Part shown: positions 1 to 64,000 of the stretch, piece after piece
Layout: every line of letters starts with the position of its first letter
How positions within the stretch are numbered: the first letter of the stretch is position 1
Assembly: GCA_019235885.1 (NCBI GenBank)
Contig: JAFAKB010000025.1
Span: 62,001-126,000, forward strand
DNA length: 64,000 nt
Direction of reading: 5' to 3'
Origin: Candidatus Eremiobacterota bacterium
GTDB lineage: Bacteria > Vulcanimicrobiota > Vulcanimicrobiia > Vulcanimicrobiales > Vulcanimicrobiaceae
Translations under genes and position numbers: made by a program
Notes under the pieces: model-generated
Seen by the model: the letters and a program-made list of their open reading frames with translations, nothing else
Told to the model about the DNA's origin: nothing
The model's database searches: none

Positions 1-1384
1 GGCGCGATTTTAGGTCGGTGCGCGTCAGCGTGCCGGCCGGCGCGAAGTTGACATCGGCGCGGATGCCGAGTTGGCGCTTCAGTCGCGCCACGACGCGTTC
101 GCGCAGTGCGCTTTCGTCGGAGGCGCTGGTGAGTTCCGCACGCACGGTGAGCTCGTCCAGCGCGCTCGGGCGTGAGACGACGATCTCGTACTCGGTGCCG
201 AGCTCGGGGAACGTGCGCAGCACGTCTTCGATTGCGCTGGGGTAGATGTTTTCGCCGCGGACGACGAGCATGTCGTCGATGCGGCCGATGATGCCGCGCG
301 GGAAGCGCGGATAGGTTCGCCCGCATGGGCACGGGTCGTTCGTCCACTCGGCGAGGTCGCCAGAGATGAGGCGAATCATCGGCTGGCCTCGGCGCTCGAG
401 TTGCGTGTAGACCGGAGTCCCGGTCGTGCCGTACGGGAGCGGCTGCATCGTCTGCGGGTCGAGGAGCTCGGCGTAGACGACGTCCTGCCAGAGGTGCATT
501 CCGGTGCGATGCGCGCACTCGGTGATGTTCATCCAGGGCGTCACCTCGCCCATCGAGCCGCTGTCGATGCAGATCGCGCCGAACGTCTCTTCGATCAAAC
601 GCTTCGTCGCCGGAATTCCGGCGCCGGGCTCGCCCGAGAAGAACATGATCCGCAGACCCAGCTCGCGAGCATCGACGCCTTCGGCGCGCGCAGTTTCGGC
701 GATCCGCAGCGCGTACGACGGCGTGCCGTAGAACGCGGTCGGCGTCATCTGCTGCATCCACGAGATCGCCTGCAGCGTCATCCCGGGGACGCCGGCGCCG
801 AACGGGAACGCCGCCGCGCCCAGCCGCTCGATCCCGGCGAGCGCGCCCCACGACCCGACGTACAACGAGAAGATGGAGCCGATGAACACCAGATCGCTCG
901 GGCGCAGCCCGAAGCTCCACATGATCCGCGCGTGCGCCTCGGCGATGCGCTCGTAGTCGTCGCGCGACCACGCGAACGCGGTCGGCCGGCCGCTCGTCCC
1001 CGACGTGCCGTGCACGCGCACGACCTCGCTCGGGTCGACGCACAGATACGAGCCGAACGGAGGATTCGCCGCCTGATCGGCGCGCAGATCGGCTTTTGCG
1101 ATCGTAGGCACCTTCGCGAAATCCTCGAGCGACTTGACGTCGCCGGGCTCGAGCCCCGCAGCGCGCCAGCGCTCGCGGTAGAACGGCGCGCGCTCGTACG
1201 CCCACGCCATCAGGGCCTGAATCTTGCGCAGGATGACGGCGTTGCGCTCGTCCTCCGACATCGTCTCGCGCGCCTTGTCCCAGTAGATCGCCTCGGTCGG
1301 CGGACGATACGACCCATCGTACACCGGCGGCCAAGCTTGCTGCGCCGGCCCGGACGCACCGGCGCTCTCCGCCGGGTGGATCAT
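1..1384 (-). CDS. PaaK-type acyl-CoA ligase, probably 2-hydroxyisobutyrate-CoA ligase (3' end beyond window)
   Basis: An AMP-forming CoA ligase of the phenylacetate-CoA ligase family. It activates a carboxylic acid through an acyl-adenylate and transfers it to CoA in the cytoplasm. The start is ATG at 1384, overlapping the upstream stop as ATGA. The protein begins MIHPAESAG and shows the adenylation loop [10 protein letters not shown], the SGEPGAG segment, a [11 protein letters not shown] cluster, and the late RGENIYPS motif; it runs off the left edge near TRTDLKSR, so only the last residues are missing. It is the last gene of an operon with a B12-dependent acyl-CoA mutase. Known 2-hydroxyisobutyrate-CoA ligases are PaaK-like and sit beside such mutases, so that substrate is the best guess; phenylacetate cannot be excluded. 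Confidence 0.85.
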
Positions 1385-1812
1385 CGCGAGGCGGCGGCTT
1401 CGCGGCGCGCGCGGTCGCGACCGTACTCGCGCACGATGCGCTCGATTCCGTCGATCAGCTCCTGGGTCGAGGCTTCGGCGTTGAACACTTCGCGCACGCC
1501 GATCGCCTTGAGCTTCGGTATGTCGTCCTCTTGGATCACGCCGCCGCCCAGCACGACGATGTCGTCGACCTCGCGCTCTTTCAGCAGCTCCATGATCTTC
1601 GGAAAGACCGTCATGTGCGCGCCGGAGAGGATGCTCACGCCGACGACGTCGACGTCTTCCTGAATCGCGGCGTTCACGATCATCTCGGGCGTTTGGTGCA
1701 GGCCCGTGTAGACGACCTCCATCCCGGCATCGCGCAGCGAACGCGCCAGCACCTTGGCGCCGCGGTCGTGGCCGTCGAGGCCGGGCTTCGCGACCAGCAC
1801 TTTAATGGGCAT
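1381..1812 (-). CDS. hcmB: Acyl-CoA mutase small, cobalamin-binding subunit
   Basis: Stand-alone B12-binding domain of 143 residues that holds adenosylcobalamin for the partner large subunit. The cobalamin signature DGHDRG lies near residue 15, followed by the conserved SILSGAH and GGG loops of the Rossmann-like fold. I chose ATG at 1812 (MPIKV) because GGAGG lies 8 bases upstream; a TTG at 1827 would place that Shine-Dalgarno inside the gene. It overlaps the upstream GTPase gene by 11 bases and the ligase gene by 4. Split large and small mutase subunits are typical of 2-hydroxyisobutyryl-CoA mutase and isobutyryl-CoA mutase. The hcmB symbol rests on the large-subunit residues, not on this sequence alone. 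Confidence 0.85.
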
Positions 1813-2722
1813 GAACCGGTCCTCCAAGAATCGTCAGGACAGCGTCGATCGCATCGTTGCGGGTGATCTCGTGACCGCGCAACCGCTCGAGCACCGCGGC
1901 GGCGTCGGGCGACTGCAGCGCGGCAAGCGCCTGCGCGACGGCGCGATCGCGCACGCGGCGCACCACCTCGAAACGCACGGCGCGCACGGCGTTCGAATCC
2001 TCGTCGCCGCGCTTCGCGACGATCGCGGTAAGCAGCTCCGAGACGCCGGTCCCGTCCTGCGCGATCGTCTGCAGCACCGGAATTTCGCGGTGGCTCTCGC
2101 GCACCATGTGCTTGAGGTCGATTGCCGTGCGGTTCCCGCCGGGGCGATCGGCCATGTTGACCACGAAGATATCGGCGATCTCGGTGAGCCCGGCTTTGAT
2201 CGCCTGCACGCCGTCGCCCAGCGCCGGAACCGTGACCACGACGATCAGATCGGCGACGGCGACGATCTCGAGCTCGACCTGACCGACCCCGACCGTCTCA
2301 ACGATGATCACATCGAAGCCTGCCGCCTCCGCGAGCCGCACCGCATCGCGGGTCGCGGGCGCGAGCCCGCCGCCCGCGTTGCGCGAGGCCATGCTGCGGA
2401 TGTAGACCTCGGGATCGCCGGCGTGGCGCTGCATGCGCACGCGGTCCCCGAGCACCGCGCCTTGCGTGAACGGCGAGGACGGATCGACCGCGATGACGGC
2501 GACGCTCTCGCCCTCGGCCCGAAACCCTTCGATCAACCGGTCGACCAGCGTCGACTTGCCGGCGCCCGGCGGCCCGGTGATCCCGAGGATCGCGCCGCGC
2601 TTCCGGGTCGCGCGATGTCCCTGGGCAGCCAATGCGGCGAGCGCGGCCGGCAGCTCCACGATCCCGTTCTCCACGCCGGAGATCGCGCGCGCGAGGTCGC
2701 GGTGAACGCGGTGGGTGATCAA
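1802..2722 (-). CDS. meaB: MeaB/ArgK-family P-loop GTPase, mutase chaperone
   Basis: G3E-family GTPase (306 residues) that gates adenosylcobalamin loading and protects the mutase from inactivation. The P-loop GPPGAGKST lies near residues 50-58, followed by [16 protein letters not shown], the [12 protein letters not shown] switch region and the VNMADRPG guanine-specificity segment. It begins with ATG overlapping the stop of the mutase large subunit (ATGA) and overlaps the cobalamin-binding subunit gene downstream, so the three gene products are translationally coupled. In 2-hydroxyisobutyryl-CoA mutase clusters the equivalent protein is called MeaH; I keep the family name because sequence alone does not separate the two. 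Confidence 0.9.
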
Positions 2723-4395
2723 AAGACCGGCGTCTCCACGTACGTGCCGAACACCGGCCGCAGCGCGTTGATGATTTCGCCGCCGCTCGCGCGGGCTTTC
2801 ACCGCGGCGAGCGTCGCCGGCATGAGGTTCTCGTCGGTCTTCGCGACCCGCACGATCTCGTCGAGCGCGCGCCGCACCGCCGCGTCGTCGCGATTCGCCT
2901 TCGTCTTCGCCAGCCGCGCGAGCTGCCGCTGCGCGGCCGCTTCGTCGACGTGGTGCAGCTCGACCGCCGGGTTCGGCGAGTCATCGCGATACTTGGTGAC
3001 CCCGACGAAGTGCAGCTCGCCGCGGTCCTTACGGCGGTGGAAGTCGTACGCGGCGTCGGCGAGCTCCAGCTGGAAGTAGTTGTCCTCGAGGCACTTCACC
3101 ACGCCGCCCCGCTTGTCGATCTCGGCGAAGTAGTCGAAGCAGCCTTGCTCGATGTCGGCGGTCAGCCGCTCGATCGCGTACGAGCCGGCCAGCGGATCGA
3201 TCGTTCCGCGCACCCCGACCTCCTCGGCGATGATCTGCTGCGTGCGCAGCGCGATCTTCATCGCCGCCTCGCTCGGGATCGAAAGCGCCTCGTCGTAACC
3301 GTTCGTGTGCAGGGACTGCGCCCCGCCGCAAACCGCGGCGAGCGCTTCGATCGCGGTGCGCGCGATGTTGTTCAGCGGCTCGCGCGCAGTGCACGACGCG
3401 CCGGCGGTCTGGCAGTGGAACCGCAGCCGCATCGACTCCGGCTTCTGCGCGCCGAAGCGTTCCTTCATCACGCGGGCCCAGACGCGGCGCGCGGCGCGAA
3501 ACTTTGCGACCTCTTCCAAGAAGTCGATCTGGGAGACGAAGAAGAACGAGAGCCGTGGCGCGAAGTCGTCGACGTCGATCTCCGCCCGCACGACCTCTTC
3601 GACGTACGCGATCCCGGCCGCCAGCGTGAACGCGACCTCCTGAATCGCGGTGCTGCCCGCCTCGCGGGTGTGGTAGCCGCTCACGTTCACGGGGTTGTAG
3701 CGCGGCAAGTGCTGCGCCGAGAAGGTGATCGTGTCGCGCACGATCCGCATTGCCGGCCGCGGCGGGTACACCCACTCCTTCTGCGAGACGTACTCTTTGA
3801 TGATGTCGTTCTGGATCGTTCCCGAGAGCTTCTTCCAGTCGAAGCCGCGCTCTTCGGCGGTGACGAGATACATCGCGAGCAGGATCCACGCCGACGGGTT
3901 GATCGTCATCGACACTGAGATCTGCTCGAGGTCGATCCCGGCGTACAGGTCGAGCATGTCGTCGACCGTGTCGATCGCGACACCTTCGCGCCCGACCTCG
4001 CCCTCGCTGCGCGGATCGTCCGAGTCGTAGCCCATCAGCGTCGGCATGTCGAAATCGGTCGAGATCCCGGTCTGGCCTTGCGAGATCAGATACCGAAAGC
4101 GCGCGTTCGTGTCGTCGGCGGTCCCGAAGCCGGCGATCTGCCGCATCGTCCACGGCTGCGCGCGGTACATCGTCGGATACGGCCCGCGCGTGTACGGAAA
4201 CTGGCCCGGAAAGCCGGTGTCGCGGACGTAGTCCACGCCGGTCACGTGACCGGGCGTGTAGAGCCGTTCGAGCGCGGTCCCGCTCAGCGTGCGGAACACC
4301 TCCCGCGACTCGGGGCGCCGGGCGGTGAAGGGCTGAAGCGTGCCGTGCTCCCACTCGCGGAGCTCGTCGGCCAGGGTCTTCTCGGACGTCTGCAT
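2719..4395 (-). CDS. hcmA: B12-dependent acyl-CoA mutase large subunit, probably 2-hydroxyisobutyryl-CoA mutase
   Basis: Catalytic TIM-barrel subunit of a radical B12 mutase, 558 residues and without the C-terminal cobalamin domain, which is a separate gene. Family blocks include RGPYPTMYR, PWTMRQIAGFG, TGISTDFDMPTLMGYDSD, SGYHTREAGS and SLHTNGYDEA. Ile87 in RQIAGF and Asp114 in STDFDMP match the pair reported for 2-hydroxyisobutyryl-CoA mutase (Ile90/Asp117, same 27-residue spacing). Methylmalonyl-CoA mutase has Tyr and Ala at these places, isobutyryl-CoA mutase Phe and Ala. The expected reaction is 2-hydroxyisobutyryl-CoA to 3-hydroxybutyryl-CoA. I chose ATG at 4395, preceded by GGAGG 12 bases upstream; ATG at 4437 would start inside a palindromic operator-like site. 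First gene of the operon. Confidence 0.85.
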   Translation of the reverse strand: MQTSEKTLADELREWEHGTLQPFTARRPESREVFRTLSGTALERLYTPGHVTGVDYVRDTGFPGQFPYTRGPYPTMYRAQPWTMRQIAGFGTADDTNARFRYLISQGQTGISTDFDMPTLMGYDSDDPRSEGEVGREGVAIDTVDDMLDLYAGIDLEQISVSMTINPSAWILLAMYLVTAEERGFDWKKLSGTIQNDIIKEYVSQKEWVYPPRPAMRIVRDTITFSAQHLPRYNPVNVSGYHTREAGSTAIQEVAFTLAAGIAYVEEVVRAEIDVDDFAPRLSFFFVSQIDFLEEVAKFRAARRVWARVMKERFGAQKPESMRLRFHCQTAGASCTAREPLNNIARTAIEALAAVCGGAQSLHTNGYDEALSIPSEAAMKIALRTQQIIAEEVGVRGTIDPLAGSYAIERLTADIEQGCFDYFAEIDKRGGVVKCLEDNYFQLELADAAYDFHRRKDRGELHFVGVTKYRDDSPNPAVELHHVDEAAAQRQLARLAKTKANRDDAAVRRALDEIVRVAKTDENLMPATLAAVKARASGGEIINALRPVFGTYVETPVF

Positions 4396-4420
4396 CAGGT
4401 CTCGGCTACCTCCGTCCCGG

Positions 4421-4432
4421 ATTGTATACAAT
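4421..4432. promoter_or_regulatory. Perfect 12-bp palindrome ATTGTATACAAT, GntR/FadR-type operator candidate
   Basis: ATTGTATACAAT is identical to its reverse complement and stands out in very GC-rich surroundings. It lies 26 bases upstream of the chosen mutase start and about 110 bases upstream of the divergent DJ-1/PfpI gene. The core fits the TNGT-N-ACNA pattern bound by FadR-subfamily GntR regulators. Its TATACAAT part could also serve as a -10 element. No GntR gene is seen in the window. Confidence 0.5.
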
Positions 4433-4544
4433 ACCATTGTCCGCTGCGCGAGCCGCGACGTGGCCAGAACGGCGACTGGTGGCGGCCCCGTCCAGCAAGA
4501 GGGCGGTCGTCCGGTCGCTCGTGTACGAATGAAGGAGAACGCAC

Positions 4545-5231
4545 GTGAACCTCGCGCCCCGCGAAGCCGATGGCCACCCCACCCCGCCGAAAACGATTCA
4601 CGTTCTCGCGTTCGACGACAACGACGAGCTCGACGTGATCGCGCCGTACGAAGTCCTGTACACGATCCGCAAGGTGCTCGACACCGAGACGCCTGAGGTC
4701 TCGATCGTTTCGGTGCCGGGGACGACGAAGGACCCGCGCGCCGTCTGCGGCATTCACGGGGTGACCTTCGGAACGCGGCCGCTGGAGCCGGGCGAAAAGC
4801 CCGATCTGCTGATCGTCGCCGGCGGCGGGTACGGCGTCGGTCCGCCGCCGATCGGCATCATGAAGGTGATGCACGACAAGCACTTCGCCGGCGTGATCGC
4901 GGAGCAGTACAACGGTGGACGTTTGCTCGCGTCGGTCTGCACCGGCGCGTTCGGCCTCGCCGGCGCCGGCGTGACGCGCGGCCGCACCATGACGACGCAT
5001 CCCGACGCGGTCGACGACTTCGCGAAAGCGAGCGGCGCGCACGTGCTCAACCCCGACACGCAAGCGCGCGTCGTCGACGACGGCAAGGTGATCTCGTGCG
5101 GCGGCGTGACCTCGGGGACCGACTTGGCACTCTACGTCGTCGCGACGTTCTGGCCGGAGATCCCCTCGCTCAGCAAGAGCGTGCGCGACTGGATCGACTA
5201 CCACTTCTACGCGCAGGTCGCGCGCGTCTAG
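4545..5231 (+). CDS. DJ-1/PfpI-superfamily protein (GlxA N-domain type)
   Basis: Class I glutamine-amidotransferase-like fold of 228 residues. The likely nucleophile is Cys132 in the elbow SVCTGAF, after the VAGGGYG loop. The N-terminal IHVLAFDDNDELDVIAPYEV segment resembles the ligand-binding half of GlxA-type AraC regulators and isonitrile hydratases, but no helix-turn-helix domain follows. The GTG start is supported by GAAGGAGAA 6 bases upstream. It is divergent from the mutase operon and meets the convergent phosphatase gene with a 4-base overlap. Substrate unknown; amidase, hydratase or glyoxalase-like activity are all possible for this superfamily. Confidence 0.8.
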   Translation: MNLAPREADGHPTPPKTIHVLAFDDNDELDVIAPYEVLYTIRKVLDTETPEVSIVSVPGTTKDPRAVCGIHGVTFGTRPLEPGEKPDLLIVAGGGYGVGPPPIGIMKVMHDKHFAGVIAEQYNGGRLLASVCTGAFGLAGAGVTRGRTMTTHPDAVDDFAKASGAHVLNPDTQARVVDDGKVISCGGVTSGTDLALYVVATFWPEIPSLSKSVRDWIDYHFYAQVARV

Positions 5232-7864
5232 GCGAGCGCGCCTTTCAAGACGGCACGCGCGTGGGCGCCGCCGCGGGGCGCGCGGGTGACCGCGAACTCT
5301 TCGGCGAGCGTTGAGACGATGAACAGCCCGCGCCCGCTCTCCGCGAGCGCGTCCGCCGGCAGCCGGGGATTGTGTTGAAATCCGTCGCCCGCATCGAGCA
5401 CGTGCACGACCGCGAGCTCGCCGCTCAGATCGAGCGCGACGTCGAGCGCGCCCGGCGCGTAGTGCTTCGCGTTCCCGATCAGCTCGGCGAAAATCAGCTC
5501 CGCAACCGTGCGATCGCTCTCGGCGACGCCGCGCCGCTCGAGCGCGGCGACCATCTCGGCGCGCGCTTCGCCGGCCGCCGCGGCGTCGTCGGCGTCGAAC
5601 GTCCAGCGCTGTGCGCCGCGGTCGCCGCCGATCGAGAGCAGCGAACGGCGGAACGCCACCACCAGCAGCGCGACGTCGTCGCTGGCGCCGCCGCCGCCGA
5701 GCACCGCTTCGTGGACCGACTGCGCCGGCGCCGTCTCGACGTCGGCGTCGCGCAGCGCGGCCGCGACGGCGTTCTCGCCGGCGATGACGTCGCGCCCGGC
5801 TTCGATCAACCCGTCGGTGTACAGCAGCAGCGTCTCGTCGGCGGCGAGCTCGAGGTGGTGCGTGACGTCGGTGCCGCGCTCGCGCAAGCCGAGCGGCAGC
5901 CCGCCGGCCGGTAAGCTTACGACTTCGCCGGACGCGCTGCGGCAGAGCGGCGGCGGGTGGCCGGCGCCGGCGCACGCGAGCGTCGCCCAGACGGGATCGA
6001 TCACCCCGACCCAGGCCGTGACGAACGTTTGCGGCGCCTGCGAGCGCAGCACGCGGTCGGCGGCGTCGAGCATCACCGACGGGTCGGGATTGATCGCCGC
6101 CGCGCCGCGCAGCGATTGCCGAATCGCGGCCATCGTCGCCGCGGCGTCGAGCCCGCTTCCCGCGACGTCACCGACCGAGACGACGATCCGTCCGTCGGCG
6201 GTGCGGAACGCGTCGTACCAGTCACCGCCGATCAGCGCTTCGCTGCGGCCCGCTTCGTACAGCGCGTCGAACGACGTGCCGGGCACGTGCGGAAGCTCGG
6301 TGGTGAGCGCGGCGGCTTGAAAGGTGCGCGCGACGCGCCGCTCGCGCTCGTACGCTTCGGCGTTGGCGATCGCCGGCGAGAGCCGGCGCGCGACCTCGAC
6401 GAAGAACGGCAGATCGCCCGCGTCGTAGCGGCGGCCCGAGCTGCGGTCGTACATGATCGCGACGGTGCCCCGCACCGCGCCGCCGAACGCGATCGGAACG
6501 ATGGCGGCCGAGACGACGCCGAGCGAGGCGATCGCCTCGCGGTACGGTCCGGTCACCGCGCCGATCCCGCCGTCCGGGACGCGTTCGTAGATCACCGGCT
6601 TGCGCGTCCGCACGACCGCCGGCGAACCGCTCGCCGCGTCGGCGGCGAGATAGCGCAGATCGAGCAGCCGCTGCGTGCGCGCGTCGATCTCCGGATCGCG
6701 ATGGTGCGAGACCGCGAGATAGAGCGCGTTCTCCGCGTCGATCAGGTTCACCACCACCCAGTCGCCGAACAGCGGGACCAGCAGCCGCGTCGCCGATTCG
6801 AGCGTCTCGCGCAGGTCGAGCGTCTCGGCCATCGCCTCGCCGAGCCGCGCGTAGAAGCCTTCGCGCTCGGCGATCCGCCGCTGCGCCTCCGCCGTGCTGC
6901 GCGCTTCCTGATAGAGCCGCGCGTTCTCGAGCGCCGCGCCGATCCGGCGCGCCAGATCTTCGGCGGTCGCAAGATCGGCCTCGGTGTACGACTCCGTCTT
7001 GCGGGTGCGGCAGAAGGTCAGCACACCGTAGCAGCGCCCGCGTGAGGCGATGACGACGGTGATGAGCGAGCTGAGCTCTTCGTCGCGCATCCGCGCGAAG
7101 TGCGCTTCGCTCGCAGCCGCCTGCCGCCACCAGCCGGCGTCGATGCGCGGGACCAGCACGCTTTCGCCGCTGCGCCACGCCGCCGCGATCGGATGAACGG
7201 GATGGTCGAGTGGGGGCTCCTCGCCCACCGAGCGCTGAAACGGTCCGCGCCGTTGCGGGTCGCGGTGCTCGACGGCGGCGCGGCGCAGCGTTCCGTCCTC
7301 GCCGACCAGATCGAAGAGCACGTAGTCGGCGAACGACGCGACCGCCGCGCGCGCGACCGCGCGCATGATCGCCTGCGGCTCGAGCTCGACGGCGAACAGC
7401 TCGTCGGCGCGCGCCAGGAACGCATCGCGCGCCGCCGCGCCGCGCACGTCGTCGATGTCGGTGCACGTTCCGAACCAGCGCGCCACCGCGCGCCCCTGCG
7501 GATCGCGCACCGGGCTCGCGCGCACGATGAACCAGCGGTACGCGCCGTCGGCGCGCAGCATGCGCGCCTCCGCTTCGTACGGCGCGCCGCGCTCGACCGC
7601 GCGCAGCCACGCGGCGAGCATCGCTGCGACGTCGTCCGGGTGAAACACCGAGGTCCACGAGCGGTGCGTCAGCGCGCCGGGCGGCAGCCCGGTGTACTCG
7701 TAGACCTGCGCGTTCGCGTAGTCGAGGTTTCCGTTCGGCTGCGCCATCCACACCATCTGCGGGATCGCCTCCGCGATCGCGGTGAATTGCAGGTCGCGGT
7801 CGGAAACCGTCGCAGCGGGCCCGTCCGGTACGCCGGACGAGGGGTCGGACTCGGAACGGATCAA
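5228..7864 (-). CDS. PAS-GAF-GAF-PP2C (SpoIIE)-HATPase signalling protein
   Basis: Multidomain cytoplasmic phosphatase of about 878 residues. In order: a PAS domain (about residues 25-140, DYANAQVYEYTG), two GAF domains (about 145-315 and 335-500), a SpoIIE/RsbU-type PP2C serine phosphatase with the metal motifs GGDWYDAF and SVGDVAGSGLDAA, and a C-terminal RsbW-like HATPase (FAELIGNAKHYAPG, GRGLFIV). Such proteins normally dephosphorylate an anti-sigma-factor antagonist in partner-switching stress pathways; fusion of phosphatase and kinase-type modules puts both activities in one chain. No antagonist or sigma gene is adjacent. I chose TTG at 7864, preceded by GAGGAAG; longer in-frame starts (to 8002) would overlap the upstream gene. 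Confidence 0.9.
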   Translation of the reverse strand: MIRSESDPSSGVPDGPAATVSDRDLQFTAIAEAIPQMVWMAQPNGNLDYANAQVYEYTGLPPGALTHRSWTSVFHPDDVAAMLAAWLRAVERGAPYEAEARMLRADGAYRWFIVRASPVRDPQGRAVARWFGTCTDIDDVRGAAARDAFLARADELFAVELEPQAIMRAVARAAVASFADYVLFDLVGEDGTLRRAAVEHRDPQRRGPFQRSVGEEPPLDHPVHPIAAAWRSGESVLVPRIDAGWWRQAAASEAHFARMRDEELSSLITVVIASRGRCYGVLTFCRTRKTESYTEADLATAEDLARRIGAALENARLYQEARSTAEAQRRIAEREGFYARLGEAMAETLDLRETLESATRLLVPLFGDWVVVNLIDAENALYLAVSHHRDPEIDARTQRLLDLRYLAADAASGSPAVVRTRKPVIYERVPDGGIGAVTGPYREAIASLGVVSAAIVPIAFGGAVRGTVAIMYDRSSGRRYDAGDLPFFVEVARRLSPAIANAEAYERERRVARTFQAAALTTELPHVPGTSFDALYEAGRSEALIGGDWYDAFRTADGRIVVSVGDVAGSGLDAAATMAAIRQSLRGAAAINPDPSVMLDAADRVLRSQAPQTFVTAWVGVIDPVWATLACAGAGHPPPLCRSASGEVVSLPAGGLPLGLRERGTDVTHHLELAADETLLLYTDGLIEAGRDVIAGENAVAAALRDADVETAPAQSVHEAVLGGGGASDDVALLVVAFRRSLLSIGGDRGAQRWTFDADDAAAAGEARAEMVAALERRGVAESDRTVAELIFAELIGNAKHYAPGALDVALDLSGELAVVHVLDAGDGFQHNPRLPADALAESGRGLFIVSTLAEEFAVTRAPRGGAHARAVLKGALA

Positions 7865-7943
7865 CGTGCTTCCTCTACCCGCCGGGTGCTCGCTTGATTT
7901 CGAGCATTCGGTAGTCTGGTCGGGTTCGAGTCGGAGGACGGTT

Positions 7944-8531
7944 TTACCGCCAGACCGCGGCGAGCGGAACGCTCGTGATCGTGCCGCTCGGCTCTCCGGC
8001 ACGGTTGTCGACGTCGTACACCGCCAGGCCCGCGTGCCAGACGCGGCCCGGCGTGATGCTGCCGGCGATCAATCCGGTCGACTGCCCGCGGTTCCGGCGC
8101 TCGCGCGACTCGCTGCACTCGTACAGGATCGTGCGGCCGTTCAGCTGCGCGTGCGTCCCGGTGAGCGGGATGCAGACGTTCCCGTCGGTGAGCTCGACCA
8201 GCCACGGCTGCGGTGCGCCCTGGAACACCGGTTCCTGCGGCAGCGGCTTGGTGAGCCGAATCGCGAAGCCCCGCCGGTTCGACGCCGGATCGACGTCGCA
8301 CACCGCGACGCTGCCCTGCGGCGGCACGAAGCACGGATCGTAGATGCTGTTGCGGACCATGCAGCGGTAAGCGTCGGAACGGTTCGGAGCGGCGATGGAA
8401 CGCGTCCAGCACGTGCCCGTGACCGCTCGTCCGGCCGGCACGACGGGAACGTACGTCGTCACGCGCGTCGGCCGAACGGGGCCGGCGCTCGCGAACGCGA
8501 CGAGCGCGACGGCGAGCAGCAGCTGCATCAT
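7944..8531 (-). CDS. Secreted protein of unknown function
   Basis: I do not recognise this 195-residue protein. It starts [17 protein letters not shown], a signal peptide, so the mature part is exported. The mature region has several cysteines (CWTRS, YRCMVRN, DPCFVP, AVCDVD, GNVCIPL, YECSES) that could form disulfides, and a repeated pattern of short beta-like segments. Its ATG overlaps the selB stop by 4 bases, making it the distal gene of the trx-selA-selB operon, although nothing in it suggests a role in selenium metabolism. No in-frame selenocysteine codon is evident. Confidence 0.7.
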   Translation of the reverse strand: MMQLLLAVALVAFASAGPVRPTRVTTYVPVVPAGRAVTGTCWTRSIAAPNRSDAYRCMVRNSIYDPCFVPPQGSVAVCDVDPASNRRGFAIRLTKPLPQEPVFQGAPQPWLVELTDGNVCIPLTGTHAQLNGRTILYECSESRERRNRGQSTGLIAGSITPGRVWHAGLAVYDVDNRAGEPSGTITSVPLAAVWR

Positions 8532-10396
8532 GACGCCGTCTTTTGGCGCAGCGCGCGCACGTCCCCGTCGCGGACGGTGACGCCGGTCGCGTCGAACCAT
8601 TCCATCAGCGGGACGGCGTACTTGCGCGTCGTGCCGACCGCGTCGCGGAAGCGCGCCATCGTGATCGGCCCGTCGCGCTTGATCGCCGTCTCGAGCCGCT
8701 TGCGGATCTCCGTGATCTGCGGGCCGCGGTAGACGTCGGCGCCCACCTTGACGAGCGCGCCGGTCGCGAGCAGCGTGTCGAACGCCTGCGGCAGCCCGGC
8801 GATCCGCGTGCGGCGCAGCTCGCCGACCACGTTCTCGAGCGGCGCCGGGACGAGCGGCTGCGCCGCGTCGGCGGGAACGACGCGCTCGAAGAACGCGCGC
8901 TGCTCGGCGGTGAGCCGCGGGCGGTGCTCGAGCGTCGCGTAGTAGCCCGCGCGCGCGACGATGCGGCCTTCCTCTTCGTCGCTGGCGAGGAAGCGCACCA
9001 TAAAGGGTTCGTCGGCGAGCAGCTCGCGCGCGAGCGCGAGCGAGGTTGTGCCGAGCACCCACGGCGACTCGGTCTCGCGCCGCGCCAGAACCGCGCGCAC
9101 GCGCTCCGAGAACGCGTCGGCAGCCGGTCCGTCGACGTACGCGACCGGCTTCTGCAGCCGTCGCGCGGCGCCGTGGCCGGTGAGCTCGGCGAGGATCTCG
9201 GCGGCGCGCTCTTCGCGCACGTTCGCCAGCGCGCCGAGCTCCGCGGCGGTGTGCGGCGTCAATTCCGCCTCGGCCAGGACGTGTGCGACCGCGTCGACGT
9301 CGGGCGCGGCGGTCTCGTCGTCCGTCTGCGCGACGACCGCTTCGACGCCGAGCGTTCCGCCGCCGAGCAGCATCTTCGGCGAAAGCGCGCGCACGACGAA
9401 CGCTTCGCCCGGATACGTCGTCGTCGCGCGCCGCAGGTGCAGCGTCGCCTCGGCCGGCGACGCGTCGCTCGGCGGCGCACGGTCGAAGACCAGCGTGCCG
9501 AGAATCTCCGCCGCGCCGACGTACGCGCGCACTGGCGTGCGGCGGCGCAGCGACGAGTTCGCGCCGCGCAGCGCGCGAAAGCGCACGCGCAGCGACGCGC
9601 TCGCCGGCAGCGTGCCGTCGGCGAGCACCGCGCCGCGGCGCAGCTCGGCGACGTCGACGCCGGGAACGTTCACCGCGACGCGCGCGCCGCCGCCGACCGC
9701 GTCGCGCGCGCTGCCGAACACCTGCAGCGAGCGCACGCGCACGGTGCGCCCCGGCGGATCGAGCCGCAGCGTGTCGCCGACGCGCAGCGTCCCTTGCATC
9801 AGCGTTCCAGTCAGGATCGTGCCGTGGCCGGGGAGCGCGAAGACCCGGTCGACCGGCAGAAAGGCCGGCGCGTCGGCCGGGCGGCGCGGCAGCGCGACGA
9901 GCGCGTCGTGAATCGCCGCGCGCAACGCGTCGAGGCCCGCGCCGGTGAGCGTCGAGACGGCGACGGCGGGCGCGTCGCGCGCGACGCTCTCGCGCGTCGC
10001 CGCGCGCACGTCGTGCTCCACCTGCGCGAGCGCGGCGTCGTCGACCAGATCGCGCTTCGTCAGCACGACGATCGCGCGCCGCACGTTGAGAAAGTCCAGG
10101 ATCGCGAGGTGCTCGACCGTCTGCGGCTTCACGCCTTCGTTGGCCGCGACGACGAGCAGCAGCACGTCCATTCCGGCCGCGCCGGCGAGCATGTTGTGCA
10201 GAAACCGCTCGTGCCCCGGCACGTCGACGATCCCCGCTTCGACGCCGTCGGCGAAGCGCAGGTGCGCGAAGCCGAGGTCCAGCGTCATCCCGCGCAGCCG
10301 CTCTTCGATCCAGCGATCGGGATCGGTCCCGGTCAGCGCGCGCACGAGCGACGACTTGCCGTGGTCGACGTGCCCCGCCGTCCCGACGACGTGCAT
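8528..10396 (-). CDS. selB: Selenocysteine-specific elongation factor SelB
   Basis: Translational GTPase of 622 residues that delivers Sec-tRNA(Sec) to UGA codons marked by a SECIS hairpin. G motifs are clear: GHVDHGKSS (residues 8-16), DVPGHERF and TKRDLVD. Beta-barrel domains II and III follow, with GHGTILTGT typical of SelB, and the C-terminal half carries winged-helix repeats for SECIS binding, ending around [11 protein letters not shown]. The length matches bacterial SelB. It lies 51 bases downstream of selA, in the same operon. selD and the tRNA(Sec) gene are not in the window. Confidence 0.95.
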
Positions 10397-10447
10397 CAGC
10401 GCGCTATCGCGCCGCGACGACGTCCGCCGGAAACGCGCCCGCCCGAG

Positions 10448-11812
10448 TCATCCGGCGGCGTTTCGGAGCGCCGCCGCGAGGTCCTCGTCGCGCTCCGCCG
10501 GGATCGTGCGCAGGTCGACGATTACGCGGTCGCCTTCGGCGCGCGCGACGACGGCGGGCGAGCCGCGGCGCAAGCGCGCCGCCGCGGCGTTCGCATCGCC
10601 GCGCGCGGGGCGCCAGGCGAGCGCGACCGATTCGAGCGGCGCGAGCGGGAGCGTTCCGCCGCCGGCATAGGCTTCGCTGCGCTCGACGCGCACGTCCATC
10701 CCGTCGAGCCGCGCGCGCAGCGCTTCGCCGCGCGCGCGGAGTTCGTCGAGCGGCGCCGCCAGCATCCGGTAGAACGGAATCCGCTCGCGCGCGGCGGGCT
10801 CGAGCTGCAGGCGCAGCGTCGCGGCGAGCGCGGCGAGCGTCACCGCGCCGACGCGCAGCGCGCGCAGCAGCGGGTTCGCGCGCAGCCGCGCGACCGCCGC
10901 CGTGCGCCCGACGAGGATTCCCGCTTGCGGTCCGCCGAGCAGCTTGTCGCCGGAGAACGCGACCAGATCGATTCCTTCGGCGACCGCTTCTTGCACGGTG
11001 CGCTCGTGCGGCAGACCGTACGCGCGCAGGTCGGCGAGCGCGCCGCTGCCGAGGTCTTCGACGACCGGGACGCCGGCGCGCGCGCCGAGCGCGACCAATT
11101 CCGCGCCCGAGACTTCTTCGATGAACCCTTCGATGCGGAAGTTCGACGCGTGCGCGCGCAGCAGCAGCGCGGTGCGTGGCGTGAGCGCGCGCGCGTAGTC
11201 GTCGAGCCGCACCTTGTTGGTGGCGCCGACCTCGACCAGCGTCGCGCCGCTGCGCGCCAGCACGTCGGGGAGACGAAAGCCGCCGCCGATCTCGACCAAT
11301 TGGTTGCGCGCGACGATCACCTCGCGCGGCGAGCCGTCGGGCGCGCGCGCGAACGTGTCGAGCACGAGCAGCACCGCCGCCGCGCAGTTGTTGACGACGA
11401 GCGCGTCTTCAGCACCGGTCGCCGCGCGCAGCAGCGAGCCGAGCCGGTCGTAGCGCGAGCCGCGCGCGCCGCGCTCGAGATCGTATTCGAGGTTCGAGGC
11501 GCCGCCGGCGAGCTCGGCGATCGCGTCGAGCGCCTCGCGCGCCAGCGGCGCGCGGCCGAGGTTGGTGTGCAGCAGAATGCCGGTGCCGTTCAAGACGCCG
11601 GTCAAGCCGCGCCGCGACTCGGCCGCGAGCCGCGCGACCACGTCGGCGAGCACCGCGTCCGGCGGCGGCGGCGTTTCGGCGCCGCGGGCCGCGTCGAGCG
11701 CGGCGACGACGTGGCGCTTCACCGCGGGCTGGCCGAGAAGCGCGACGAACCGCGCAACGCGCGGTTCGTCGAGAATGCGGTGGACGGCCGGCAGGCCGCG
11801 GAGATCGGGCAG
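10448..11812 (-). CDS. selA: L-seryl-tRNA(Sec) selenium transferase
   Basis: PLP enzyme (about 454 residues) converting Ser-tRNA(Sec) to Sec-tRNA(Sec) with selenophosphate. Family blocks include [47 protein letters not shown] and the PLP-lysine segment [13 protein letters not shown]. The start is unusual. Homologous sequence begins at [11 protein letters not shown] directly after the thioredoxin stop, and the only nearby candidate is CTG at 11812. The next standard in-frame codon upstream is GTG at 11899, deep inside trx, and would add a low-complexity Ser/Arg leader read out of frame from trx. A CTG start is inferred, not proven. It is 4 bases downstream of trx, so coupled expression is likely. 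Confidence 0.93.
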
Positions 11813-11816
11813 CGCG

Positions 11817-12149
11817 CTACGCCGCGGCCAGATGCTTGTCGAGGAACTGGCGGACGTGCTGCTCCGGGACGAAGCCGACGATCCGGTCGACGACCTCACC
11901 GCCCTTGTACAGCAGCAGCGCCGGAATCCCCGAGATGCCGTACTTGCCGGCAGTCGAGGGGTTCTCGTCGGTGTTCATCTTCAGGAACACGACGCGGTCG
12001 CCCATGTCCTTCGAAACCTTTTCGACGATCGGGGAGAGCATGCGGCACGGGCCGCACCACGGCGCCCAGAAATCGACCAGGACGGGCTTGTCGGAGCCGA
12101 GGACCAGGGACGTGAAGGTGCTCTCGGTGACGTCGGGGAGTGCGCTCAT
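11817..12149 (-). CDS. trxA: Thioredoxin
   Basis: Small cytoplasmic dithiol-disulfide oxidoreductase, 110 residues. It has the classical active site WCGPCR (Cys32, Cys35), the preceding VLVDFWAPW strand and the cis-proline loop GISGIPALLLYK. Full length, with no signal peptide. First gene of the trx-selA-selB operon. Thioredoxin next to selenocysteine genes makes biochemical sense because many selenoproteins are thiol redox enzymes, but no selenoprotein is seen here. Confidence 0.95.
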   Translation of the reverse strand: MSALPDVTESTFTSLVLGSDKPVLVDFWAPWCGPCRMLSPIVEKVSKDMGDRVVFLKMNTDENPSTAGKYGISGIPALLLYKGGEVVDRIVGFVPEQHVRQFLDKHLAAA

Positions 12150-12223
12150 AGCTTTGGGTTCGTACCTCCGACTGCTCGGACCCGGTCGTAGGAGCGACGG
12201 TTTCGGGACGGAAGGTCCCGACC

Positions 12224-13027
12224 GTGCGCCTGCCCCGGCTTGCCGCCGTCACCGTCCTCGCCGCCGTCTTGACGGCATCGGCGGACGCCGCCCCGCGCGT
12301 CCAGGGCCACGTGCTGATCGTCGCCGACGTCAACGAGAGCGCGCAGCAGTCGATGCCGGCGGAGCTATGGCGCAAGCTGGTCGTGGACTACGTCGGCGCG
12401 CGCACGGCGACCGCTGAGGATGGGACCGCCCTTCCCGACGAAGCGCGCTGCCGCAGCGCGCACGCGCTCTACGCGATCTTCGCGACGTTCGAGCGCGCGA
12501 TGCGTCTCCCCGGCGTGCCGCAAGACCCCGACCGCGTCTACGGCATCGCGCGCTTCACCGTGCGCAACTGCCTGACCGGCGTCGTCGCGCCGGTGAAGGC
12601 GGTGCGCGTCGAAAGCGATCCGCTCTCCGAAGCGCAGCGCGGGGATTTCGAGCCGGCCAGCGAGCGCACGTGGGACCGCGCGATCCGCACGACGCTGGCG
12701 CGCAACCCGCTCGACCTGCCGGCCGCCACGCTGACCACGACGACAGCCGGCGGCGTGACGATCCTCACCACGGGGGCGACGGGGCGGATCGTGCGGGTCG
12801 ACGACGACGTCGTCTACATCCAAACCTCCGGTGGGTTCGTCCTCTACCAGGTCGTGGACGACGTCGCCGACCGCGACGCGAAGCCGCATCCGCCGATCGA
12901 GCTCGTCGTGCAAGAGGTCAACGGAAAGTATCTCACCGCGACCGTCACGGGAAAGAACGGCAGGCCGCGCGTCGGCGACTACGTTCAGGCAGCGGCGGCT
13001 ATCCCTTCGCCGGCTCCTCCCCGGTGA
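12224..13027 (+). CDS. Secreted protein of unknown function
   Basis: 267 residues starting at GTG with a signal peptide (MRLPRLAAVTVLAAVL...ADA). I do not recognise the mature part. It has an Asn/Glu-containing N-terminal domain (LIVADVNESAQQS), a middle region with a single CRSAHALYAIF segment, and a C-terminal region of short beta strands (VYIQTSGGFVLYQVV, LVVQEVNGKYLTATV) ending in a Pro-rich tail. It is divergent from trxA and convergent with gyrA, whose end it overlaps by 29 bases. The gap to trxA (74 bases) must hold both promoters. Confidence 0.65.
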   Translation: MRLPRLAAVTVLAAVLTASADAAPRVQGHVLIVADVNESAQQSMPAELWRKLVVDYVGARTATAEDGTALPDEARCRSAHALYAIFATFERAMRLPGVPQDPDRVYGIARFTVRNCLTGVVAPVKAVRVESDPLSEAQRGDFEPASERTWDRAIRTTLARNPLDLPAATLTTTTAGGVTILTTGATGRIVRVDDDVVYIQTSGGFVLYQVVDDVADRDAKPHPPIELVVQEVNGKYLTATVTGKNGRPRVGDYVQAAAAIPSPAPPR

Positions 13028-15596
13028 TGTCGGCGACGCGCTTCGACTGCTGACCGAGATTCGTGATGGCGATGACCTCGTCGCCTTCGGCGAGGCGCTG
13101 CAACCGCACGCCTTTGGTCGAGCGGCCGGCGCGGCGGATCTGGCTGACGGGGATGCGGATCACCTGGTTGCCGCTGGTAATCATCAGCAATTCGTCTTCG
13201 GGCGAGACGAGGATCTGGTCGACGACGTAGCCGATCTCTTTCTCCTTGGCGAACGCCTTCACGCCCTTGCCGCCGCGCGAGGTGTGGCGGTAGTCCTCGA
13301 TCGGCGTGCGCTTGCCGTACGCTTGCGAGGTGACGATCAGCACTTCGGTGCGGTCGTCCTCGACGATGTCCATTGCGACGACCTCGTCGCCGGGCGCCAA
13401 GGTGATCGCCTTGACGCCGCGCGCCGGCCGGCCCATCGGGCGCACGTCGGTCTCGCTGAAGTGCACCGCCATCCCGTCGTGCGTCGCGAGCAGCACGTCG
13501 CGGTCGCCGCTGCTCAGGTCGACGGCCAGCAGCTCGTCGCCCTCGTCGATCCCGATCGCGATCAGGCCGTTGCGGCGCACGTTCTCGAACTCGCCGAGCT
13601 TGGTCTTCTTGATGACGCCGCGGCGCGTCACCATGACCAAGTACTCGTCGGTGTCGAACTGCCGCACCGGGAAGACCGCGGTGACCAGCTCGCCCGGCGG
13701 GAGCTGCAGCAGGTTGACCAGCGCGGTGCCGCGCGCTTGGCGCGTCGAGTCCGGGATCTCGTAGGCGCGCAGGCGGAACGCACGTCCCTTGTTGGTGAAG
13801 AATAGGATGTACTGGTGCGTCGTCGCCATGAAGAAGTTGCGGACAACGTCCTCCTTCTTCAAGTTGGCGATCCCGATGACGCCGCGGCCGCCCCGGTTCT
13901 GCTGGCGGAACGTGTCGACCGACACGCGCTTGATGTAGCCGCCGACGGTCGCCGTGACGACGACCTCGGTGTCGGCGATGATGTCTTCGATCGACAGCTC
14001 GCCTTCGAGCGCCTCGACCGGCGTGCGGCGCTTGTCGCCGAGCCGCTTCTTGACGTCCGCGGTCTCGTCGCGCACGACGCCCAGGACGCGCGCCGGCTTC
14101 GCGAGCAGATCCTTCAAGTCGTCGATCGTGACCAGCAGCCCTTCGTACTCGTCCTGAATCTTCTGGCGCTCGAGGCCGACCAGCGTGCGCAGCCGCATGT
14201 CGACGATCGCCGCCGCCTGCAGCGTTGAAAGCCGGAAGTCCTTGACGACCGCGGGACCGGCCATGCGCCGGAACGCGGCCGAGAGCACGAAGGGTTCCTC
14301 GATCAGCCGCGTGCGCGCGGTCTCGACCGTGTCGCTCTCGCGGATGATGTGGATCACCCGGTCGATGTTGTCGAGCGCGACCAAGAAGCCGATCAACAGG
14401 TGCGCGCGCTCTTCGGCTTTGCGCAGATCGTACTCGGTGCGCCGGCGCACGACGGCTTGGCGGTGGTCGATGAAGAAGCCGAGCATCTCGCGCAGCGAGA
14501 GAACGCGCGGCTCGAGCGGCGTCGCGGTGCCGGTCGTGTGCTCCATCTTCTCGCGTCCCGGCGCGGGCACGAGCGCCAGCATGTTGAACGCGAAGCTCGA
14601 CTGCAGCGGGGTCTGCTTGTAGAGCTGGTTCAGCACGACTTGCGGGGTCGCGCTGCGGTGCAGCTCGACGACGATCCGCATCCCCTTGCGGTTCGACTCG
14701 TTGTGGAGCGCGGTGATCCCGGTGATCCGCTTGTCCTGATACGCTTCGGTGATCGACTCCAGGATGCGGTTGACCGAGACTTGGAACGGCACCTCGCTGA
14801 TGACGATGCGATGGCGACCCTTGTCCTCGACGATCTCGGCTTTTCCGCGCAGCGCGACCGAACCGCGCCCGGTCTTGTACGCTTGGCGGATCGCTTCGCG
14901 CCCCAGCAGCACGCCGCCGGTCGGAAAGTCGGGACCGTGGACGATCTCGCACAGCGCGTTGTCGATCTCGTCGTCCGAAAGGTTGCGGCCCGAGACCCGG
15001 TTTGCGATCAGGTATGCGACCGCGTCGCAGATCTCGCCGACGTTGTGCGGCGGGATGTTCGTCGCCATCCCGACCGCGATCCCCGAGCTGCCGTTGACCA
15101 AGAGCTGCGGCAGGCGCGCGGGCAGCACGACCGGCTCTTCGGTCTGGTTGTCGAAATTCGGGACGAACGGAACGGTCTCTTTGTCGATGTCCGCGAGCAT
15201 GTCCAGCGCGGCGCGCGCGAGCCGCGCTTCGGTGTAGCGGTACGCGGCCGGCGGGTCGGGATCGATCGACCCGAAGTTGCCGTGGCCGTCGACCAGCGGA
15301 TAACGCAGCGTGAAGTCTTGCGCCATGCGCACCAGCGCGTCGTAGACCGACGAGTCGCCGTGCGGGTGGAAGCTCTTGAGCACCTCGCCGATCACGCCGG
15401 CGCACTTGCGGTGCTGCTTCGAGGGGTCGAGCCCCATCTCGCGCATCGCGTACAGGATTCGCCGCTGCACCGGTTTCAGACCGTCGCGCACGTCGGGAAG
15501 CGCGCGCGAGGCGATGACCGACATGGCATAGGAGAGGTAGCTCTCCCGCATCTCGTCTTCGACGGCGATGGCGGACAAGCGAGCGTCGTTGTTCAC
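12999..15596 (-). CDS. gyrA: DNA gyrase subunit A
   Basis: Breakage-reunion subunit of gyrase, 865 residues, acting with GyrB to introduce negative supercoils. The catalytic tyrosine is Tyr121 in AAYRYTE. The quinolone-resistance region reads HGDSSVYD, keeping the Ser (82) and Asp (86) of sensitive enzymes. The C-terminal beta-pinwheel carries the GyrA-box sequence QNRGGRG, a variant of the usual Q-R/K-RGG-R/K-G that still supports gyrase over topoisomerase IV. The start is ATG at 15596. gyrB is not adjacent. The two small genes upstream on the same strand may be co-transcribed. Confidence 0.96.
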   Translation of the reverse strand: MNNDARLSAIAVEDEMRESYLSYAMSVIASRALPDVRDGLKPVQRRILYAMREMGLDPSKQHRKCAGVIGEVLKSFHPHGDSSVYDALVRMAQDFTLRYPLVDGHGNFGSIDPDPPAAYRYTEARLARAALDMLADIDKETVPFVPNFDNQTEEPVVLPARLPQLLVNGSSGIAVGMATNIPPHNVGEICDAVAYLIANRVSGRNLSDDEIDNALCEIVHGPDFPTGGVLLGREAIRQAYKTGRGSVALRGKAEIVEDKGRHRIVISEVPFQVSVNRILESITEAYQDKRITGITALHNESNRKGMRIVVELHRSATPQVVLNQLYKQTPLQSSFAFNMLALVPAPGREKMEHTTGTATPLEPRVLSLREMLGFFIDHRQAVVRRRTEYDLRKAEERAHLLIGFLVALDNIDRVIHIIRESDTVETARTRLIEEPFVLSAAFRRMAGPAVVKDFRLSTLQAAAIVDMRLRTLVGLERQKIQDEYEGLLVTIDDLKDLLAKPARVLGVVRDETADVKKRLGDKRRTPVEALEGELSIEDIIADTEVVVTATVGGYIKRVSVDTFRQQNRGGRGVIGIANLKKEDVVRNFFMATTHQYILFFTNKGRAFRLRAYEIPDSTRQARGTALVNLLQLPPGELVTAVFPVRQFDTDEYLVMVTRRGVIKKTKLGEFENVRRNGLIAIGIDEGDELLAVDLSSGDRDVLLATHDGMAVHFSETDVRPMGRPARGVKAITLAPGDEVVAMDIVEDDRTEVLIVTSQAYGKRTPIEDYRHTSRGGKGVKAFAKEKEIGYVVDQILVSPEDELLMITSGNQVIRIPVSQIRRAGRSTKGVRLQRLAEGDEVIAITNLGQQSKRVADITGEEPAKG

Positions 15597-15612
15597 GGGT
15601 TCTTTCTACGGT

Positions 15613-15846
15613 CTACGTTGGATCCGGTTCGGTTTCGGCGGCGAGCGGCGAATCGGCGAGCGCGCTCGGTGAGGGCGGCGGTTCGATCCGTTCGGCGAGC
15701 GCGTCGGCGTCGCGGTCGACGCCCGCTTCGAGCTGCGCGGCGTGGCGCCTGAGCGCGGCCAGGTGCGCTTCGTACCGTGCTTCGAGATCGGCCAGGTGGC
15801 CGGCCGTGTCGGCCGACGGCGTGCCGCTCGCGGGGTGCGGCGTCAC
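15613..15846 (-). CDS. Small hypothetical protein
   Basis: 77 residues, unrecognised. The N-terminal half is a likely amphipathic or coiled-coil helix (HLADLEARYEAHLAALRRHAAQLE) and the tail is Pro/Ser/Glu-rich. Support for being real comes from its ATGA overlap with the upstream membrane-protein gene and its position 16 bases before gyrA on the same strand. No signal peptide or membrane segment. Confidence 0.5.
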   Translation of the reverse strand: MTPHPASGTPSADTAGHLADLEARYEAHLAALRRHAAQLEAGVDRDADALAERIEPPPSPSALADSPLAAETEPDPT

Positions 15847-16067
15847 CGGGCGGCGGGATCGCGTTGCTTGAAGAAGGCCCCGACCAGGTATCCGACGATC
15901 CCGCCGGCGACCGCGCCGACGAGCGCGATGAGCAAGAGCCTGCTCCCCATCCCGCCGCCGAGGTGTCCGACGTCGAAGAAGCGCAGGGTCAGAACCGAGG
16001 CCTCGAAGGCCGCCGCGATCACCGAACAGACGGCCCCGGCGATGATTCCGACAAAGACGTCATTCAT
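15843..16067 (-). CDS. Small two-helix membrane protein
   Basis: 74 residues from ATG at 16067. Two hydrophobic segments are visible: FVGIIAGAVCSVIAAAFEAS near the N-terminus and LLLIALVGAVAGGIVGYLVGAFF near the C-terminus, separated by a short Gly-rich loop, and the end is basic (KQRDPAAR). It overlaps the next small gene by 4 bases and diverges from tsaE. Function unknown. A longer form from TTG at 16100 is possible. Confidence 0.55.
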   Translation of the reverse strand: MNDVFVGIIAGAVCSVIAAAFEASVLTLRFFDVGHLGGGMGSRLLLIALVGAVAGGIVGYLVGAFFKQRDPAAR

Positions 16068-16087
16068 GCGCAGAAGCACCAAACACC

Positions 16088-16522
16088 ATTCGCAATTCAA
16101 CGGATAACGTCCTCGACGACCGCGCCGCGTTCGAGGCGTGCGCGCGCGAATTCGCCCGCTCGCTGCAGCCGGGCGACCTCGTCGCGCTGCGCGGTCCGCT
16201 GGGCGCCGGCAAGACGACCTTCGCGCGCGCGATCGTCCGCGCGCTGCACGGCTCCGACGAGGCGGTCAGCAGCCCGACGTTCGTGTTTCGCCAGACGTAT
16301 CCGGGGACGCCGCCGGTCGAGCACCTCGACCTCTACCGGCTCGACGACCCGGCCCGCGAGTGGGCCGACCTCGCGCTCGACGAAGCGTTCGGCCCCGACC
16401 GCATCGTCCTGGTGGAGTGGCCCGAGCGCGCCCCCGGCCTGCTCCCGCCGCAGCGGATCGAGGTCTCGATCGAGGGCGCCGGCGAGTCGCCGCGTACGGT
16501 CCGCGTGACCCGCCGGTCTTGA
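16088..16522 (+). CDS. tsaE: tRNA threonylcarbamoyladenosine biosynthesis ATPase TsaE
   Basis: P-loop ATPase that works with TsaB and TsaD in forming t6A37 on ANN-decoding tRNAs. The Walker A motif GPLGAGKTT is followed by SSPTFVFRQTY and HLDLYRLD, all standard for TsaE. The length of about 144 residues is normal. The start is a problem: between an in-frame TGA at 16043 and the conserved core there is no ATG, GTG or TTG, and ATT at 16088 is the only near-standard codon in the right place. The first ATG-like codon (16283, GTG-type internal position) would delete the Walker A. Stop TGA is 9 bases before tsaB. Confidence 0.85.
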   Translation: MRNSTDNVLDDRAAFEACAREFARSLQPGDLVALRGPLGAGKTTFARAIVRALHGSDEAVSSPTFVFRQTYPGTPPVEHLDLYRLDDPAREWADLALDEAFGPDRIVLVEWPERAPGLLPPQRIEVSIEGAGESPRTVRVTRRS

Positions 16523-16531
16523 ACGAGGCCG

Positions 16532-17182
16532 ATGAAGATTTTGGCGTTGGACGCGGCGCTCGACGGCTTCTCCGCCGCGCTCGCCGACGGGAAACGGCTC
16601 CACGTCGCGCCCGGCGGCGCGCAGGACGCGTTGGAGCGCGGGCTCGGGCGGATCGAACGGCTGCTGCACGAGGCGGGGCTGACGCTGCGTGAGCTGGACC
16701 GGATCGCGGTCGGGCTCGGGCCGGGCTCGTTCACCGGCGTGCGGATCGCGGTGGCCTACGCGAAGTCGCTCGCGTACGGGAGCGGGGTTCCGCTGGTCGG
16801 CGTCTCCTCGTACGACGCGCTGGAGCCCGAGGATGCCGGCCTTCCCGTGCTGACGGTCGTGCGCGGCCGGCGAGGGGTGATCTGCGCCCGGCTGCGCGAG
16901 GCCGCGGGGACGCGGACCGCCTGCGGTCCGGTCGGGGCGGTCCTCGACCAGCTGCTTGGCGGCCCGCCGGGCGCGCTCGATGCGGCCGGGAATACGGAGG
17001 ACGTGCTTCCCGAGATCGCCGAACGCGGCTGGACCGTGCGAGCGCTCCCGCCCCGGGCCGCCGTCCCCGCCGTCGCGATCGTCCAGCTCGCCCGCACCCG
17101 CGCGCCGAGCCCCTCGCCCCACGCCCTAGCCCCCGACTACGGCGAAGCCCCCGCCGTAACGCAGCCCAAGACGCGCCCGTGA
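16532..17182 (+). CDS. tsaB: tRNA threonylcarbamoyladenosine biosynthesis protein TsaB
   Basis: ASKHA-fold scaffold protein (216 residues) that pairs with TsaD in t6A synthesis. It begins MKILALDAALDGFSAAL and has the conserved GLGPGSFTGVRI motif near residues 63-74 and AKSLAYG. The C-terminal part (PDYGEAPAVT) corresponds to the usual Tyr-containing tail. It follows tsaE by 9 bases and overlaps rimI by 4 (GTGA). tsaD is not in this window. Confidence 0.93.
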   Translation: MKILALDAALDGFSAALADGKRLHVAPGGAQDALERGLGRIERLLHEAGLTLRELDRIAVGLGPGSFTGVRIAVAYAKSLAYGSGVPLVGVSSYDALEPEDAGLPVLTVVRGRRGVICARLREAAGTRTACGPVGAVLDQLLGGPPGALDAAGNTEDVLPEIAERGWTVRALPPRAAVPAVAIVQLARTRAPSPSPHALAPDYGEAPAVTQPKTRP

Positions 17183-17736
17183 AAGCAGAACTCTTTTCGC
17201 GCGGCTCTGGGGTGCCGCGCGAGATGCGGATCGAGACGATGACGCAAGCGGATTTGCCGGCGGTGCTGCGGATCGAAGGGATGTCGTTCAGCACGACCTG
17301 GCCGGTGAACGCGTTCTCGAACGAGATCCGCGACAACAAGCTGGCGCACTACTTCGTCGGCCGAGTCGGCGAGGAGATCGTCGCGTACGGCGGGATCTGG
17401 GTGATCCTCGAAGACTCGCACATCACGACGATCGCCGTGCATCCCGACTACCGCGGGCTCAAGCTCGGCGAAGAGATGCTCTTGAAGCTGCTCGACGAGG
17501 CGATCGCCGAAGGCGCGTCGTGGATCACCCTCGAGGTGCGCGAGTCGAACGAGGTCGCGCAGAAGCTGTACCGCAAGTACGGCTTCACCACCGTCTCGAC
17601 GCGGCGGGGCTACTACAGCGACAACGGCGAGAACGCGCTGGTGATGTGGGCCGGCAACCTCAAGGGCGAGCTGTACGGCGCGCGGCTGCGCGTGCTGCGC
17701 CGCGCGCTCGCCGCAGAGATCGCAAACCGTCCTTGA
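17179..17736 (+). CDS. rimI: Ribosomal protein S18-alanine N-acetyltransferase
   Basis: GNAT acetyltransferase of 185 residues. The acetyl-CoA-binding motif A reads HPDYRGLKLGEEML, and motif B contains NEVAQKLYRKYGF with the usual Asn and Tyr. The gene follows tsaB with a GTGA overlap, the classical tsaB-rimI arrangement. The first fifteen residues (MKAELFSRGSGVPRE) precede the conserved fold, so the internal ATG (MRIETM) is an alternative start. The stop overlaps the next gene as TTGA. Confidence 0.9.
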   Translation: MKAELFSRGSGVPREMRIETMTQADLPAVLRIEGMSFSTTWPVNAFSNEIRDNKLAHYFVGRVGEEIVAYGGIWVILEDSHITTIAVHPDYRGLKLGEEMLLKLLDEAIAEGASWITLEVRESNEVAQKLYRKYGFTTVSTRRGYYSDNGENALVMWAGNLKGELYGARLRVLRRALAAEIANRP

Positions 17737-18434
17737 TCGCGCCGCCTGCGGCCGATCTGCTCCACCGTCCGCTCGCGGCGCTGGTGCGCGCATACGGCGC
17801 GCCGGTCTCGGTCGCGACGCGCGACGACGGCCAGCACGTCGTTTTCGGCGCCCCGAGCGGCAGCGTCTCGGCGATCGTCGACGACGACGCGACGATTCAC
17901 GCGCTCGACTTCGCGTTTCCGGCCGGCACGGCGTACACGCTGCAGATCGACGGCAAGCCGCACACGCTCACCTTCGGTACGACGAGCTCGCTGGGGGCGC
18001 GCGACGAGCTCGCCGCCGACGCCGAGACGGAAGGGCCGAACTTTCGCGTCTTTCGCCGCACCGCGGACTCGGACGCGGTGCTGGTCTTCGATGCGAAAAC
18101 GTCGAAGCTCGCGCACGTGATCGTCGGCGACCGCGCGACGCTGCTGCGCCTGGGCTATCTCGCCGACCCGACGCCGATCCAAAGCCGTTTTCCGTTCACC
18201 GCGCCGGTGCTGCGGCACACCGACGTGCCGGACGGCAGCGGCGCGCAGGCGACGGTGCTGCGGCTCGACCTCGACCGCGGCGGGATCGTGCGCAAGGTCT
18301 CCGTCGTGATCGCGAGCGACGATCCCGCGTTCGACCAGAAGCTGATCGCGCAGCTCGGGCGCGACGCGTACGCGCCGGCGAAGCTCGGCGGGCGCCCGAT
18401 CGGCGCGAGCGTGTGGCGCGAGGTGCGCCACTGA
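17733..18434 (+). CDS. Protein with TonB-C-like C-terminal domain
   Basis: 233 residues starting at TTG, overlapping the rimI stop (TTGA). No signal peptide or membrane segment is obvious. The N-terminal half (LHRPLAALVRAYGAPVSV) is unrecognised. The C-terminal segment with YAPAKLGGRPIGASVWREV resembles the end of TonB/TolA-type domains, in which a PA-x-x-GxP motif precedes a final beta strand. Its place between rimI and yqeK, in an operon of translation-related genes, is not typical. Role unknown. Confidence 0.6.
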   Translation: MIAPPAADLLHRPLAALVRAYGAPVSVATRDDGQHVVFGAPSGSVSAIVDDDATIHALDFAFPAGTAYTLQIDGKPHTLTFGTTSSLGARDELAADAETEGPNFRVFRRTADSDAVLVFDAKTSKLAHVIVGDRATLLRLGYLADPTPIQSRFPFTAPVLRHTDVPDGSGAQATVLRLDLDRGGIVRKVSVVIASDDPAFDQKLIAQLGRDAYAPAKLGGRPIGASVWREVRH

Positions 18435-19057
18435 GCGCGCGCACCGCGCTCGCCGGCGACGGCGTTCGCTTCGTGCGCACCGCGCGCGCGGTGCGCGAGG
18501 CGCTCGCGCAGCGGCACCGCTACGCGCACGTGCTGCGCGTCGCGCGCTTCGCCGAACGGCTTGCGCGCGCGCACCGGCTCGATGCGGGCGCCGCGCGCAC
18601 CGCCGCGCTGCTGCACGACCTCGCGCGGTTGTACTCCGACGAGCGGCTGCTGCGCGAGTGCGCGGAGCGCGGGCTGGCGATCGACGCGTTCGAGCGCGCG
18701 CATCCGCTCGTCTTGCACGCGCGGCTCGGCGCGGAGCTGGCGCGCGAGCGGTTCGGCGTCGAGGACGAGCGGGTGCTCTCGGCGATTCGCAAACACACGC
18801 TGGCCGACGCGGTCATGAGCCCGTTGGACGCGGTCGTCTACCTGGCCGACGGCCTCGAGCCCGGCCGAGCGTTCCCGGAGCGCGCCGAATTGGCCGCGCT
18901 GGCCGAGCGCGACCTCGACGCGGCGCTGCGCGGTGCGCTGGCCTCGTCGATTGCGTACTTGCGGCGCCGCGGCTTGGCCGTCGCGCCGCAGACGCGCGCC
19001 GCCGCTGAGCGGTACGGTATTATCGTCGAAGCCCCCGAGGAGAGCAGCCCTGCCTGA
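18413..19057 (+). CDS. yqeK: YqeK-type HD-domain hydrolase
   Basis: HD-superfamily phosphohydrolase (214 residues), related to the symmetrical Ap4A hydrolase YqeK. Metal ligands are visible in RYAHVLRVARFAE and LLHDLAR, with a later HPLVLHARLGAE and the KHTLAD helix. In many bacteria yqeK lies directly upstream of rsfS, as here; nadD, often the first gene of that trio, is missing. The start may be GTG at 18413 (22-base overlap with the previous gene) or a codon slightly downstream. Confidence 0.87.
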   Translation: MARGAPLSARTALAGDGVRFVRTARAVREALAQRHRYAHVLRVARFAERLARAHRLDAGAARTAALLHDLARLYSDERLLRECAERGLAIDAFERAHPLVLHARLGAELARERFGVEDERVLSAIRKHTLADAVMSPLDAVVYLADGLEPGRAFPERAELAALAERDLDAALRGALASSIAYLRRRGLAVAPQTRAAAERYGIIVEAPEESSPA

Positions 19058-19394
19058 GACCGATCTGATCGCGCTCGTGCGCGACGCTTCCGAAGAGAAG
19101 AAAGCCGAAGACGTCGCGGTGCTCGACCTCACCGGACGCACGATCGTCGCCGACGCGTTCGTGATCGCCACCGGCCGGTCGGTCATTCAGACCCGCTCGA
19201 TCGTCGACGCGATCGTCGAGAAAGCGGAGGAGGCGGGACTGCGGCCGCGCGTCGAGGGCTACGCCGACGGCGGCTGGGTGCTGATCGATCTCGGCCACGT
19301 CGTGGTCCACGTCTTCACGCCCGAACAGCGGCAGTTCTACAACTTGGAACGGCTTTGGGGGCGGGTCGCCGAAGCCCGCGCGGAAGCGAAATGA
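19050..19394 (+). CDS. rsfS: Ribosomal silencing factor RsfS
   Basis: RsfS/Iojap protein (114 residues) that binds L14 on the 50S subunit and blocks subunit joining in starvation. The conserved core KKAEDVAVLDL, DAFVIATGRS, GYADGGWVLIDLG and VHVFTPEQRQFYNLE is complete. The likely start is CTG at 19050, because GAGGAG lies about 8 bases upstream and the conserved N-terminus (ETDLIALVRDA) begins immediately after; no ATG, GTG or TTG fits. It overlaps the yqeK end by 8 bases and the next small gene by 4. Confidence 0.92.
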   Translation: MPETDLIALVRDASEEKKAEDVAVLDLTGRTIVADAFVIATGRSVIQTRSIVDAIVEKAEEAGLRPRVEGYADGGWVLIDLGHVVVHVFTPEQRQFYNLERLWGRVAEARAEAK

Positions 19395-19531
19395 AGAGCC
19401 AGCGCGGCGGAAGCGCCGTCAAGACCCCCCGCCGCCGCCGCGGCCAAAACGCATTCGCCAAGACGGTCGCTTGGATCGTGCTGGCGATCTTCGTCCTCAC
19501 CTCGGTCGGCGTGATCCTGATCGTTCGCTGA
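19391..19531 (+). CDS. 46-residue single-pass membrane protein
   Basis: Short gene whose ATG overlaps the rsfS stop as ATGA. The protein has a very basic N-terminus (MKSQRGGSAVKTPRRRRGQN) followed by one hydrophobic helix (TVAWIVLAIFVLTSVGVILI) and a final VR. The positive-inside rule puts the N-terminus in the cytoplasm. Too short for a family call. Overlap, operon position and sensible topology argue it is real. Confidence 0.6.
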   Translation: MKSQRGGSAVKTPRRRRGQNAFAKTVAWIVLAIFVLTSVGVILIVR

Positions 19532-19602
19532 CGCCGCGCCGAGGCGCCCTCGCAACTTCCCGGCCGGGTCGGGGTACTCGCACTCCGGAGGACCAGCCAG
19601 AG

Positions 19603-20619
19603 ATGAAACCCACGGCAGCGCTCGCTGCCTTCGCCGCACTCACGGTCGCCGTCGCGGCGACCGTTGCACCCGCGTTTGCCGCGCGCAGCAGCTACGTGAT
19701 CGACGACGCGCACCTGCTCTCGTCGACGGCGGTCGCGCAGATCGACCAGCAAGTCTCCAACCTGAGCGCGCAAACCGGCAAGGAAGTCCTCGTCGTCACG
19801 ACGCCGTCGTTGAACGGGCAGACGCCGGAGGCGGCGCTCGAGCGCAGCTTCGCGCAGAACCAAGTCAACGGCGTCGAGATCTTCATCGCGCAGAACGAGC
19901 ACCAGATCCGCATCGCCGGCGACCGCGCGTCCTCGACGTTCTTCCCGGCGGGCTCGTATCAGACGATCGCGCAGACGATGCGCGCGTCGTTCAAATCCGG
20001 CGACTACGACGGCGGCGTCGAGAACGCGGTCGGCGTGATCGTCAACACCTATCGCGGGCACACGAGCTCGCTGAACGCCGGCCGCCGTCCGGTCGGCACG
20101 GTCTCGTCCGGACGGACGCAAAGCTACAGCAATTCGGGAGGGTTCAGTGTGGGCTGGATCTGGTGGATCATCATCCTGGCCGCGATCTTCTTCATCATCC
20201 GCGGCATCTTCCGCGCGATGATGGGGCCGCGCATGTACGGCGGTCCGGGGTACGGCCCCGGCGGGCCGGGCTACGGTCCGGGCTATGGCGGGCCCGGGTA
20301 CGGCATGGGCGGAGGCGGGTTCTGGAGCGGGCTGCTCGGCGGCCTGGGCGGTGCCTGGCTCGGCAACGAGCTCTTCGGCGGCCGGCGCGACTACGGCGGC
20401 GGCGGGGCCGACTACGCGGGGACCGCGGGCGGCGCTGACCCGGGCGCCGCGTCCGACGCCGGCGGCTGGCAAAGCGACGCCGGCCAGATCGACACCTCCA
20501 ACATCGGCGGCTCGTCGTGGGGCGACTCCGGCGGCGGCTGGGGCGGGGGTGACTCCGGCGGAGGCGGCTGGGGCGGCGGCGACGGCGGCGGAGGAGGCGA
20601 CTCCGGCGGCGGCTGGTAG
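19603..20619 (+). CDS. Secreted/membrane TPM-domain protein with Gly-rich tail
   Basis: 338 residues. A signal peptide (MKPTAALAAFAALTVAVAATVAPAFA) leads into a TPM (YgcG/Psb32-type) domain (YVIDDAHLLSSTAVAQID to VGVIVNTYRG). One membrane helix follows near residue 190 (WIWWIIILAAIFFIIRGIF), then a tail very rich in Gly, with GYGPGGPGYGPG-like and GGGWGGGDSGG-like repeats. This layout matches YgcG-type proteins of bacterial envelopes, whose function is unclear. The start ATG has GGAGG about 11 bases upstream. It ends 15 bases before a strong bidirectional terminator. Confidence 0.85.
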   Translation: MKPTAALAAFAALTVAVAATVAPAFAARSSYVIDDAHLLSSTAVAQIDQQVSNLSAQTGKEVLVVTTPSLNGQTPEAALERSFAQNQVNGVEIFIAQNEHQIRIAGDRASSTFFPAGSYQTIAQTMRASFKSGDYDGGVENAVGVIVNTYRGHTSSLNAGRRPVGTVSSGRTQSYSNSGGFSVGWIWWIIILAAIFFIIRGIFRAMMGPRMYGGPGYGPGGPGYGPGYGGPGYGMGGGGFWSGLLGGLGGAWLGNELFGGRRDYGGGGADYAGTAGGADPGAASDAGGWQSDAGQIDTSNIGGSSWGDSGGGWGGGDSGGGGWGGGDGGGGGDSGGGW

Positions 20620-20634
20620 CCGTTAGCGACTTCT

Positions 20635-20671
20635 AAAAAGACCGCTCCGGCACCACCGGAGCGGTCTTTTT
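20635..20671. terminator. Bidirectional intrinsic terminator
   Basis: A perfect 16-bp stem, AAAAAGACCGCTCCGG paired with CCGGAGCGGTCTTTTT, with a 5-base loop. A-tract on one side and T-tract on the other make it work on both strands. It lies between the convergent TPM-domain gene and the Pro/Thr-tailed secreted protein gene, whose stop codon touches its right edge. Confidence 0.95.
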
Positions 20672-21273
20672 CAGAAGAGGCGCTTGCGCTTCGGCTGCGG
20701 CGTCGGCGACGGCGTCGCGGTGGGCGTGGCGGTGGGCGTCGGTGACGGCGTGGCCGTCGGCTCCGCGGTGGGCGTCGGCGTCGGCGCGTACGGGTTGGGG
20801 GTCGGCGAAACCGGCGACTCCGGGTGCAGCGGCGGGAGTCCTTGGCGCAGGCGCAGGCGCGCGTTGTGCGCTTCTTTCGACGCCGGGAACGCCTTCGCGA
20901 CGTACTGGTACATCGCGAGCGCGTGCGCGCGAGCGTCCGGCGTCTGCACTTCTTGGTAGAGCTGCGCGAGGTGGTAGGCCGTCGGCGCGAGCCACTTGTC
21001 GCGCGGATAGCGCTGCGCCCAGACGCGGTACGAGCTCTCGATCATCAGCGCGTCGTGAACCAGCGAGGCGTCGTCCTGCCAGCGCTCGTTGTACGAGCGG
21101 GCCAGCGCGTCGATCTTCGTCCGCACCGAGAGCGCACTGTACTTGAACGGCCCGAAGTACTCGTCGGCCGGCGCGTCGGCGGTCGCCGGCGCGGGCGCCG
21201 TCCGAGTCGCCGGCGCTGCGGCGATGGTGACGACGAGGGCGGTGAGGACGGTGATCGCGGCGAGAGAGCGCAT
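20671..21273 (-). CDS. Secreted helical-repeat protein with Pro/Thr-rich tail
   Basis: 200 residues with signal peptide (MRSLAAITVLTALVVTIAAAPA). The middle (about 45-145) is helical, and the spacing of YSALSVRTKIDALARSY, YHLAQLYQEV and ALAMYQYVAKAFP suggests TPR-like units. The C-terminal 50 residues are a Pro/Thr/Ser linker (PTATPSPTP-type repeats) ending KRKRLF. Such tails are common in wall or surface-exposed proteins of high-GC bacteria. The function is unknown. Convergent with the TPM-domain gene across the terminator. Confidence 0.65.
   Translation of the reverse strand: MRSLAAITVLTALVVTIAAAPATRTAPAPATADAPADEYFGPFKYSALSVRTKIDALARSYNERWQDDASLVHDALMIESSYRVWAQRYPRDKWLAPTAYHLAQLYQEVQTPDARAHALAMYQYVAKAFPASKEAHNARLRLRQGLPPLHPESPVSPTPNPYAPTPTPTAEPTATPSPTPTATPTATPSPTPQPKRKRLF
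20690..20800. repeat. Low-complexity short tandem repeats coding a Pro/Thr tail
   Basis: Imperfect repeats of GGCGTCGGCG, GTGGGCGTGGC and related 12-18 base units, lying inside the secreted-protein gene and encoding its PTATPSP-type tail. Such repeats are prone to slippage and assembly error. Confidence 0.75.
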
Positions 21274-21329
21274 CGGTACGGCACTTTACCCAAAAGCGTG
21301 CGGGCGTTTTCCGACGAACTCGCCGAGCG

Positions 21330-22193
21330 ATGGACCGCTCTGCCTTTCTCTTGTCTCTCGCCGCGGCCGGTGCAACGACGCAGCACGCGCTTGCTTTCGG
21401 CGACGCGCCTCAGCCGTTTACCGCCGAGGAGCAGCGCGGCCGTGGGCGACTCGGCGTCACCGCCGTCGATCTGCGGGACGGGCGCCGCATCGCGCAGCGA
21501 GGACACGAACGCTTTCCGCTGGCGAGCACGTTCAAGCTGCCGCTCGTCATGGACGTTCTCACGCGCGTCGACCGCGGCACCGTGCGGCTCGACGCCAAGG
21601 TCGCGTTTCGCGCGAGCGAGATCCTCGCATACAGCCCGTCCTTCGGACCAACGCCGCACGCCGGGACGAAAACGGTCGCCGAGCTGTGCGAAGCGGCGAT
21701 CGAGCACAGCGACAACACGGCGGCGAACCTGCTGTTGCGCATCACCGGCGGCCCGCCCGGCGTGACCGCGTACCTGCGCGCGCTCGGCGACTCCGTCACG
21801 CGCCTCGATCACACCGAACCGGCGCTGAACCGCGACGCCCCCGGCGACGTCCGCGACACGACGACACCCGACGCGATGGCGAACCTGCTCACGCGGCTGG
21901 TGCGGGATCCGATCCTTTCACCGGCCTCGAAAGCGCGACTGTTCGAGTGGCTGCGCCGCGCGGACACCGGCCAAACGCGCATCCGAGCCGGCGTGCCGCG
22001 AGACTGGACCGTCGGCGACAAGACCGGCACGACGGCGACGGGAGGCAACGACGTCGCGATCCTGTGGCCGCCGCACAACCGCGCGCCGATCGTGCTCGCG
22101 ATCTATTTCGCCGAAGTACACGGCACCGACGAAGCACGCGACGCCGCCATCGCCGCCGTCGCGCGCCGCGTCATTCCGATGTTTCGCCGCTAG
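21330..22193 (+). CDS. bla: Class A beta-lactamase
   Basis: Serine beta-lactamase (287 residues) with all class A elements: the nucleophile in STFK (Ambler Ser70-x-x-Lys73), SDN (130-132), the omega-loop EPALN containing Glu166, and DKTGTTA with Lys234-Thr-Gly. The N-terminal MDRSAFLLSLAAAGATTQHALA is a signal peptide, so it acts in the periplasm or outside the membrane. It stands alone, without a BlaR or AmpR regulator. All catalytic residues are present, so activity is expected; the spectrum cannot be judged from sequence. Confidence 0.93.
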   Translation: MDRSAFLLSLAAAGATTQHALAFGDAPQPFTAEEQRGRGRLGVTAVDLRDGRRIAQRGHERFPLASTFKLPLVMDVLTRVDRGTVRLDAKVAFRASEILAYSPSFGPTPHAGTKTVAELCEAAIEHSDNTAANLLLRITGGPPGVTAYLRALGDSVTRLDHTEPALNRDAPGDVRDTTTPDAMANLLTRLVRDPILSPASKARLFEWLRRADTGQTRIRAGVPRDWTVGDKTGTTATGGNDVAILWPPHNRAPIVLAIYFAEVHGTDEARDAAIAAVARRVIPMFRR

Positions 22194-22268
22194 CGTTCCC
22201 GCTTGCGCCCGAGGTCGTGCGCAACGCTCCATATCGATCGAACGCGTCCGGAGAGCTGCTCGTCCACT

Positions 22269-23009
22269 TCAGCGGGCGACGACGTAAGGCAGGATTGCGT
22301 CGAGGCGGTGTTCGGTGATGCCGGAGACGTCGAGGAGCTCGTCGACCGAGGCGAAGGCGCCGTTCGTGGTGCGGAAGGCGACGATGCGCTCGGCGAGACC
22401 GGGGCCGATCCCGGGGATCGTCGCGAGCGTTTCGGCGTCGGCAGAGTTCAAGTCGACCTGCGCGGCAGGCGGCGGTTCGTCGCGGCGCGAGCGCTTGTGA
22501 CGGCCGTGGCCGGCGCGGTGCGCGCCGCCGGCGCGCCGCCCGCGGCCGTGGCCGAGGCGGTGCGCGGCGCGCGCGGCGGGGAGCGTCTCGGCTGCGCCGC
22601 GGACCGGGACGACGATCTCGTCGCCGTCCCGCACGTGCGCGGCGAGGTTCACGGCGACCACGTCGGCGTCCGGGCGGCTCCCGCCGGCGAGCGCCAGCGC
22701 GTCGCGGACGCGCGACTCCGGACCGACCGAGTAGACGCCGGGCCGCACGACGTCGCCCGCGACGTAGACCAGCGCGCGCGCCGGCGACGCGGCGCTCGCG
22801 AAGCCGCGGAGGCCAGCGCGCTTCGCCGAGCCGGGCGGCCCGGCGGAGGTTGAGCCCGGCGCCCCGGCCGACGACCAGCCGGCCGCACCGGACGGGGTCG
22901 GGGGCGGGACGGGACGGAGCAGGACGACGGCGGCCAGGGCGGCCACCGCGAACGCGGCACCGATGCGTTTGAGCCCGGGCAGGACGGCGATCAGGCGTTT
23001 CATGCTCAT
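22269..23009 (-). CDS. comEA: ComEA-type competence DNA-binding protein
   Basis: 246 residues. An N-terminal membrane anchor (IGAAFAVAALAAVVLLRP), a long Pro/Gly/Ser linker, an SLBB-like segment (VYVAGDVVRPGVYSV), a basic Gly/His/Arg stretch (about 150-175), then helix-hairpin-helix repeats (VDLNSADAETLATIPGIGPGLAERIV). ComEA binds incoming double-stranded DNA outside the membrane and hands it to ComEC, whose gene lies about 7 kb away on the other strand. The basic linker may add DNA affinity. Divergent from leuS. Confidence 0.9.
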   Translation of the reverse strand: MSMKRLIAVLPGLKRIGAAFAVAALAAVVLLRPVPPPTPSGAAGWSSAGAPGSTSAGPPGSAKRAGLRGFASAASPARALVYVAGDVVRPGVYSVGPESRVRDALALAGGSRPDADVVAVNLAAHVRDGDEIVVPVRGAAETLPAARAAHRLGHGRGRRAGGAHRAGHGRHKRSRRDEPPPAAQVDLNSADAETLATIPGIGPGLAERIVAFRTTNGAFASVDELLDVSGITEHRLDAILPYVVAR

Positions 23010-23042
23010 CCCCTCACGCGCTCCGCTCGCCTCGGCAAGTCC

Positions 23043-23134
23043 CTGCGGCTCGGTCCGCAGGACCGAACGCGAAGGATTCGCCGCAGGCGAATTTACTAGG
23101 GCTCCGGGCGGAGATGGTGTAGACTCAAAGTTCC
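23043..23134 (+). promoter_or_regulatory. leuS upstream region: two hairpins and a -10-like element close to the start codon
   Basis: CTGCGG (23043-23048) pairs with CCGCAG (23055-23060), and ATTCGCC (23076-23082) with GGCGAAT (23086-23092), the latter followed by TTTA. TAGACT at 23120-23125 looks like a -10 box only 9 bases before the leuS ATG, with no Shine-Dalgarno visible, so a leaderless or near-leaderless leuS mRNA is possible. No T-box element is seen. Confidence 0.35.
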
Positions 23135-25630
23135 ATGTCGGTCACCGAGGAGAGATCGTACGACTTCCGCGCCGTCGAGCGCGGCTGGCAGCAGCGCTGG
23201 GAGCGCGAGGGCATCTACCACGCGCTCGACGACGACCCGCGCCCCAAGTACTACACCTTGGAGATGCTGCCGTACCCGTCGGGCGATCTGCACGTCGGCC
23301 ACGCGAAGAACTACACGCTCGGCGACGCGATCGCGCGCATCCACCGCATGCGCGGCTACAACGTCGTCCACCCGATGGGCTGGGACGCGTTCGGGCTGCC
23401 GGCCGAGAACGCCGCGATCCAGCGCGGGATCGACCCGGAGACGTGGACGCGCGAGAACATCCGCAACATGCAGCGCCAAGTGCGGCTGATCGGGACGAGC
23501 TACGACTGGCGCCGCGAACTCGCGTCGTGCGATCCCGAGTTCTATCGCTGGAACCAGTGGTTCTTCATTCGCCTGTTCGAGAAAGGGCTGGCGTACAAGC
23601 GCGAGGCGCCGGTGAACTGGTGTCCCGTCGACCAGACCGTGCTGGCGAACGAGCAAGTCGAGAACGGGCTGTGCTGGCGCTGCGGCGCGGCGGTCGAACG
23701 CCGCAACCTCGCGCAGTGGTTTTTCAAGATCACCGACTACGTCGAGCGGCTGCTGCAGGGGCTGGAGCGGCTCGACGGCTGGCCGGAGCGGATCAAGACG
23801 ATGCAGCGCAACTGGATCGGGCGCTCCGAAGGCGTCACGTTCTCGTTCGAGGTCGAGAACGTCGAGGAGGCGCGGATCGAGGTCTTCACCACGCGCATCG
23901 ACACGGTGTACGGCGCGACGTTCGTCGCGGTCGCGCCGGAGCACCCGGTCGTCGCGCAAATTTTGGAAAGACTGCCCAAAGCGCGCCGGCGGGCCGAAGA
24001 GTTCACCGCGTCGCTGAAAAACAAGAGCGAGCTCGAGCGCACGCAGCTCATGGAGAAGACCGGCGTGCCGATCGGCGCGTACGCGGTCAACCCGCTCTCG
24101 CGCGAGAAGATCCCGATCTGGGTGACCAACTACGTGCTCGCCGAGTACGGGACCGGCGCGGTGATGGGCGTGCCCGCGCACGACGAGCGCGATTTCGACT
24201 TCGCCAAGCAGCACGGGCTGCCGATCGCGCAGGTGATCACCACGCCCGACGGCTCGCTGCGCGCGCCGCTGCACGAGGCGTACGTCGAGGACGGCAAGCT
24301 GATCGCGTCCGGCGAGTACATCGGGATGAAGTCGGCGCTCGCGCGGCGCGCAATCGCCGCGCGGCTCGAAGCGATGGGGCGCGGCAAGACCACCGTCAAC
24401 TACCGCATTCGCGACTGGCTGGTCTCGCGGCAGCGCTACTGGGGCACGCCGATCCCGATCGTCTACTGTTTTTACTGCGGCTCGGTTCCGGTACCGGACG
24501 ATCAGCTGCCCGTGCTGTTGCCGAAGGGCGTGAAATTCACCGGCCAGGGTTCGCCGCTCGCGAACGATCCGGCGTTCATCGAGACGAGCTGTCCGCGGTG
24601 CGGCCGTCCGGCGCAGCGCGATCCCGACACGATGGACACGTTCGTCGACTCCTCGTGGTACTTCGTGCGCTATCTCGATCCGCGCAACGCGGAGCGGCCG
24701 TTCGAGCGCGACGCCGCCTCGAAGTGGATGCCGGTCGACCAGTACATCGGCGGCGCGGAGCACGCGGTGCTGCACCTGCTGTACGCGCGCTTCTTCTACA
24801 TGTTCATCGTCGACTCGGGCCTGGCCTCGGGTGACGACGAGCCGTTCACGCGCCTTTTCAACCAGGGGATGCTGCTCTACTACGGCGAGAAGATGTCGAA
24901 GTCGCGCGGCAACGTGGTCGGAATCGACGACGCGGTCGAGCGCTACGGCGTCGACGCGATGCGGCTGTTTCTGCTCAAGGCCGCGCCGCCGGAAGACACG
25001 ATGGACTGGACCGAAGAGGGAATCATCGGGCGGGTTCGCTTCGTGCAGCGGGTGTGGCGCGCGGTCGAGCCGGTCGCGGCGAAGGCGCGCAGCGCGCCGC
25101 TCGACCGGCTGCCGGAGACGCGCGCAGGCCGGGGGCGCGAGCTGGTCCGCGCGCTGCACGTCGCGCTCGAGTCCGGCAAGAGCGAGACGGAGACGCGCCG
25201 TTTCCACTACAACGTCACCACCGCCAAGCTCGACGAGCTGGTCAACGTGCTGACCGCCGCGCTGCGCGAGCCGGGCGCGGAAGACGATCCAGTGGTGCGG
25301 TACGTCGTGCACGCGCTGCCCATCGTATTGGCGCCGTTCGCGCCGCACATCGCGGACGAGCTGTGGTCGCGGATGGGCTACGAGCGCAGCGTCCACCTGG
25401 AGCGCTGGATCGAGCCCGACCCGGCCGCGCTCGCGGTCGAGCAGATCACGCTGGTGGTGCAGGTGAACGGCAAGGTGCGCGCGCGCATTCAGACGGCGCC
25501 GGGGATCGGCGAAGACGAGGCGTTCGAGCGCGCAATGCGCGAGCCGACGGTCACGGCGCAGATCGGCGACAAGCAAATCCGCAAGAAGATCTTCGTACCC
25601 GACAAGCTCCTCAACATCGTGGCGGCATGA
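23135..25630 (+). CDS. leuS: Leucyl-tRNA synthetase
   Basis: Class I synthetase of 831 residues charging tRNA(Leu). The HIGH-equivalent is HVGH in YPSGDLHVGHAKNY, and KMSKS is present in YGEKMSKSRGN. The CP1 editing domain is present, with the TTRIDTVYG threonine-rich motif and VPAHDERDFDFA. Cysteine clusters in CPVDQ...CWRCG and CPRCG suggest zinc binding. The C-terminal domain ends with KKIFVPDKLLNIV. nicotinamidase follows after 4 bases, so both may share a transcript. Confidence 0.97.
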   Translation: MSVTEERSYDFRAVERGWQQRWEREGIYHALDDDPRPKYYTLEMLPYPSGDLHVGHAKNYTLGDAIARIHRMRGYNVVHPMGWDAFGLPAENAAIQRGIDPETWTRENIRNMQRQVRLIGTSYDWRRELASCDPEFYRWNQWFFIRLFEKGLAYKREAPVNWCPVDQTVLANEQVENGLCWRCGAAVERRNLAQWFFKITDYVERLLQGLERLDGWPERIKTMQRNWIGRSEGVTFSFEVENVEEARIEVFTTRIDTVYGATFVAVAPEHPVVAQILERLPKARRRAEEFTASLKNKSELERTQLMEKTGVPIGAYAVNPLSREKIPIWVTNYVLAEYGTGAVMGVPAHDERDFDFAKQHGLPIAQVITTPDGSLRAPLHEAYVEDGKLIASGEYIGMKSALARRAIAARLEAMGRGKTTVNYRIRDWLVSRQRYWGTPIPIVYCFYCGSVPVPDDQLPVLLPKGVKFTGQGSPLANDPAFIETSCPRCGRPAQRDPDTMDTFVDSSWYFVRYLDPRNAERPFERDAASKWMPVDQYIGGAEHAVLHLLYARFFYMFIVDSGLASGDDEPFTRLFNQGMLLYYGEKMSKSRGNVVGIDDAVERYGVDAMRLFLLKAAPPEDTMDWTEEGIIGRVRFVQRVWRAVEPVAAKARSAPLDRLPETRAGRGRELVRALHVALESGKSETETRRFHYNVTTAKLDELVNVLTAALREPGAEDDPVVRYVVHALPIVLAPFAPHIADELWSRMGYERSVHLERWIEPDPAALAVEQITLVVQVNGKVRARIQTAPGIGEDEAFERAMREPTVTAQIGDKQIRKKIFVPDKLLNIVAA

Positions 25631-25634
25631 CGAG

Positions 25635-26228
25635 ATGACCTATACCATTCGGCCCGACGACGCGCTGATCGTCGTCGACGTGCAACACGACTTTCTCCCC
25701 GGCGGCGCGCTCGGCGTGGCGGAGGGCGAGCGCATCTTCGAGCCGATCGACGAGCTCGCGCCGCGCTTCGCGCGCGTCTACGCGACCCGCGACTGGCACC
25801 CGCCGGACCACTCCTCGTACGCGGAGCAGGGCGGTCCGTGGCCGGTTCACTGCGTCGCCGGAACGCACGGCGCGGCGTTCGATCCGCGGCTCGATCTGCA
25901 GAACGTCGACGTCGTCGTCGACAAGGGGATCGACCGTGAGACCGACGGCTACAGCGGGTTCGCCGCGACGTCGCTCGAGAGCGACCTGCGCGAGCACGGC
26001 GTCAAGCGGGTGTTCGTGTGCGGGCTCGCGACGGACTACTGCGTGAAGGCGACCGCGCTCGACGCGCGCGCGGCGGGCTTCGAGGTCGTCGTGATCGAGG
26101 ACGCCTCGGCGGCGGTCAACGTCGACCCGGCCGACGAAGAGCGCGCGCTGCGGGAGATCAGGTCCGCCGGCGCCGCCGTGGCGCGCAGCGGCGAGATCGC
26201 CGGGGACGCCCGTCTCGTACGGCGCTAG
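25635..26228 (+). CDS. pncA: Nicotinamidase
   Basis: Isochorismatase-fold amidase (197 residues) converting nicotinamide to nicotinate for NAD salvage. The triad is visible: Asp15 in VVDVQHDF, Lys in VDKGID and the nucleophilic Cys in GLATDYCVKATA. The metal site DWHPPDH (Asp, His, His) is intact, and GYSGF is typical. It lies 4 bases after leuS, and an NCS1 permease reads on from its 3' end, consistent with uptake and deamidation of a nitrogenous base. Confidence 0.93.
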   Translation: MTYTIRPDDALIVVDVQHDFLPGGALGVAEGERIFEPIDELAPRFARVYATRDWHPPDHSSYAEQGGPWPVHCVAGTHGAAFDPRLDLQNVDVVVDKGIDRETDGYSGFAATSLESDLREHGVKRVFVCGLATDYCVKATALDARAAGFEVVVIEDASAAVNVDPADEERALREIRSAGAAVARSGEIAGDARLVRR

Positions 26229-26229
26229 C

Positions 26230-27726
26230 GTCGTTGCGGTCGAGCCGCACGGGCTCGACGCGATCGGCGCGGACGAACGGCACGGCACGCCGCGCGATCT
26301 GTTCTTCCTGTGGTTCGGCGCGAACGCGGAGACCGCGACGTTCGCGGTCGGAATTCTGTCGGTGGCGCTGTACGGCACCTCGCTGCGCGGCGCGGCGCTC
26401 GGTCTGCTGGTGGGGAACGCGCTGGCGTATGTCGTCGTCGGATTGCTGTCGCGAATGGGGCCGCGCTACGGGCTGCCGCAGATGGTCGCTTCGCGCCGCG
26501 CGTTCGGGCGTGACGGCAACGTGCTGCCGGCGGTGCTGGCGTTTCTGGCCGGCGTCGGCTGGTTTGCGGTAGACAGCGTCTTCGGCGCGCAGGCGCTCGG
26601 CGCGCTCGCGCACCTGAGCTATCCCGCCGCGCTGGCGGTGTTGCTGATCGCGCAAGTCGCGCTGGCCGTGTACGGGCACAACGCGATCCACGCGTTCGAG
26701 CGCGTCGCCAGCGCCGCGCTGCTGATCGGGTTCGCGACGATCGCCGCCGCGACGCTCGCGCGGGTGCGGTTCGACGCTCCGTTCGACGCGCACGCACCGT
26801 TCGCGGCCGGCGGCGAGACGGCCGGGATCGTGTTTTCCGCGGCGCTCGCGTTCGCGTACGCGATCGGCTGGGGGCCCGCGGCGTCGGACTACTCGCGCTA
26901 TCTTCCCGCCGCCAGCGATCCGCGCGCGGTGACGCGCTGGGCGTTTCTCGGCGGCTTCGTGCCCTCGGCGATCTTGGAGCTGCTCGGCGCCGCGGCGGTG
27001 ACGGCGACGCGCGCGCCGGGGATCGCGAGCGCGACGCCGGCCCAGACGATCGGGTTGCTCGCGCACGGCAACGGCCTTGTCGCCTCGATCGGGCTCGCCA
27101 CGGTGCTGATCGGAACGATGAGCGCGAACTGCTTGAACCTCTATTCGGGCGCGCTCGCCGCGCTCGTCGCCTGGGACGCGCGGCGGCGGATCGTTCCCGC
27201 GCTCGGCGTCGCGGCGGTGCTCGGGGCGCTGACGCTCGCGGTGCTGCTCGCGGCGCGCGCGAACGATCCGGCGGCGCATTTTTCGGCCGCCGCCGTCGCG
27301 CTCGCGGTCGTGGCGGTCGGCGCGCTCGGCTTCGTGGTGGTGCGCTGGACGCTCGCGCGCTGGCAGTCGGCCGTCGCGGTCGGCGCGCTCGGCGGCGCGC
27401 TCGCGTTCGGCAGCGCCGACCCGACCGCGACCGCACACCTGTACGCGAACTTCCTCGGGCTGCTGACGATGTGGGCCGCGCCGTGGGCCGGCGTGCTGCT
27501 CGCGACGCGCGGCGCGACAGCGCTGCGCACGAATGCCGCGGCGCTCGTCGCCTGGCTCGCCGGAATCGCGGCGTCGATGCCGTTCTGGCAGCAGTCGTGG
27601 CTCACCGGACCGCTCGCGTCCGCATATCCGCAACTGGGTGACGTCTCGTACTTCCTTGCCTTCGCGGTCGCGTACGCGGTCGCGACGGCGCTGCGGCGTT
27701 CGCAGACGACGGCTCCCGCCTCGTAA
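26230..27726 (+). CDS. NCS1-family nucleobase/cation symporter
   Basis: Multi-pass membrane transporter (about 12 helices) for purines, pyrimidines or related compounds. The N-terminal family block VEPHGLDAIGADERHGTPRD and WFGANAE lies upstream of the first GTG (26362), and SRRAFGRDGNVLPA and GWGPAASDYSRYLP are strongly NCS1-like. No ATG, GTG or TTG occurs in this frame between the end of pncA and 26362, so the true start is uncertain; I begin near 26230, where similarity starts. A non-standard start codon or a frame error in the sequence would both explain this. Co-location with pncA suggests a nicotinamide or nucleobase salvage role. Confidence 0.8.
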   Translation, partial: VVAVEPHGLDAIGADERHGTPRDLFFLWFGANAETATFAVGILSVALYGTSLRGAALGLLVGNALAYVVVGLLSRMGPRYGLPQMVASRRAFGRDGNVLPAVLAFLAGVGWFAVDSVFGAQALGALAHLSYPAALAVLLIAQVALAVYGHNAIHAFERVASAALLIGFATIAAATLARVRFDAPFDAHAPFAAGGETAGIVFSAALAFAYAIGWGPAASDYSRYLPAASDPRAVTRWAFLGGFVPSAILELLGAAAVTATRAPGIASATPAQTIGLLAHGNGLVASIGLATVLIGTMSANCLNLYSGALAALVAWDARRRIVPALGVAAVLGALTLAVLLAARANDPAAHFSAAAVALAVVAVGALGFVVVRWTLARWQSAVAVGALGGALAFGSADPTATAHLYANFLGLLTMWAAPWAGVLLATRGATALRTNAAALVAWLAGIAASMPFWQQSWLTGPLASAYPQLGDVSYFLAFAVAYAVATALRRSQTTAPAS

Positions 27727-27761
27727 GGGGAGGCGAGCGCCCGAACGTCGGAGACCTCGCC

Positions 27762-28220
27762 ATGACGCACACCGCACTCCGCACCGCCGTGGTCGCCGCC
27801 CTCGCCTTCGGCGCGGGCCTCGCGGTCGCGCGCCTCCCGCAGCCCGCGCGCGCCGCCGCCGCGCCGCTCCAACCCGCGGTCATCGACATCGCCGCGATCA
27901 CCGCGGCCGACTTGCCGACGCCGGCACCAGCCTCGCCGAACCTGCGCTCGAAGCTGCTGGTCGCCGCCGACGGCGCGACCGCGCAAGTTCAGATCGGCAC
28001 CGTCATCAAGCACTATCACGCCGACGCGAACGAAGTCCAGTACGTCGTCTCGGGCTCCGGCACCGAATGGCTCGGCGACAAGCAAGTCGCCTTGAAACCC
28101 GGCATGATGATCGTCATCCCCGCCGGCACACCGCACGCCGGCACGACCGACGCGAACCTGAAGATCGTCTCCTGGAAAACCCCGCCCCAAGCCCCGACCG
28201 ACGTCCATCCGGTTCCGTAA
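27762..28220 (+). CDS. Secreted cupin-domain protein
   Basis: 152 residues, with a signal peptide (MTHTALRTAVVAALAFGAGLAVA). The cupin barrel occupies about residues 65-145, with motif 1 HYHADANEVQYVVSG (His, His, Glu) and motif 2 PAGTPHAG with the final metal His. Single-domain exported cupins may be small dioxygenases, isomerases or binding proteins; no substrate is indicated. It ends immediately before a 40-bp symmetric dyad. Confidence 0.8.
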   Translation: MTHTALRTAVVAALAFGAGLAVARLPQPARAAAAPLQPAVIDIAAITAADLPTPAPASPNLRSKLLVAADGATAQVQIGTVIKHYHADANEVQYVVSGSGTEWLGDKQVALKPGMMIVIPAGTPHAGTTDANLKIVSWKTPPQAPTDVHPVP

Positions 28221-28260
28221 ATGCGCTAGCGCAATGCACTAAAGCATTGCAAATTCGCAT
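28221..28260. promoter_or_regulatory. 40-bp nested symmetric dyad upstream of hicAB
   Basis: Outer arms ATGCG/CGCAT and inner arms GCAATGC/GCATTGC are arranged with identical 5-base spacers on both sides around a 6-base centre. The left half also contains the perfect palindrome TGCGCTAGCGCA (28222-28233). Two-fold symmetry at this distance (50 bases before hicA) suggests an autoregulatory operator, as HicB antitoxins bind their own promoter, or alternatively a terminator for the cupin gene. Confidence 0.55.
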
Positions 28261-28310
28261 AAAGCCCGCTGATCTAGCGCAGCCCTTGTCGCACGTGCCC
28301 GTCGTCACAG

Positions 28311-28532
28311 ATGGCGGGCACGATGCGAGAACACAATCGGCGCGCCGTCGTACGCCTACTGCTCTCGTTCGGGTTCCGCAGCCTCGGCGGCCCGCACGAG
28401 AAATTCGTTCATTCGAACGGGCGATTGACAGTCGTACCGCGACAGACTACGATCTCGGCCGGCGCGTGTCGAAAAATCGTGCGACAGGTCGGAATATCTC
28501 CTCAACGCTTCGACAGAATGGTACGTCGATGA
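28311..28532 (+). CDS. hicA: HicA-type mRNA interferase toxin
   Basis: 73 residues with the compact dsRBD-like HicA pattern: an N-terminal helix (AVVRLLLSFGFRSLGG), the catalytic-histidine region GPHEKFVH, a strand (LTVVPR) and the final TISAGACRKIVRQVGIS helix. The usual GSHH is GPHEKF here, so activity should be tested rather than assumed. ATG at 28311 or 28323 could start it. The stop overlaps the hicB start (ATGA). The region is poorer in GC than its surroundings, consistent with horizontal gain. Confidence 0.75.
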   Translation: MAGTMREHNRRAVVRLLLSFGFRSLGGPHEKFVHSNGRLTVVPRQTTISAGACRKIVRQVGISPQRFDRMVRR

Positions 28533-28855
28533 AGACGGTAACGGTCCGAATCGTTCGCGATCCCGAGTCGCCTGCCTGGTGGCTGGCTCAGTTCAAACTG
28601 AACGGTCGCTCTTGGTGTACTCAGGGCGCGATCGTCGACGAAGCCCGATATATGGCCGCCGACTTGTTGAAACTCGCCGGCGCAAGCGACGACGTCGTCG
28701 TGAACTTCGCCTACGATGACCGAGAATCGCTTGCGTCGCTCCTCGCCCATCCGGTGACGCCGTCACTGCTCAGCGAAGAGGAGGCCGCAGCACAGCTTGC
28801 CGAGGAAGGCGACGACGACCTCGATCAGGAGCTGCTCGCCGCGCTCAGATCATGA
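28529..28855 (+). CDS. hicB: HicB-like antitoxin
   Basis: 108 residues. The N-terminal half (VTVRIVRDPESPAWWLAQ, GAIVDEARYMAADLLKLA) matches the partial RNase H-like fold of HicB antitoxins. The C-terminal half is acidic (EEEAAAQLAEEGDDDLDQELL) and lacks a clear helix-turn-helix or ribbon-helix-helix, so DNA binding is not evident from sequence. Coupled to hicA by ATGA. Its end overlaps the convergent epimerase gene by 6 bases. Confidence 0.7.
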   Translation: MKTVTVRIVRDPESPAWWLAQFKLNGRSWCTQGAIVDEARYMAADLLKLAGASDDVVVNFAYDDRESLASLLAHPVTPSLLSEEEAAAQLAEEGDDDLDQELLAALRS

Positions 28856-29797
28856 CGCGGCGGCGGTCTTTTCCTTGTCGCGGAAGTATTCGTAGGTTTT
28901 GCGCATTCCCTCGACGAGCGGCACCTGCGCCTCCCAGCCGAGCTCGCGCCGCGCTTTGGCCGGGTTGAAGTAGACCTCGCGCGCGTCGCCGGGACGGCGC
29001 TCGGCTCGCGTGACCGGCGCTTCGAAGCCGGTCACTTGGACCATCGCGCGGTAGATCTCGTTCACCGACGTCTTCTTGCCGGTGCCGACGACGTAGATCT
29101 CGCCGGAGCCTTTCGTGAGCGCCGCGAGGTTCGCGCGCACGACGTCGCCCACGTAGACGTAGTCGCGCGTCTGCTCGCCGTCCCAGTCGATGCGCACGCC
29201 TTGGCGCTGCAGGAACTTGCCCAGGAAGATCGCGATGACGCCGGCTTCGCCGTTCGGGTCCTGGCGCGGGCCGTAGACGTTGCCGTACCGCAGCGCGGTG
29301 TAGTCGAGGCCGTGCTCGCTCTTGAAAAAGCGCAGGTAGTGCTCGGTGACCATCTTGGTGATGCCGTACGGCGAGACGGGGTGCTGCGGCGAGCTCTCGT
29401 CGACCGGCATCGCCGCGACGTCGCCGTATGTCGCCGCGCTCGAGGCGAAGATGACCTTGCGCGAACCGGCCTTGACCGCGGCCTCCAGCACGTTCAGCAT
29501 TCCGATCACGTTGACGTTCGCGTCGTACTTCGGGTCGCGCGCGCCGATCGCCACCGAGTGCTGCGCGGCATGGTGCGAGACGACCTCGGGCTTGAACTCG
29601 GTGAAGATTCGCTCGATCCCGACCTCGTCGCGCACGTCCATGTGCACGAACGAGACGCCTTCCGGAACGTTTTCGCGGCGGCCGCCGCCGTGGGACCAGA
29701 GGTTGTCGACCACGACGACTTCGTGTCCCTCGCCAAGGAACGCGTCGACGAGGTGCGATCCGATAAACCCGGCTCCGCCGGTGACGACGATACGCAT
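28850..29797 (-). CDS. NAD-dependent sugar epimerase/dehydratase (UDP-glucose 4-epimerase-like)
   Basis: Extended short-chain dehydrogenase (315 residues) acting on nucleotide sugars. NAD-binding GGAGFIGSH at residues 7-15, the catalytic Ser-Tyr-Lys in SSAATYGD and YGITK, plus RYGNVYGPRQDP and the C-terminal YFNPAKARRELGW. Closest in pattern to GalE-like UDP-glucose 4-epimerases, but rhamnose or uronate epimerases look similar. The ATG at 29797 follows a GC-rich hairpin (GAGCCC/GGGCTC). No polysaccharide genes adjoin it. Confidence 0.88.
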   Translation of the reverse strand: MRIVVTGGAGFIGSHLVDAFLGEGHEVVVVDNLWSHGGGRRENVPEGVSFVHMDVRDEVGIERIFTEFKPEVVSHHAAQHSVAIGARDPKYDANVNVIGMLNVLEAAVKAGSRKVIFASSAATYGDVAAMPVDESSPQHPVSPYGITKMVTEHYLRFFKSEHGLDYTALRYGNVYGPRQDPNGEAGVIAIFLGKFLQRQGVRIDWDGEQTRDYVYVGDVVRANLAALTKGSGEIYVVGTGKKTSVNEIYRAMVQVTGFEAPVTRAERRPGDAREVYFNPAKARRELGWEAQVPLVEGMRKTYEYFRDKEKTAAAS

Positions 29798-29928
29798 GCG
29801 AGCCCCGAGGGTTCGGGCTCCCCGAAGACTCTCCCGCGCCCGCCACAACGCTTGGCCGCCTCTTGAGCTGACCGCCGTTCGCGCATCGGCGCGCTTGCCG
29901 CCACGCTCCGTGCGCGTGACGGAACTGC

Positions 29929-32238
29929 GTGGTCCGCGCTCCGCTGCTGCTCCCCGCCCTCGCCTTCGCCGGCGCAATCGCCGCCGACGCGCACGGCCTC
30001 GCGGCCTTTGCGTGCTGCGCCGCGCTCGGCGCGGCCGCGTTCGCGCGCGCACGCGTCGCGGCGCTTGCGGCCCTGACGGGGCTGGCGTGCGCGCTGTGGC
30101 ACGGCCACCCGGCGATGCTGACCGCGGAGTCCCGGATCGGCCACTTCGCCGGGACGGTCGTCGGCGACGTGCGCAACGACGAAAACGGTGCGAGCTTTGC
30201 GTTCGCGCTGGACGGCGGCGTCGTCGTGCGCGCGCAGCTGCATAACGGCACCGCGGCTGCCGGCGAACGGCTGGTGCTGCGCGGGCGGCTGGTTCCGTTC
30301 GACGAGGCGCGCAACCCGGGCGAGCCGTCGCGGCGCGCGCTCGCGCTCGGGGAAGGACTCGCCGGCGAGCTGATCGCGGATCGCACGATCGCGCGGGCAG
30401 CACCCGAACCGCGCGACGTGCGCACCTGGTCTGCGCGGCTGCGCGCGCTTCTCTCCGCGCGGCTGCGAACGGTGCTGCGCGAACCGGAGGCGACCGTCGT
30501 CGCCGGCGCGCTGTGGGGCGAACGCGGCACGCTTTCGCGCGAGCTCCACGACGATTTTCAAGCGACGGGAACCGTGCACGTGCTCGTCACCGCGGGGCTG
30601 CATCTCGGCGTGATCGCCTGGTTCGCCGGCACACTGTTCGCGCTGTGCCGAACGCCGCGCACCGCGGCGGCGCTCGCGACGATTCCGTGCGTCGTCGCGT
30701 ACGCCTGGCTCAGCGGCGCGCACCTGCCTTCGCAGCGCGCGGCGGTGATGGTGTCGACGGCGCTGCTCGCGCGGGCGTGCGGCGCGCGGCTGCTCTCGTG
30801 GAACGCGCTCGCGCTCGCGGCGATCGTCGTCGCCGCGCTGTGGCCGGCGTCCGTGACCACCGTCTCGTTCGCGCTCTCGTTCTCGTGCGTCGGAGCGATC
30901 CTGTTCTTCGCCAAGCCGCTGCAGCACGCGCTCGAACGGCTCGCGCTGCCGGAGCGGGTTCGGGAAGCGCTCGCGCTGACGATCGCGACGCAGATCGGCG
31001 TGTGGCCGCTCAGCGCGGCGACGTTCGGGCTCGTCGCGCCGTACGCCGTCCTGGCGAACGCCGTCGTCGTGCCGGCGACCGGCGTCGCGATGATCGCCGG
31101 CATCGCCTCGCTCGCGCTCGCGCACGTTCCGGTGCTCGGCCGAGCCGCGGCGACGGTCGCGACCTGGGACGTCGACGCGATCCTGCGCGTCGTCGGCGCG
31201 GTCGCCGCGCTGCCGGGCGCGCACGTGCGCGTCGCGCCGCCGCCGGCGCTCGCGATCGTCGCGTACGACGCCGTCGCGGTCGTCGCCGCGCTCGTGCTAC
31301 CGCGCAGCGCGCGCATCGCAGCCGCGCTGGTCGTGCTCGCGAGCGCCGGCGTGCTCCTCACGACGCTGCGCCTGCCCGACGGGAAGCTGACGGTGACGAT
31401 GCTCGACGTCGGGCAAGGCGACGGGATCGTGATCCGCACGCCGCGCGGCCACGTCATTCTGATCGACAGCGGCGGACGGCTCGAGCGCGGCCGCGGCGCG
31501 CAAGGACGCTCGCCGGCCGAGCTGGTCGGCGAACGGATCGTCCTCGGCTATCTGCAGCGCGAAGGAATACGGCACGTCGACTTGCTGGTCATCACCCACC
31601 CGCACGGCGACCACGTCGGCGGCTGTTTGCCGATCGTGCAGGCGCTGCACGTCGACGCCATCGGCGATTCGGGACAAACGTACGGCGGTCGCGCGTACAA
31701 CGACTGCATCGCCGCGGCGCACGAGCGCCGCATCCCGATCGTGCTCGTGCGGCGCGGCATGCACTACGCGACCGGCGACGGCGTGACGTTCGACGCGCTC
31801 GCGCCGCAAGAGCCGCTACTCGAGGACGGTTCCAACGACGTCAACGAGAACAGCGTCGTCCTCATGCTGCGGTACCGGTGCCCCGGCTGCGCCCGCCCTT
31901 TTGGGATGCTCTTCACCGGCGACGCGGGCGCCCAAACGGAAGCGCGCATCCTGGCGAACGGCGACGACGTCGCGGCAGACGTCCTCAAAGTCGGACATCA
32001 TGGCTCGGCCTACTCCTCGACGCCCGAGTTCGTTCGCGCGGTGCACCCGCGCTACGCGCTGATTAGCGTCGGACGGCATAACCGCTTCGGCCACCCCGCG
32101 CCTTCGACGCTCGCGACGCTGCACGCAAACGGAGCAGCCGTCTACCGTACCGATCGCTGTGCCGCGACGACGGTCGCCGTGGACTCGCAGGCGCGGGCGC
32201 ACGTGCGGTCGCTGCTCGGCTGCGCGGGGGCCGAATAG
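29929..32238 (+). CDS. comEC: ComEC/Rec2 DNA-uptake channel
   Basis: Polytopic competence protein of 769 residues that carries single-stranded DNA across the membrane. It has N-terminal helices with a DUF4131-like segment, the central ComEC/Rec2 competence domain (WGERGTLSRELHDDFQATG, VLVTAGLHLGVIAW, HLPSQRAAVM) and a C-terminal metallo-beta-lactamase-like domain (MLDVGQGDGIVI, THPHGDHVGG, GHHGS). The MBL motifs are intact, which suggests an active nuclease that degrades the non-transported strand. The start is GTG at 29929. With comEA it implies capacity for natural transformation. Confidence 0.95.
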   Translation: MVRAPLLLPALAFAGAIAADAHGLAAFACCAALGAAAFARARVAALAALTGLACALWHGHPAMLTAESRIGHFAGTVVGDVRNDENGASFAFALDGGVVVRAQLHNGTAAAGERLVLRGRLVPFDEARNPGEPSRRALALGEGLAGELIADRTIARAAPEPRDVRTWSARLRALLSARLRTVLREPEATVVAGALWGERGTLSRELHDDFQATGTVHVLVTAGLHLGVIAWFAGTLFALCRTPRTAAALATIPCVVAYAWLSGAHLPSQRAAVMVSTALLARACGARLLSWNALALAAIVVAALWPASVTTVSFALSFSCVGAILFFAKPLQHALERLALPERVREALALTIATQIGVWPLSAATFGLVAPYAVLANAVVVPATGVAMIAGIASLALAHVPVLGRAAATVATWDVDAILRVVGAVAALPGAHVRVAPPPALAIVAYDAVAVVAALVLPRSARIAAALVVLASAGVLLTTLRLPDGKLTVTMLDVGQGDGIVIRTPRGHVILIDSGGRLERGRGAQGRSPAELVGERIVLGYLQREGIRHVDLLVITHPHGDHVGGCLPIVQALHVDAIGDSGQTYGGRAYNDCIAAAHERRIPIVLVRRGMHYATGDGVTFDALAPQEPLLEDGSNDVNENSVVLMLRYRCPGCARPFGMLFTGDAGAQTEARILANGDDVAADVLKVGHHGSAYSSTPEFVRAVHPRYALISVGRHNRFGHPAPSTLATLHANGAAVYRTDRCAATTVAVDSQARAHVRSLLGCAGAE

Positions 32239-32278
32239 GCCGCCGTCGTCGCTCTTGCCAGGCCGTCGATCGTCGTTT

Positions 32279-33121
32279 TCATTGTCTTTCTCCAGCAGCG
32301 TCTCGGGTGAAGTCTGGAAGCGATTCGATGCGGCCGCTCCAGCGGAGCGTTTCGACGTCGTTGAAGAGCGGGATGTCGGTGCGCAGGGTCGCGAGCGTTC
32401 GAAACAGCAGCGCGAGATCACGGTCGCGCGCGAGCGTTTGCGCCAGCCGCGCGGCGCCCGCGACGTTGACGTTCCACGCGCGCGGGTCGGCCGGGATCGC
32501 TTCGAGGCGGCCGTATCGCGCCAGCACGGCCGCGGCGGATTTCGCACCCCAGCCCGATAAGCCCGGAAAGCCGTCCGCGGCGTCGCCGACGAGCGCCAAG
32601 TAGTCGGGAATGCTCGCCGGCGGCACGCCGAACTTCGCGACGACGCCGGCTTCGTCGAAGAACGTGCGCGTGCGGCGGTTCAGCTGCACGACGCGCGTTC
32701 CGCGCACGCATTGCGCCAGGTCCTTGTCCGGCGTGCAGATCACCACGCGCTCCACTCGCGGGTCGGCTGCGGCGAGCGCCGCGGCGGCAGCGAGCGCGTC
32801 GTCGGCTTCGAACTCGACCATCGGCCACACGGTAATTCCGGCGTCGGCGAGCGCCTCTTCGAGGAGCGGGAACTGCGCAAGCAGCGCTGGATCGATTCCG
32901 GCGCCCGTCTTGTAGCCGAGCCAAAGATCGTTGCGGAACGACTCGATCACCTGATCGGTCGCAACGCCGATGTGCGTCGCGCCCTCCCGCAGCAGGCTCC
33001 GGATCGACGCGAGCACGCCGCGCACCGCCGCCACCTCGCGGCCGTTCGCGTCGCGCTGCGGCGGCATCGCGAAGAAGTGCCGAAACAGCTCGTACGTTCC
33101 GTCGATCAGGTGGACGATCAC
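32279..33121 (-). CDS. Stand-alone 5'-3' exonuclease (PolA N-domain-like)
   Basis: 280 residues, PIN/FEN-type 5'-nuclease. Acidic catalytic residues appear in HLIDGTYE, EFEADDALA and CTPDKDL, and the helix-hairpin-helix region in GDAADGFPGLSGWGAKSAA. The start is GTG at 33121, 16 bases after the upstream lipoprotein stop; no clear Shine-Dalgarno. It is separate from, and additional to, the nuclease domain of polA encoded three genes upstream in the same direction. It may process flaps or RNA primers; a xni-like role is possible. Confidence 0.85.
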   Translation of the reverse strand: MIVHLIDGTYELFRHFFAMPPQRDANGREVAAVRGVLASIRSLLREGATHIGVATDQVIESFRNDLWLGYKTGAGIDPALLAQFPLLEEALADAGITVWPMVEFEADDALAAAAALAAADPRVERVVICTPDKDLAQCVRGTRVVQLNRRTRTFFDEAGVVAKFGVPPASIPDYLALVGDAADGFPGLSGWGAKSAAAVLARYGRLEAIPADPRAWNVNVAGAARLAQTLARDRDLALLFRTLATLRTDIPLFNDVETLRWSGRIESLPDFTRDAAGERQ

Positions 33122-33137
33122 GACACAGTTGTACGGT

Positions 33138-33983
33138 TTACCGCGGCGCTTCGTCTCGGTGCAGACCGTAGGTCTTCGGCTCGAAGTACCAGGCGGGGAG
33201 CGCCGGCGGAAAGACGACGTCTTTGTAGGTGTAGTCGGTCTCGAACTCGTCGTCCCTCGTGCGGCCGTGGATCGATTGCAGGACCGGGATCCCGTCGAGC
33301 ATGGCGAAGCGCGCGTCGAACTCGTCCTCGAACGACTGGCTGGTGAACTCGAGGTAGAGATGGTCGCGCACGCGCATCCGCACCAGCTCGAACGTCGTCG
33401 CGTCGACCCACAGGTCGTCGAGGCGGTTGCGGTCGGGATCACGCTTCGGCGCCAGCGAGAGATGCCACAGCGCGCCTTCGCGGTGGACGCCGGTGACACG
33501 GTAGTCGTAGTCGGTGTTGACGGTCACGGCGCCGATCAGCGGCAGCGGCGACTCCGGCGGCTGCGGCGGCCCGGGCTCGGGGGTGCGCGGGGTGAACAGC
33601 GCGCGCTCGAAGATGTCCGCCGTCGGCGGGCCGGGATCGACGTACCCGTCGAACGCGACCGTGACGTTCTGCAGCGAGCCGTAAGCGACGCCGTTCCAGG
33701 CCCGGCGCGTCAGCGCGGAGCGGTCGGCGTTGCGGCACCAGATCTTCAGCACGTAGCTGTTGTCGAAATCGGGAAGGCCGTTGTGCCTGTCGCGCCGGAC
33801 CAGCGTGTACTCGACGAACGGCGGGCGCACGTGGGCGCGAAAGACGCGCTTCGCGCGGGCAAGCATCTGTTCGCCGGTCAGGCGCGCCGACGCCGGCGTC
33901 ACGGGCGCCGGCTCGGGCGCGGGCGACTGCGCGGCGCACGCGAGCGCGACGCCGGCCGCCGCGAGCACGCGCGCCAGATTCAT
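33138..33983 (-). CDS. Predicted lipoprotein of unknown function
   Basis: 281 residues. The N-terminus MNLARVLAAAGVALACAAQS contains a lipobox (ALAC), so it is probably lipid-anchored outside the membrane. The mature part has a Pro-rich linker then a mostly beta region (YTLVRRDRHNG, YVLKIWCRN, RNRLDDLWVDATTFELVRMRV) reminiscent of LolA/LppX-like folds, which bind lipids; this is only a pattern impression. The ATG overlaps the DUF192 stop by 4 bases. Confidence 0.65.
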   Translation of the reverse strand: MNLARVLAAAGVALACAAQSPAPEPAPVTPASARLTGEQMLARAKRVFRAHVRPPFVEYTLVRRDRHNGLPDFDNSYVLKIWCRNADRSALTRRAWNGVAYGSLQNVTVAFDGYVDPGPPTADIFERALFTPRTPEPGPPQPPESPLPLIGAVTVNTDYDYRVTGVHREGALWHLSLAPKRDPDRNRLDDLWVDATTFELVRMRVRDHLYLEFTSQSFEDEFDARFAMLDGIPVLQSIHGRTRDDEFETDYTYKDVVFPPALPAWYFEPKTYGLHRDEAPR

Positions 33984-34495
33984 TTCGCCGCGACCGGCGG
34001 GATGCTGAGCTGCATCCCGGGGAGCAAGCCCGCCCGTGCCGCGCCGCCGGCACCGAGCTCGATCACGAACCGGCCCACGCCTTGCCGGCGCGCCACTTTG
34101 TCGTCCGGCGTCTTCGGCGTGCTGGCGGGGACGTCGACCGCGATGTCGCTGATCGTGCCGTCGCCTTTGACGAACACCATGTCGAGCGGCGTGATCGTGT
34201 CCTTCATCCAGAACTCCATGTGCCGCTCGGCGAACGGAAACGCGAACAGCATCCCTTCGTCCGGCGGGACGAACGTCACGTTCATCAGCCCGCGCTCGCG
34301 CTGCGCCTCGGTGAGCGCAACCGCGAGCCGCAGCGTCGTGCGCGGCGCGCGCACCTCGAGCGGACGGCACCGCACGGTCAGCGGGATGCGCGTGCAGAGC
34401 GGCAGCGCGCCGCCAGCGGCCGCCGGACCCTGCGCGCCCAGCGCGAGCAGCACGACGCCGCTCAGCGCGCTAACCGCCGCCGTTCGCGTCCGCAT
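33980..34495 (-). CDS. Secreted DUF192 protein
   Basis: About 171 residues from ATG at 34495, which gives a good signal peptide (MRTRTAAVSALSGVVLLALGAQ); ATG at 34522 is an alternative with a poorer leader. The DUF192 core is clear: RERGLMNVTFVPPDEGMLFAF, FWMKDTITPLDMVFV and the final FVIELGAGGAARAGLLPG. The domain's function is unknown. It overlaps the 3' end of polA by 26 bases. Confidence 0.82.
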   Translation of the reverse strand: MRTRTAAVSALSGVVLLALGAQGPAAAGGALPLCTRIPLTVRCRPLEVRAPRTTLRLAVALTEAQRERGLMNVTFVPPDEGMLFAFPFAERHMEFWMKDTITPLDMVFVKGDGTISDIAVDVPASTPKTPDDKVARRQGVGRFVIELGAGGAARAGLLPGMQLSIPPVAAK

Positions 34496-37166
34496 CCGGG
34501 TGCATCGATCCAGCCGGTTCATCGACCACGAAGCTCTCCACGTCGTACCAGTTCTTTCCCGTCTTCAGGGTCGCCTCGATCGGGACGCTGAGCTCGAGCG
34601 CGTGCTCCATCTCGTGCTTCACGATCCGCCCGACCGCCTCCAGGTCGCGCACCGCGACCTCGAAGATCAGCTCGTCGTGGATCTGCAGCAGCATCACCGC
34701 GTCGAGCCCTTCGGCGTTCAGCCGCCGGTCGATCCGCACCATCGCGAGCTTCATCAGGTCGGCGGCGGAGCCTTGCAGCGGCGCGTTGGTCGCTTCGCGC
34801 TCGGCCGCGGCCCGCAGCATGTAGTTGCGGGAGCGCAGGTCGGGCATGTAGCGGCGCCGGCCGAGCAGCGTCTCGACGTAGCCCCGCTCGCGCGCCTCGT
34901 CGAGGACGCGGTCGATGAAGCCGCGCACGCCGGGGAAGCGCGCGAAGTACGCCTCGGTCATCGCGCGCGCGCTCGCGCGGTCGATCTCGAGCCGCTGCGC
35001 CAGCCCGAAGTCCGACATCCCGTAGAGCAGGCCGAAGTTCACCGACTTCGCCATCGTGCGCTGATTGCGCGTCACCTCGGCGAACGGGCCGACGTCGAAG
35101 ATGCGGCGCGCGGTGAAGTCGTGGATGTCCTGGCGCTCGTGGAACGCCGCGCGCATCGCCTCGTCGCCGCTCATGTGCGCCATCAGGCGCAGCTCGATCT
35201 GCGAGTAGTCCGCCGCCAGCAGCACGCGCTCGTCCGACGGCGCGACGAACGCCTTGCGAATCCGCCGCCCGAGCTCGCCGCGCACCGGGATGTTCTGCAA
35301 GTTCGGGTTCGTCGACGAAAGCCGGCCGGTCGCGGTGGCGGTCTGGTTGAAGACCGTATGGACGCGGCCGTCCGCGCCGGCGAGCGCCGGCAGCACGTCG
35401 ACATAGGTGCTCTTGAGCTTCGAGACCTCGCGCCACTCCAGCACTTTCGCCGCGACCGGGAAGCTTTTCGCGAGCCCTTGCAGCACGTCGGCGCCGGTCG
35501 CGTAGCCGGTCTTGTTCTGCCGCCCCGCGGGAAGCCCGAGCTTTTCGAACAGGATGCGGCCGAGCTGCTGCGGCGAGCCGAGGTTGAACTCTTCGCCCGC
35601 GATCTCGTAGATCTCGCGCTGCAGCCGCGCGACCGCCGCGTCGACCTCGACCGCGATCGCGCGCAGCGCGTGCGGGTCGAGCGCGATCCCGGCGCGCTCC
35701 ATCGCGGCGAGCACCGAGACCAGCGGCAGCTCGACGTCGGTGTAGTACGCGATCTGCCCGCGGCGCTCGAGCTCTTCGCGCGTCTTGCGCGCCAGCAGAC
35801 CGGCGGCGTCGGCGGCCGCGGCGGGCTGGTCCTCCGGCAGCTTGCGGTCGAGAAACTCGCTCGAGGCCTGGTCGGCGTCGGCGAAGGTGCGACCCGGGCT
35901 CAAGATGTGCGAGGAGACCATCGGATCGTCGCCCAGCGTGCGCAGCGGGAGCTGCAACTCGCCGATCAGGCTCTTCGCGTCGTACGCGACCAGCTGTGGG
36001 ACCTGCTGCCACAGCCGCGCGAACGCTTCGCCGACGTTCGGCGCGCCGAGCGAGGACTTCAAGAACGCGAACGCGCGCCCGTCGTCGGGCGAGATCGCGA
36101 GCGCGTCGCCGCGCGCCGCGACCGCGACCCGCTCGCGCGCCGCCGCCTCGTCGATGCGCTGCGCGAGCCGCGCGTAGTCGGGCGGATCGGTCGCCGCGGT
36201 GTACGAGTCGTACTCGCCCTCGAGAAACTCGTCGGCCGCCGCCTCCACCGGGGTTTCCGGCGGCGCGAGCTTCGCCAGCAGCGTCTTGAACTCGAGCTCG
36301 CGGTAGAGCGCGTAGAGCGCGTCGTTCGGCGGCGGCGTGTAGCGCGCGCTCTCCCAGTCGATCGCGACCGGCAGGTCGCGCTTGATGAGCGAGACGTCGC
36401 GGCAGATGCGCGCCTGCTCGCCGTACTCGCGGATCAGCGCCTCCCACTTGGGCTTGCCGGCCAGCTTCGGGTTCGCGATCAAGGCGTCGAGCGAGCCGGC
36501 GTTCTTCACCAACGCGACGGCGGTCTTCTCGCCGACGCCCGGGATGCCGGGCAGGTTGTCGGACGGATCGCCTTTCAAGCCGCGGTAGTCGGGCAGCTGG
36601 CGCGGCTCCAAGTCGAAGCGCTCGCGCACTTTCTCTTCGTCGTAGCGGCCCAGCTCGGTGATCCCGCGGCGCGTCGTCAGCACGGTCGTGCGCGCGTCGA
36701 CGATCTGCAGCAGGTCGAGGTCGCCGGTGACGACGAGGACCTCTTGCTGCGCCGCTTCGGCTTGGCGCGCGAGCGTCGCGATGACGTCGTCGGCCTCTTC
36801 GCCGTCGATCTCGACGACGGGAATGTCGAACGTCGCCAGGATGCGCCGCACCAGCGGCCACTGCGAGCGCAGATCGTCCGGCGTCTCGGTGCGCTGCGCC
36901 TTGTACTGGTCGTAGAGCGCGAGCCGCGCGAGCGGTAATCCCTTGTCGAACGCGGCGATCACGTGCGTCGGCTTCTCGTCCGCGATCAGCTTGTTCAGCA
37001 TCATCGTGAAGCCGTAGGCGGCGTTGATGTGCACGCCGCGCGTCGTCGTCAAGTCCGGGAGCGCGAAGAACGCGCGGTAGACCAGCCCGTAGGTGTCGAG
37101 CAGCATCAGCCGCGTCGTCCCGGGCGCGGGCGGATGCGCGAGCTCGAGCGTCGTCTGCGCCGACAT
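34470..37166 (-). CDS. polA: DNA polymerase I
   Basis: Family A polymerase of 898 residues for Okazaki fragment maturation and repair. The N-terminal 5'-3' exonuclease (GEEADDVIA, GDLDLLQ, GDPSDNLPGIPGVGEKTA) is intact. The middle 3'-5' exonuclease-like region (about 310-480) shows no DxE motif, so proofreading is probably lost, as in Taq-type enzymes. The polymerase domain has TATGRLSSTNPNLQNIP, LAADYSQIELRLMAH (motif A), RTMAKSVNFGLLYGMS (motif B) and LQIHDELIFEV (motif C). The start ATG overlaps the upstream stop (TGATG). Second gene after a macroglobulin-like gene. Confidence 0.96.
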   Translation of the reverse strand: MSAQTTLELAHPPAPGTTRLMLLDTYGLVYRAFFALPDLTTTRGVHINAAYGFTMMLNKLIADEKPTHVIAAFDKGLPLARLALYDQYKAQRTETPDDLRSQWPLVRRILATFDIPVVEIDGEEADDVIATLARQAEAAQQEVLVVTGDLDLLQIVDARTTVLTTRRGITELGRYDEEKVRERFDLEPRQLPDYRGLKGDPSDNLPGIPGVGEKTAVALVKNAGSLDALIANPKLAGKPKWEALIREYGEQARICRDVSLIKRDLPVAIDWESARYTPPPNDALYALYRELEFKTLLAKLAPPETPVEAAADEFLEGEYDSYTAATDPPDYARLAQRIDEAAARERVAVAARGDALAISPDDGRAFAFLKSSLGAPNVGEAFARLWQQVPQLVAYDAKSLIGELQLPLRTLGDDPMVSSHILSPGRTFADADQASSEFLDRKLPEDQPAAAADAAGLLARKTREELERRGQIAYYTDVELPLVSVLAAMERAGIALDPHALRAIAVEVDAAVARLQREIYEIAGEEFNLGSPQQLGRILFEKLGLPAGRQNKTGYATGADVLQGLAKSFPVAAKVLEWREVSKLKSTYVDVLPALAGADGRVHTVFNQTATATGRLSSTNPNLQNIPVRGELGRRIRKAFVAPSDERVLLAADYSQIELRLMAHMSGDEAMRAAFHERQDIHDFTARRIFDVGPFAEVTRNQRTMAKSVNFGLLYGMSDFGLAQRLEIDRASARAMTEAYFARFPGVRGFIDRVLDEARERGYVETLLGRRRYMPDLRSRNYMLRAAAEREATNAPLQGSAADLMKLAMVRIDRRLNAEGLDAVMLLQIHDELIFEVAVRDLEAVGRIVKHEMEHALELSVPIEATLKTGKNWYDVESFVVDEPAGSMHPDADANGGG

Positions 37167-39511
37167 CAGCGCACCTCGAGCGCGAGCGTCGCCGCGCCGA
37201 CGTCGCCGTCGTCCGAGACCTTCAGCACCGAGACGACGTAGCGCCCCGGCGCCTCCGGCAGCTGCAAGTCGAAGCCTTCCTTCGCGGCGCGGTCGATCCG
37301 CCACAGCAGCGCGCGCTCCGACGGCGCGCCGAGCGTCTCGGCCGACGGCGCGCTGCGGTCGTTCGCCGCGAGGTCGAGCGCGGTCGAGCGCACCGGCGCG
37401 ACCGAGGCGTGCCACCCCGGATCGGACGAGGCCGGGTTTTGCGTGGTCGTGCCGCTCCCGGCGAGCACGGCCGCGGCGTCGTCGAACGAGGCGCCGCCGA
37501 GCGCGCGCGCGTCGGCGAGCCGGATCGCGAGCGTCGCGCCGGCCCGCTCGTTGCCGTCGGCGATCGTCACGTGCGCGACGCTCCCCGGCGCGTACGCGCT
37601 CTTGTCCGCCGCGAGCGCGGTCGCGCGCGCGTGGCCGGGCCCGTCGATCGCGACGCGCTGCGTCGCGTACTCGAGCGCGCCGTCACGGACGAACGCGACG
37701 CCGACCGCCGCGTCGCCGACCGTCTCGGGGACGGTGAAGAGCGCGCTCGCGCGCCCGCCGCTCGCCGAGACGGTTTGTTCGCCCAGCGGCCGCGCGCCCT
37801 CGAAGTCGACGAACGCGTCGCCCGTCGCGCCGCTCAGCGCAGCCTCGACGCGCAGCTTCTCGCCGACGCGGTAGCGCGGCTTGTCGGTCGTGATCTGCGC
37901 TTCCCCGCTGCGCCGCGAGCGCGCGCCGAGCACCGCTTGTGGCGCGACCGTGACCGCGTTGACGTCGACGACCGGTTTGCCGTCGACCTCGGCGAGCGCG
38001 TAGGCGAGGTTCGTCCCCGGCACGACGTTGTGAAACACGGCGTGCGCGCGGCCGTCGGCATCGAGCGTGAGCTGCTGTTCCTGCGTCGTCGGCCCGTGCA
38101 CCAAGCGCAGGCGGACGGCCAACCCCGCCGCCGGATGACCGTCGGCGACGTCGAACCCGCGCACGTCGAGCGCGGCCGGCTCGCCGATGTCGAGCTGCGC
38201 GCTCTGCGGCGCGACGGCCAGCGCGACGCGCGCGCTCGTCGCGACGACGCGCGCCGAGGCCGTCGCCGCGCCGCTGCTCGCGCTGATCCCGTACGTCGAG
38301 GGCAGACCGTCGGTCGGCGCGGGGATGCTGGTGCGCGCGATCCCGTCGTCGCCGGTGCGCACGCGCAGGTCGACGACCGGCGCCGTCCCCCAGGCCGTGC
38401 CGTCGTCGCTCGCCCCCGGCGCGAGAACGTGCGGCGCGCGCACGACGCGCACGCGCAGCTCGCGGTTCGCGGCGACGAGCCCGTCGAGGCGCCGTTTCGC
38501 GCTCACGACGACCGGGATCGTCGCATCGGAGGCGCACCCCTCGCCGCAGTCCGCGCTTACGCTCAGCACGACGTCGCCGACGCCGTCGACGTGGATCGCC
38601 GCGCCGCCGCTCGCGCCCGCGAACGTCGCCAGCACCGCCGCGTCGCCGGCGGGCGCGTCGCCCGGGAGCGCGAGGTCGGCGCCGAACGCGCCCGCGCCGT
38701 CGAGCTTCGCCTCCGCCGAGACGAGCGGGCGCCCGCGCGCGACCAGCGCGACGCGCACCTCGCCGCTCGCCGGGCGGTACGCGGTTCCGCTGCGCTTGCG
38801 CGCGAAGCCGACGACGCGCACGTGCTCGCCGGCGCGCACGTTCGCGCGTTCGGCGCGCACGCCGACCAGCGCCGCCGGGATCGGCGGCTGCGCCAGGAAC
38901 GACACGAAGGCTTTGCTCTTGCCCCACTCGGCGAGCGCGAAGCGCGGGCGCGGCGTGCCGTTCCAGCGCGCGATTCCGTGCGCGTCGGTCTTGCCGTACT
39001 GAAACGAGGTGCCGACCAGATACGTGATGCGCATTCCCGCGAGCGCTTTGCCGCTGCCCAGGTCCGCGCCGTACAGGACGATCCCGCCCGGCGACTCTTT
39101 CGTCAGCAAGCCGACGCGCGTGAGGTTCAGCCACGCCTGCTGCACCGCGTCGCCGCGCCGCGCCTCGATCACGAAGAACCCTTCGCGGTTCTGCAGCGGC
39201 ACCTCGACGTCGTTCGGCGTGTAGCGCTGCCCGGCCGGCGGCGAGAAGCGCCACTTGGCGACGGGCGTGCGGTGCGAGGTGTCGATCGCGCGCGCGCGCG
39301 CCGTCCCGGCGACCAGCACGTCGGCCGGATCGACCTGATATGCGGCGAAATCGACGGGCGCGCCGCTGTAGGTGTCGAGCCGCACCGCGATGCGCTTCCA
39401 CGGCACGGCGACGTCGCGCGCGTACAGCGCGAAGGTGCGGTCCCACTTCCCCGAATCCGGCAGCGGCCGAGCCGCCAGCGCAGGCGCAACGCCGACCGAG
39501 AAAACACACAC
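37166..39511 (-). CDS. Secreted macroglobulin-like (MG2) beta-sandwich protein
   Basis: 781 residues. The GTG start gives a short leader (MCVFSVGVAPALAA); a CTG six codons earlier would give a better one. The rest is a string of Ig-like beta domains of the alpha-2-macroglobulin MG type (QPPIPAALVGVRAERANVRAGEHVRV, ITTDKPRYRVGEKLRVEAAL, ADKSAYAPGSVAHVTI). No thioester motif (CxEQ) and no thioester domain are visible, and the length is about half that of bacterial macroglobulins, so this is a partial or scaffold form. No penicillin-binding protein 1C neighbour. Overlaps polA by 1 base. Confidence 0.75.
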   Translation of the reverse strand: MCVFSVGVAPALAARPLPDSGKWDRTFALYARDVAVPWKRIAVRLDTYSGAPVDFAAYQVDPADVLVAGTARARAIDTSHRTPVAKWRFSPPAGQRYTPNDVEVPLQNREGFFVIEARRGDAVQQAWLNLTRVGLLTKESPGGIVLYGADLGSGKALAGMRITYLVGTSFQYGKTDAHGIARWNGTPRPRFALAEWGKSKAFVSFLAQPPIPAALVGVRAERANVRAGEHVRVVGFARKRSGTAYRPASGEVRVALVARGRPLVSAEAKLDGAGAFGADLALPGDAPAGDAAVLATFAGASGGAAIHVDGVGDVVLSVSADCGEGCASDATIPVVVSAKRRLDGLVAANRELRVRVVRAPHVLAPGASDDGTAWGTAPVVDLRVRTGDDGIARTSIPAPTDGLPSTYGISASSGAATASARVVATSARVALAVAPQSAQLDIGEPAALDVRGFDVADGHPAAGLAVRLRLVHGPTTQEQQLTLDADGRAHAVFHNVVPGTNLAYALAEVDGKPVVDVNAVTVAPQAVLGARSRRSGEAQITTDKPRYRVGEKLRVEAALSGATGDAFVDFEGARPLGEQTVSASGGRASALFTVPETVGDAAVGVAFVRDGALEYATQRVAIDGPGHARATALAADKSAYAPGSVAHVTIADGNERAGATLAIRLADARALGGASFDDAAAVLAGSGTTTQNPASSDPGWHASVAPVRSTALDLAANDRSAPSAETLGAPSERALLWRIDRAAKEGFDLQLPEAPGRYVVSVLKVSDDGDVGAATLALEVR

Positions 39512-39578
39512 GCCGAACGTCAGAAGGCGGATCGCGCGAAGCGCGAACGCGACGGCTTCCGGCGTCCGCCGGAAGCAA

Positions 39579-40001
39579 CTAGCGTTCGTAGAAGATCGTC
39601 CCCGTCACGTTGGGATCGGTGGTGCGGAAACCGATCGTGTACTCGCGCTTCTCGTCTTTCTTGAGCGGCAGCGTCGAGTTGCTGACCCCGGTGAAGACCG
39701 AGGACCCGCTGTCTTTCGCCTGATAGCGGTTGTTCTTCGCGTCGATCAGGTAGAAGTTCGAGATCTGCGGCGTCAGGTCGTAGCCGAAGTCGTTGGTCAG
39801 CTCGACGCGCATGACGACGTAGTTGATCGTCCCGCCCGAGGTCTGCGCCGAGGCGTCGCCGCTCGGGACGAGGTGGGCCTCGAGCACCCGCACGTCGCCG
39901 GCGCCCTGGAAGAGCTGCTGGCCGATCGGGGTGGTGTCGTTCTCTTTGCAAGCCGCCAAGCTGACGCAGAGGAGCAGCGCGGCGGCGAAACGGCGGACCA
40001 T
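39579..40001 (-). CDS. Predicted lipoprotein, DUF4352-like
   Basis: 140 residues; leader MVRRFAAALLLCVSLAAC with a strong lipobox LAAC. The mature domain (NYVVMRVELTNDFGYDL, FYLIDAKNNRYQA, PLKKDEKREYTIGF) follows the pattern of the Ig-like DUF4352/telomeric-repeat-like fold common in Gram-positive lipoproteins. It probably heads the minus-strand operon that continues through the macroglobulin-like gene to polA. Divergent from a small zinc-ribbon gene, 82 bases away. Confidence 0.75.
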   Translation of the reverse strand: MVRRFAAALLLCVSLAACKENDTTPIGQQLFQGAGDVRVLEAHLVPSGDASAQTSGGTINYVVMRVELTNDFGYDLTPQISNFYLIDAKNNRYQAKDSGSSVFTGVSNSTLPLKKDEKREYTIGFRTTDPNVTGTIFYER

Positions 40002-40083
40002 GACGGGCCGTGCGTTCGGCGGGTCCGGGCCGCCGTCCCGCGGCCGAGGGGACGACCGCCGCCGATCCGGGAAAGGAGCAATC

Positions 40084-40257
40084 GTGGAGGACGAACGAGC
40101 GAGGGGGAACTCTACCTCGACCCGCTGCCGTTACTGCGGGAGCCATGGGAAGGACAAGCGCTCGTCGAGCGATCTGCGCGAGCGGGGTGCGACATTTCAG
40201 GTGATCGTGGCGTGCGCCTCGTGCGGCGCCGCGTTCGCGGCCCTCTCCCGCAACTGA
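40084..40257 (+). CDS. 57-residue zinc-ribbon protein
   Basis: Two CxxC pairs, CRYCG near residue 15 and CASCG near residue 46, are about 28 residues apart and form a likely structural zinc ribbon. The rest is polar. The GTG start is backed by AAAGGAG about 7 bases upstream. The stop overlaps the next ATG (TGATG). Function unknown; could bind nucleic acid or be an adaptor. Confidence 0.65.
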   Translation: MEDERARGNSTSTRCRYCGSHGKDKRSSSDLRERGATFQVIVACASCGAAFAALSRN

Positions 40258-40805
40258 TGCGCCGGCTCGCCCTCACCGCGGCCGCGGTGCTCGCCGCGGG
40301 TGCGCCCGCCTTTGCGGCCTCGACCCCGGCCCCGAAGCCGGGGCCGACGCTCCCGCAGCGGATCAACGTCAAGGCGCTCCAGCCGCGCTCGCTCTTCGCG
40401 AACAAGCCGGAGCACGTCGAAGTCGTGGTGGAGGTCAACCGGCTGGGACAGGTCGCGCGGGTCCGCTCGATCAAGCCGTCCCACGACCAAGGCTTCGATG
40501 CCCACTGCTACGGCAACGCGCTGCAGGCGTTCATCCGCACCCCCGACGGCAACGCGATCTCGGGCGTCTACCGGCTCAGCTACGACTACGACCCGAAGAC
40601 GCTCAACGTCCGCCGCGACGTGGCGCTGCTGTGGCGCGGCGGCGTCAACCCGAACGCCAAGGGCGCGGCGCTCGACATGATGGAGATCGCGCGCCGAAAC
40701 CGCAACCGCACGCCGCCTCCGATGGTGACGCCGGGTCCGGTGCCGAGCGTCGGCCGCATGCCCGACCTCCCGCAAGTGATGACGAGCCCCACGCCGTCGC
40801 ACTGA
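40257..40805 (+). CDS. Secreted protein with TonB-C-like domain
   Basis: 182 residues with signal peptide (MRRLALTAAAVLAAGAPAFA). The mature domain contains VEVVVEVNRLGQVARVRS, a later ALQAFIRTPDGNAISG and YRLSYDYDP, which together recall TonB C-terminal domains (strand with GxV, PxxxxGxxxxG, YxYxP). The tail is Pro-rich and ends PSH. Starts 1 base inside the zinc-ribbon stop. The similar domain in the rimI-yqeK operon suggests a lineage-specific use of this fold. Confidence 0.65.
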   Translation: MRRLALTAAAVLAAGAPAFAASTPAPKPGPTLPQRINVKALQPRSLFANKPEHVEVVVEVNRLGQVARVRSIKPSHDQGFDAHCYGNALQAFIRTPDGNAISGVYRLSYDYDPKTLNVRRDVALLWRGGVNPNAKGAALDMMEIARRNRNRTPPPMVTPGPVPSVGRMPDLPQVMTSPTPSH

Positions 40806-40832
40806 CGGTGACCTCGTCGTAGCAGCGCCACG

Positions 40833-41123
40833 ATGCCGCGCAGGGTTCGTCCGCCGAAACCGGACCCGAAAGCCGGCGCGGACGCGCTGATGGAGTGGTA
40901 CGTCAAGCAGCGCATGGAGCCCGACCCGCGCAGCGACGCGGACGTCGAGCGCTCGTGCACCTCGAAGCAGCAGTACGCCAGCGAAGCCGACGCGCACGCG
41001 CACGCGCTGATGAACGGCATGGGCGACGTGCTCTTTTCCTACGAGTGCCGCTACTGCGGCTTCTGGCACCTCACGCGCCGGCCTCCCCCTTCCGCGGGGA
41101 AGGCGTCCCCGGGCCAGAAATGA
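40833..41123 (+). CDS. Small Cys/His zinc-binding protein
   Basis: 96 residues. Cys42 in RSCTSKQQYAS and the later ECRYCGFWHLT give a Cys...Cys-x-x-Cys...His pattern that resembles a short family found in actinobacteria and phages, where a first CxxK/F helix is followed by YxCxxCGxWHLT. Basic N-terminus. Function unknown. It is the last GC-rich gene before a lower-GC cassette. Confidence 0.65.
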   Translation: MPRRVRPPKPDPKAGADALMEWYVKQRMEPDPRSDADVERSCTSKQQYASEADAHAHALMNGMGDVLFSYECRYCGFWHLTRRPPPSAGKASPGQK

Positions 41124-41232
41124 GCTTTGCAGACGCTCGCGTGCCATACAGGTGGCACTCTCCCGGTGCATTCTGTTTGCACGTCGCGTTGAAGGTCCTA
41201 AGCCAAGATCGGCACCGAAAAGGGGAGAACGT

Positions 41233-42225
41233 ATGCCCGAGCCTCGAGACGCCGCACTGATTCTGCACTACCCCTGTTTCGACGGATTGGTCTCCGCGGC
41301 TGTCGCATGGGACGTTCTCGAGACGGAACGAGGGTGGAGCCCAAGTCGTCTGCAGTTCGTAAACTATGATCTTCAGTCGACGTGGCTGGATACGAGTCTT
41401 CCGCAAGATTCCGCTGTCGTCGACTTCCTCTTCCATCCCGACGCGGCGTTTTGGGCCGACCATCACGGCACGTCATTTCTCACTGACGCGTCGCACCTCC
41501 AATTCGAGGACCTTCGCGGCACACGCCCCCTGCTCTATGACCGAAACAGCCCCTCATGCGCAATGCTCATCTGGAAACACTACGCGGAACGATCGTCCGA
41601 TCAGAACCGCTACGGTGAAATGGCATATTGGGCGAACAAGATCGACTCGGCGACCTACGACACAGTTGATGAAGCCGTGTTCGGGACCAGCCCGGCGATG
41701 CAGATCAACTCGACATTCGCAATTGACCGTAGCACTGACTACGGAACGTTCCTTCTTCAAGCCATGCGCGGCATGACCCTCGCTGATATCGCGTCACTTC
41801 CCGAGGTCGGTTCGAAGGTTGCACTGGCACGCGACCAAATTGAACGGGGCCTGCGCGACGTAGAACATTCGATTCATCTAGAGCACGAAGACATCGCCGT
41901 CTTTGCGGGCAAGCCGTCTCCCGGCGCGGTTATCAATCGCTACAGTCCATACTACTTCTACCCGTCGGCGCGTTACTCGGTTTCGCTCATCATGAATGAT
42001 CGCGACGCAAAGATCACCGCGATGCGAAACCCCTGGCTAGACTTCCAAAGTGTCGATCTCGGAAACATCTTTCGCAAGCATGGGGGCGGCGGGCACACGA
42101 GAGTTGCCTCTGCGCTGATCGATACTAACCCTGCCGTAACGGGGCCGGCAATCTTGCATAATATTGTGGAAGAGATTTGTGCGGCTGACCGTCGTGCGAC
42201 CAATCCGGCGATAGCAACCGCATGA
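41233..42225 (+). CDS. DHH/DHHA1-family phosphoesterase
   Basis: 330 residues. Motif I is the HYPCFDG variant of HxDxDG; motif II VVDFLFHP; motif III is ADHHGT; a later Asp in ANKIDSATYD; and the C-terminal DHHA1 block is HGGGGHTRVA. The catalytic residues look complete. DHH/DHHA1 enzymes cleave short oligonucleotides, pAp, or cyclic and linear dinucleotides. The start ATG is preceded by AGGGGAGAA. Codons are clearly poorer in G+C than flanking genes, a sign of transfer. It is coupled (ATGA) to a multi-pass membrane protein, so a nucleotide-signalling or defence cassette is plausible. Confidence 0.8.
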   Translation: MPEPRDAALILHYPCFDGLVSAAVAWDVLETERGWSPSRLQFVNYDLQSTWLDTSLPQDSAVVDFLFHPDAAFWADHHGTSFLTDASHLQFEDLRGTRPLLYDRNSPSCAMLIWKHYAERSSDQNRYGEMAYWANKIDSATYDTVDEAVFGTSPAMQINSTFAIDRSTDYGTFLLQAMRGMTLADIASLPEVGSKVALARDQIERGLRDVEHSIHLEHEDIAVFAGKPSPGAVINRYSPYYFYPSARYSVSLIMNDRDAKITAMRNPWLDFQSVDLGNIFRKHGGGGHTRVASALIDTNPAVTGPAILHNIVEEICAADRRATNPAIATA

Positions 42226-43088
42226 TCGAACGGTTTAACTTCTACGATGTCTACGGTTATCTGATCCCTGGATTGACGCTCGTCATTCTGTTATGGTTAC
42301 CGGTCGGAATCATCACTGGAAAACTTCCGGACGACAAGGCTGCATCGCTGGCGGTGGTTCTTGTGATCGCGTATATCATTGGACTGCACCTCCACTCAAT
42401 GGCGACGAACGCATACCCTTCGCGAACGATGAAGGGCAGCGACGGCAACCCGCAATATCCTAGTGTCGGGCTGCTTGACGAGAAGTCGGAAATCGGGACG
42501 GACCTTAAGAGACGCCTTCAAAAAAACGTGGAGTCATGGTTCGGCATCGACATTGCCGCCGGCAAGGACGCCAACACCCTCATCGCGCAACGTCGCCAGG
42601 ACGCTTACAATCTCTGCCGTCCGATCGTCACGGCTCAGAAGTCGTATGCCGAGCAGTTCCAAGGTCTGTACGCACTGGCACGCGGGATGTCCGTCTCATG
42701 CGCGCTCGCAGCACCATATTACTTAGGCTGGGCAGCTTGGGTATGGAAGCGCAAAGATCTCGGCGACGCAGCGCTCGTCATCATCGCTGCCTATGCGGCC
42801 ATTGCGCTTTGCGTCGCGGTTGCCGTTGCACTCGGCAAGGGCGATCGACTGCAGAACGATCAATTGGGGTTGTTCGTTGTCGCCATCTTGCTGCTAGGCA
42901 GCGGCTATCTCGTCGGATCACGCTTTACGGTCTCCTCCGAGACGAGCGAGATTCTTATAATCGGCGCAATCGTTTTGATCGCTGTCTCCGTCCGCTTCTT
43001 TGCTTTGTACAAGTACTTCACCGTGGCGCATGCGCGGACGCTCTGGAGTGAATTTGCGAGCAATTCGCCGGAGCGGCCGAGACCTTAG
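42222..43088 (+). CDS. Multi-pass membrane protein paired with DHH phosphoesterase
   Basis: 288 residues with two groups of membrane helices: two near the N-terminus (YGYLIPGLTLVILLWLPVGI, SLAVVLVIAYIIGLHL) and four or five after residue 150 (ALARGMSVSCALAAPYYLGW, ALVIIAAYAAIALCVAVAVAL, LGLFVVAILLLGSGYLVG, EILIIGAIVLIAVSVRFF). Between them is a soluble loop of about 80 residues with polar helices. Not a family I can name. The N-terminal FNFYDVYGYLIPG pattern recalls membrane proteins found in defence islands, but this is an impression. It shares low GC and an ATGA overlap with the DHH gene, suggesting one transferred unit. Confidence 0.75.
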   Translation: MIERFNFYDVYGYLIPGLTLVILLWLPVGIITGKLPDDKAASLAVVLVIAYIIGLHLHSMATNAYPSRTMKGSDGNPQYPSVGLLDEKSEIGTDLKRRLQKNVESWFGIDIAAGKDANTLIAQRRQDAYNLCRPIVTAQKSYAEQFQGLYALARGMSVSCALAAPYYLGWAAWVWKRKDLGDAALVIIAAYAAIALCVAVAVALGKGDRLQNDQLGLFVVAILLLGSGYLVGSRFTVSSETSEILIIGAIVLIAVSVRFFALYKYFTVAHARTLWSEFASNSPERPRP

Positions 43089-43340
43089 CGCGGCTTAATC
43101 GCGGCGACTTTCTCCGTTGTTGGCGGGATCGAAGTTCCAACTGCGGCTTCTGGTACATCACGAGACGGCAAAGGCCGCGGGAAACACGTTGATTTCGCGC
43201 CGACGTCGTAGAGCGGGATCACTTCGTGGTAGCGTTTCGCCTTTCGGTCGTCTTTGGGAGTGTGTTCCGCGCAGAGGCGCTGCTCCCACCCATGCGACGC
43301 ACGCAATGCAGAGCGCCACGCAGACTGCGAAGAGCTTCAC
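43085..43340 (-). pseudogene. Decayed secreted protein, partial duplicate of the adjacent DUF5069 3' end
   Basis: An ATG at 43340 overlaps the DUF5069 stop (ATGA) and opens a signal peptide (MKLFAVCVALCIACVAWVGA). Further on the sequence repeats blocks of the neighbour: 43119-43139 matches 43373-43393 at 18 of 21 bases, and 43208-43229 matches 43457-43478 at 19 of 22. The distance between blocks is 69 bases here versus 64 there, so the EVIPLYD and SWNFDPAN parts fall in different frames, with a TGA between. Frameshifts or decay are the simplest reading; a real short secreted protein of 60 residues (43158-43340) cannot be excluded. Confidence 0.45.
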
Positions 43341-43824
43341 GAGCCCGGTGCCGTCGGTTTTGCTTTCGCGGCGTTGGCGGGGTCGAATATCCAGCGGTCG
43401 TCGAGGTCTAGGATCTCGAACCAGTTGCGCAGGCGCGGGTGCTCGCGCAGGACGGGGTAGCGCGGGAGCACTTCTTGGAAGTGTTGCTCGTCCCGAATGC
43501 CGCGGGCGCTCAGGCGCTCGTTGATCGCAGGATACGTTGATTCGTCGGTGCGCTTGCGGAGCCAGGCGACGACCTCCTCGTCGGTCCGCGCGTGCGCACG
43601 GCTTCGGTGAAGTCGTCTTCGCTCACGCCGAGCCATTCGAGCAGATACCCGGAGAGGCCGGGGGAGACTTTGTAGAGGCCGAGCGCTCCTTGAATCTTCG
43701 CGCGTGCCTTGTCGATCGTGCGCGGCAAGAAGTACAACCCGCCGAGCATCGCCCGCGCGCCGCGCGGCGGATGCGCGCGCAAGTCGGCGTCCGGATACGG
43801 CAGATCGGTCACGCGATCGCTCAT
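43337..43824 (-). pseudogene. DUF5069 protein, interrupted by one frameshift
   Basis: Starts at ATG 43824 (overlapping the gentisate dioxygenase stop, ATGA) with MSDRVTDLPYPDADLRAHPPRG, then GGLYFLPRTIDKARAKIQG, typical of DUF5069. After SEDDFTEAVRTR (about 43600) the frame closes incorrectly, and the rest (TDEEVVAWLRKRTDES...IFDPAN) continues in another frame to 43337. The junction lies in an alternating CGCACGCGCGG stretch. It may be a true mutation, a sequencing indel, or rarely programmed frameshifting; both halves otherwise look well preserved, which favours a recent or technical cause. Confidence 0.75.
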
Positions 43825-44765
43825 GCGGCGGAGGCTTCGTGGCGGTACGCGCCGATCGCTTCGAGCACCGGGCGGTCGTCGTAGCGGAAGAGGTAGGTGT
43901 CCTTCGCCGCTTCGTGGCGGTACGGCATCCAGGACGGAATGCAGAACGTGTCGCCTTTCTCCCACTCGAGCCGCTCTTCGCCGACCTGCGTCAAGCCGCG
44001 GCCTTTGTAGACGTGGTAGATGATTCCGGCGGTCTCGCGGCGCGTCGGCGACGAGCTTCCCTTCGCGATCCGTTCGGCCGCCGCGCCGATCACGCGCGAC
44101 ACCGCGCCGCCGGTGCGCTTGTGCTCGTACTCTGCGCGCACGTACGGTTCGGGCTGCGCTTCGAGCCGCGCTTGCATGTCGGCCCACGGATAGCGCAGGT
44201 GCGTGTCCTCGGGCGCCGGCTCCGCGGGAAAGCGCTCCTCGCCGTACGGCTGCGCGAAGTTCGCCGGAAAGAACTGGTAGACGGGTAGATCGAGGCCGTC
44301 GAGCCACACCATCGGCCCGTCGCCTTCGTGGCCGTGATCGTGGTACTCCCACGACGGCGTGAGGATCAAGTCGCCACGGCGCATCGTGACCTTCTCGCCG
44401 TCGACCGCGGTGTACGCGGCGTCGCCTTCGACGATGAAACGCAGCGCGAACGCGACGTGCCGGTGTGCGCGCGCGACCTCGCCGGGAAGGATCAGCTGCA
44501 GCCCGGCGTAGAGCGTGTCGGTCGTCTGCGGCGGCTTGAGGGCGGGATTGATCAGCTGCAGCACGCGCCGCTCCGCGTCTTTCGCCGAGACCAGATGTCC
44601 CGCGCGCTCGAGCAGCGGGCGCAGCGCGGCATAGCGCCATACGTGCGGGACCGCCTTGGGCTCCGGCCGCGGCGGGACTACGGCGTCCATCATGGTCCAG
44701 AGCGGCCGCACCTCTTGGGCCGCCGCCTCGGCGAACAAGCGGTCGAGAGAGTCCGTCGCGATCAT
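43821..44765 (-). CDS. Gentisate 1,2-dioxygenase
   Basis: Bicupin Fe(II) dioxygenase of 314 residues that opens the gentisate ring to maleylpyruvate. The first cupin has the metal motif AHRHVAFALRFIVEG and WEYHDHGHEGDGPMVWLDGLDLP, both characteristic; the second cupin ends GDTFCIPSWMPYRHEA. The ATG at 44765 has GGAGG 4 bases upstream. Divergent from a fumarylacetoacetate-hydrolase-family gene, 49 bases away, matching the gentisate pathway (dioxygenase, then fumarylpyruvate hydrolase). No maleylpyruvate isomerase is seen in the window. Confidence 0.9.
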   Translation of the reverse strand: MIATDSLDRLFAEAAAQEVRPLWTMMDAVVPPRPEPKAVPHVWRYAALRPLLERAGHLVSAKDAERRVLQLINPALKPPQTTDTLYAGLQLILPGEVARAHRHVAFALRFIVEGDAAYTAVDGEKVTMRRGDLILTPSWEYHDHGHEGDGPMVWLDGLDLPVYQFFPANFAQPYGEERFPAEPAPEDTHLRYPWADMQARLEAQPEPYVRAEYEHKRTGGAVSRVIGAAAERIAKGSSSPTRRETAGIIYHVYKGRGLTQVGEERLEWEKGDTFCIPSWMPYRHEAAKDTYLFRYDDRPVLEAIGAYRHEASAA

Positions 44766-44814
44766 CGGTCCTCCGGGAGGCGGTGTGATTCGTGCCGGTC
44801 GGGAAAGACCCCGC

Positions 44815-45690
44815 ATGCGCTTCGTTGTTTTCAGTACCCCCTCCGCCGGACCGCGACCCGGCATGCTCGACGGCAAGACGATCCGCCCGCTCGACGGCCT
44901 CGCCTCGCTCGACGCGCTGGTCGCGCTCGAGCCCGCCGCGCGCGAAGCTGCCCTGCAGCGGCTCGGCGAGCCGGTTGCGCTGACCGGCGCGTCGCTCCAC
45001 GCGCCGCTGCGCCCGCGCAAGAACGTCTTTTGCGTCGGCCGCAACTACCTTGCGCACGCCGAGGAAGGGGCGCGCGTGCGCGGCGAGGAGCTGAAGCTGC
45101 CGGCCGTCCCGACGTTCTTCTCGAAGGCGCCGACCGCGATCGCCGACCCCGACGCGACGCTGCACCTCGACGGCACCGTCTCGCAGAAGTACGACTGGGA
45201 AGCGGAGCTCGGCGTGGTGATCGGGACGCGCTGCAAGGATGTGCGCGAGGCAGACGCGCTTGGCGTGATCTTCGGCTACACCTGCGTGAACGACGTGAGC
45301 GCGCGCGACGTGCAGAACGCCACGACGCAGTGGTTCAAGGGCAAGACGCTCGACGACACCTGTCCGCTCGGACCGTGGCTCGTCAGCGCCGACGAGATCG
45401 CCGACCCGCAGCGGCTGGACGTCTCGCTGCGCGTCAACGGCGAGACGAAGCAGCACGCCTCGACGGCGGTGATGATCTTTCCGATCGCGCGCATCATCGC
45501 GGAGCTCTCGAAGGGGCTCACGCTCGAGCCCGGCGACGTGATCGCGACCGGAACGCCCGAAGGCGTGGGCTTCGCGCGCAACCCGCCCGAGTTCTTGAAA
45601 GACGGCGACGTGGTCGAAGTCGAGGTCTCGCAGGTCGGCGTGCTACGCAATCGCGTCGCGATCAGCGTCCCGGTCGGCGCCGCTACCTGA
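44815..45690 (+). CDS. Fumarylacetoacetate-hydrolase-family protein, probably fumarylpyruvate hydrolase
   Basis: 291 residues of the FAH fold. Core motifs NVFCVGRNYLAHAEE, PTFFSKAPTAI, YDWEAELGVVIG (metal-binding Glu residues), VNDVSARDVQ and GDVIATGTPEGVG are complete. Next to gentisate dioxygenase, the likely reaction is hydrolysis of fumarylpyruvate (or maleylpyruvate directly) to fumarate or malate and pyruvate. The start ATG at 44815 follows GGGAAAG. The shared 49-base gap probably carries a divergent promoter and a regulator site. Other FAH reactions remain possible. Confidence 0.88.
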   Translation: MRFVVFSTPSAGPRPGMLDGKTIRPLDGLASLDALVALEPAAREAALQRLGEPVALTGASLHAPLRPRKNVFCVGRNYLAHAEEGARVRGEELKLPAVPTFFSKAPTAIADPDATLHLDGTVSQKYDWEAELGVVIGTRCKDVREADALGVIFGYTCVNDVSARDVQNATTQWFKGKTLDDTCPLGPWLVSADEIADPQRLDVSLRVNGETKQHASTAVMIFPIARIIAELSKGLTLEPGDVIATGTPEGVGFARNPPEFLKDGDVVEVEVSQVGVLRNRVAISVPVGAAT

Positions 45691-46132
45691 CGCGCTGGTA
45701 AAAGTAGGTCGCGCACAGGCCGTCGCCTTCGTTCGCGGGCACGTGTGCGCCGTTGTAGACGCTCAGCTCGACGTCGCTCGCCGACGAGCGCGTGCGCGAG
45801 ACCAGCACGTACGTCACGCGGCGCGCGCCGCACAGGCGGTTTCCGTGCAGCAGCACGGGGTCGGAGGGCGGCGTGGCGCGGTAGAGCTGCGTCGCCGCCG
45901 CGGGAAAGCCGCGTGGTCGCGCGATCGGCGCGATCGGCATCGCGCGGCCGTTTTGGAAGACGATTCGCACGGGGGTGAAGCGCACGTCGCCAGTGATCGC
46001 CATCGCGGTCTGCGAGACGGCGGTCCAGTGCTCGGCAGCCGCCGCGACGGATCGGCCGGACGATCCGGCGACGACGGCGACCGCCGCGAGCAGTGCGGTG
46101 CAGAGCGGCATGAGCCGCGCGCGTTTCACCAT
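45683..46132 (-). CDS. Secreted protein of unknown function
   Basis: 149 residues from ATG at 46132 with signal peptide (MVKRARLMPLCTALLAAVAVVAGSSG). The mature part has two cysteines (RLCGARR, GLCATYF) that could pair, and beta-like segments (RVTYVLVSRTR, DVELSVYNG). Not recognised. Convergent with the FAH gene, 8-base overlap. The preceding 100 bases to the substrate-binding protein gene are a divergent intergenic region. Confidence 0.6.
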   Translation of the reverse strand: MVKRARLMPLCTALLAAVAVVAGSSGRSVAAAAEHWTAVSQTAMAITGDVRFTPVRIVFQNGRAMPIAPIARPRGFPAAATQLYRATPPSDPVLLHGNRLCGARRVTYVLVSRTRSSASDVELSVYNGAHVPANEGDGLCATYFYQRVR

Positions 46133-46233
46133 CGTCTGCGCGTTGGCGCCCGCGGCGCGCGACCCTGCGCGGTCTTGACGCGGCGGTAACGCGGCGGCGA
46201 GGGCTCGCAGCACCGCTCGACGCACAACCCTCC

Positions 46234-47199
46234 ATGGCCTCTCGCGCCCTCTTCCTCGGCGCCGCCGCGGCAACCGCCGCGGTCGCTGCCTTCCCGACCG
46301 CAATCGTCGCGCAGGCCCGCAAGGCGCTGACGATCGGCTATGTCCCCTCGACGCTCTTCGCGCCGGTGTTCGTCGCCGCGGAACGCGGCTATCTGCGCGA
46401 CGCCGGGTTCGACGCCAACCTGACCCCGATCGTCGCCGGCGCCGACTCGATGTCGCTGGTCGCGCAAGGGCAGATCGACGTCGCGGCGGCGGCGCTCTCG
46501 GCCGCGTTCTACAACGCGGTGAACCGCGGGCTCGAGGTGAAGTTCGTCGCGTCGACCGGCTACCAGCCGCGCAAAGGACAGCCGTCGGCGCTGCTGATCC
46601 GGCAAGACCTCTACGACGGCGGCCTGCGCATCCCGGGCTTGAGAGGGAAGAAGATCGGCTGGATCGGGAACCAAGGCGCCGCCTCCGCGTACTACGTCGC
46701 GCGCATTCTGCGCAAGGACCGCTTGCGGCTCACCGACATCGAGTCGCTGAACATCCCGAACCCCGAGCAGCAGACCGCGCTCGAGCACAAAGCAATCGAC
46801 GCGCTGTTCACCTCGGCGCCATTCAGCGAAGAGTTCGCGCAGAAGCGGCTGGCCACGATCGTCGGCTCGCCGCCGCCGGGGATCGCCGCGTCCGGGATCT
46901 TTTTCGGCCCCGCGCTGCTGCGCAATCACGACAGCGCAAGCGCGGTGATGACGGCGCTGCGCAAAGCGGCGGCGGAGATCGCCGGCAACGGTTTCTACGC
47001 GCCGGCGAACATCGAGGCGTACGCGAAGTACACGAAGCAGCCGGTCGAGCTGATCAAGGCTTCGCCGCGCTACGACTTCAAGCCCGACCTGCGGATCGAT
47101 CAAGGGACGCTCGAGGACATGCAGCGCGAGTTCGTCGCGGACAACATCCTCACGTACAAGCAGCCGCTGAACGAAGTCCGCCTGGTCGCGCGCTTCTAG
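46234..47199 (+). CDS. NMT1/SsuA-type solute-binding protein
   Basis: 321 residues with an N-terminal leader (MASRALFLGAAAATAAVAAFPTAIVAQA). The fold is that of ABC-transporter periplasmic binding proteins for sulfonates, nitrate or thiamine precursors: IGYVPSTLFAPVFVAAERGY, LVAQGQIDVAAAALS, LRGKKIGWIGNQGAAS, and a C-terminal helix. No permease or ATPase gene is near, so it is an orphan. Ligand cannot be told. Confidence 0.87.
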   Translation: MASRALFLGAAAATAAVAAFPTAIVAQARKALTIGYVPSTLFAPVFVAAERGYLRDAGFDANLTPIVAGADSMSLVAQGQIDVAAAALSAAFYNAVNRGLEVKFVASTGYQPRKGQPSALLIRQDLYDGGLRIPGLRGKKIGWIGNQGAASAYYVARILRKDRLRLTDIESLNIPNPEQQTALEHKAIDALFTSAPFSEEFAQKRLATIVGSPPPGIAASGIFFGPALLRNHDSASAVMTALRKAAAEIAGNGFYAPANIEAYAKYTKQPVELIKASPRYDFKPDLRIDQGTLEDMQREFVADNILTYKQPLNEVRLVARF

Positions 47200-47212
47200 G
47201 AACCGGGCACGC

Positions 47213-48403
47213 GTGGAGCTCGTTCGCGGCGGTCGCATCGCGACGATCGACGGTCTGCGCGGGATCGCGATCGTCCTCGTCGTCTGGCTGCACGTCTGGC
47301 AGATCTCCTGGCAGTCGGCGACCATCCCGCTCATTCACTTCTCGTTCCAGCCGATCGCGGAGACGGGCTTCCTCGGCGTCGCGCTGTTCTTCTTCATCTC
47401 GGGGTTCGTGCTGACGCTGCCGTACGTGCAGGCGCACCTAGCCGGCACGGCGCCGCCGTCGCTGCGCCATTTCGCCGGGCGGCGTTTTCTGAAGATCGTG
47501 CCGTCCTACGTTCTCTGCATCGCGGTGATGATCGCGATCGGTTACCAGACGTACGCGAGCGCGTCGGACGCCGTGCGCGACGTCGGGTTCCACTTGCTGT
47601 TCATCCACGACTGGTTCGGCGTGACGAACGGATCGATCAACAGCGTGATGTGGTCGCTCGGCGTCGAAGTGCAGTTCTACGTGCTCTTCCCGCTGCTGAT
47701 CCTGGCCTTCGTGCGCAAGCCGCTGTGGACGGGGCTGGCGCTGTTCGCGGTCGCGAACGGCTGGCGGTGGTGGGCAGAGCTTTCGCCGAGCCACTACTTC
47801 ATCGAGCAGCGGCTCGAACAGCTGCCGGCCTACGTCGATCTGTTCGCCGCCGGGATGCTGGCGGCGTACGCGTACGTCGCGGTCGCGCTGCGCCGGCCGC
47901 AGCTCGCGCAGCGGCGCTGGGCGTTCACCGCGCTCTCGGTCGCCGGCTTCGCCGCGCTCGTCGTGCTCGCGAACGACTGCTACCGTCACACCCCGGACAA
48001 GGAATGGCCGCAGACCTGGATGGTGCACTGGCGCTCGGCGTTCGCGCTCGCCTGCTGCGCCGCCGGGCTCGGCTCGCTGTTCGCCGTGCGCGCTTTCCAG
48101 CTCGTGCTCGCGAACCGCGTGCTGCTGTTTCTCGCCGCGATCTCGTACAATTTGTACCTGTGGCACCAGCCGCTCGCGCGCGAGCTGCAGAAGCTGCACC
48201 TGCCGCCGTACGCGACCGCCGACCCGCACGGCGACCCGCATTGGATGTTCGCGTTCAACTTCGTCGCGCTGCCGGTCGCGATCGCCGTGGCGGCGCTGAT
48301 CACGTACGGTTTCGAGCAGCCGATCCTGCGCCTCGGCAAACGCCGCCGCGACCTGCGCCCGACCCCGATGCCGATCGCCGCGGAAACCGTAGCCGAGAGC
48401 TGA
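47213..48403 (+). CDS. Acyltransferase 3 family membrane protein
   Basis: 396 residues, polytopic (about 10 helices), of the OafA/YrhL family that O-acylates polysaccharides, lipids or peptides. The conserved N-terminal RIATIDGLRGIAIVLVVWLHV, then RRFLKIVPSYVLC, MWSLGVEVQFYVLFPLLI and the final LYLWHQPLAREL are present; the His in WLHVW is the usual catalytic candidate. GTG start at 47213. No SGNH partner domain. Confidence 0.9.
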   Translation: MELVRGGRIATIDGLRGIAIVLVVWLHVWQISWQSATIPLIHFSFQPIAETGFLGVALFFFISGFVLTLPYVQAHLAGTAPPSLRHFAGRRFLKIVPSYVLCIAVMIAIGYQTYASASDAVRDVGFHLLFIHDWFGVTNGSINSVMWSLGVEVQFYVLFPLLILAFVRKPLWTGLALFAVANGWRWWAELSPSHYFIEQRLEQLPAYVDLFAAGMLAAYAYVAVALRRPQLAQRRWAFTALSVAGFAALVVLANDCYRHTPDKEWPQTWMVHWRSAFALACCAAGLGSLFAVRAFQLVLANRVLLFLAAISYNLYLWHQPLARELQKLHLPPYATADPHGDPHWMFAFNFVALPVAIAVAALITYGFEQPILRLGKRRRDLRPTPMPIAAETVAES

Positions 48404-48439
48404 GGAGGGACCGAGCCTTCGGGTTGCGATACACCCGGC

Positions 48440-49609
48440 ATGAAGATTGCGGTCCCGAAGGAGCGTGCGCCTGGGGAGCGACGCGTGGCGCTCGTTCCGG
48501 AGATCGTCGCGAAGTTCGTCAAGGGTGGACAGAGCGTTGTGGTCGAGCACGACGCGGGCGCGAGCGCCGGGTACACCGACGCGGCGTACTTGGCGGCCGG
48601 CGCGACGATCGCGCCCGACGCGCGGAGCGCGTATGACGGTGCCGACGTCGTGGCGCGCGTCGGCAAGCCGTCCGACGAAGAGCTCGCGGGAATCAAACGC
48701 GGCGCGGTCCTGATCGGCCTGCTGGCGCCGCTCGGCGATGCGCACTCGGTCGAGCGCTACGCGCAGCGCGGGCTCACCGCGCTCGCCATGGAGACGATCC
48801 CGCGCACGACCAAAGCACAGGCGATGGACGCACTTAGCTCGCAGGCGAACATCGGCGGTTACAAAGCAGTGCTGTTGGCTGCCGGCTATCTGCCGAAGTT
48901 CTTTCCGATGCTGACGACCGCCGCCGGAACGATCTCGCCGGCGAAGGCGCTGATCATCGGCGCAGGCGTGGCGGGTCTGCAGGCGATCGCGACGGCGCGC
49001 CGGCTCGGCGCGGTCGTGACCGCGTACGACACGCGCGCGGTCGTCGCCGAGCAAGTGAAGTCGCTCGGCGCGAAGTTTCTCGAGATCGACGTCGGCGAGA
49101 GCGGCGAGGGCGCGGGCGGCTACGCGCGCGAGCTCTCGCCCGAAGCGATCGCGAAGCAGCGCGCCGCGATGGTGAAGGCGATCGGCGCGAGCGACGTGGT
49201 GATCACGACCGCGGCGATCCCCGGCAAGCGCGCGCCGATCCTAGTCACGCGCGAAGCGGTCGCGGCGATGGCGCCGGGGAGCGTGATCGTCGACCTCGCC
49301 GCGGAGACCGGCGGCAACGTCGAGGGGACGCAGCCCGGCGAGGCCGTGACCAGCGAGAACGGCGTGACCATCGTCGGTTTCCTGAACTTGCCGGCGACGA
49401 TGCCGTACGACGCGAGCCGGTTGTACGCGCGCAACGTGCAAGCACTTCTCGACTACGTCACCAAAGACGGCGCGCTGGCGCTCGATCCGACCGACGAGAT
49501 CGTCGCCGGCGCGACGCTCACGCGCGACGGCGAGGTGGTGCACGCAGCGACGCGCGCCGCACTCGGCGGCGACAACCGCAGCGCGACGATTCCCGGAGGA
49601 GCCGCGTGA
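48440..49609 (+). CDS. pntAA: NAD(P) transhydrogenase alpha-1 subunit (soluble NAD-binding part)
   Basis: 389 residues, alanine dehydrogenase/PNT fold. It carries the NAD(H) domain dI of the proton-translocating transhydrogenase. Start MKIAVPKERAPGERRVALVP; the dinucleotide motif IGAGVAGLQAIATARRLGAVVTAYD and the mobile loop region GYARELSPEAI follow. Together with the two downstream genes it forms a split three-gene enzyme using the proton gradient to make NADPH from NADH. GTGATC overlap (4 bases) with the next gene. Confidence 0.93.
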   Translation: MKIAVPKERAPGERRVALVPEIVAKFVKGGQSVVVEHDAGASAGYTDAAYLAAGATIAPDARSAYDGADVVARVGKPSDEELAGIKRGAVLIGLLAPLGDAHSVERYAQRGLTALAMETIPRTTKAQAMDALSSQANIGGYKAVLLAAGYLPKFFPMLTTAAGTISPAKALIIGAGVAGLQAIATARRLGAVVTAYDTRAVVAEQVKSLGAKFLEIDVGESGEGAGGYARELSPEAIAKQRAAMVKAIGASDVVITTAAIPGKRAPILVTREAVAAMAPGSVIVDLAAETGGNVEGTQPGEAVTSENGVTIVGFLNLPATMPYDASRLYARNVQALLDYVTKDGALALDPTDEIVAGATLTRDGEVVHAATRAALGGDNRSATIPGGAA

Positions 49610-49926
49610 TCTCCGTTCATCTGCTCACCGAGCTTACGGTGTTCATTCTGGCCGTGTTCGTCGGCTTCGAGGTCATCTCGAAAGTGCCGACGACGCTGCA
49701 CACGCCGCTGATGTCCGCCACGAACGCGATTCACGGTATCGTGCTGGTCGGCGCCATCCTCGTCGCCGGAACGCAAGGCGCGCCGCTCGGCCCGATCGTG
49801 GGCTTCTTCCTGGTGCTGCTGGCGTCGCTGAACGTCTTCGGCGGCTACACCGTCACCGAACGCATGCTCGAGATGTTCCGGCCCAGGCGCCCGGCGCCCA
49901 AGCCGCCGGCGGACGGTGCGCGATGA
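49606..49926 (+). CDS. pntAB: NAD(P) transhydrogenase alpha-2 subunit (membrane)
   Basis: 106 residues, four hydrophobic segments. HLLTELTVFILAVFVGFEVISKVPTTLHTPLMSATNAIHG is the standard opening of the dII alpha part, followed by VLVGAILVAG and VGFFLVLLASLNVFGGYTVTERM. It overlaps both neighbours by 4 bases. The three-gene form is typical of alphaproteobacteria and several other phyla. Confidence 0.92.
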   Translation: MISVHLLTELTVFILAVFVGFEVISKVPTTLHTPLMSATNAIHGIVLVGAILVAGTQGAPLGPIVGFFLVLLASLNVFGGYTVTERMLEMFRPRRPAPKPPADGAR

Positions 49927-51329
49927 GCGAGACCGCAACCACGAGCGCAAACTGGGTCGACGTCGCGTACCTCGTCACCGGCGTGTGCTTCATCCTTGGG
50001 CTGCGCTATCTGAGCTCCCCGAAGACCGCGGTGATCGGCAACCGGCTGAGCGCGGTCGGGATGCTGATCGCGGTCGTCGCGACGCTCACGCAGGGGATCG
50101 TCAACTGGGCTGTCGTCGCCGCGGGGATCGTGATCGGCGCGGCGATCGGGATCTTCTCGGCGCGCAAAGTCAAGATGACGGCGATGCCGCAGATGGTCGC
50201 CGCGTTCAACGGCGCCGGCGGCGGCGCGGCGGCGCTGGTCGCGGCCGGCGAGCTCTACAAACAGGTGAACGCCGGCGGCACGATCGGCTACGACATCACC
50301 TTCACCAGCGTGCTGTCGGCGGTGATCGGCGCGCTCTCCTTTTCAGGTTCGATCGTCGCGTTCCTGAAGCTGCAGGAGGTGATGACCGGGCGGCCGATCA
50401 CGTACTTCGGGCAGCAGGTTGTCAACGCGCTGATCTTGCTCGTAATCCTCGTCTGCTGGGGGCTCGTCGTCGCCGGCGTGCAGCCGATGCTCGAGTGGTT
50501 CTGGATCGCGCTGGGCTGCGCGGTGGTGCTCGGCGTGCTGTTCGTGCTGCCGATCGGCGGCGCGGACATGCCGGTCGTGATCTCGCTGCTGAACTCGTTC
50601 ACCGGGCTCGCGGTCGCGCTGACCGGATTCGTGCTCGGCAACAACGTGCTGATCATCAGCGGCGCGCTGGTCGGCGCGTCCGGGACGCTGCTCACCGTGC
50701 TGATGGGCAAAGCGATGAACCGTTCGATCACGAACGTGCTCTTCGGTGCGTTCGGCGCGGTGAAGACGGGCGGCGCGGCCGCGGCGTCAGGCGGGCACAA
50801 CGTTCGTTCGGTCGGACCGGACGACGTCGCGGCGATGCTGGCGTACGCGAACGAGGTGATCGTCGTCCCCGGTTACGGGATGGCGGTCGCGCAGGCGCAG
50901 CACTCGATCCGCGAGCTGGAGTCTCAGCTCGAGAAGCGCGGCGTCGAGGTGAAGTACGCGATCCACCCGGTTGCGGGCCGCATGCCGGGGCACATGAACG
51001 TGCTGCTGGCGGAAGCGAACGTGCCGTACGACTCGCTTTTCGACATGGATGACATCAACCCGGAGTTCGAGCGGGCCGACGTCGCGCTGGTCGTCGGCGC
51101 GAACGACGTGACGAACCCCGCCGCGCGCACCGACAAGAACAGCCCGATCTTCGGGATGCCGATCCTCAACGTCGACAAGGCGCACAACGTCGTCGTCCTC
51201 AAGCGCTCGATGGCCTCCGGCTTCGCCGGCATCGACAACCCGCTCTACGACGACCCCAAGACCGTGATGCTCTTCGGCGACGCGAAGAAGTCGATCGACG
51301 GCGTCGTCGCCGGGGTGAAGGCGCTGTAG
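49923..51329 (+). CDS. pntB: NAD(P) transhydrogenase beta subunit
   Basis: 468 residues: about nine membrane helices (dII beta) then the NADP(H)-binding dIII. Conserved MPQMVAAFNGAGGGAAALVA, NSFTGLAVALTGF, the dIII GYGMAVAQAQHSI, HPVAGRMPGHMNVLLAEA and VVGANDVTNPAAR with its final KRSMASGFAG. Complete; last gene of the operon. A stem-loop lies downstream (51376-51394). Confidence 0.94.
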   Translation: MSETATTSANWVDVAYLVTGVCFILGLRYLSSPKTAVIGNRLSAVGMLIAVVATLTQGIVNWAVVAAGIVIGAAIGIFSARKVKMTAMPQMVAAFNGAGGGAAALVAAGELYKQVNAGGTIGYDITFTSVLSAVIGALSFSGSIVAFLKLQEVMTGRPITYFGQQVVNALILLVILVCWGLVVAGVQPMLEWFWIALGCAVVLGVLFVLPIGGADMPVVISLLNSFTGLAVALTGFVLGNNVLIISGALVGASGTLLTVLMGKAMNRSITNVLFGAFGAVKTGGAAAASGGHNVRSVGPDDVAAMLAYANEVIVVPGYGMAVAQAQHSIRELESQLEKRGVEVKYAIHPVAGRMPGHMNVLLAEANVPYDSLFDMDDINPEFERADVALVVGANDVTNPAARTDKNSPIFGMPILNVDKAHNVVVLKRSMASGFAGIDNPLYDDPKTVMLFGDAKKSIDGVVAGVKAL

Positions 51330-51375
51330 CGTCACCCCGAGCTTGCGCGTCTCGGGACCCAGCGAAAACCGCAAC

Positions 51376-51394
51376 ACTCCGAGCCGCTCGGAGT
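51376..51394. terminator. Stem-loop between pntB and the AAA gene
   Basis: ACTCCGAG pairs perfectly with CTCGGAGT around a 3-base CCG loop. A weaker hairpin CCCGAG/CTCGGG lies about 25 bases before. There is no U-tract, so Rho-independent termination is uncertain; it may instead be a transcript-stabilising or operator element, 14 bases before the next ATG. Confidence 0.4.
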
Positions 51395-51408
51395 AGCACC
51401 GAATCGCC

Positions 51409-52692
51409 ATGATCGAAGATGCGCTCGCGCTCGGCCCGCCGGCCGGCACGTACCTGTTCAGCCGCCGCATCGCAGCGGACCACCCCGGCGAAACGATCGT
51501 CGAAGGAAACTCATTCTCGTTCGACCCGTTCGCGTACGCCGCGAGCGGGGCGTGCGCGGTCGAGCCGCTCGCCGGCGAGCACCTTCAGACGGCGACGGCC
51601 TGGGACGGCCGGCGCGGCGTCGAGCGTCCCGTGAACGGTACGTTCACGGTCGCCTGGGACGGCCTTTCGCTGCGGCTTTACTGGTACACGCCGAGCGAGC
51701 ACGGCATGCCGTACTTCGCGCTGGTCGCTCCGCAGCGCGCCGACGCGCTGCGGTTCTTCGAAACGGTGTGCCGCTGGGCTGACGAGCCGGACGAAGAGAT
51801 CCTCGTGTTCCACGCCGGCCAGTGGATCAAGGACGAGCGGCTCTTCGCCTCGATCCGCGACGCGACGTTCGACAACCTCGTCATGCCGGACGCGCAAAAA
51901 GCGGAGGTCGCAAGCGACGTGGAACGCTTTTTTGCCTCGCGCGAGCGCTACGCGCGCTATGCGGTGCCCTGGAAGCGCGGCGTCCTCTTCGCCGGCCCGC
52001 CGGGAAACGGCAAGACGCACGCGGTGAAGGCGATCGTCAACCGCGCCACCGTGCCGTGCGTCTACGTGCGCAGCTTCGATCTGCCCGGCCACCCGTTCGC
52101 CGGCGCCGGGATCGCGATGGTGTTCGAGCGCGCGCGGCGGATCGCGCCCTGCATCGTCGTCCTCGAAGACCTCGACGCGCTGGTGCGCGACGACAACCGG
52201 GCCTACTTCCTGAACGAGCTCGACGGCTTCGAGCAGAACGACGGCATCCTCGTGCTGGCGACGACGAACCATCCGGAGCGGATCGACGCATCGATCATCG
52301 ACCGGCCGAGCCGCTTCGACCGCAAGTACGCCTTCGCGCTTCCGCCCGCCGAGCAGCGCCGCGATTACGCCGAGCAGTGGAACGCCGGGCTCGATCCGGA
52401 GCTGCGCTTGTCGGACGATGACGTCGCCGCGCTCGCCGAGGACACCGACGGGTTCTCGTACGCATACCTCAAGGAGCTGTTCGTCTCGTCGCTGATGCGC
52501 TGGGTCGGCGACGAGCAGACGCGCTTCGGCACGCACGTGCTCCAGCAGATCGGCCCGCTGCGCGAGCAGATGGCCACCGAACCGGACGGCACGGCCGGAG
52601 ACGTGCCGGGCGCCGATGCGATGCCGTGGGCGTTTCCGAGGAACCCCGCGCAGATCTTCGCGATGACGCAAGGCGTGCGCTGGAGCCGTTGA
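51409..52692 (+). CDS. Bcs1-like AAA ATPase
   Basis: 427 residues. A long N-terminal domain (1-185, not recognised) precedes a single AAA module: Walker A GPPGNGKT (196-203), Walker B CIVVLEDLD, sensor ATTNHPERID and the arginine-finger region RPSRFDRKYAF. This order is that of Bcs1/AAA proteins of the VCP-like clade, normally a single-module chaperone for folded substrates. No transmembrane helix is seen, so the mitochondrial Bcs1 topology does not apply. It stands alone after the pnt operon; function in bacteria unclear. Confidence 0.85.
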   Translation: MIEDALALGPPAGTYLFSRRIAADHPGETIVEGNSFSFDPFAYAASGACAVEPLAGEHLQTATAWDGRRGVERPVNGTFTVAWDGLSLRLYWYTPSEHGMPYFALVAPQRADALRFFETVCRWADEPDEEILVFHAGQWIKDERLFASIRDATFDNLVMPDAQKAEVASDVERFFASRERYARYAVPWKRGVLFAGPPGNGKTHAVKAIVNRATVPCVYVRSFDLPGHPFAGAGIAMVFERARRIAPCIVVLEDLDALVRDDNRAYFLNELDGFEQNDGILVLATTNHPERIDASIIDRPSRFDRKYAFALPPAEQRRDYAEQWNAGLDPELRLSDDDVAALAEDTDGFSYAYLKELFVSSLMRWVGDEQTRFGTHVLQQIGPLREQMATEPDGTAGDVPGADAMPWAFPRNPAQIFAMTQGVRWSR

Positions 52693-52729
52693 CGGAAGCG
52701 TAAGCCCGGGCCGCGGCGAAACGCGGCCC

Positions 52730-53908
52730 ATGCTCGTCGCAGCGGTTCTTTCGGCTTGGCTGCAGTACGGCGCCGACGGCAAGCCGCACGCGCGCGCCGC
52801 CGTCAGCGACGCGGCCTGCCCGGCGGCGAGCGTCGACGGCCGCGCGGTGAAGATGGACGAACGGGCCGGGAAAAGCGCGCAGTTCGGCGACGTCGTCTGC
52901 GACGTCGCAATCCCAGCCGAAGCAACGCACGTGCGCGTCGGCGAGCGCGCGCTGCCGGCGCCGGCGCACGATCCGCGGACGGTCGTGGTGCTGGGCGACA
53001 CGGGTTGCCGGATCGGCGCGCTGACCGCGCAGGCGTGCGACGACCCGGCGCAGTGGCCGTTTCCGAAAACCGCGCGCGCGATCGCTGCCGTCCACCCTGA
53101 CTTGGTCATCCACGTCGGCGACTATCTGTATCGCGAACACGCCTGCCCGCTGCTCGCGCCGTGCAAGGACAGCCCGCACGGCGACGACGGGCCCGCGTGG
53201 TTCGCCGACTTTCTCACCCCCGCGGCGCCGATCTTCGCGACCGCGCCGGTCGTTTTCGCGCGCGGCAACCACGAAGTCTGCGCGCGCAGCGGCAGCGGTT
53301 GGCTGCGCTACCTCGACGCGCGCGTCATCGGCTCGTGCGCCGACGAGACCGATCCGTTCGACGTGGACCTGGGCGACCTGCGTATCGTCGTCTTCGATTC
53401 CTCGTCCGCCGACGATCACAAAGCCGACGCGGCGCGCACGCCGGTCTACCGGCACGAGTTGGAAGCAGTCCGCGCCCTCGCGACGCGCCCGGACCTGCGC
53501 CCGGTCCGTGCGCGGCCGGTCCCGCTCGAGCGCTGGTTCGTGACCCACCGGCCGCCGTACGTGAACGCCGACGAGCGGGCCGCGATGGGCGATGCGCTCG
53601 GAGCGTTCGACGCCGTGCTGGCCGGGCACATCCACTTCTTCGCGGCGATGAACGTCCTCTCGCTCCCGCCGCTGGTGATCAACGGCGAAGGCGGGGCGAA
53701 CCTCGATCCGAACTACGCGGCCTTCCTCGGGCTCGCCGCGGGCGATCTGCACGTCCAGGGAAGCGTGTTCGGATCGTCGCACTTCGGGTTCGGCGTCTAC
53801 ACGCGCGCCGCCACGGGGTGGACGATCTCGCTCCGCGATCCGGATGGGACCGAACGCGCGCGCTGCGCGCTCGAGAACCGCACCGTCAGCTGCCGAACCG
53901 GAGGATAA
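52730..53908 (+). CDS. Calcineurin-like metallophosphoesterase (first of tandem pair)
   Basis: 392 residues. Metal-binding motifs in order: VVLGDTGCR, HVGDYLYRE, ARGNHEVC and LAGHIHFF, with an intervening VTHRPPYVN. All ligands are present, so an active dimetal phosphatase or phosphodiesterase is expected. An N-terminal beta domain of about 80 residues (LSAWLQYGADGKPHARA...CPAAS) precedes it and is also found in the next gene, which shows a tandem duplication. The N-terminus is not a classic signal peptide. The end carries the Shine-Dalgarno for the next gene. Confidence 0.87.
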   Translation: MLVAAVLSAWLQYGADGKPHARAAVSDAACPAASVDGRAVKMDERAGKSAQFGDVVCDVAIPAEATHVRVGERALPAPAHDPRTVVVLGDTGCRIGALTAQACDDPAQWPFPKTARAIAAVHPDLVIHVGDYLYREHACPLLAPCKDSPHGDDGPAWFADFLTPAAPIFATAPVVFARGNHEVCARSGSGWLRYLDARVIGSCADETDPFDVDLGDLRIVVFDSSSADDHKADAARTPVYRHELEAVRALATRPDLRPVRARPVPLERWFVTHRPPYVNADERAAMGDALGAFDAVLAGHIHFFAAMNVLSLPPLVINGEGGANLDPNYAAFLGLAAGDLHVQGSVFGSSHFGFGVYTRAATGWTISLRDPDGTERARCALENRTVSCRTGG

Positions 53909-53909
53909 G

Positions 53910-55094
53910 ATGTTTTTCGCCGCCGTTCTGTCCGCGTGGGTGCAGTACGCCGCCGACGGCAAGCCGCACGTGCGTGCGCTCGCGCCGCAAACCTGTCCCG
54001 CTGCGGTGACGTACGCCGGCGGCAGCGCGCCGATGAGGCTGCGCGCCGGTGCCGCAGCGGGCTTCGACGAAGTCGTGTGCGACGCGCGAATTCCGCCGGC
54101 GGCGCGAAACGTGCGGTTGGAGAACCTCCGCCTGCCTTCGCCCGCGGAAGCACCGCGGCGGATCGTGGTGCTGGGCGACACCGGCTGCCGGATGAGCGAG
54201 TGGGAACAGCAGAACTGCGGCGATCTCGCCGACTGGCCGTTTCCGAAGATCGCGCGCGCGATCGCGAAGGCGCATCCCGACCTCCTGGTGCACATCGGCG
54301 ACTACTACTACCGCGAGACGAATTGCCTGCAGGGCGCGAAAGACTGCGTCAACCGCTGGGGCGACACGAGCCATTCCTGGAACGCCGACTGGTTCTGGCC
54401 GGCGAAGCCGCTCTTCGCGAGCGCGCCGCTGGTGCTCGTGCGCGGCAACCACGAGGACTGCGAGCGCGGCGGGCCGGCGTGGTTCCGGTACCTGGACGGC
54501 GCGGAGACCGTAACGCCGTGCGTCGCGGGCGCGGTCGACGGCGCGCCGCCGTGGGCGGTCTCTTTCGGCAGCTTGCGCATCGTGGTGAACGACTCGTCGG
54601 CCGATCCGAGCGACGCGAAGCCCGATCCGGCGCGCATCGCGTTCTACCAGACCTCGTATCGGAAAGGGCAGGCGCTCGCCGCGTCCGCGGGCGAGGCGTG
54701 GTTCGTGACGCACCGGCCGCCGTACGCGAACACCAATGAGACGCAAGCGCTGGTGCAGAGCGGGTGGAAGCTTACGCCGTTCGCCGCCGTTCTGGCCGGT
54801 CACGTGCACGACTTCGAAGCGATCAACGTCGCCGGCTACCCGCCGATCGTCATCAACGGCGAAAGCGGCGACGATCTCGATCCGGCCGGCTCGACCGCGA
54901 AGTACCTGCAAGAAGAGACGAACGGCGGCCGGCCGGTCTACGCGCTCGCCTCGCCGGCGCCGTTCGCGACCCAACAGTTCGGCTTCGCCGTCTACGAGAA
55001 GATCCTCGGCGGCTGGAGAATCTCGCTGCGCGACGTCGACGGAATCGAACGCCGCGTCTGCGCGCTCGCGAAAGGAAGCGTCTCGTGCCTCTGA
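53910..55094 (+). CDS. Calcineurin-like metallophosphoesterase (second of tandem pair)
   Basis: 394 residues, paralogue of the preceding protein, sharing the N-terminal domain (LSAWVQYAADGKPHVRA...CPAAV) and all motifs: VVLGDTGCR, HIGDYYYRE, VRGNHEDC, LAGHVHDF and THRPPYANT. ATG at 53910 follows GGAGG within the last codons of the first gene. Differences in loops (NRWGDTSHSWNADW replaces a shorter loop) suggest divergent substrates. Extracytoplasmic location is possible but unproven. Confidence 0.87.
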   Translation: MFFAAVLSAWVQYAADGKPHVRALAPQTCPAAVTYAGGSAPMRLRAGAAAGFDEVVCDARIPPAARNVRLENLRLPSPAEAPRRIVVLGDTGCRMSEWEQQNCGDLADWPFPKIARAIAKAHPDLLVHIGDYYYRETNCLQGAKDCVNRWGDTSHSWNADWFWPAKPLFASAPLVLVRGNHEDCERGGPAWFRYLDGAETVTPCVAGAVDGAPPWAVSFGSLRIVVNDSSADPSDAKPDPARIAFYQTSYRKGQALAASAGEAWFVTHRPPYANTNETQALVQSGWKLTPFAAVLAGHVHDFEAINVAGYPPIVINGESGDDLDPAGSTAKYLQEETNGGRPVYALASPAPFATQQFGFAVYEKILGGWRISLRDVDGIERRVCALAKGSVSCL

Positions 55095-55477
55095 TCCTCT
55101 CGCACGTCGACCTGCGCGTGCGCGACCGCGCGAAGGCGATCGAGTTCTACGACGCCCTCCTCAACGTGCTCGGCGCGACGCGCGAGGACGGCAAGACGTT
55201 CACGACCTGGCAGATTCCGCCGCCCGACGCGCCCGCGGACTGGGAAGCGACGGAGTGGTTCGGGATCACCGAAGATCCGGCGATGACGCCCGGCCCGGTG
55301 CGCGTCGCGTTCGACGCGCCCTCGCGCGGCACGGTCGACGCGATCGCGACGTACCTGCCGGCGATCGGCGCGCGGAACATCGAGTGGGACGAGGGGATCT
55401 ATGGCGGGCGTTACTACGCCGTCTTCTTCGACGATCCCGACGGCAACAAGCTGGAAGTCTGCTACATCGGCGCTTAG
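55085..55477 (+). CDS. Glyoxalase/VOC-family protein
   Basis: 130 residues. GTG start at 55085, 10 bases inside the metallophosphoesterase end, with AAAGGAAG about 6 bases upstream. VOC pattern: LSHVDLRVRDRAKAIEFYDALLNVLG at the start, then FAVFFDDPDGNKLEVCY-like end (YYAVFFDDPDGNKLEV). Metal ligand positions are likely His in the first strand and Glu near the end. Could be a lyase, dioxygenase or resistance protein; nothing in context decides. Convergent with the peptide-binding lipoprotein gene. Confidence 0.85.
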   Translation: MPLILSHVDLRVRDRAKAIEFYDALLNVLGATREDGKTFTTWQIPPPDAPADWEATEWFGITEDPAMTPGPVRVAFDAPSRGTVDAIATYLPAIGARNIEWDEGIYGGRYYAVFFDDPDGNKLEVCYIGA

Positions 55478-57099
55478 CGGCCGAGCCTCCAGTCGTAGGC
55501 GTTCCAGGTCGGGTTGAACGCGTTCGGCGAGAAGCCGCGCAGCGCGGTGCGGTACGCGTACGAGTACGAGGGGTTGAAGAGGTAGACGATGGGGACCGCG
55601 TCCGCGACGCGGCGCTCGATCTGCGCGTACAGGCGCTTGCGCTCCTCGCGGGTCGGCGCGACGACGGCGCGGCGCTCGAGCGCGTCGACCCGCTGGTCGC
55701 ACCAGCGCATGTAGTTTCCGCTGCCGCCGCAGCTCAGCAGAAACGAGTCGTCGGGGTCGGCGCCCATCGGCCACGGTACGTACGCCAAGTCGAAGTTGCC
55801 GCTCGCGAGCGTTCCGCCTTGCGAGCGCGGCAGGAAGAGCTGCGCGTTCGAGAGCGACTTGAGCGTCACCCGGAACCCGCGCTGCTCGAGCTCGCCGTGC
55901 ACCAGCGTCGCGACGCGCACGCCGGTCCCGGACTCCGGAAACTGCACGTACGTGATCGCCAGCGGCACGCCGTTCTTCGCGCGCGTTCCGTCCGGCCCGC
56001 GTTTCCAGCCCGCCGCGTCGAGCAGCTTGTCGGCGGCGGCCGGGTCGTAGGCCGGCTCGCGGACCGACTGATCGCGCGCCCACGAGCCGAGCGGCTGCGC
56101 CGTGTCGACGACGGGATAGCGGCCGAAGGTGATCTTGCGCGAGATCGTCTCGCGGTCGATCGACGCCGCGAGCGCGCGCCGCACGCGCACGTCGTCGAGC
56201 GGCGGGTGCGTCGTGTTGACCGCGATCCCGGCGATCAGCGTGAGCGGGACCGTGCGAAACGCCACCCCGGCCGGCGTTCCGAGCGACGCGCGCTGCGCCG
56301 GCGAGAACAGGTTCCAGTCCACGCCGCCGCTTTGAAACAGGGTGAAGTTCGTGCCGGGGTCGGGGACGATGCGCACGTCGATCCGCGCGAGCTTCGGCGC
56401 GCCGCGCCAGTACGCGGGGTTCGCTTCGTAGACAAGGTGGTCGCCGCGCGACCACGAGACGAGCTTGTACGGCCCGTCGCCGACCGGATGCGCGGAAAAG
56501 CTCGCGGTCTCAAGCTTCGGCTCTTTCTCGAGCAGGTGCGCCGGGAGCACGAACTGCGGCGCGGTCCCGTAGCTGAACAGCGTCGCGACCGCCGGCGCCC
56601 AGGGTTCCTTCAGCGTGATGCGGACGGTGCGCGCGTCGAGCGCTTCGGCGCGCGCCACGCGGTCGTAGCCCGCGCGCGAGCGAACCGGATTGCGGTCGTC
56701 GAGGATGGCGTGCAGCGTCCACACGACGTCGCGCGCCGTAACGGAGACGCCGTCCTGCCAGCGCACGCCGCGCCGCAAGCGGTAGACGATGACGCGGCCG
56801 TCGCGCGAGAGGTCGCCGTTCGCGAGCGTCGGGATGCGCTCGAGCAGCACCGGAACCGGCGTCCCGTGCGCGTCGACATCGATGAACGGCTCGAACGCCA
56901 GCCGCGCGACCTGCTGCTCGACGCTGTTCGCGTCCGGATGCGCGAAGAGCGGGTTGAGCGACTGCGGATCGGCGGCGATCGCAAAACGCACCGTCGCTCC
57001 GGCCGAATTCGTGCCGAGCTCGCTCGAGCGCGCGCACGCGCTTACGGCGGCGGCACAGAGCAGCACGCCGAGCGTGCGAAGCGAGCGCGCGAAACCCAT
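55474..57099 (-). CDS. Peptide/solute-binding lipoprotein (SBP family 5, OppA/DppA-like)
   Basis: 541 residues from ATG at 57099, preceded by GGAAGAGG. Leader MGFARSLRTLGVLLCAAAVSAC with lipobox. The mature protein has the family pattern ATVRFAIAADPQSLNPLF, VYRLRRGVRWQDGVSVTARDVVWT, PVGDGPYKLVSWSRGDHLVYEANPAYW and the C-terminal YLFNPSYSYAYR. It captures oligopeptides, nickel or similar ligands for an ABC importer. No permease genes adjoin, so it is an orphan like the one at 46.2 kb. Confidence 0.9.
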   Translation of the reverse strand: MGFARSLRTLGVLLCAAAVSACARSSELGTNSAGATVRFAIAADPQSLNPLFAHPDANSVEQQVARLAFEPFIDVDAHGTPVPVLLERIPTLANGDLSRDGRVIVYRLRRGVRWQDGVSVTARDVVWTLHAILDDRNPVRSRAGYDRVARAEALDARTVRITLKEPWAPAVATLFSYGTAPQFVLPAHLLEKEPKLETASFSAHPVGDGPYKLVSWSRGDHLVYEANPAYWRGAPKLARIDVRIVPDPGTNFTLFQSGGVDWNLFSPAQRASLGTPAGVAFRTVPLTLIAGIAVNTTHPPLDDVRVRRALAASIDRETISRKITFGRYPVVDTAQPLGSWARDQSVREPAYDPAAADKLLDAAGWKRGPDGTRAKNGVPLAITYVQFPESGTGVRVATLVHGELEQRGFRVTLKSLSNAQLFLPRSQGGTLASGNFDLAYVPWPMGADPDDSFLLSCGGSGNYMRWCDQRVDALERRAVVAPTREERKRLYAQIERRVADAVPIVYLFNPSYSYAYRTALRGFSPNAFNPTWNAYDWRLGR

Positions 57100-57142
57100 T
57101 GCGCGGCCTCTTCCGGGGCCGCGCGGGATCGCTCCTGTTCGC

Positions 57143-57340
57143 TTAGGCGATCTCCGCTTCGACCGCCCCCGGTGTTCGCGTCGAGCCCCACGGATGGCTG
57201 CGCGCGTGCTCGATCGCCGCGTCGAGCGCGGCTTCTTGGTCTCTGCTGCAGCGGCACGGCAGACGCCCGTCCCCGCCGCAGCCGGTGGGATCGTGACGAT
57301 CCAATCCGTGACCACAGCTGCAGAAAACGAGATACTTCAC
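57143..57340 (-). CDS. 65-residue Cys-rich protein
   Basis: GTG start, overlapping the upstream stop by 4 bases (GTGA). Cysteines are clustered near the N-terminus (FCSCGHGLDRHDPTGCGGDGRLPCRCS), matching a short Cys/His metal-binding motif; the rest is polar (DAAIEHARSHPWG). Unknown family. Possibly an iron-sulfur or zinc mini-domain. Confidence 0.55.
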   Translation of the reverse strand: MKYLVFCSCGHGLDRHDPTGCGGDGRLPCRCSRDQEAALDAAIEHARSHPWGSTRTPGAVEAEIA

Positions 57341-57699
57341 CGTGAGATATCCTCCGCGCCGGCCGGCACGATGCGCTCGATCCGTTTCAGCGGCACCGAG
57401 CGAATCGTTCCGCCGAACGGCAGAACGTTCCGATCTTCTTCGAGAACGAAGGCGCTGCGCGACGAGACGTGCTGCAGGCGACCGATCAACAGACCGTCGT
57501 CCTCGCAGACGATGACTGAAACGCGGCGGCCGAGCCAGCGGCACGCCTCGGCTTCGGAGATCACGTTCATCGCAGCGTCCGCGACAACGTCGCGCACCCG
57601 TTCTTCCAAGTCATCGGAGAAAAATCGTACTCTCCCCCCCCCGCAGAGTCGGTACGTTTTCGTACGGTTTTTGACGTCAAATGAGCGGTTGAACTTCAC
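57337..57699 (-). CDS. Hypothetical protein
   Basis: 120 residues, unrecognised. The region CRWLGRRVSVIVCEDDGLLIGRLQHVSSRSAFVLEEDRNV has alternating short strands like small beta-barrels. A later ATG (MNVISEAEAC, start near 57568) would skip a less convincing N-terminus that spans a run of eight C (57633-57640 region on the plus strand) and may be the real start. No signal peptide. Confidence 0.5.
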   Translation of the reverse strand: MKFNRSFDVKNRTKTYRLCGGGRVRFFSDDLEERVRDVVADAAMNVISEAEACRWLGRRVSVIVCEDDGLLIGRLQHVSSRSAFVLEEDRNVLPFGGTIRSVPLKRIERIVPAGAEDISR

Positions 57700-57743
57700 A
57701 GTATTCGTGCGTAATCAAATCGCGGCAACCGTGTAGTTGCGCG

Positions 57744-57756
57744 ATGCATGGTGCAT
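57744..57756. promoter_or_regulatory. Inverted repeat ATGCA-N3-TGCAT upstream of lrp
   Basis: Perfect 5-base arms around TGG, 160 bases before the Lrp-family gene, in a 215-base gap that also contains GGCCGG/CCGGCC stems. It may be an operator or part of a leader; no riboswitch class fits. The remainder of this gap shows nothing I can name. Confidence 0.3.
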
Positions 57757-57914
57757 TCGGATCACTAGCGTTCGTCGTCCAGCACGGCACGCGCGGTCCC
57801 GAGTATGCTGTTGCGCGCAACCTGCAAGCCTGTGGCCGGCACCTCGGCGGCCTGGGGGCTTCGCCGAACGGCCCGTGGAGGTAGCGGGCCACCGGCCGAA
57901 GAAATCCCGGTTCG

Positions 57915-58433
57915 ATGATCCTAAAGACCGAAACGATGGAGGCCAGGAACGGTCGCCCCTCGGCTGGGCAGGCCGATCTCGACCGGACCGACTTGCGCCT
58001 GCTCGCTGCGCTCCAGCGCAACGCCCGCTCGACCTATGCCGAGCTGGGCGCGCTGGTGAACTTGAAGCCGCCCGCGGTGCACGACCGCGTGAAGCGGTTG
58101 GAGTCGCGCGGCTACGTTCGCAGATACGCCGCGCAGCTCGACGCGCACCGCGTCGGCTACGAGCTGACCGCGTTCGTCAGCGCGTACTGCACGCCGGACC
58201 TCGACTACGACGCCTTCACGACCGCGGCCGCCGGGTTCCCGGAGATTCTCGAAGTGCACAGCGTCGCCGGCGACGAGACGTATCTACTCAAGGTCGTCAC
58301 CCGCTCCACCGCCCACCTCGACGATTTCCTCACCCGCATCAAGCGCGTCAAGGGCGTCGCGCGGACGCGCACCACGATCGTGCTCTCGACGCCGTTCGAG
58401 CGCGGCGGGCTGCCGGTCGAAGCGCTGGCGTGA
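57915..58433 (+). CDS. Lrp/AsnC-family transcriptional regulator
   Basis: 172 residues. The N-terminal winged helix-turn-helix (LDRTDLRLLAALQRNARSTYAELGALVNLKPPAVHDRVKRLESRGYV) is followed by the RAM ligand-binding domain (GYELTAFVSAYC, EVHSVAGDETYLLKVV, TRTTIVLSTPFERG). It is directly coupled by GTGA to kdd and then kamA, so it likely senses lysine or a pathway intermediate and controls this operon. A 35-residue N-terminal leader includes several Met codons, so the exact start is uncertain. Confidence 0.92.
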   Translation: MILKTETMEARNGRPSAGQADLDRTDLRLLAALQRNARSTYAELGALVNLKPPAVHDRVKRLESRGYVRRYAAQLDAHRVGYELTAFVSAYCTPDLDYDAFTTAAAGFPEILEVHSVAGDETYLLKVVTRSTAHLDDFLTRIKRVKGVARTRTTIVLSTPFERGGLPVEALA

Positions 58434-59521
58434 CGCAGACGCTCGACGACGCGCATCTGCTCGCACCGCTCGGCAGCGGCTGCCGGCTCGGCTCGCACCG
58501 CGTTCTCGAACCGAAGGGCGCGCTGCCGCAGGCGGCATGGCGGCTCGACAACACGCCGCGCGCGTACGCGAACGAGATCTTGTGCGAGGTCGAGACGCTC
58601 AACGTCGACTCGGCCTCGTTCAAGCAGATCAGCGACGCCTGCGCGGGCGATCCCGACGCGATCGGCGCGCACGTCACGGCGACGGTGAGCGAGCGCGGCA
58701 AGCAGCACAACCCGGTGACCGGGAGCGGCGGCATGTTCGTCGGCCGCGTGCTGGAGATCGGGCCCGCGCTCGCCGCGCGCGACGACGTCGCGGTCGGCGA
58801 CCGCATCGCCTCGCTGGTCTCGCTGACCCTCACGCCGCTGCAGCTCGACGCGGTCGAGTCCGTCGACGCGACGACCGGGCAAATCCACGTGCGCGGAAAA
58901 GCGATCTTGTTCGAGAGCGGGATCTACGCGCGGCTCCCCGACGATCTGCCGACCTCGGTCGCGCTCGCCGTGCTGGACGTGGCGGGCGCACCCGCGCAAG
59001 TGCGCCGGCTCGCGCAGCCGGGCGAAACCGTGTGCGTGATCGGCGCGGACGGCAAGTCGGGGCTGCTGGCCTGCGCGCAGGCGCGCGAGCGGGTCGGCCC
59101 CAGCGGCCGCGTGGTCGGTATCACGCCGAACGCGCAGACGCCGGCAGCGCAGCTGCTGCTCGAGCACGGCTACGCGGACGAGCTGGTCGCCGCCGACGCG
59201 CGCGACGCGCTGGCGATCCTCGAAGCGATCCCGGCCGCGCTGCCGCAGCTCGCCGACCTGGTCGTCAACTGCGTGAACGTGAGCGGGACCGAGCTGGCCT
59301 CGATCCTGTGCTGCCGCGAAGGCGGAACGGTGTACTTCTTTTCGATGGCGACCTCGTTCACCGCGGCGGCGCTCGGCGCCGAGGGCGTCGGAAAAGACGT
59401 CACCATGATGGTCGGCAACGGCTACGCCAAAGGCCACGCGGGGGTCGCGCTGCAGACGCTGCGCAACCATCCGCCGCTCAAAGACTATTTCATCGCGCGC
59501 TACGCCGCGCTCGCAACCTAG
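58430..59521 (+). CDS. kdd: L-erythro-3,5-diaminohexanoate dehydrogenase
   Basis: 363 residues; GTG start overlapping the Lrp stop. It resembles Kdd of lysine fermenters: the N-terminal HRVLEPKGALPQAAWRLDNT, EILCEVETLNVDSASF and the nucleotide-binding GADGKSGLLACAQARERVG. It oxidises 3,5-diaminohexanoate to 5-amino-3-oxohexanoate with NAD. Adjacent kamA supports this. The 5,6-aminomutase (kamDE), kce and kal of the pathway are not in the window. Confidence 0.88.
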   Translation: MTQTLDDAHLLAPLGSGCRLGSHRVLEPKGALPQAAWRLDNTPRAYANEILCEVETLNVDSASFKQISDACAGDPDAIGAHVTATVSERGKQHNPVTGSGGMFVGRVLEIGPALAARDDVAVGDRIASLVSLTLTPLQLDAVESVDATTGQIHVRGKAILFESGIYARLPDDLPTSVALAVLDVAGAPAQVRRLAQPGETVCVIGADGKSGLLACAQARERVGPSGRVVGITPNAQTPAAQLLLEHGYADELVAADARDALAILEAIPAALPQLADLVVNCVNVSGTELASILCCREGGTVYFFSMATSFTAAALGAEGVGKDVTMMVGNGYAKGHAGVALQTLRNHPPLKDYFIARYAALAT

Positions 59522-59528
59522 GGAGCCC

Positions 59529-60899
59529 ATGTCCACCTCGCACCACCCCGTCAAACCGCCCGTCGACCCGGCGCTGCTCGAGCACCGCAACCTGCGCTCG
59601 GGCGAGTTCTGGCGCACGATACCGGCGTACGAGCACGTCGACGAGAAGACGTTCCTCGACCACATCTGGCAAGGACGCAACTCGATCAAGACGCCCGAGG
59701 AGCTGTTCGAGACGATCGGCGCGATCGTCGACCCGACGTTCTTGGAAGACGCGCGGGAAGGCTTTCGCCGCGCGCCGATGGCGGTGCGCGTCTCGCCGTA
59801 CGCGATCGCGACGATCGACTGGACGCAGCCGTACGAGGATCCGATCCGCCGGCAGTTCATCCCCGTCGCCTCGAAGCTGCTCCCCGATCATCCGCGGCTG
59901 ACGCTGGACTCGCTGCGCGAGCAGGACGACGCGCCGGTCCAGGGCCTCACGCACCGCTACGTCGACAAGGCGCTCTTCCTGCCGCTGCAGACGTGCCCGG
60001 TCTACTGCCGGTTCTGCACGCGCTCGTACGCGATCGGCCCGGACACCGAGAGCGTCGACAAAGCCTCGCTCGCGAAGACGCCCGATCTGTGGAAGCAGGC
60101 CTTCGCGTACATCGCCTCGCGGCCGGAGATCGAGGACGTCGTGATCTCGGGCGGCGACACCTACCAGCTCGCGCCGAAGAACGTCACGCTGATCGGCGAG
60201 TCGCTGCTGGCGATCCCGCACGTGCGCCGCATGCGCTTCGCGACCAAAGGCCCGGCGGTGATGCCGATGAAGATCCTCACCGACCACGCCTGGGTCGACG
60301 CGCTGACCGGTGTCGTCGAGAAGGGTCGCAAGCTCGGCAAGGACGTCGTCCTGCACACGCACTTCAACACGCCGAGCGAGATCACCGAGATCACCCGGCA
60401 GGCGATGGACGTGCTCTTCCAGCGCGGGATCACGGTGCGCAACCAGAGCGTGCTGATCCGCGGCGTCAACGACGACGCACAGCGGATGACGACGCTGGTG
60501 AAGCGGCTGTCGTGGATCAACGTCCATCCGTACTACGTCTACATGCACGACTTGGTGAAGGGTGTCGAGGAGATGCGCACTTCCGTGCAAACCTCGATAA
60601 ACTTGGAGAAAGCGGTGCGCGGCACGACCGCCGGCTTCAACACGCCGCTGTTCATCTGCGATGCGCCCGGCGGCGGCGGCAAGCGCGACGTCCACAGCTT
60701 CGACTACTACGACCGCGAGAACGGCATCGTCGTCTACAGCGCACCGTCGGTGAAGCCGGGACAGTCGTTCCTCTACTTCGACCCAATCGACACGCTGGCT
60801 CCCGAAGCCCAAGCCCGCTGGGCCGTCCCCGCCATCCAAGACGAGATGATCCGCGAAGCCGTCGCCCGCGCGGGCGGAAAGGTCGCCGCGCTGGCGTAG
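59529..60899 (+). CDS. kamA: L-lysine 2,3-aminomutase
   Basis: 456-residue radical SAM/PLP enzyme that interconverts L-lysine and L-beta-lysine. The radical SAM cluster motif is CPVYCRFC (CxxxCxxC), after the conserved YEDPIRRQFIP region. The PLP-binding lysine lies in DAPGGGGKRD near the C-terminus. HTHFNTPSEIT and LIRGVNDD are family blocks. Starts 7 bases after kdd. Role: lysine catabolism with kdd, or osmolyte synthesis if used alone; the former fits the operon. Confidence 0.95.
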   Translation: MSTSHHPVKPPVDPALLEHRNLRSGEFWRTIPAYEHVDEKTFLDHIWQGRNSIKTPEELFETIGAIVDPTFLEDAREGFRRAPMAVRVSPYAIATIDWTQPYEDPIRRQFIPVASKLLPDHPRLTLDSLREQDDAPVQGLTHRYVDKALFLPLQTCPVYCRFCTRSYAIGPDTESVDKASLAKTPDLWKQAFAYIASRPEIEDVVISGGDTYQLAPKNVTLIGESLLAIPHVRRMRFATKGPAVMPMKILTDHAWVDALTGVVEKGRKLGKDVVLHTHFNTPSEITEITRQAMDVLFQRGITVRNQSVLIRGVNDDAQRMTTLVKRLSWINVHPYYVYMHDLVKGVEEMRTSVQTSINLEKAVRGTTAGFNTPLFICDAPGGGGKRDVHSFDYYDRENGIVVYSAPSVKPGQSFLYFDPIDTLAPEAQARWAVPAIQDEMIREAVARAGGKVAALA

Positions 60900-61008
60900 C
60901 GCGGTGGGCGGACGACGACTAACCGTAGAGCCACGGAAGCAGGCGCCTAGCCCTAAAGTCGAGGCGAGCGGGAGTCTGCTAAACTTGGCGGAAAGGATGT
61001 AAGCGCGT

Positions 61009-61023
61009 CGCTCCTTAGGAGCG
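61009..61023. other. Short stem-loop in the gap after kamA
   Basis: CGCTCC pairs with GGAGCG around TTA. It lies 110 bases past kamA and 26 bases before the next gene. No T-tract follows, so termination is doubtful. The rest of this 150-base gap has no recognised element. Confidence 0.25.
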
Positions 61024-61049
61024 CGTCTTCACCACCGGGTATCCAGCGC

Positions 61050-62009
61050 TTGCCGTATTTCACTGAACCTGGCCGCAGTGGGACCTCGACGGCCCCGTTC
61101 GTCCTCGACGAGCAGCGGCTCCTCAAATTCCGGGACATCTTTGAGGCATCCGGAAGGGCGCTCGGGACTCCATTTGTGATCCGGTATTCCATCCGGCGGC
61201 GAGATCGGTTCGTTTACAGCACTGACGATAACCGCGAAGTCATCGGGGACGAAAACGTGAAGGGGCGCGAGATCGAAGAGCTTGCGCTCGAGTTAGTTGC
61301 AAGGGAACCGGCCAGCGGCACGGTCGCTCAAACTGCACTCGAACCGTATCCGGCAGAACGAGGACCCCGGGGTGACGTCGTTGCATCAGTCACGTTTCTC
61401 ATCGCGAACTATCGCATCGAGTCGCGCAGCTGCGTTGAGTACATCGTCGAGTGTCCAAATCGGCTCTGGTGCGCGGATCTAGTCGCAGAGATCAAGAACC
61501 AGTTGACCCGCATCGAGGCGCCTCACCGCACTCCCGTGCCACCTTGGCTCGGCACCGTAATAGGCTTCGCCGCGTTCGTCTTGCTGATCGTCGCATTCTA
61601 TACGTTCTTGTTGGCACCAGTAAATATTTCCCCCGCCGATGAACCGACGTTTGGAAAGCTCAGCGTTTCCGACAAGCTAACGAACGTATACACGTTCCAG
61701 CGGCTCCTGTTCTCTCGCAGCAGCCGGTATGAAGCATTTTATTTTTTTACGATCGTCCTAGCAGCGATTTCGATTTTGTGCCATAGCACAAAGCCACTTA
61801 CTCGACTCAGCGCGACGATGCAGCGCTCGTACTTCCTTTGGGGAGATCAGATTGACGTGTACCGGCGACATGAGTCTCGCGTCTTTCAGAAGGTCCGAGG
61901 CGCGGCGGCCGCGGTCGCGGGTGTCGCAATCGCTGTCGTCGCCGCATTTATTGCGGCACCGTTCGTCGACAACGTCCGCGATTTTGTCAAGTCGATTCGG
62001 CTTCCGTGA
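61050..62009 (+). CDS. Membrane protein of unknown function
   Basis: 319 residues from TTG (or a nearby codon). The N-terminal half is soluble and cytoplasmic-looking (FRDIFEASGRALGTPFVIRYS, VVASVTFLIANYR), then three hydrophobic segments: LGTVIGFAAFVLLIVAFYTFLL, AFYFFTIVLAAISILC, and near the end AAAVAGVAIAVVAAFIAAPF. G+C is clearly lower than in the flanking lysine operon. Convergent with the next gene, 23-base overlap. Not recognised; the mixed soluble and membrane plan could suit a sensor or effector. Confidence 0.65.
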   Translation: MPYFTEPGRSGTSTAPFVLDEQRLLKFRDIFEASGRALGTPFVIRYSIRRRDRFVYSTDDNREVIGDENVKGREIEELALELVAREPASGTVAQTALEPYPAERGPRGDVVASVTFLIANYRIESRSCVEYIVECPNRLWCADLVAEIKNQLTRIEAPHRTPVPPWLGTVIGFAAFVLLIVAFYTFLLAPVNISPADEPTFGKLSVSDKLTNVYTFQRLLFSRSSRYEAFYFFTIVLAAISILCHSTKPLTRLSATMQRSYFLWGDQIDVYRRHESRVFQKVRGAAAAVAGVAIAVVAAFIAAPFVDNVRDFVKSIRLP

Positions 62010-63036
62010 CGGTCGCCGTTAAAGGTACATCGGGCGGCGGCGACCTCAAGGGAGGTACCTCGATCAGCGGCTCTGGTGGGAACTCAAAGGCCTCATGGCG
62101 CCAGCCGAGCCGAAAACCCATGCAGTACGCGCCGATGAGCTCGAGAGCCCGCGCTTTTTGCGCGTGCATCATCGCCGATAGTCCGTTGGACGCCAAGAGC
62201 TCGGCTTGGAAGGCTTCGTCTGCTCGCCGTTGGGCCACAATCTCGGTATTGCGAGCCAATTCAAGGGGCGTGCGCGCGCGAAGCTGTGTCGCCAACAGCG
62301 CCGAAACGAAGATCACCAGGAATGGTACGCCGAACGCCGCTATCACGCTCATGCCCTTTGATGCGTCGAATGAGCGCAAGGAAACGAGATACTCGAAGCG
62401 AGCCCCTCCGATGACGACGCAGTAGACAATCGCAGCCACCATGGTCGCGACAGTAATCTCACGTTGGCGCAAAAGGAGCGCCTGTCCTAGAAAGTGACCG
62501 ATGATGACGCCGAACGACCCGAGCACCATCGCTAGCGGAGCGAGGACGAGCGTCGGCAGCCGCCAGAACTCTAGCGTGAAGTAACTGAAACCAACGTAAA
62601 AGGCACCGATGAACGACTGCGCAGCGTAATACGCTGTTGCGGACATGAACTGGCCGAACGCGCGCTCCGGAATCGCGTTGGAGCTCCTTCGCGCCAATTC
62701 ATGTTGGTACTCGTCGACGGCAGCATGTGCTTTGCGCGTCGCATCGCGAAGGCGGACGAGCCGAGTCGCGGAGCGGCGCTGATAGTCCGAAATCGCTAGT
62801 TGAAACCGCACTTCGGTCCGGTGGGCGAGCGCGACCATCCTTGCCTCAACGAGCGCGCTCGCAGCCTTGACCGAGCGGTGGCGGCTGAAGTAGTACCCGT
62901 CGATAAAGCCGAGGAGCTGCTCGCAAGCGGTCCGTACACTGTGCCGGAATGCAGGCAGCATGAAAAAGAATGTTACCAGGAGGATCACTGCGGCCGGCGC
63001 GGTCCAACCCATTGATTCAATCAACGGAGCGGACAT
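61987..63036 (-). CDS. Membrane protein with helical cytoplasmic region, unknown
   Basis: 349 residues. Hydrophobic segments near the N-terminus (AAVILLVTFFFMLPAF) and in the middle (QSFIGAFYVGFSYFTLEF, LVLAPLAMVLGSFGVIIGHFLG, ATMVAAIVYCVVIGGARF, VIAAFGVPFLVIFVSALLA). Residues 70-150 are strongly helical and charged (RTEVRFQLAISDYQRRSATRLVRLRDATRKAH), likely a coiled coil. The C-terminus is Pro-rich. Overlaps the next upstream gene by 16 bases. Lower GC. Function unknown. Confidence 0.65.
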   Translation of the reverse strand: MSAPLIESMGWTAPAAVILLVTFFFMLPAFRHSVRTACEQLLGFIDGYYFSRHRSVKAASALVEARMVALAHRTEVRFQLAISDYQRRSATRLVRLRDATRKAHAAVDEYQHELARRSSNAIPERAFGQFMSATAYYAAQSFIGAFYVGFSYFTLEFWRLPTLVLAPLAMVLGSFGVIIGHFLGQALLLRQREITVATMVAAIVYCVVIGGARFEYLVSLRSFDASKGMSVIAAFGVPFLVIFVSALLATQLRARTPLELARNTEIVAQRRADEAFQAELLASNGLSAMMHAQKARALELIGAYCMGFRLGWRHEAFEFPPEPLIEVPPLRSPPPDVPLTATVTEAEST

Positions 63037-63938
63037 GGCGCAAAGTCATTCGTGCCGTCCGGATGCGTATGCTGCAAGACGTATCTGATCGGAGGAGGTA
63101 ACGCGGTGACATCGGTCCCCGCGGGAGGAAACTGCATCAACACGTCGAAATGCTTTTGAAGATTTTCATCCGACCACGGATCTTCGCTCTTCGGGAACGA
63201 CCACTCATACGGAAACAACGCGCTGTCCCTGTGGCCGTCCGCATACGTCACGCGCACCTGCATCTTTTCGTACGCCGTTCCATCCACGTAACGCGTCTGC
63301 GCATACGGCAGAAACTCTACAGTGGCGCAGTCTTCGCGCGGCGTCGCAGACGTGACGGGGGTCGCCGCCGAACCCGAGCGCGTCTCGGCGACCTGTTTCC
63401 CGACGATAAAGCGTGAATGAGGGGGACGGGGCACCGGGCGCTGAGCCACGAGGCGTGGCCTAAATACTGGGCGGTGCATCGGGCGCTGAACCACGACACG
63501 TGGCCTGAGTACTTGTCTCTGTAGCGTTGTCGCGACCGGCGATGGGGATGGCGCGGGAGTCAAAGTTGGCGCCGGTGTGCTGGGCGGCGTGGCTCGCTGC
63601 GCTGCTTTCACGGCGACGAATCGCTTCGAACGCGGCGCCGACTGGACAATTCGTGGGCTCGCGCGCGCGGCCGGCACGGTATGCGACGATCTCGCTGGCG
63701 CCGACATCGCCGGTGCCGAAGTATACGGTGGAATGGAAGCCGGCTGTACAGAGCTTGATATCAAGGCGACTTGGGATTGCCGAGAATCGCGGCCGGGCGG
63801 GTTATGAAGGAGCAATGCGACGATCACCGTCGTCACGGCGAGCGTAAGACCGACTGCAAGCGCGATCGCCCCAACACCCCACGCCGCGCGCCGCGCCGAC
63901 GCTTCGCCGGGTTCGACTTCGAACGGACGGTATCGCAT
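63021..63938 (-). CDS. Single-pass membrane protein with Pro-rich repeat linker and C-terminal domain
   Basis: 305 residues. An N-terminal helix (GAIALAVGLTLAVTTVIVALLL) anchors a long Ser/Pro linker that includes a 15-residue repeat (RPRVVVQRPMHRPVF / RPRLVAQRPVPRP). A C-terminal domain (VEFLPYAQTRYVDGTAYEKMQVRVTYADGH...PYEWSFP) of about 110 residues is beta-rich and has a single Cys pair possibility. Not recognised. First gene of a minus-strand pair with the preceding membrane gene (16-base overlap). Confidence 0.6.
   Translation of the reverse strand: MRYRPFEVEPGEASARRAAWGVGAIALAVGLTLAVTTVIVALLLHNPPGRDSRQSQVALISSSVQPASIPPYTSAPAMSAPARSSHTVPAARASPRIVQSAPRSKRFVAVKAAQRATPPSTPAPTLTPAPSPSPVATTLQRQVLRPRVVVQRPMHRPVFRPRLVAQRPVPRPPHSRFIVGKQVAETRSGSAATPVTSATPREDCATVEFLPYAQTRYVDGTAYEKMQVRVTYADGHRDSALFPYEWSFPKSEDPWSDENLQKHFDVLMQFPPAGTDVTALPPPIRYVLQHTHPDGTNDFAPCPLR
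63435..63513. repeat. Two-copy 34-base direct repeat with 45-base period
   Basis: The unit beginning CGGGCGCTGA at 63435 recurs at 63480 (both contain CCACGA and GTGGCCT followed by TACT), with a few substitutions. It encodes the 15-residue RP-rich repeat of the surrounding protein. Period is a multiple of three, so the frame is kept. Confidence 0.75.
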
Positions 63939-64000
63939 CGTCGTTTGCGTACCACGAAAGCACGAGCAATGATTGGCATATCCGCGCCAAGATTCAAACC

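Follow-up and report, generated by a model that had tools for sequence, protein, structure and literature searches.

What joint task could unite a soluble DHH phosphoesterase and a multi-pass membrane protein, whose genes form a compact unit of unusually low GC content in the genome of a Candidatus Eremiobacterota bacterium? We addressed this question from a window of 64,000 nucleotides, by which we mean the whole stretch of DNA analysed. The two open reading frames of the preliminary description are confirmed, with four nucleotides shared in an ATGA overlap (Table 1). An alternative start of the DHH gene is the GTG at 41152; the ATG at 41233 has the Shine-Dalgarno-like AAGGGGAG five bases 5' of it. 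A promoter scan found no sigma-70-like site. As had been noticed, the cassette is markedly poorer in GC than both of its sides: it has 56.7% GC against 69.3% for the window, the lowest value for any stretch of that length, and only 0.3% of 1,856-nt windows are as low. The GC3 of the two genes is 0.63-0.67, against ~0.9 in most neighbouring genes. A second lower-GC stretch lies at 61050-63036 (GC 0.57-0.60, GC3 0.66-0.71); its two ORFs (319 and 349 aa) are convergent, each is predicted to have membrane helices, and neither is matched by Pfam or PADLOC.

Table 1 Features of the cassette and its insertion site, in positions of the window.
Feature	Position	Strand	Basis
3' end of upstream 96-aa gene; left copy of 30-nt direct repeat	41053..41082	+	
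Inserted segment missing from the same site in genus relatives	41084..43353	.	blastn against ten same-genus genomes
Ribosome-binding-like AAGGGGAG, 5 nt before ATG 41233	41220..41227	+	sequence
DHH/DHHA1 phosphoesterase gene, 330 aa	41233..42225	+	ORF call, AlphaFold2 model, PggH structural match
Motif I H12-YPCF-D17, Cys15 for the Asp of PggH-type relatives	41266..41283	+	invariant in close paired clade
Motif II Asp64	41422..41424	+	invariant
Motif III DHH (76-78)	41458..41466	+	invariant
Motif IV Asp138	41644..41646	+	invariant
MRNPW motif	42022..42036	+	invariant in 18 close clade members
GGGGH of DHHA1 domain	42082..42096	+	alignment
Csx27-superfamily membrane protein gene (by sequence), 288 aa, six predicted membrane helices	42222..43088	+	PADLOC profile, AlphaFold2 model
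N-terminal signature NFYDVYGYLIPG, start of helix 1	42237..42272	+	near-invariant in membrane-protein alignment; Csx27 profile match begins here
Probable cytosolic domain, aa 64-152, candidate ligand site	42411..42677	+	alignment, AlphaFold2
Helices 3-6 and C-terminal helix	42678..43085	+	alignment, AlphaFold2
Diverged 3'-end copies of the two flanking genes, within the insert's right end	43119..43169	+	

The DHH-membrane pair is an insert of ~2.3 kb, since same-genus genomes hold both flanking genes adjacent to each other with nothing comparable between them. These flanks are a 96-aa gene upstream (40833-41123) and a dioxygenase-like gene downstream (~43824-44903, minus strand). Each of the other ten genomes of the genus has both, and in seven (G001, G002, G003, G004, G007, G009 and G010) they are directly adjacent. 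In blastn comparisons with the ten genomes, homology with the window ends at 41083 and resumes at ~43350-43371, the downstream alignment being shorter in G002 and G003 than in the others; ~25-190 bp of non-homologous sequence occupies the slot in genomes without other inserts. The cassette is in this sense the isolated two-gene unit that had been supposed, with homology breaking at its edges. One of the ten genomes (G005) carries a cassette of its own, on a different contig from the flanking-gene site.

The slot may be an insertion hotspot, because it carries other sequence in two relatives: an RraB-like ORF with a 325-aa lower-GC ORF in G006 (L122, 658-2154), and a low-GC stretch of ~1 kb in G008 (L123, ~1900-2980). 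At the right end of the insert, 43119-43139 matches 43373-43393 (86%) and 43140-43169 matches 41053-41082 (87%). No recombinase gene is seen in the insert. Insertion has probably occurred repeatedly at this one site, by what would be homologous recombination.

Close homologues of either protein occur in three of 98 relatives (the window's genome G000, G005 and G021), each of which has both genes, side by side in the same order. A scan of genome contigs with a single sequence gave no matches, and a profile of the three DHH proteins was used instead, which found 16 further loci in GTDB genomes. The membrane gene lies directly downstream in 13 of these 16 loci (12 intact and one, L036, frameshifted). 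At L041 the membrane gene is truncated after ~20 codons (7951-8070) beside an intact DHH gene; at L043 the contig ends ~100 nt past the DHH gene; and at L044, a distant sister, a different, unrelated two-helix membrane protein takes the partner's position. The 13 paired loci belong to Vulcanimicrobiota (titled Eremiobacterota), Acidobacteriota, Tectomicrobia, a deltaproteobacterium placed in Myxococcota, and Rokubacteria. The pair is thus known from at least five phyla, and its flanks vary across lineages, with the exception of the near relatives L029 and L030.

Starting from the membrane protein leads to the same picture. Beyond the search centres, three genomes have a full-length match (G370, G569 and G594) among 396 from Acidobacteriota, 95 from the phylum of Rokubacteria and 247 from that of the deltaproteobacterium, and in all three it follows a DHH gene; with G005 and G021, this amounts to five out of five. 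The pair counts are lower bounds, as the larger searches scored few candidates per genome. The co-occurrence called for by the preliminary description is therefore found from both sides: the DHH and Csx27-like genes recur as one compact cassette across several phyla. They overlap by 4 nt in most lineages, with a spacing of -17 to +12 nt in the rest.

The two proteins also diverge in step. Pairwise distances of the DHH and membrane proteins correlate with r 0.79 over 15 pairs, a value that partly reflects shared ancestry and that none of 5000 permutations reaches. Both genes are under purifying selection, given the dN/dS of ~0.14 (DHH) and ~0.27 (membrane) between L029 and L030. The viral contigs searched gave no relative of either protein, and the matches in plasmids and phages are all generic DHH proteins at a distance; the pair as such turned up on neither viruses nor plasmids. 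An intact DHH gene stands beside a broken membrane gene at two loci (L036 and L041, both MAG-derived and one a possible assembly error), and the reverse is seen at none.

The preliminary description had read the first gene as a DHH/DHHA1 enzyme, and all the motifs it named (HYPCFDG, ADHHGT and HGGGGHT) are present. Its AlphaFold2 model is confident (pLDDT 94.7). PggH of Vibrio cholerae, a phosphodiesterase specific for pGpG, is the nearest solved relative both by sequence (E 1.6e-15) and by structure (7d62, Z 25.0, rmsd 2.9 over 282 residues), with the next row at Z 19.2. The confident model and this match place the protein in the DHH/DHHA1 superfamily. RecJ, pAp phosphatase, NrnA and GdpP follow at Z 13-19. 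The cassette enzyme shares with PggH the fold, over nearly the whole length, and the catalytic motifs; it differs in its sequence (~20% identity), in the Cys15 of motif I, in the MRNPW motif and in having a conserved membrane partner.

Residues D64, D76-H77-H78, D138 and GGGGH are invariant in 18 close clade members. In motif I, the close paired clade shares Cys15-Phe-Asp17 with a solo Acidobacteriota family, and L044 and PggH-type relatives have Asp at the position of Cys15. The alignment suggests an enzyme that is likely, although not certainly, active: its catalytic residues are invariant, yet a Cys replaces the first Asp of motif I. The resemblance to PggH suggests short nucleotides as substrates.

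In the tree, the paired DHH proteins group together in a single clade (19 members; support 100/98), separate from the solo single-copy Acidobacteriota family and from generic DHH proteins; L043 and L044 sit on long branches, and their exact placement is unsure. Two groups were set apart as separate clades, and no Csx27-like neighbour was seen in those of their loci that were read: the phylum's generic DHH proteins, of MRLVTRSDFDGL type, and the solo Acidobacteriota family, of LYHGxCFDG type. Solo DHH proteins with an LYHGxCFDG-like motif I (L058-L084) occur in about a quarter of the 396 Acidobacteriota genomes. In the Chloroflexota locus L044 (6920-8778), the gene for the unrelated two-helix membrane protein (278 aa, matched by neither Pfam nor PADLOC) begins 2 nt after the distant DHH gene; further homologues of this DHH protein were not found in 250 other genomes of Chloroflexota.

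Csx27 is an accessory protein of type VI-B CRISPR (Cas13b), and the paper on its family is said to link it to ubiquitin-like operons. The PADLOC Csx27 model matches all 16 membrane proteins of the cassettes (best 1.2e-9), ten of which also match the Csx27-related model tm_4. In the window protein, residues 3-201 align to 2-184 of the 206 positions of the Csx27 profile; the NFYDxYGYxxPG region, helices 1-4 and the cytosolic domain fall within the match, and helices 5-6 lie beyond it. The NCBIfam CAS_Csx27 equivalog scores 13 bits against a cut-off of 65. As this is below threshold, we assign the protein by its sequence to the Csx27 superfamily and not to Csx27 proper. Cassette proteins also differ from the superfamily in length (272-338 aa with two extra C-terminal helices, versus 228 aa in L092) and in their partner, the DHH enzyme. 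At the window's locus linked cas13b is absent, the insert holding only the two genes.

AlphaFold2 predicts two plus four membrane helices around a cytosolic domain, in line with the two plus four or five first proposed. Within this probable domain, S81, R125, R133, Y142 and Q145 are invariant; all but the first are candidate ligand contacts. No Pfam family, transporters included, reaches its cut-off for the membrane protein, and no solved fold matches its model convincingly (best Foldseek E 0.42; best VIA Z 6.1 over 92 residues), although the fold need not be new for that. Membership of a known transporter family, which would have spoken against the original reading, is not suggested by either comparison; by its sequence the protein falls in the Csx27 superfamily. 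As a cross-check, the membrane-protein profile further retrieved from G594 a protein of 228 aa (E 2.9e-15), which in its turn matches Csx27 (9.7e-9). There, at L092 (5331-11448), the Csx27-type gene comes after those of an E2/ThiF/JAB protein and a weakly MBL-type-defence-like protein, and adjoins an AbiLi-like ATPase and a DUF3226 protein; the same genome holds a DHH-membrane cassette.

A close precedent for such a pair comes from type III-B CRISPR, where NrN, a DHH-family phosphodiesterase, degrades SAM-AMP, the ligand of the membrane effector CorA (PMC10600005). CorA alone is toxic, its toxicity is lowered by NrN, and the NrN active site is required for immunity (PMC10600005; PMC12255297). 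The cassette likewise has a DHH-family phosphodiesterase gene beside that of a would-be membrane effector. PggH, the closest structural relative of the cassette enzyme, is reported among the closest structural relatives of NrN too (PMC10600005). Contrary to CorA-NrN, the partner is Csx27-like, with no CorA Pfam match in any of the membrane proteins, and the window's genome gave no hit to the Cas10 palm domain; the removal of the effector's ligand, established for NrN, is a predicted role for the cassette enzyme. A second parallel is Csx28, another membrane accessory of Cas13b, a pore that depolarises the inner membrane (PMC12669027). The small system Panoptes (PMC12657218) also controls a membrane effector by a nucleotide signal; it encodes a synthase, whereas the cassette enzyme is a predicted hydrolase. 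In the literature searched, which is thin on subscription journals, no description of a DHH and Csx27-like pair was found.

The best reading is probably that of a module parallel to CorA-NrN (SAM-AMP), but free of CRISPR. The cassette could well be a self-contained membrane effector with an eraser of its nucleotide ligand, a proposal that we make tentatively; the CorA-NrN parallel and the Csx28 pore are what lead us to favour a ligand-gated effector with its own eraser. The membrane protein would form a channel or pore, gated open by the binding of a small nucleotide to its cytosolic domain. This ligand may be a linear dinucleotide or a nucleotide conjugate, coming from the stressed host or from an infecting phage. 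By hydrolysing the ligand, the DHH enzyme would hold the channel closed as long as the cell is healthy, and reset it thereafter. Should the ligand outrun the enzyme, or the enzyme be inhibited, the membrane would be depolarised and growth would stop. The likeliest setting would be anti-phage defence or abortive infection, the least supported step of the scheme.

Several observations favour an effector with its eraser: the tight co-occurrence, the correlated divergence, the single DHH clade, the Csx27 match, the PggH likeness and the CorA-NrN precedent. The membrane protein may be the costly part of the pair, as intact DHH genes persist beside broken membrane genes and never the reverse. Against it stand the motif I Cys in place of Asp, the lack of a synthase linked or common to the cassette genomes, and the lack of defence genes beside the window's cassette and of viral or plasmid copies in our searches. 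The pore role is itself suggested by family resemblance, and Csx27 channel activity is a prediction in the literature consulted.

The genomic context bears on the immune setting. PADLOC gave no convincing defence-gene match on the immediate window neighbours tested, and the placement beside defence genes envisaged at the outset is not seen there; cassette flanks outside the window, read by eye, look like housekeeping genes. The Cas10 palm domain exceeds its cut-off in three of 20 cassette genomes, the window's genome not among them, and a CD-NTase occurs in two of the 20. As neither is common to cassette genomes, we rejected an accessory of type III CRISPR or CBASS as a general explanation. 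In the window's genome, a CD-NTase (SMODS domain, E 1.5e-20) lies on another contig (L097, G000:C29:23936-24424), in a possible CBASS locus. The eraser and membrane effector of the preliminary description are supported in good part though not throughout: the strict co-occurrence, the lack of a convincing transporter match and the CorA-NrN precedent speak for them, and the lack of a Cas10 or CD-NTase common to cassette genomes speaks against. That the pair forms an immune or stress module free of both CRISPR and synthase, its Csx27-family channel gated by a host or phage nucleotide that the DHH enzyme continuously erases, so that enzyme inhibition or a flood of ligand would collapse the membrane, is possible but doubtful.

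The lack of a synthase would also fit a regulator that needs none. GdpP, a c-di-AMP phosphodiesterase, carries membrane helices and a DHH/DHHA1 domain fused in one protein, and it appears with other pApA and pGpG enzymes among the structural matches; the cassette might be its split equivalent, the membrane protein sensing or anchoring and controlling the DHH enzyme, and the pair tuning c-di-GMP (via pGpG) or c-di-AMP (via pApA) with no toxic effector. GdpP is however a single polypeptide with PAS and GGDEF domains, whereas the cassette has two genes and a Csx27-related membrane part devoid of both; the patchy, horizontally moved distribution (3/98 relatives) is also a poor fit to housekeeping signalling. 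We regard this explanation as unlikely.

The Csx27 relationship points to another use of the pair, in nucleic-acid uptake and degradation. PMC7642515, citing Makarova et al. 2019, describes the family as predicted ssDNA channels, found with natural-transformation genes and reported near CRISPR or DNA-uptake genes. The membrane protein would then be an ssDNA channel and the DHH protein an exonuclease acting on the incoming strand, as RecJ has the DHH fold too (bacterial and archaeal RecJ match at Z 14-17). But the compact 330-aa enzyme is nearest to PggH, a dinucleotide enzyme, and does without the extra domains of bacterial RecJ, and no competence genes were noticed among the cassette-flanking ORFs read by eye, which makes this quite improbable. 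Finally, a direct-contact toxin-antitoxin, with the DHH protein binding and restraining a membrane toxin and its catalysis dispensable, would suit two overlapping, antitoxin-first genes of correlated divergence and intact DHH genes kept beside broken partners, but it is likewise improbable, as a pure binding role would not need catalytic motifs that stay invariant in a clade diverged to ~40% identity.

The Csx27 superfamily occurs in the settings of Cas13b, bacterial ubiquitin-like operons and competence genes. The cassette reduces the problem of how this superfamily acts to two genes, one of them for an enzyme partner. A CRISPR-free gated module, if true, would give the superfamily a ligand-gated role. 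If the enzyme erases the ligand of the channel, its substrate would name the signal that gates the Csx27 superfamily, and the design of eraser and effector known from CorA-NrN would have arisen, or spread, outside CRISPR.
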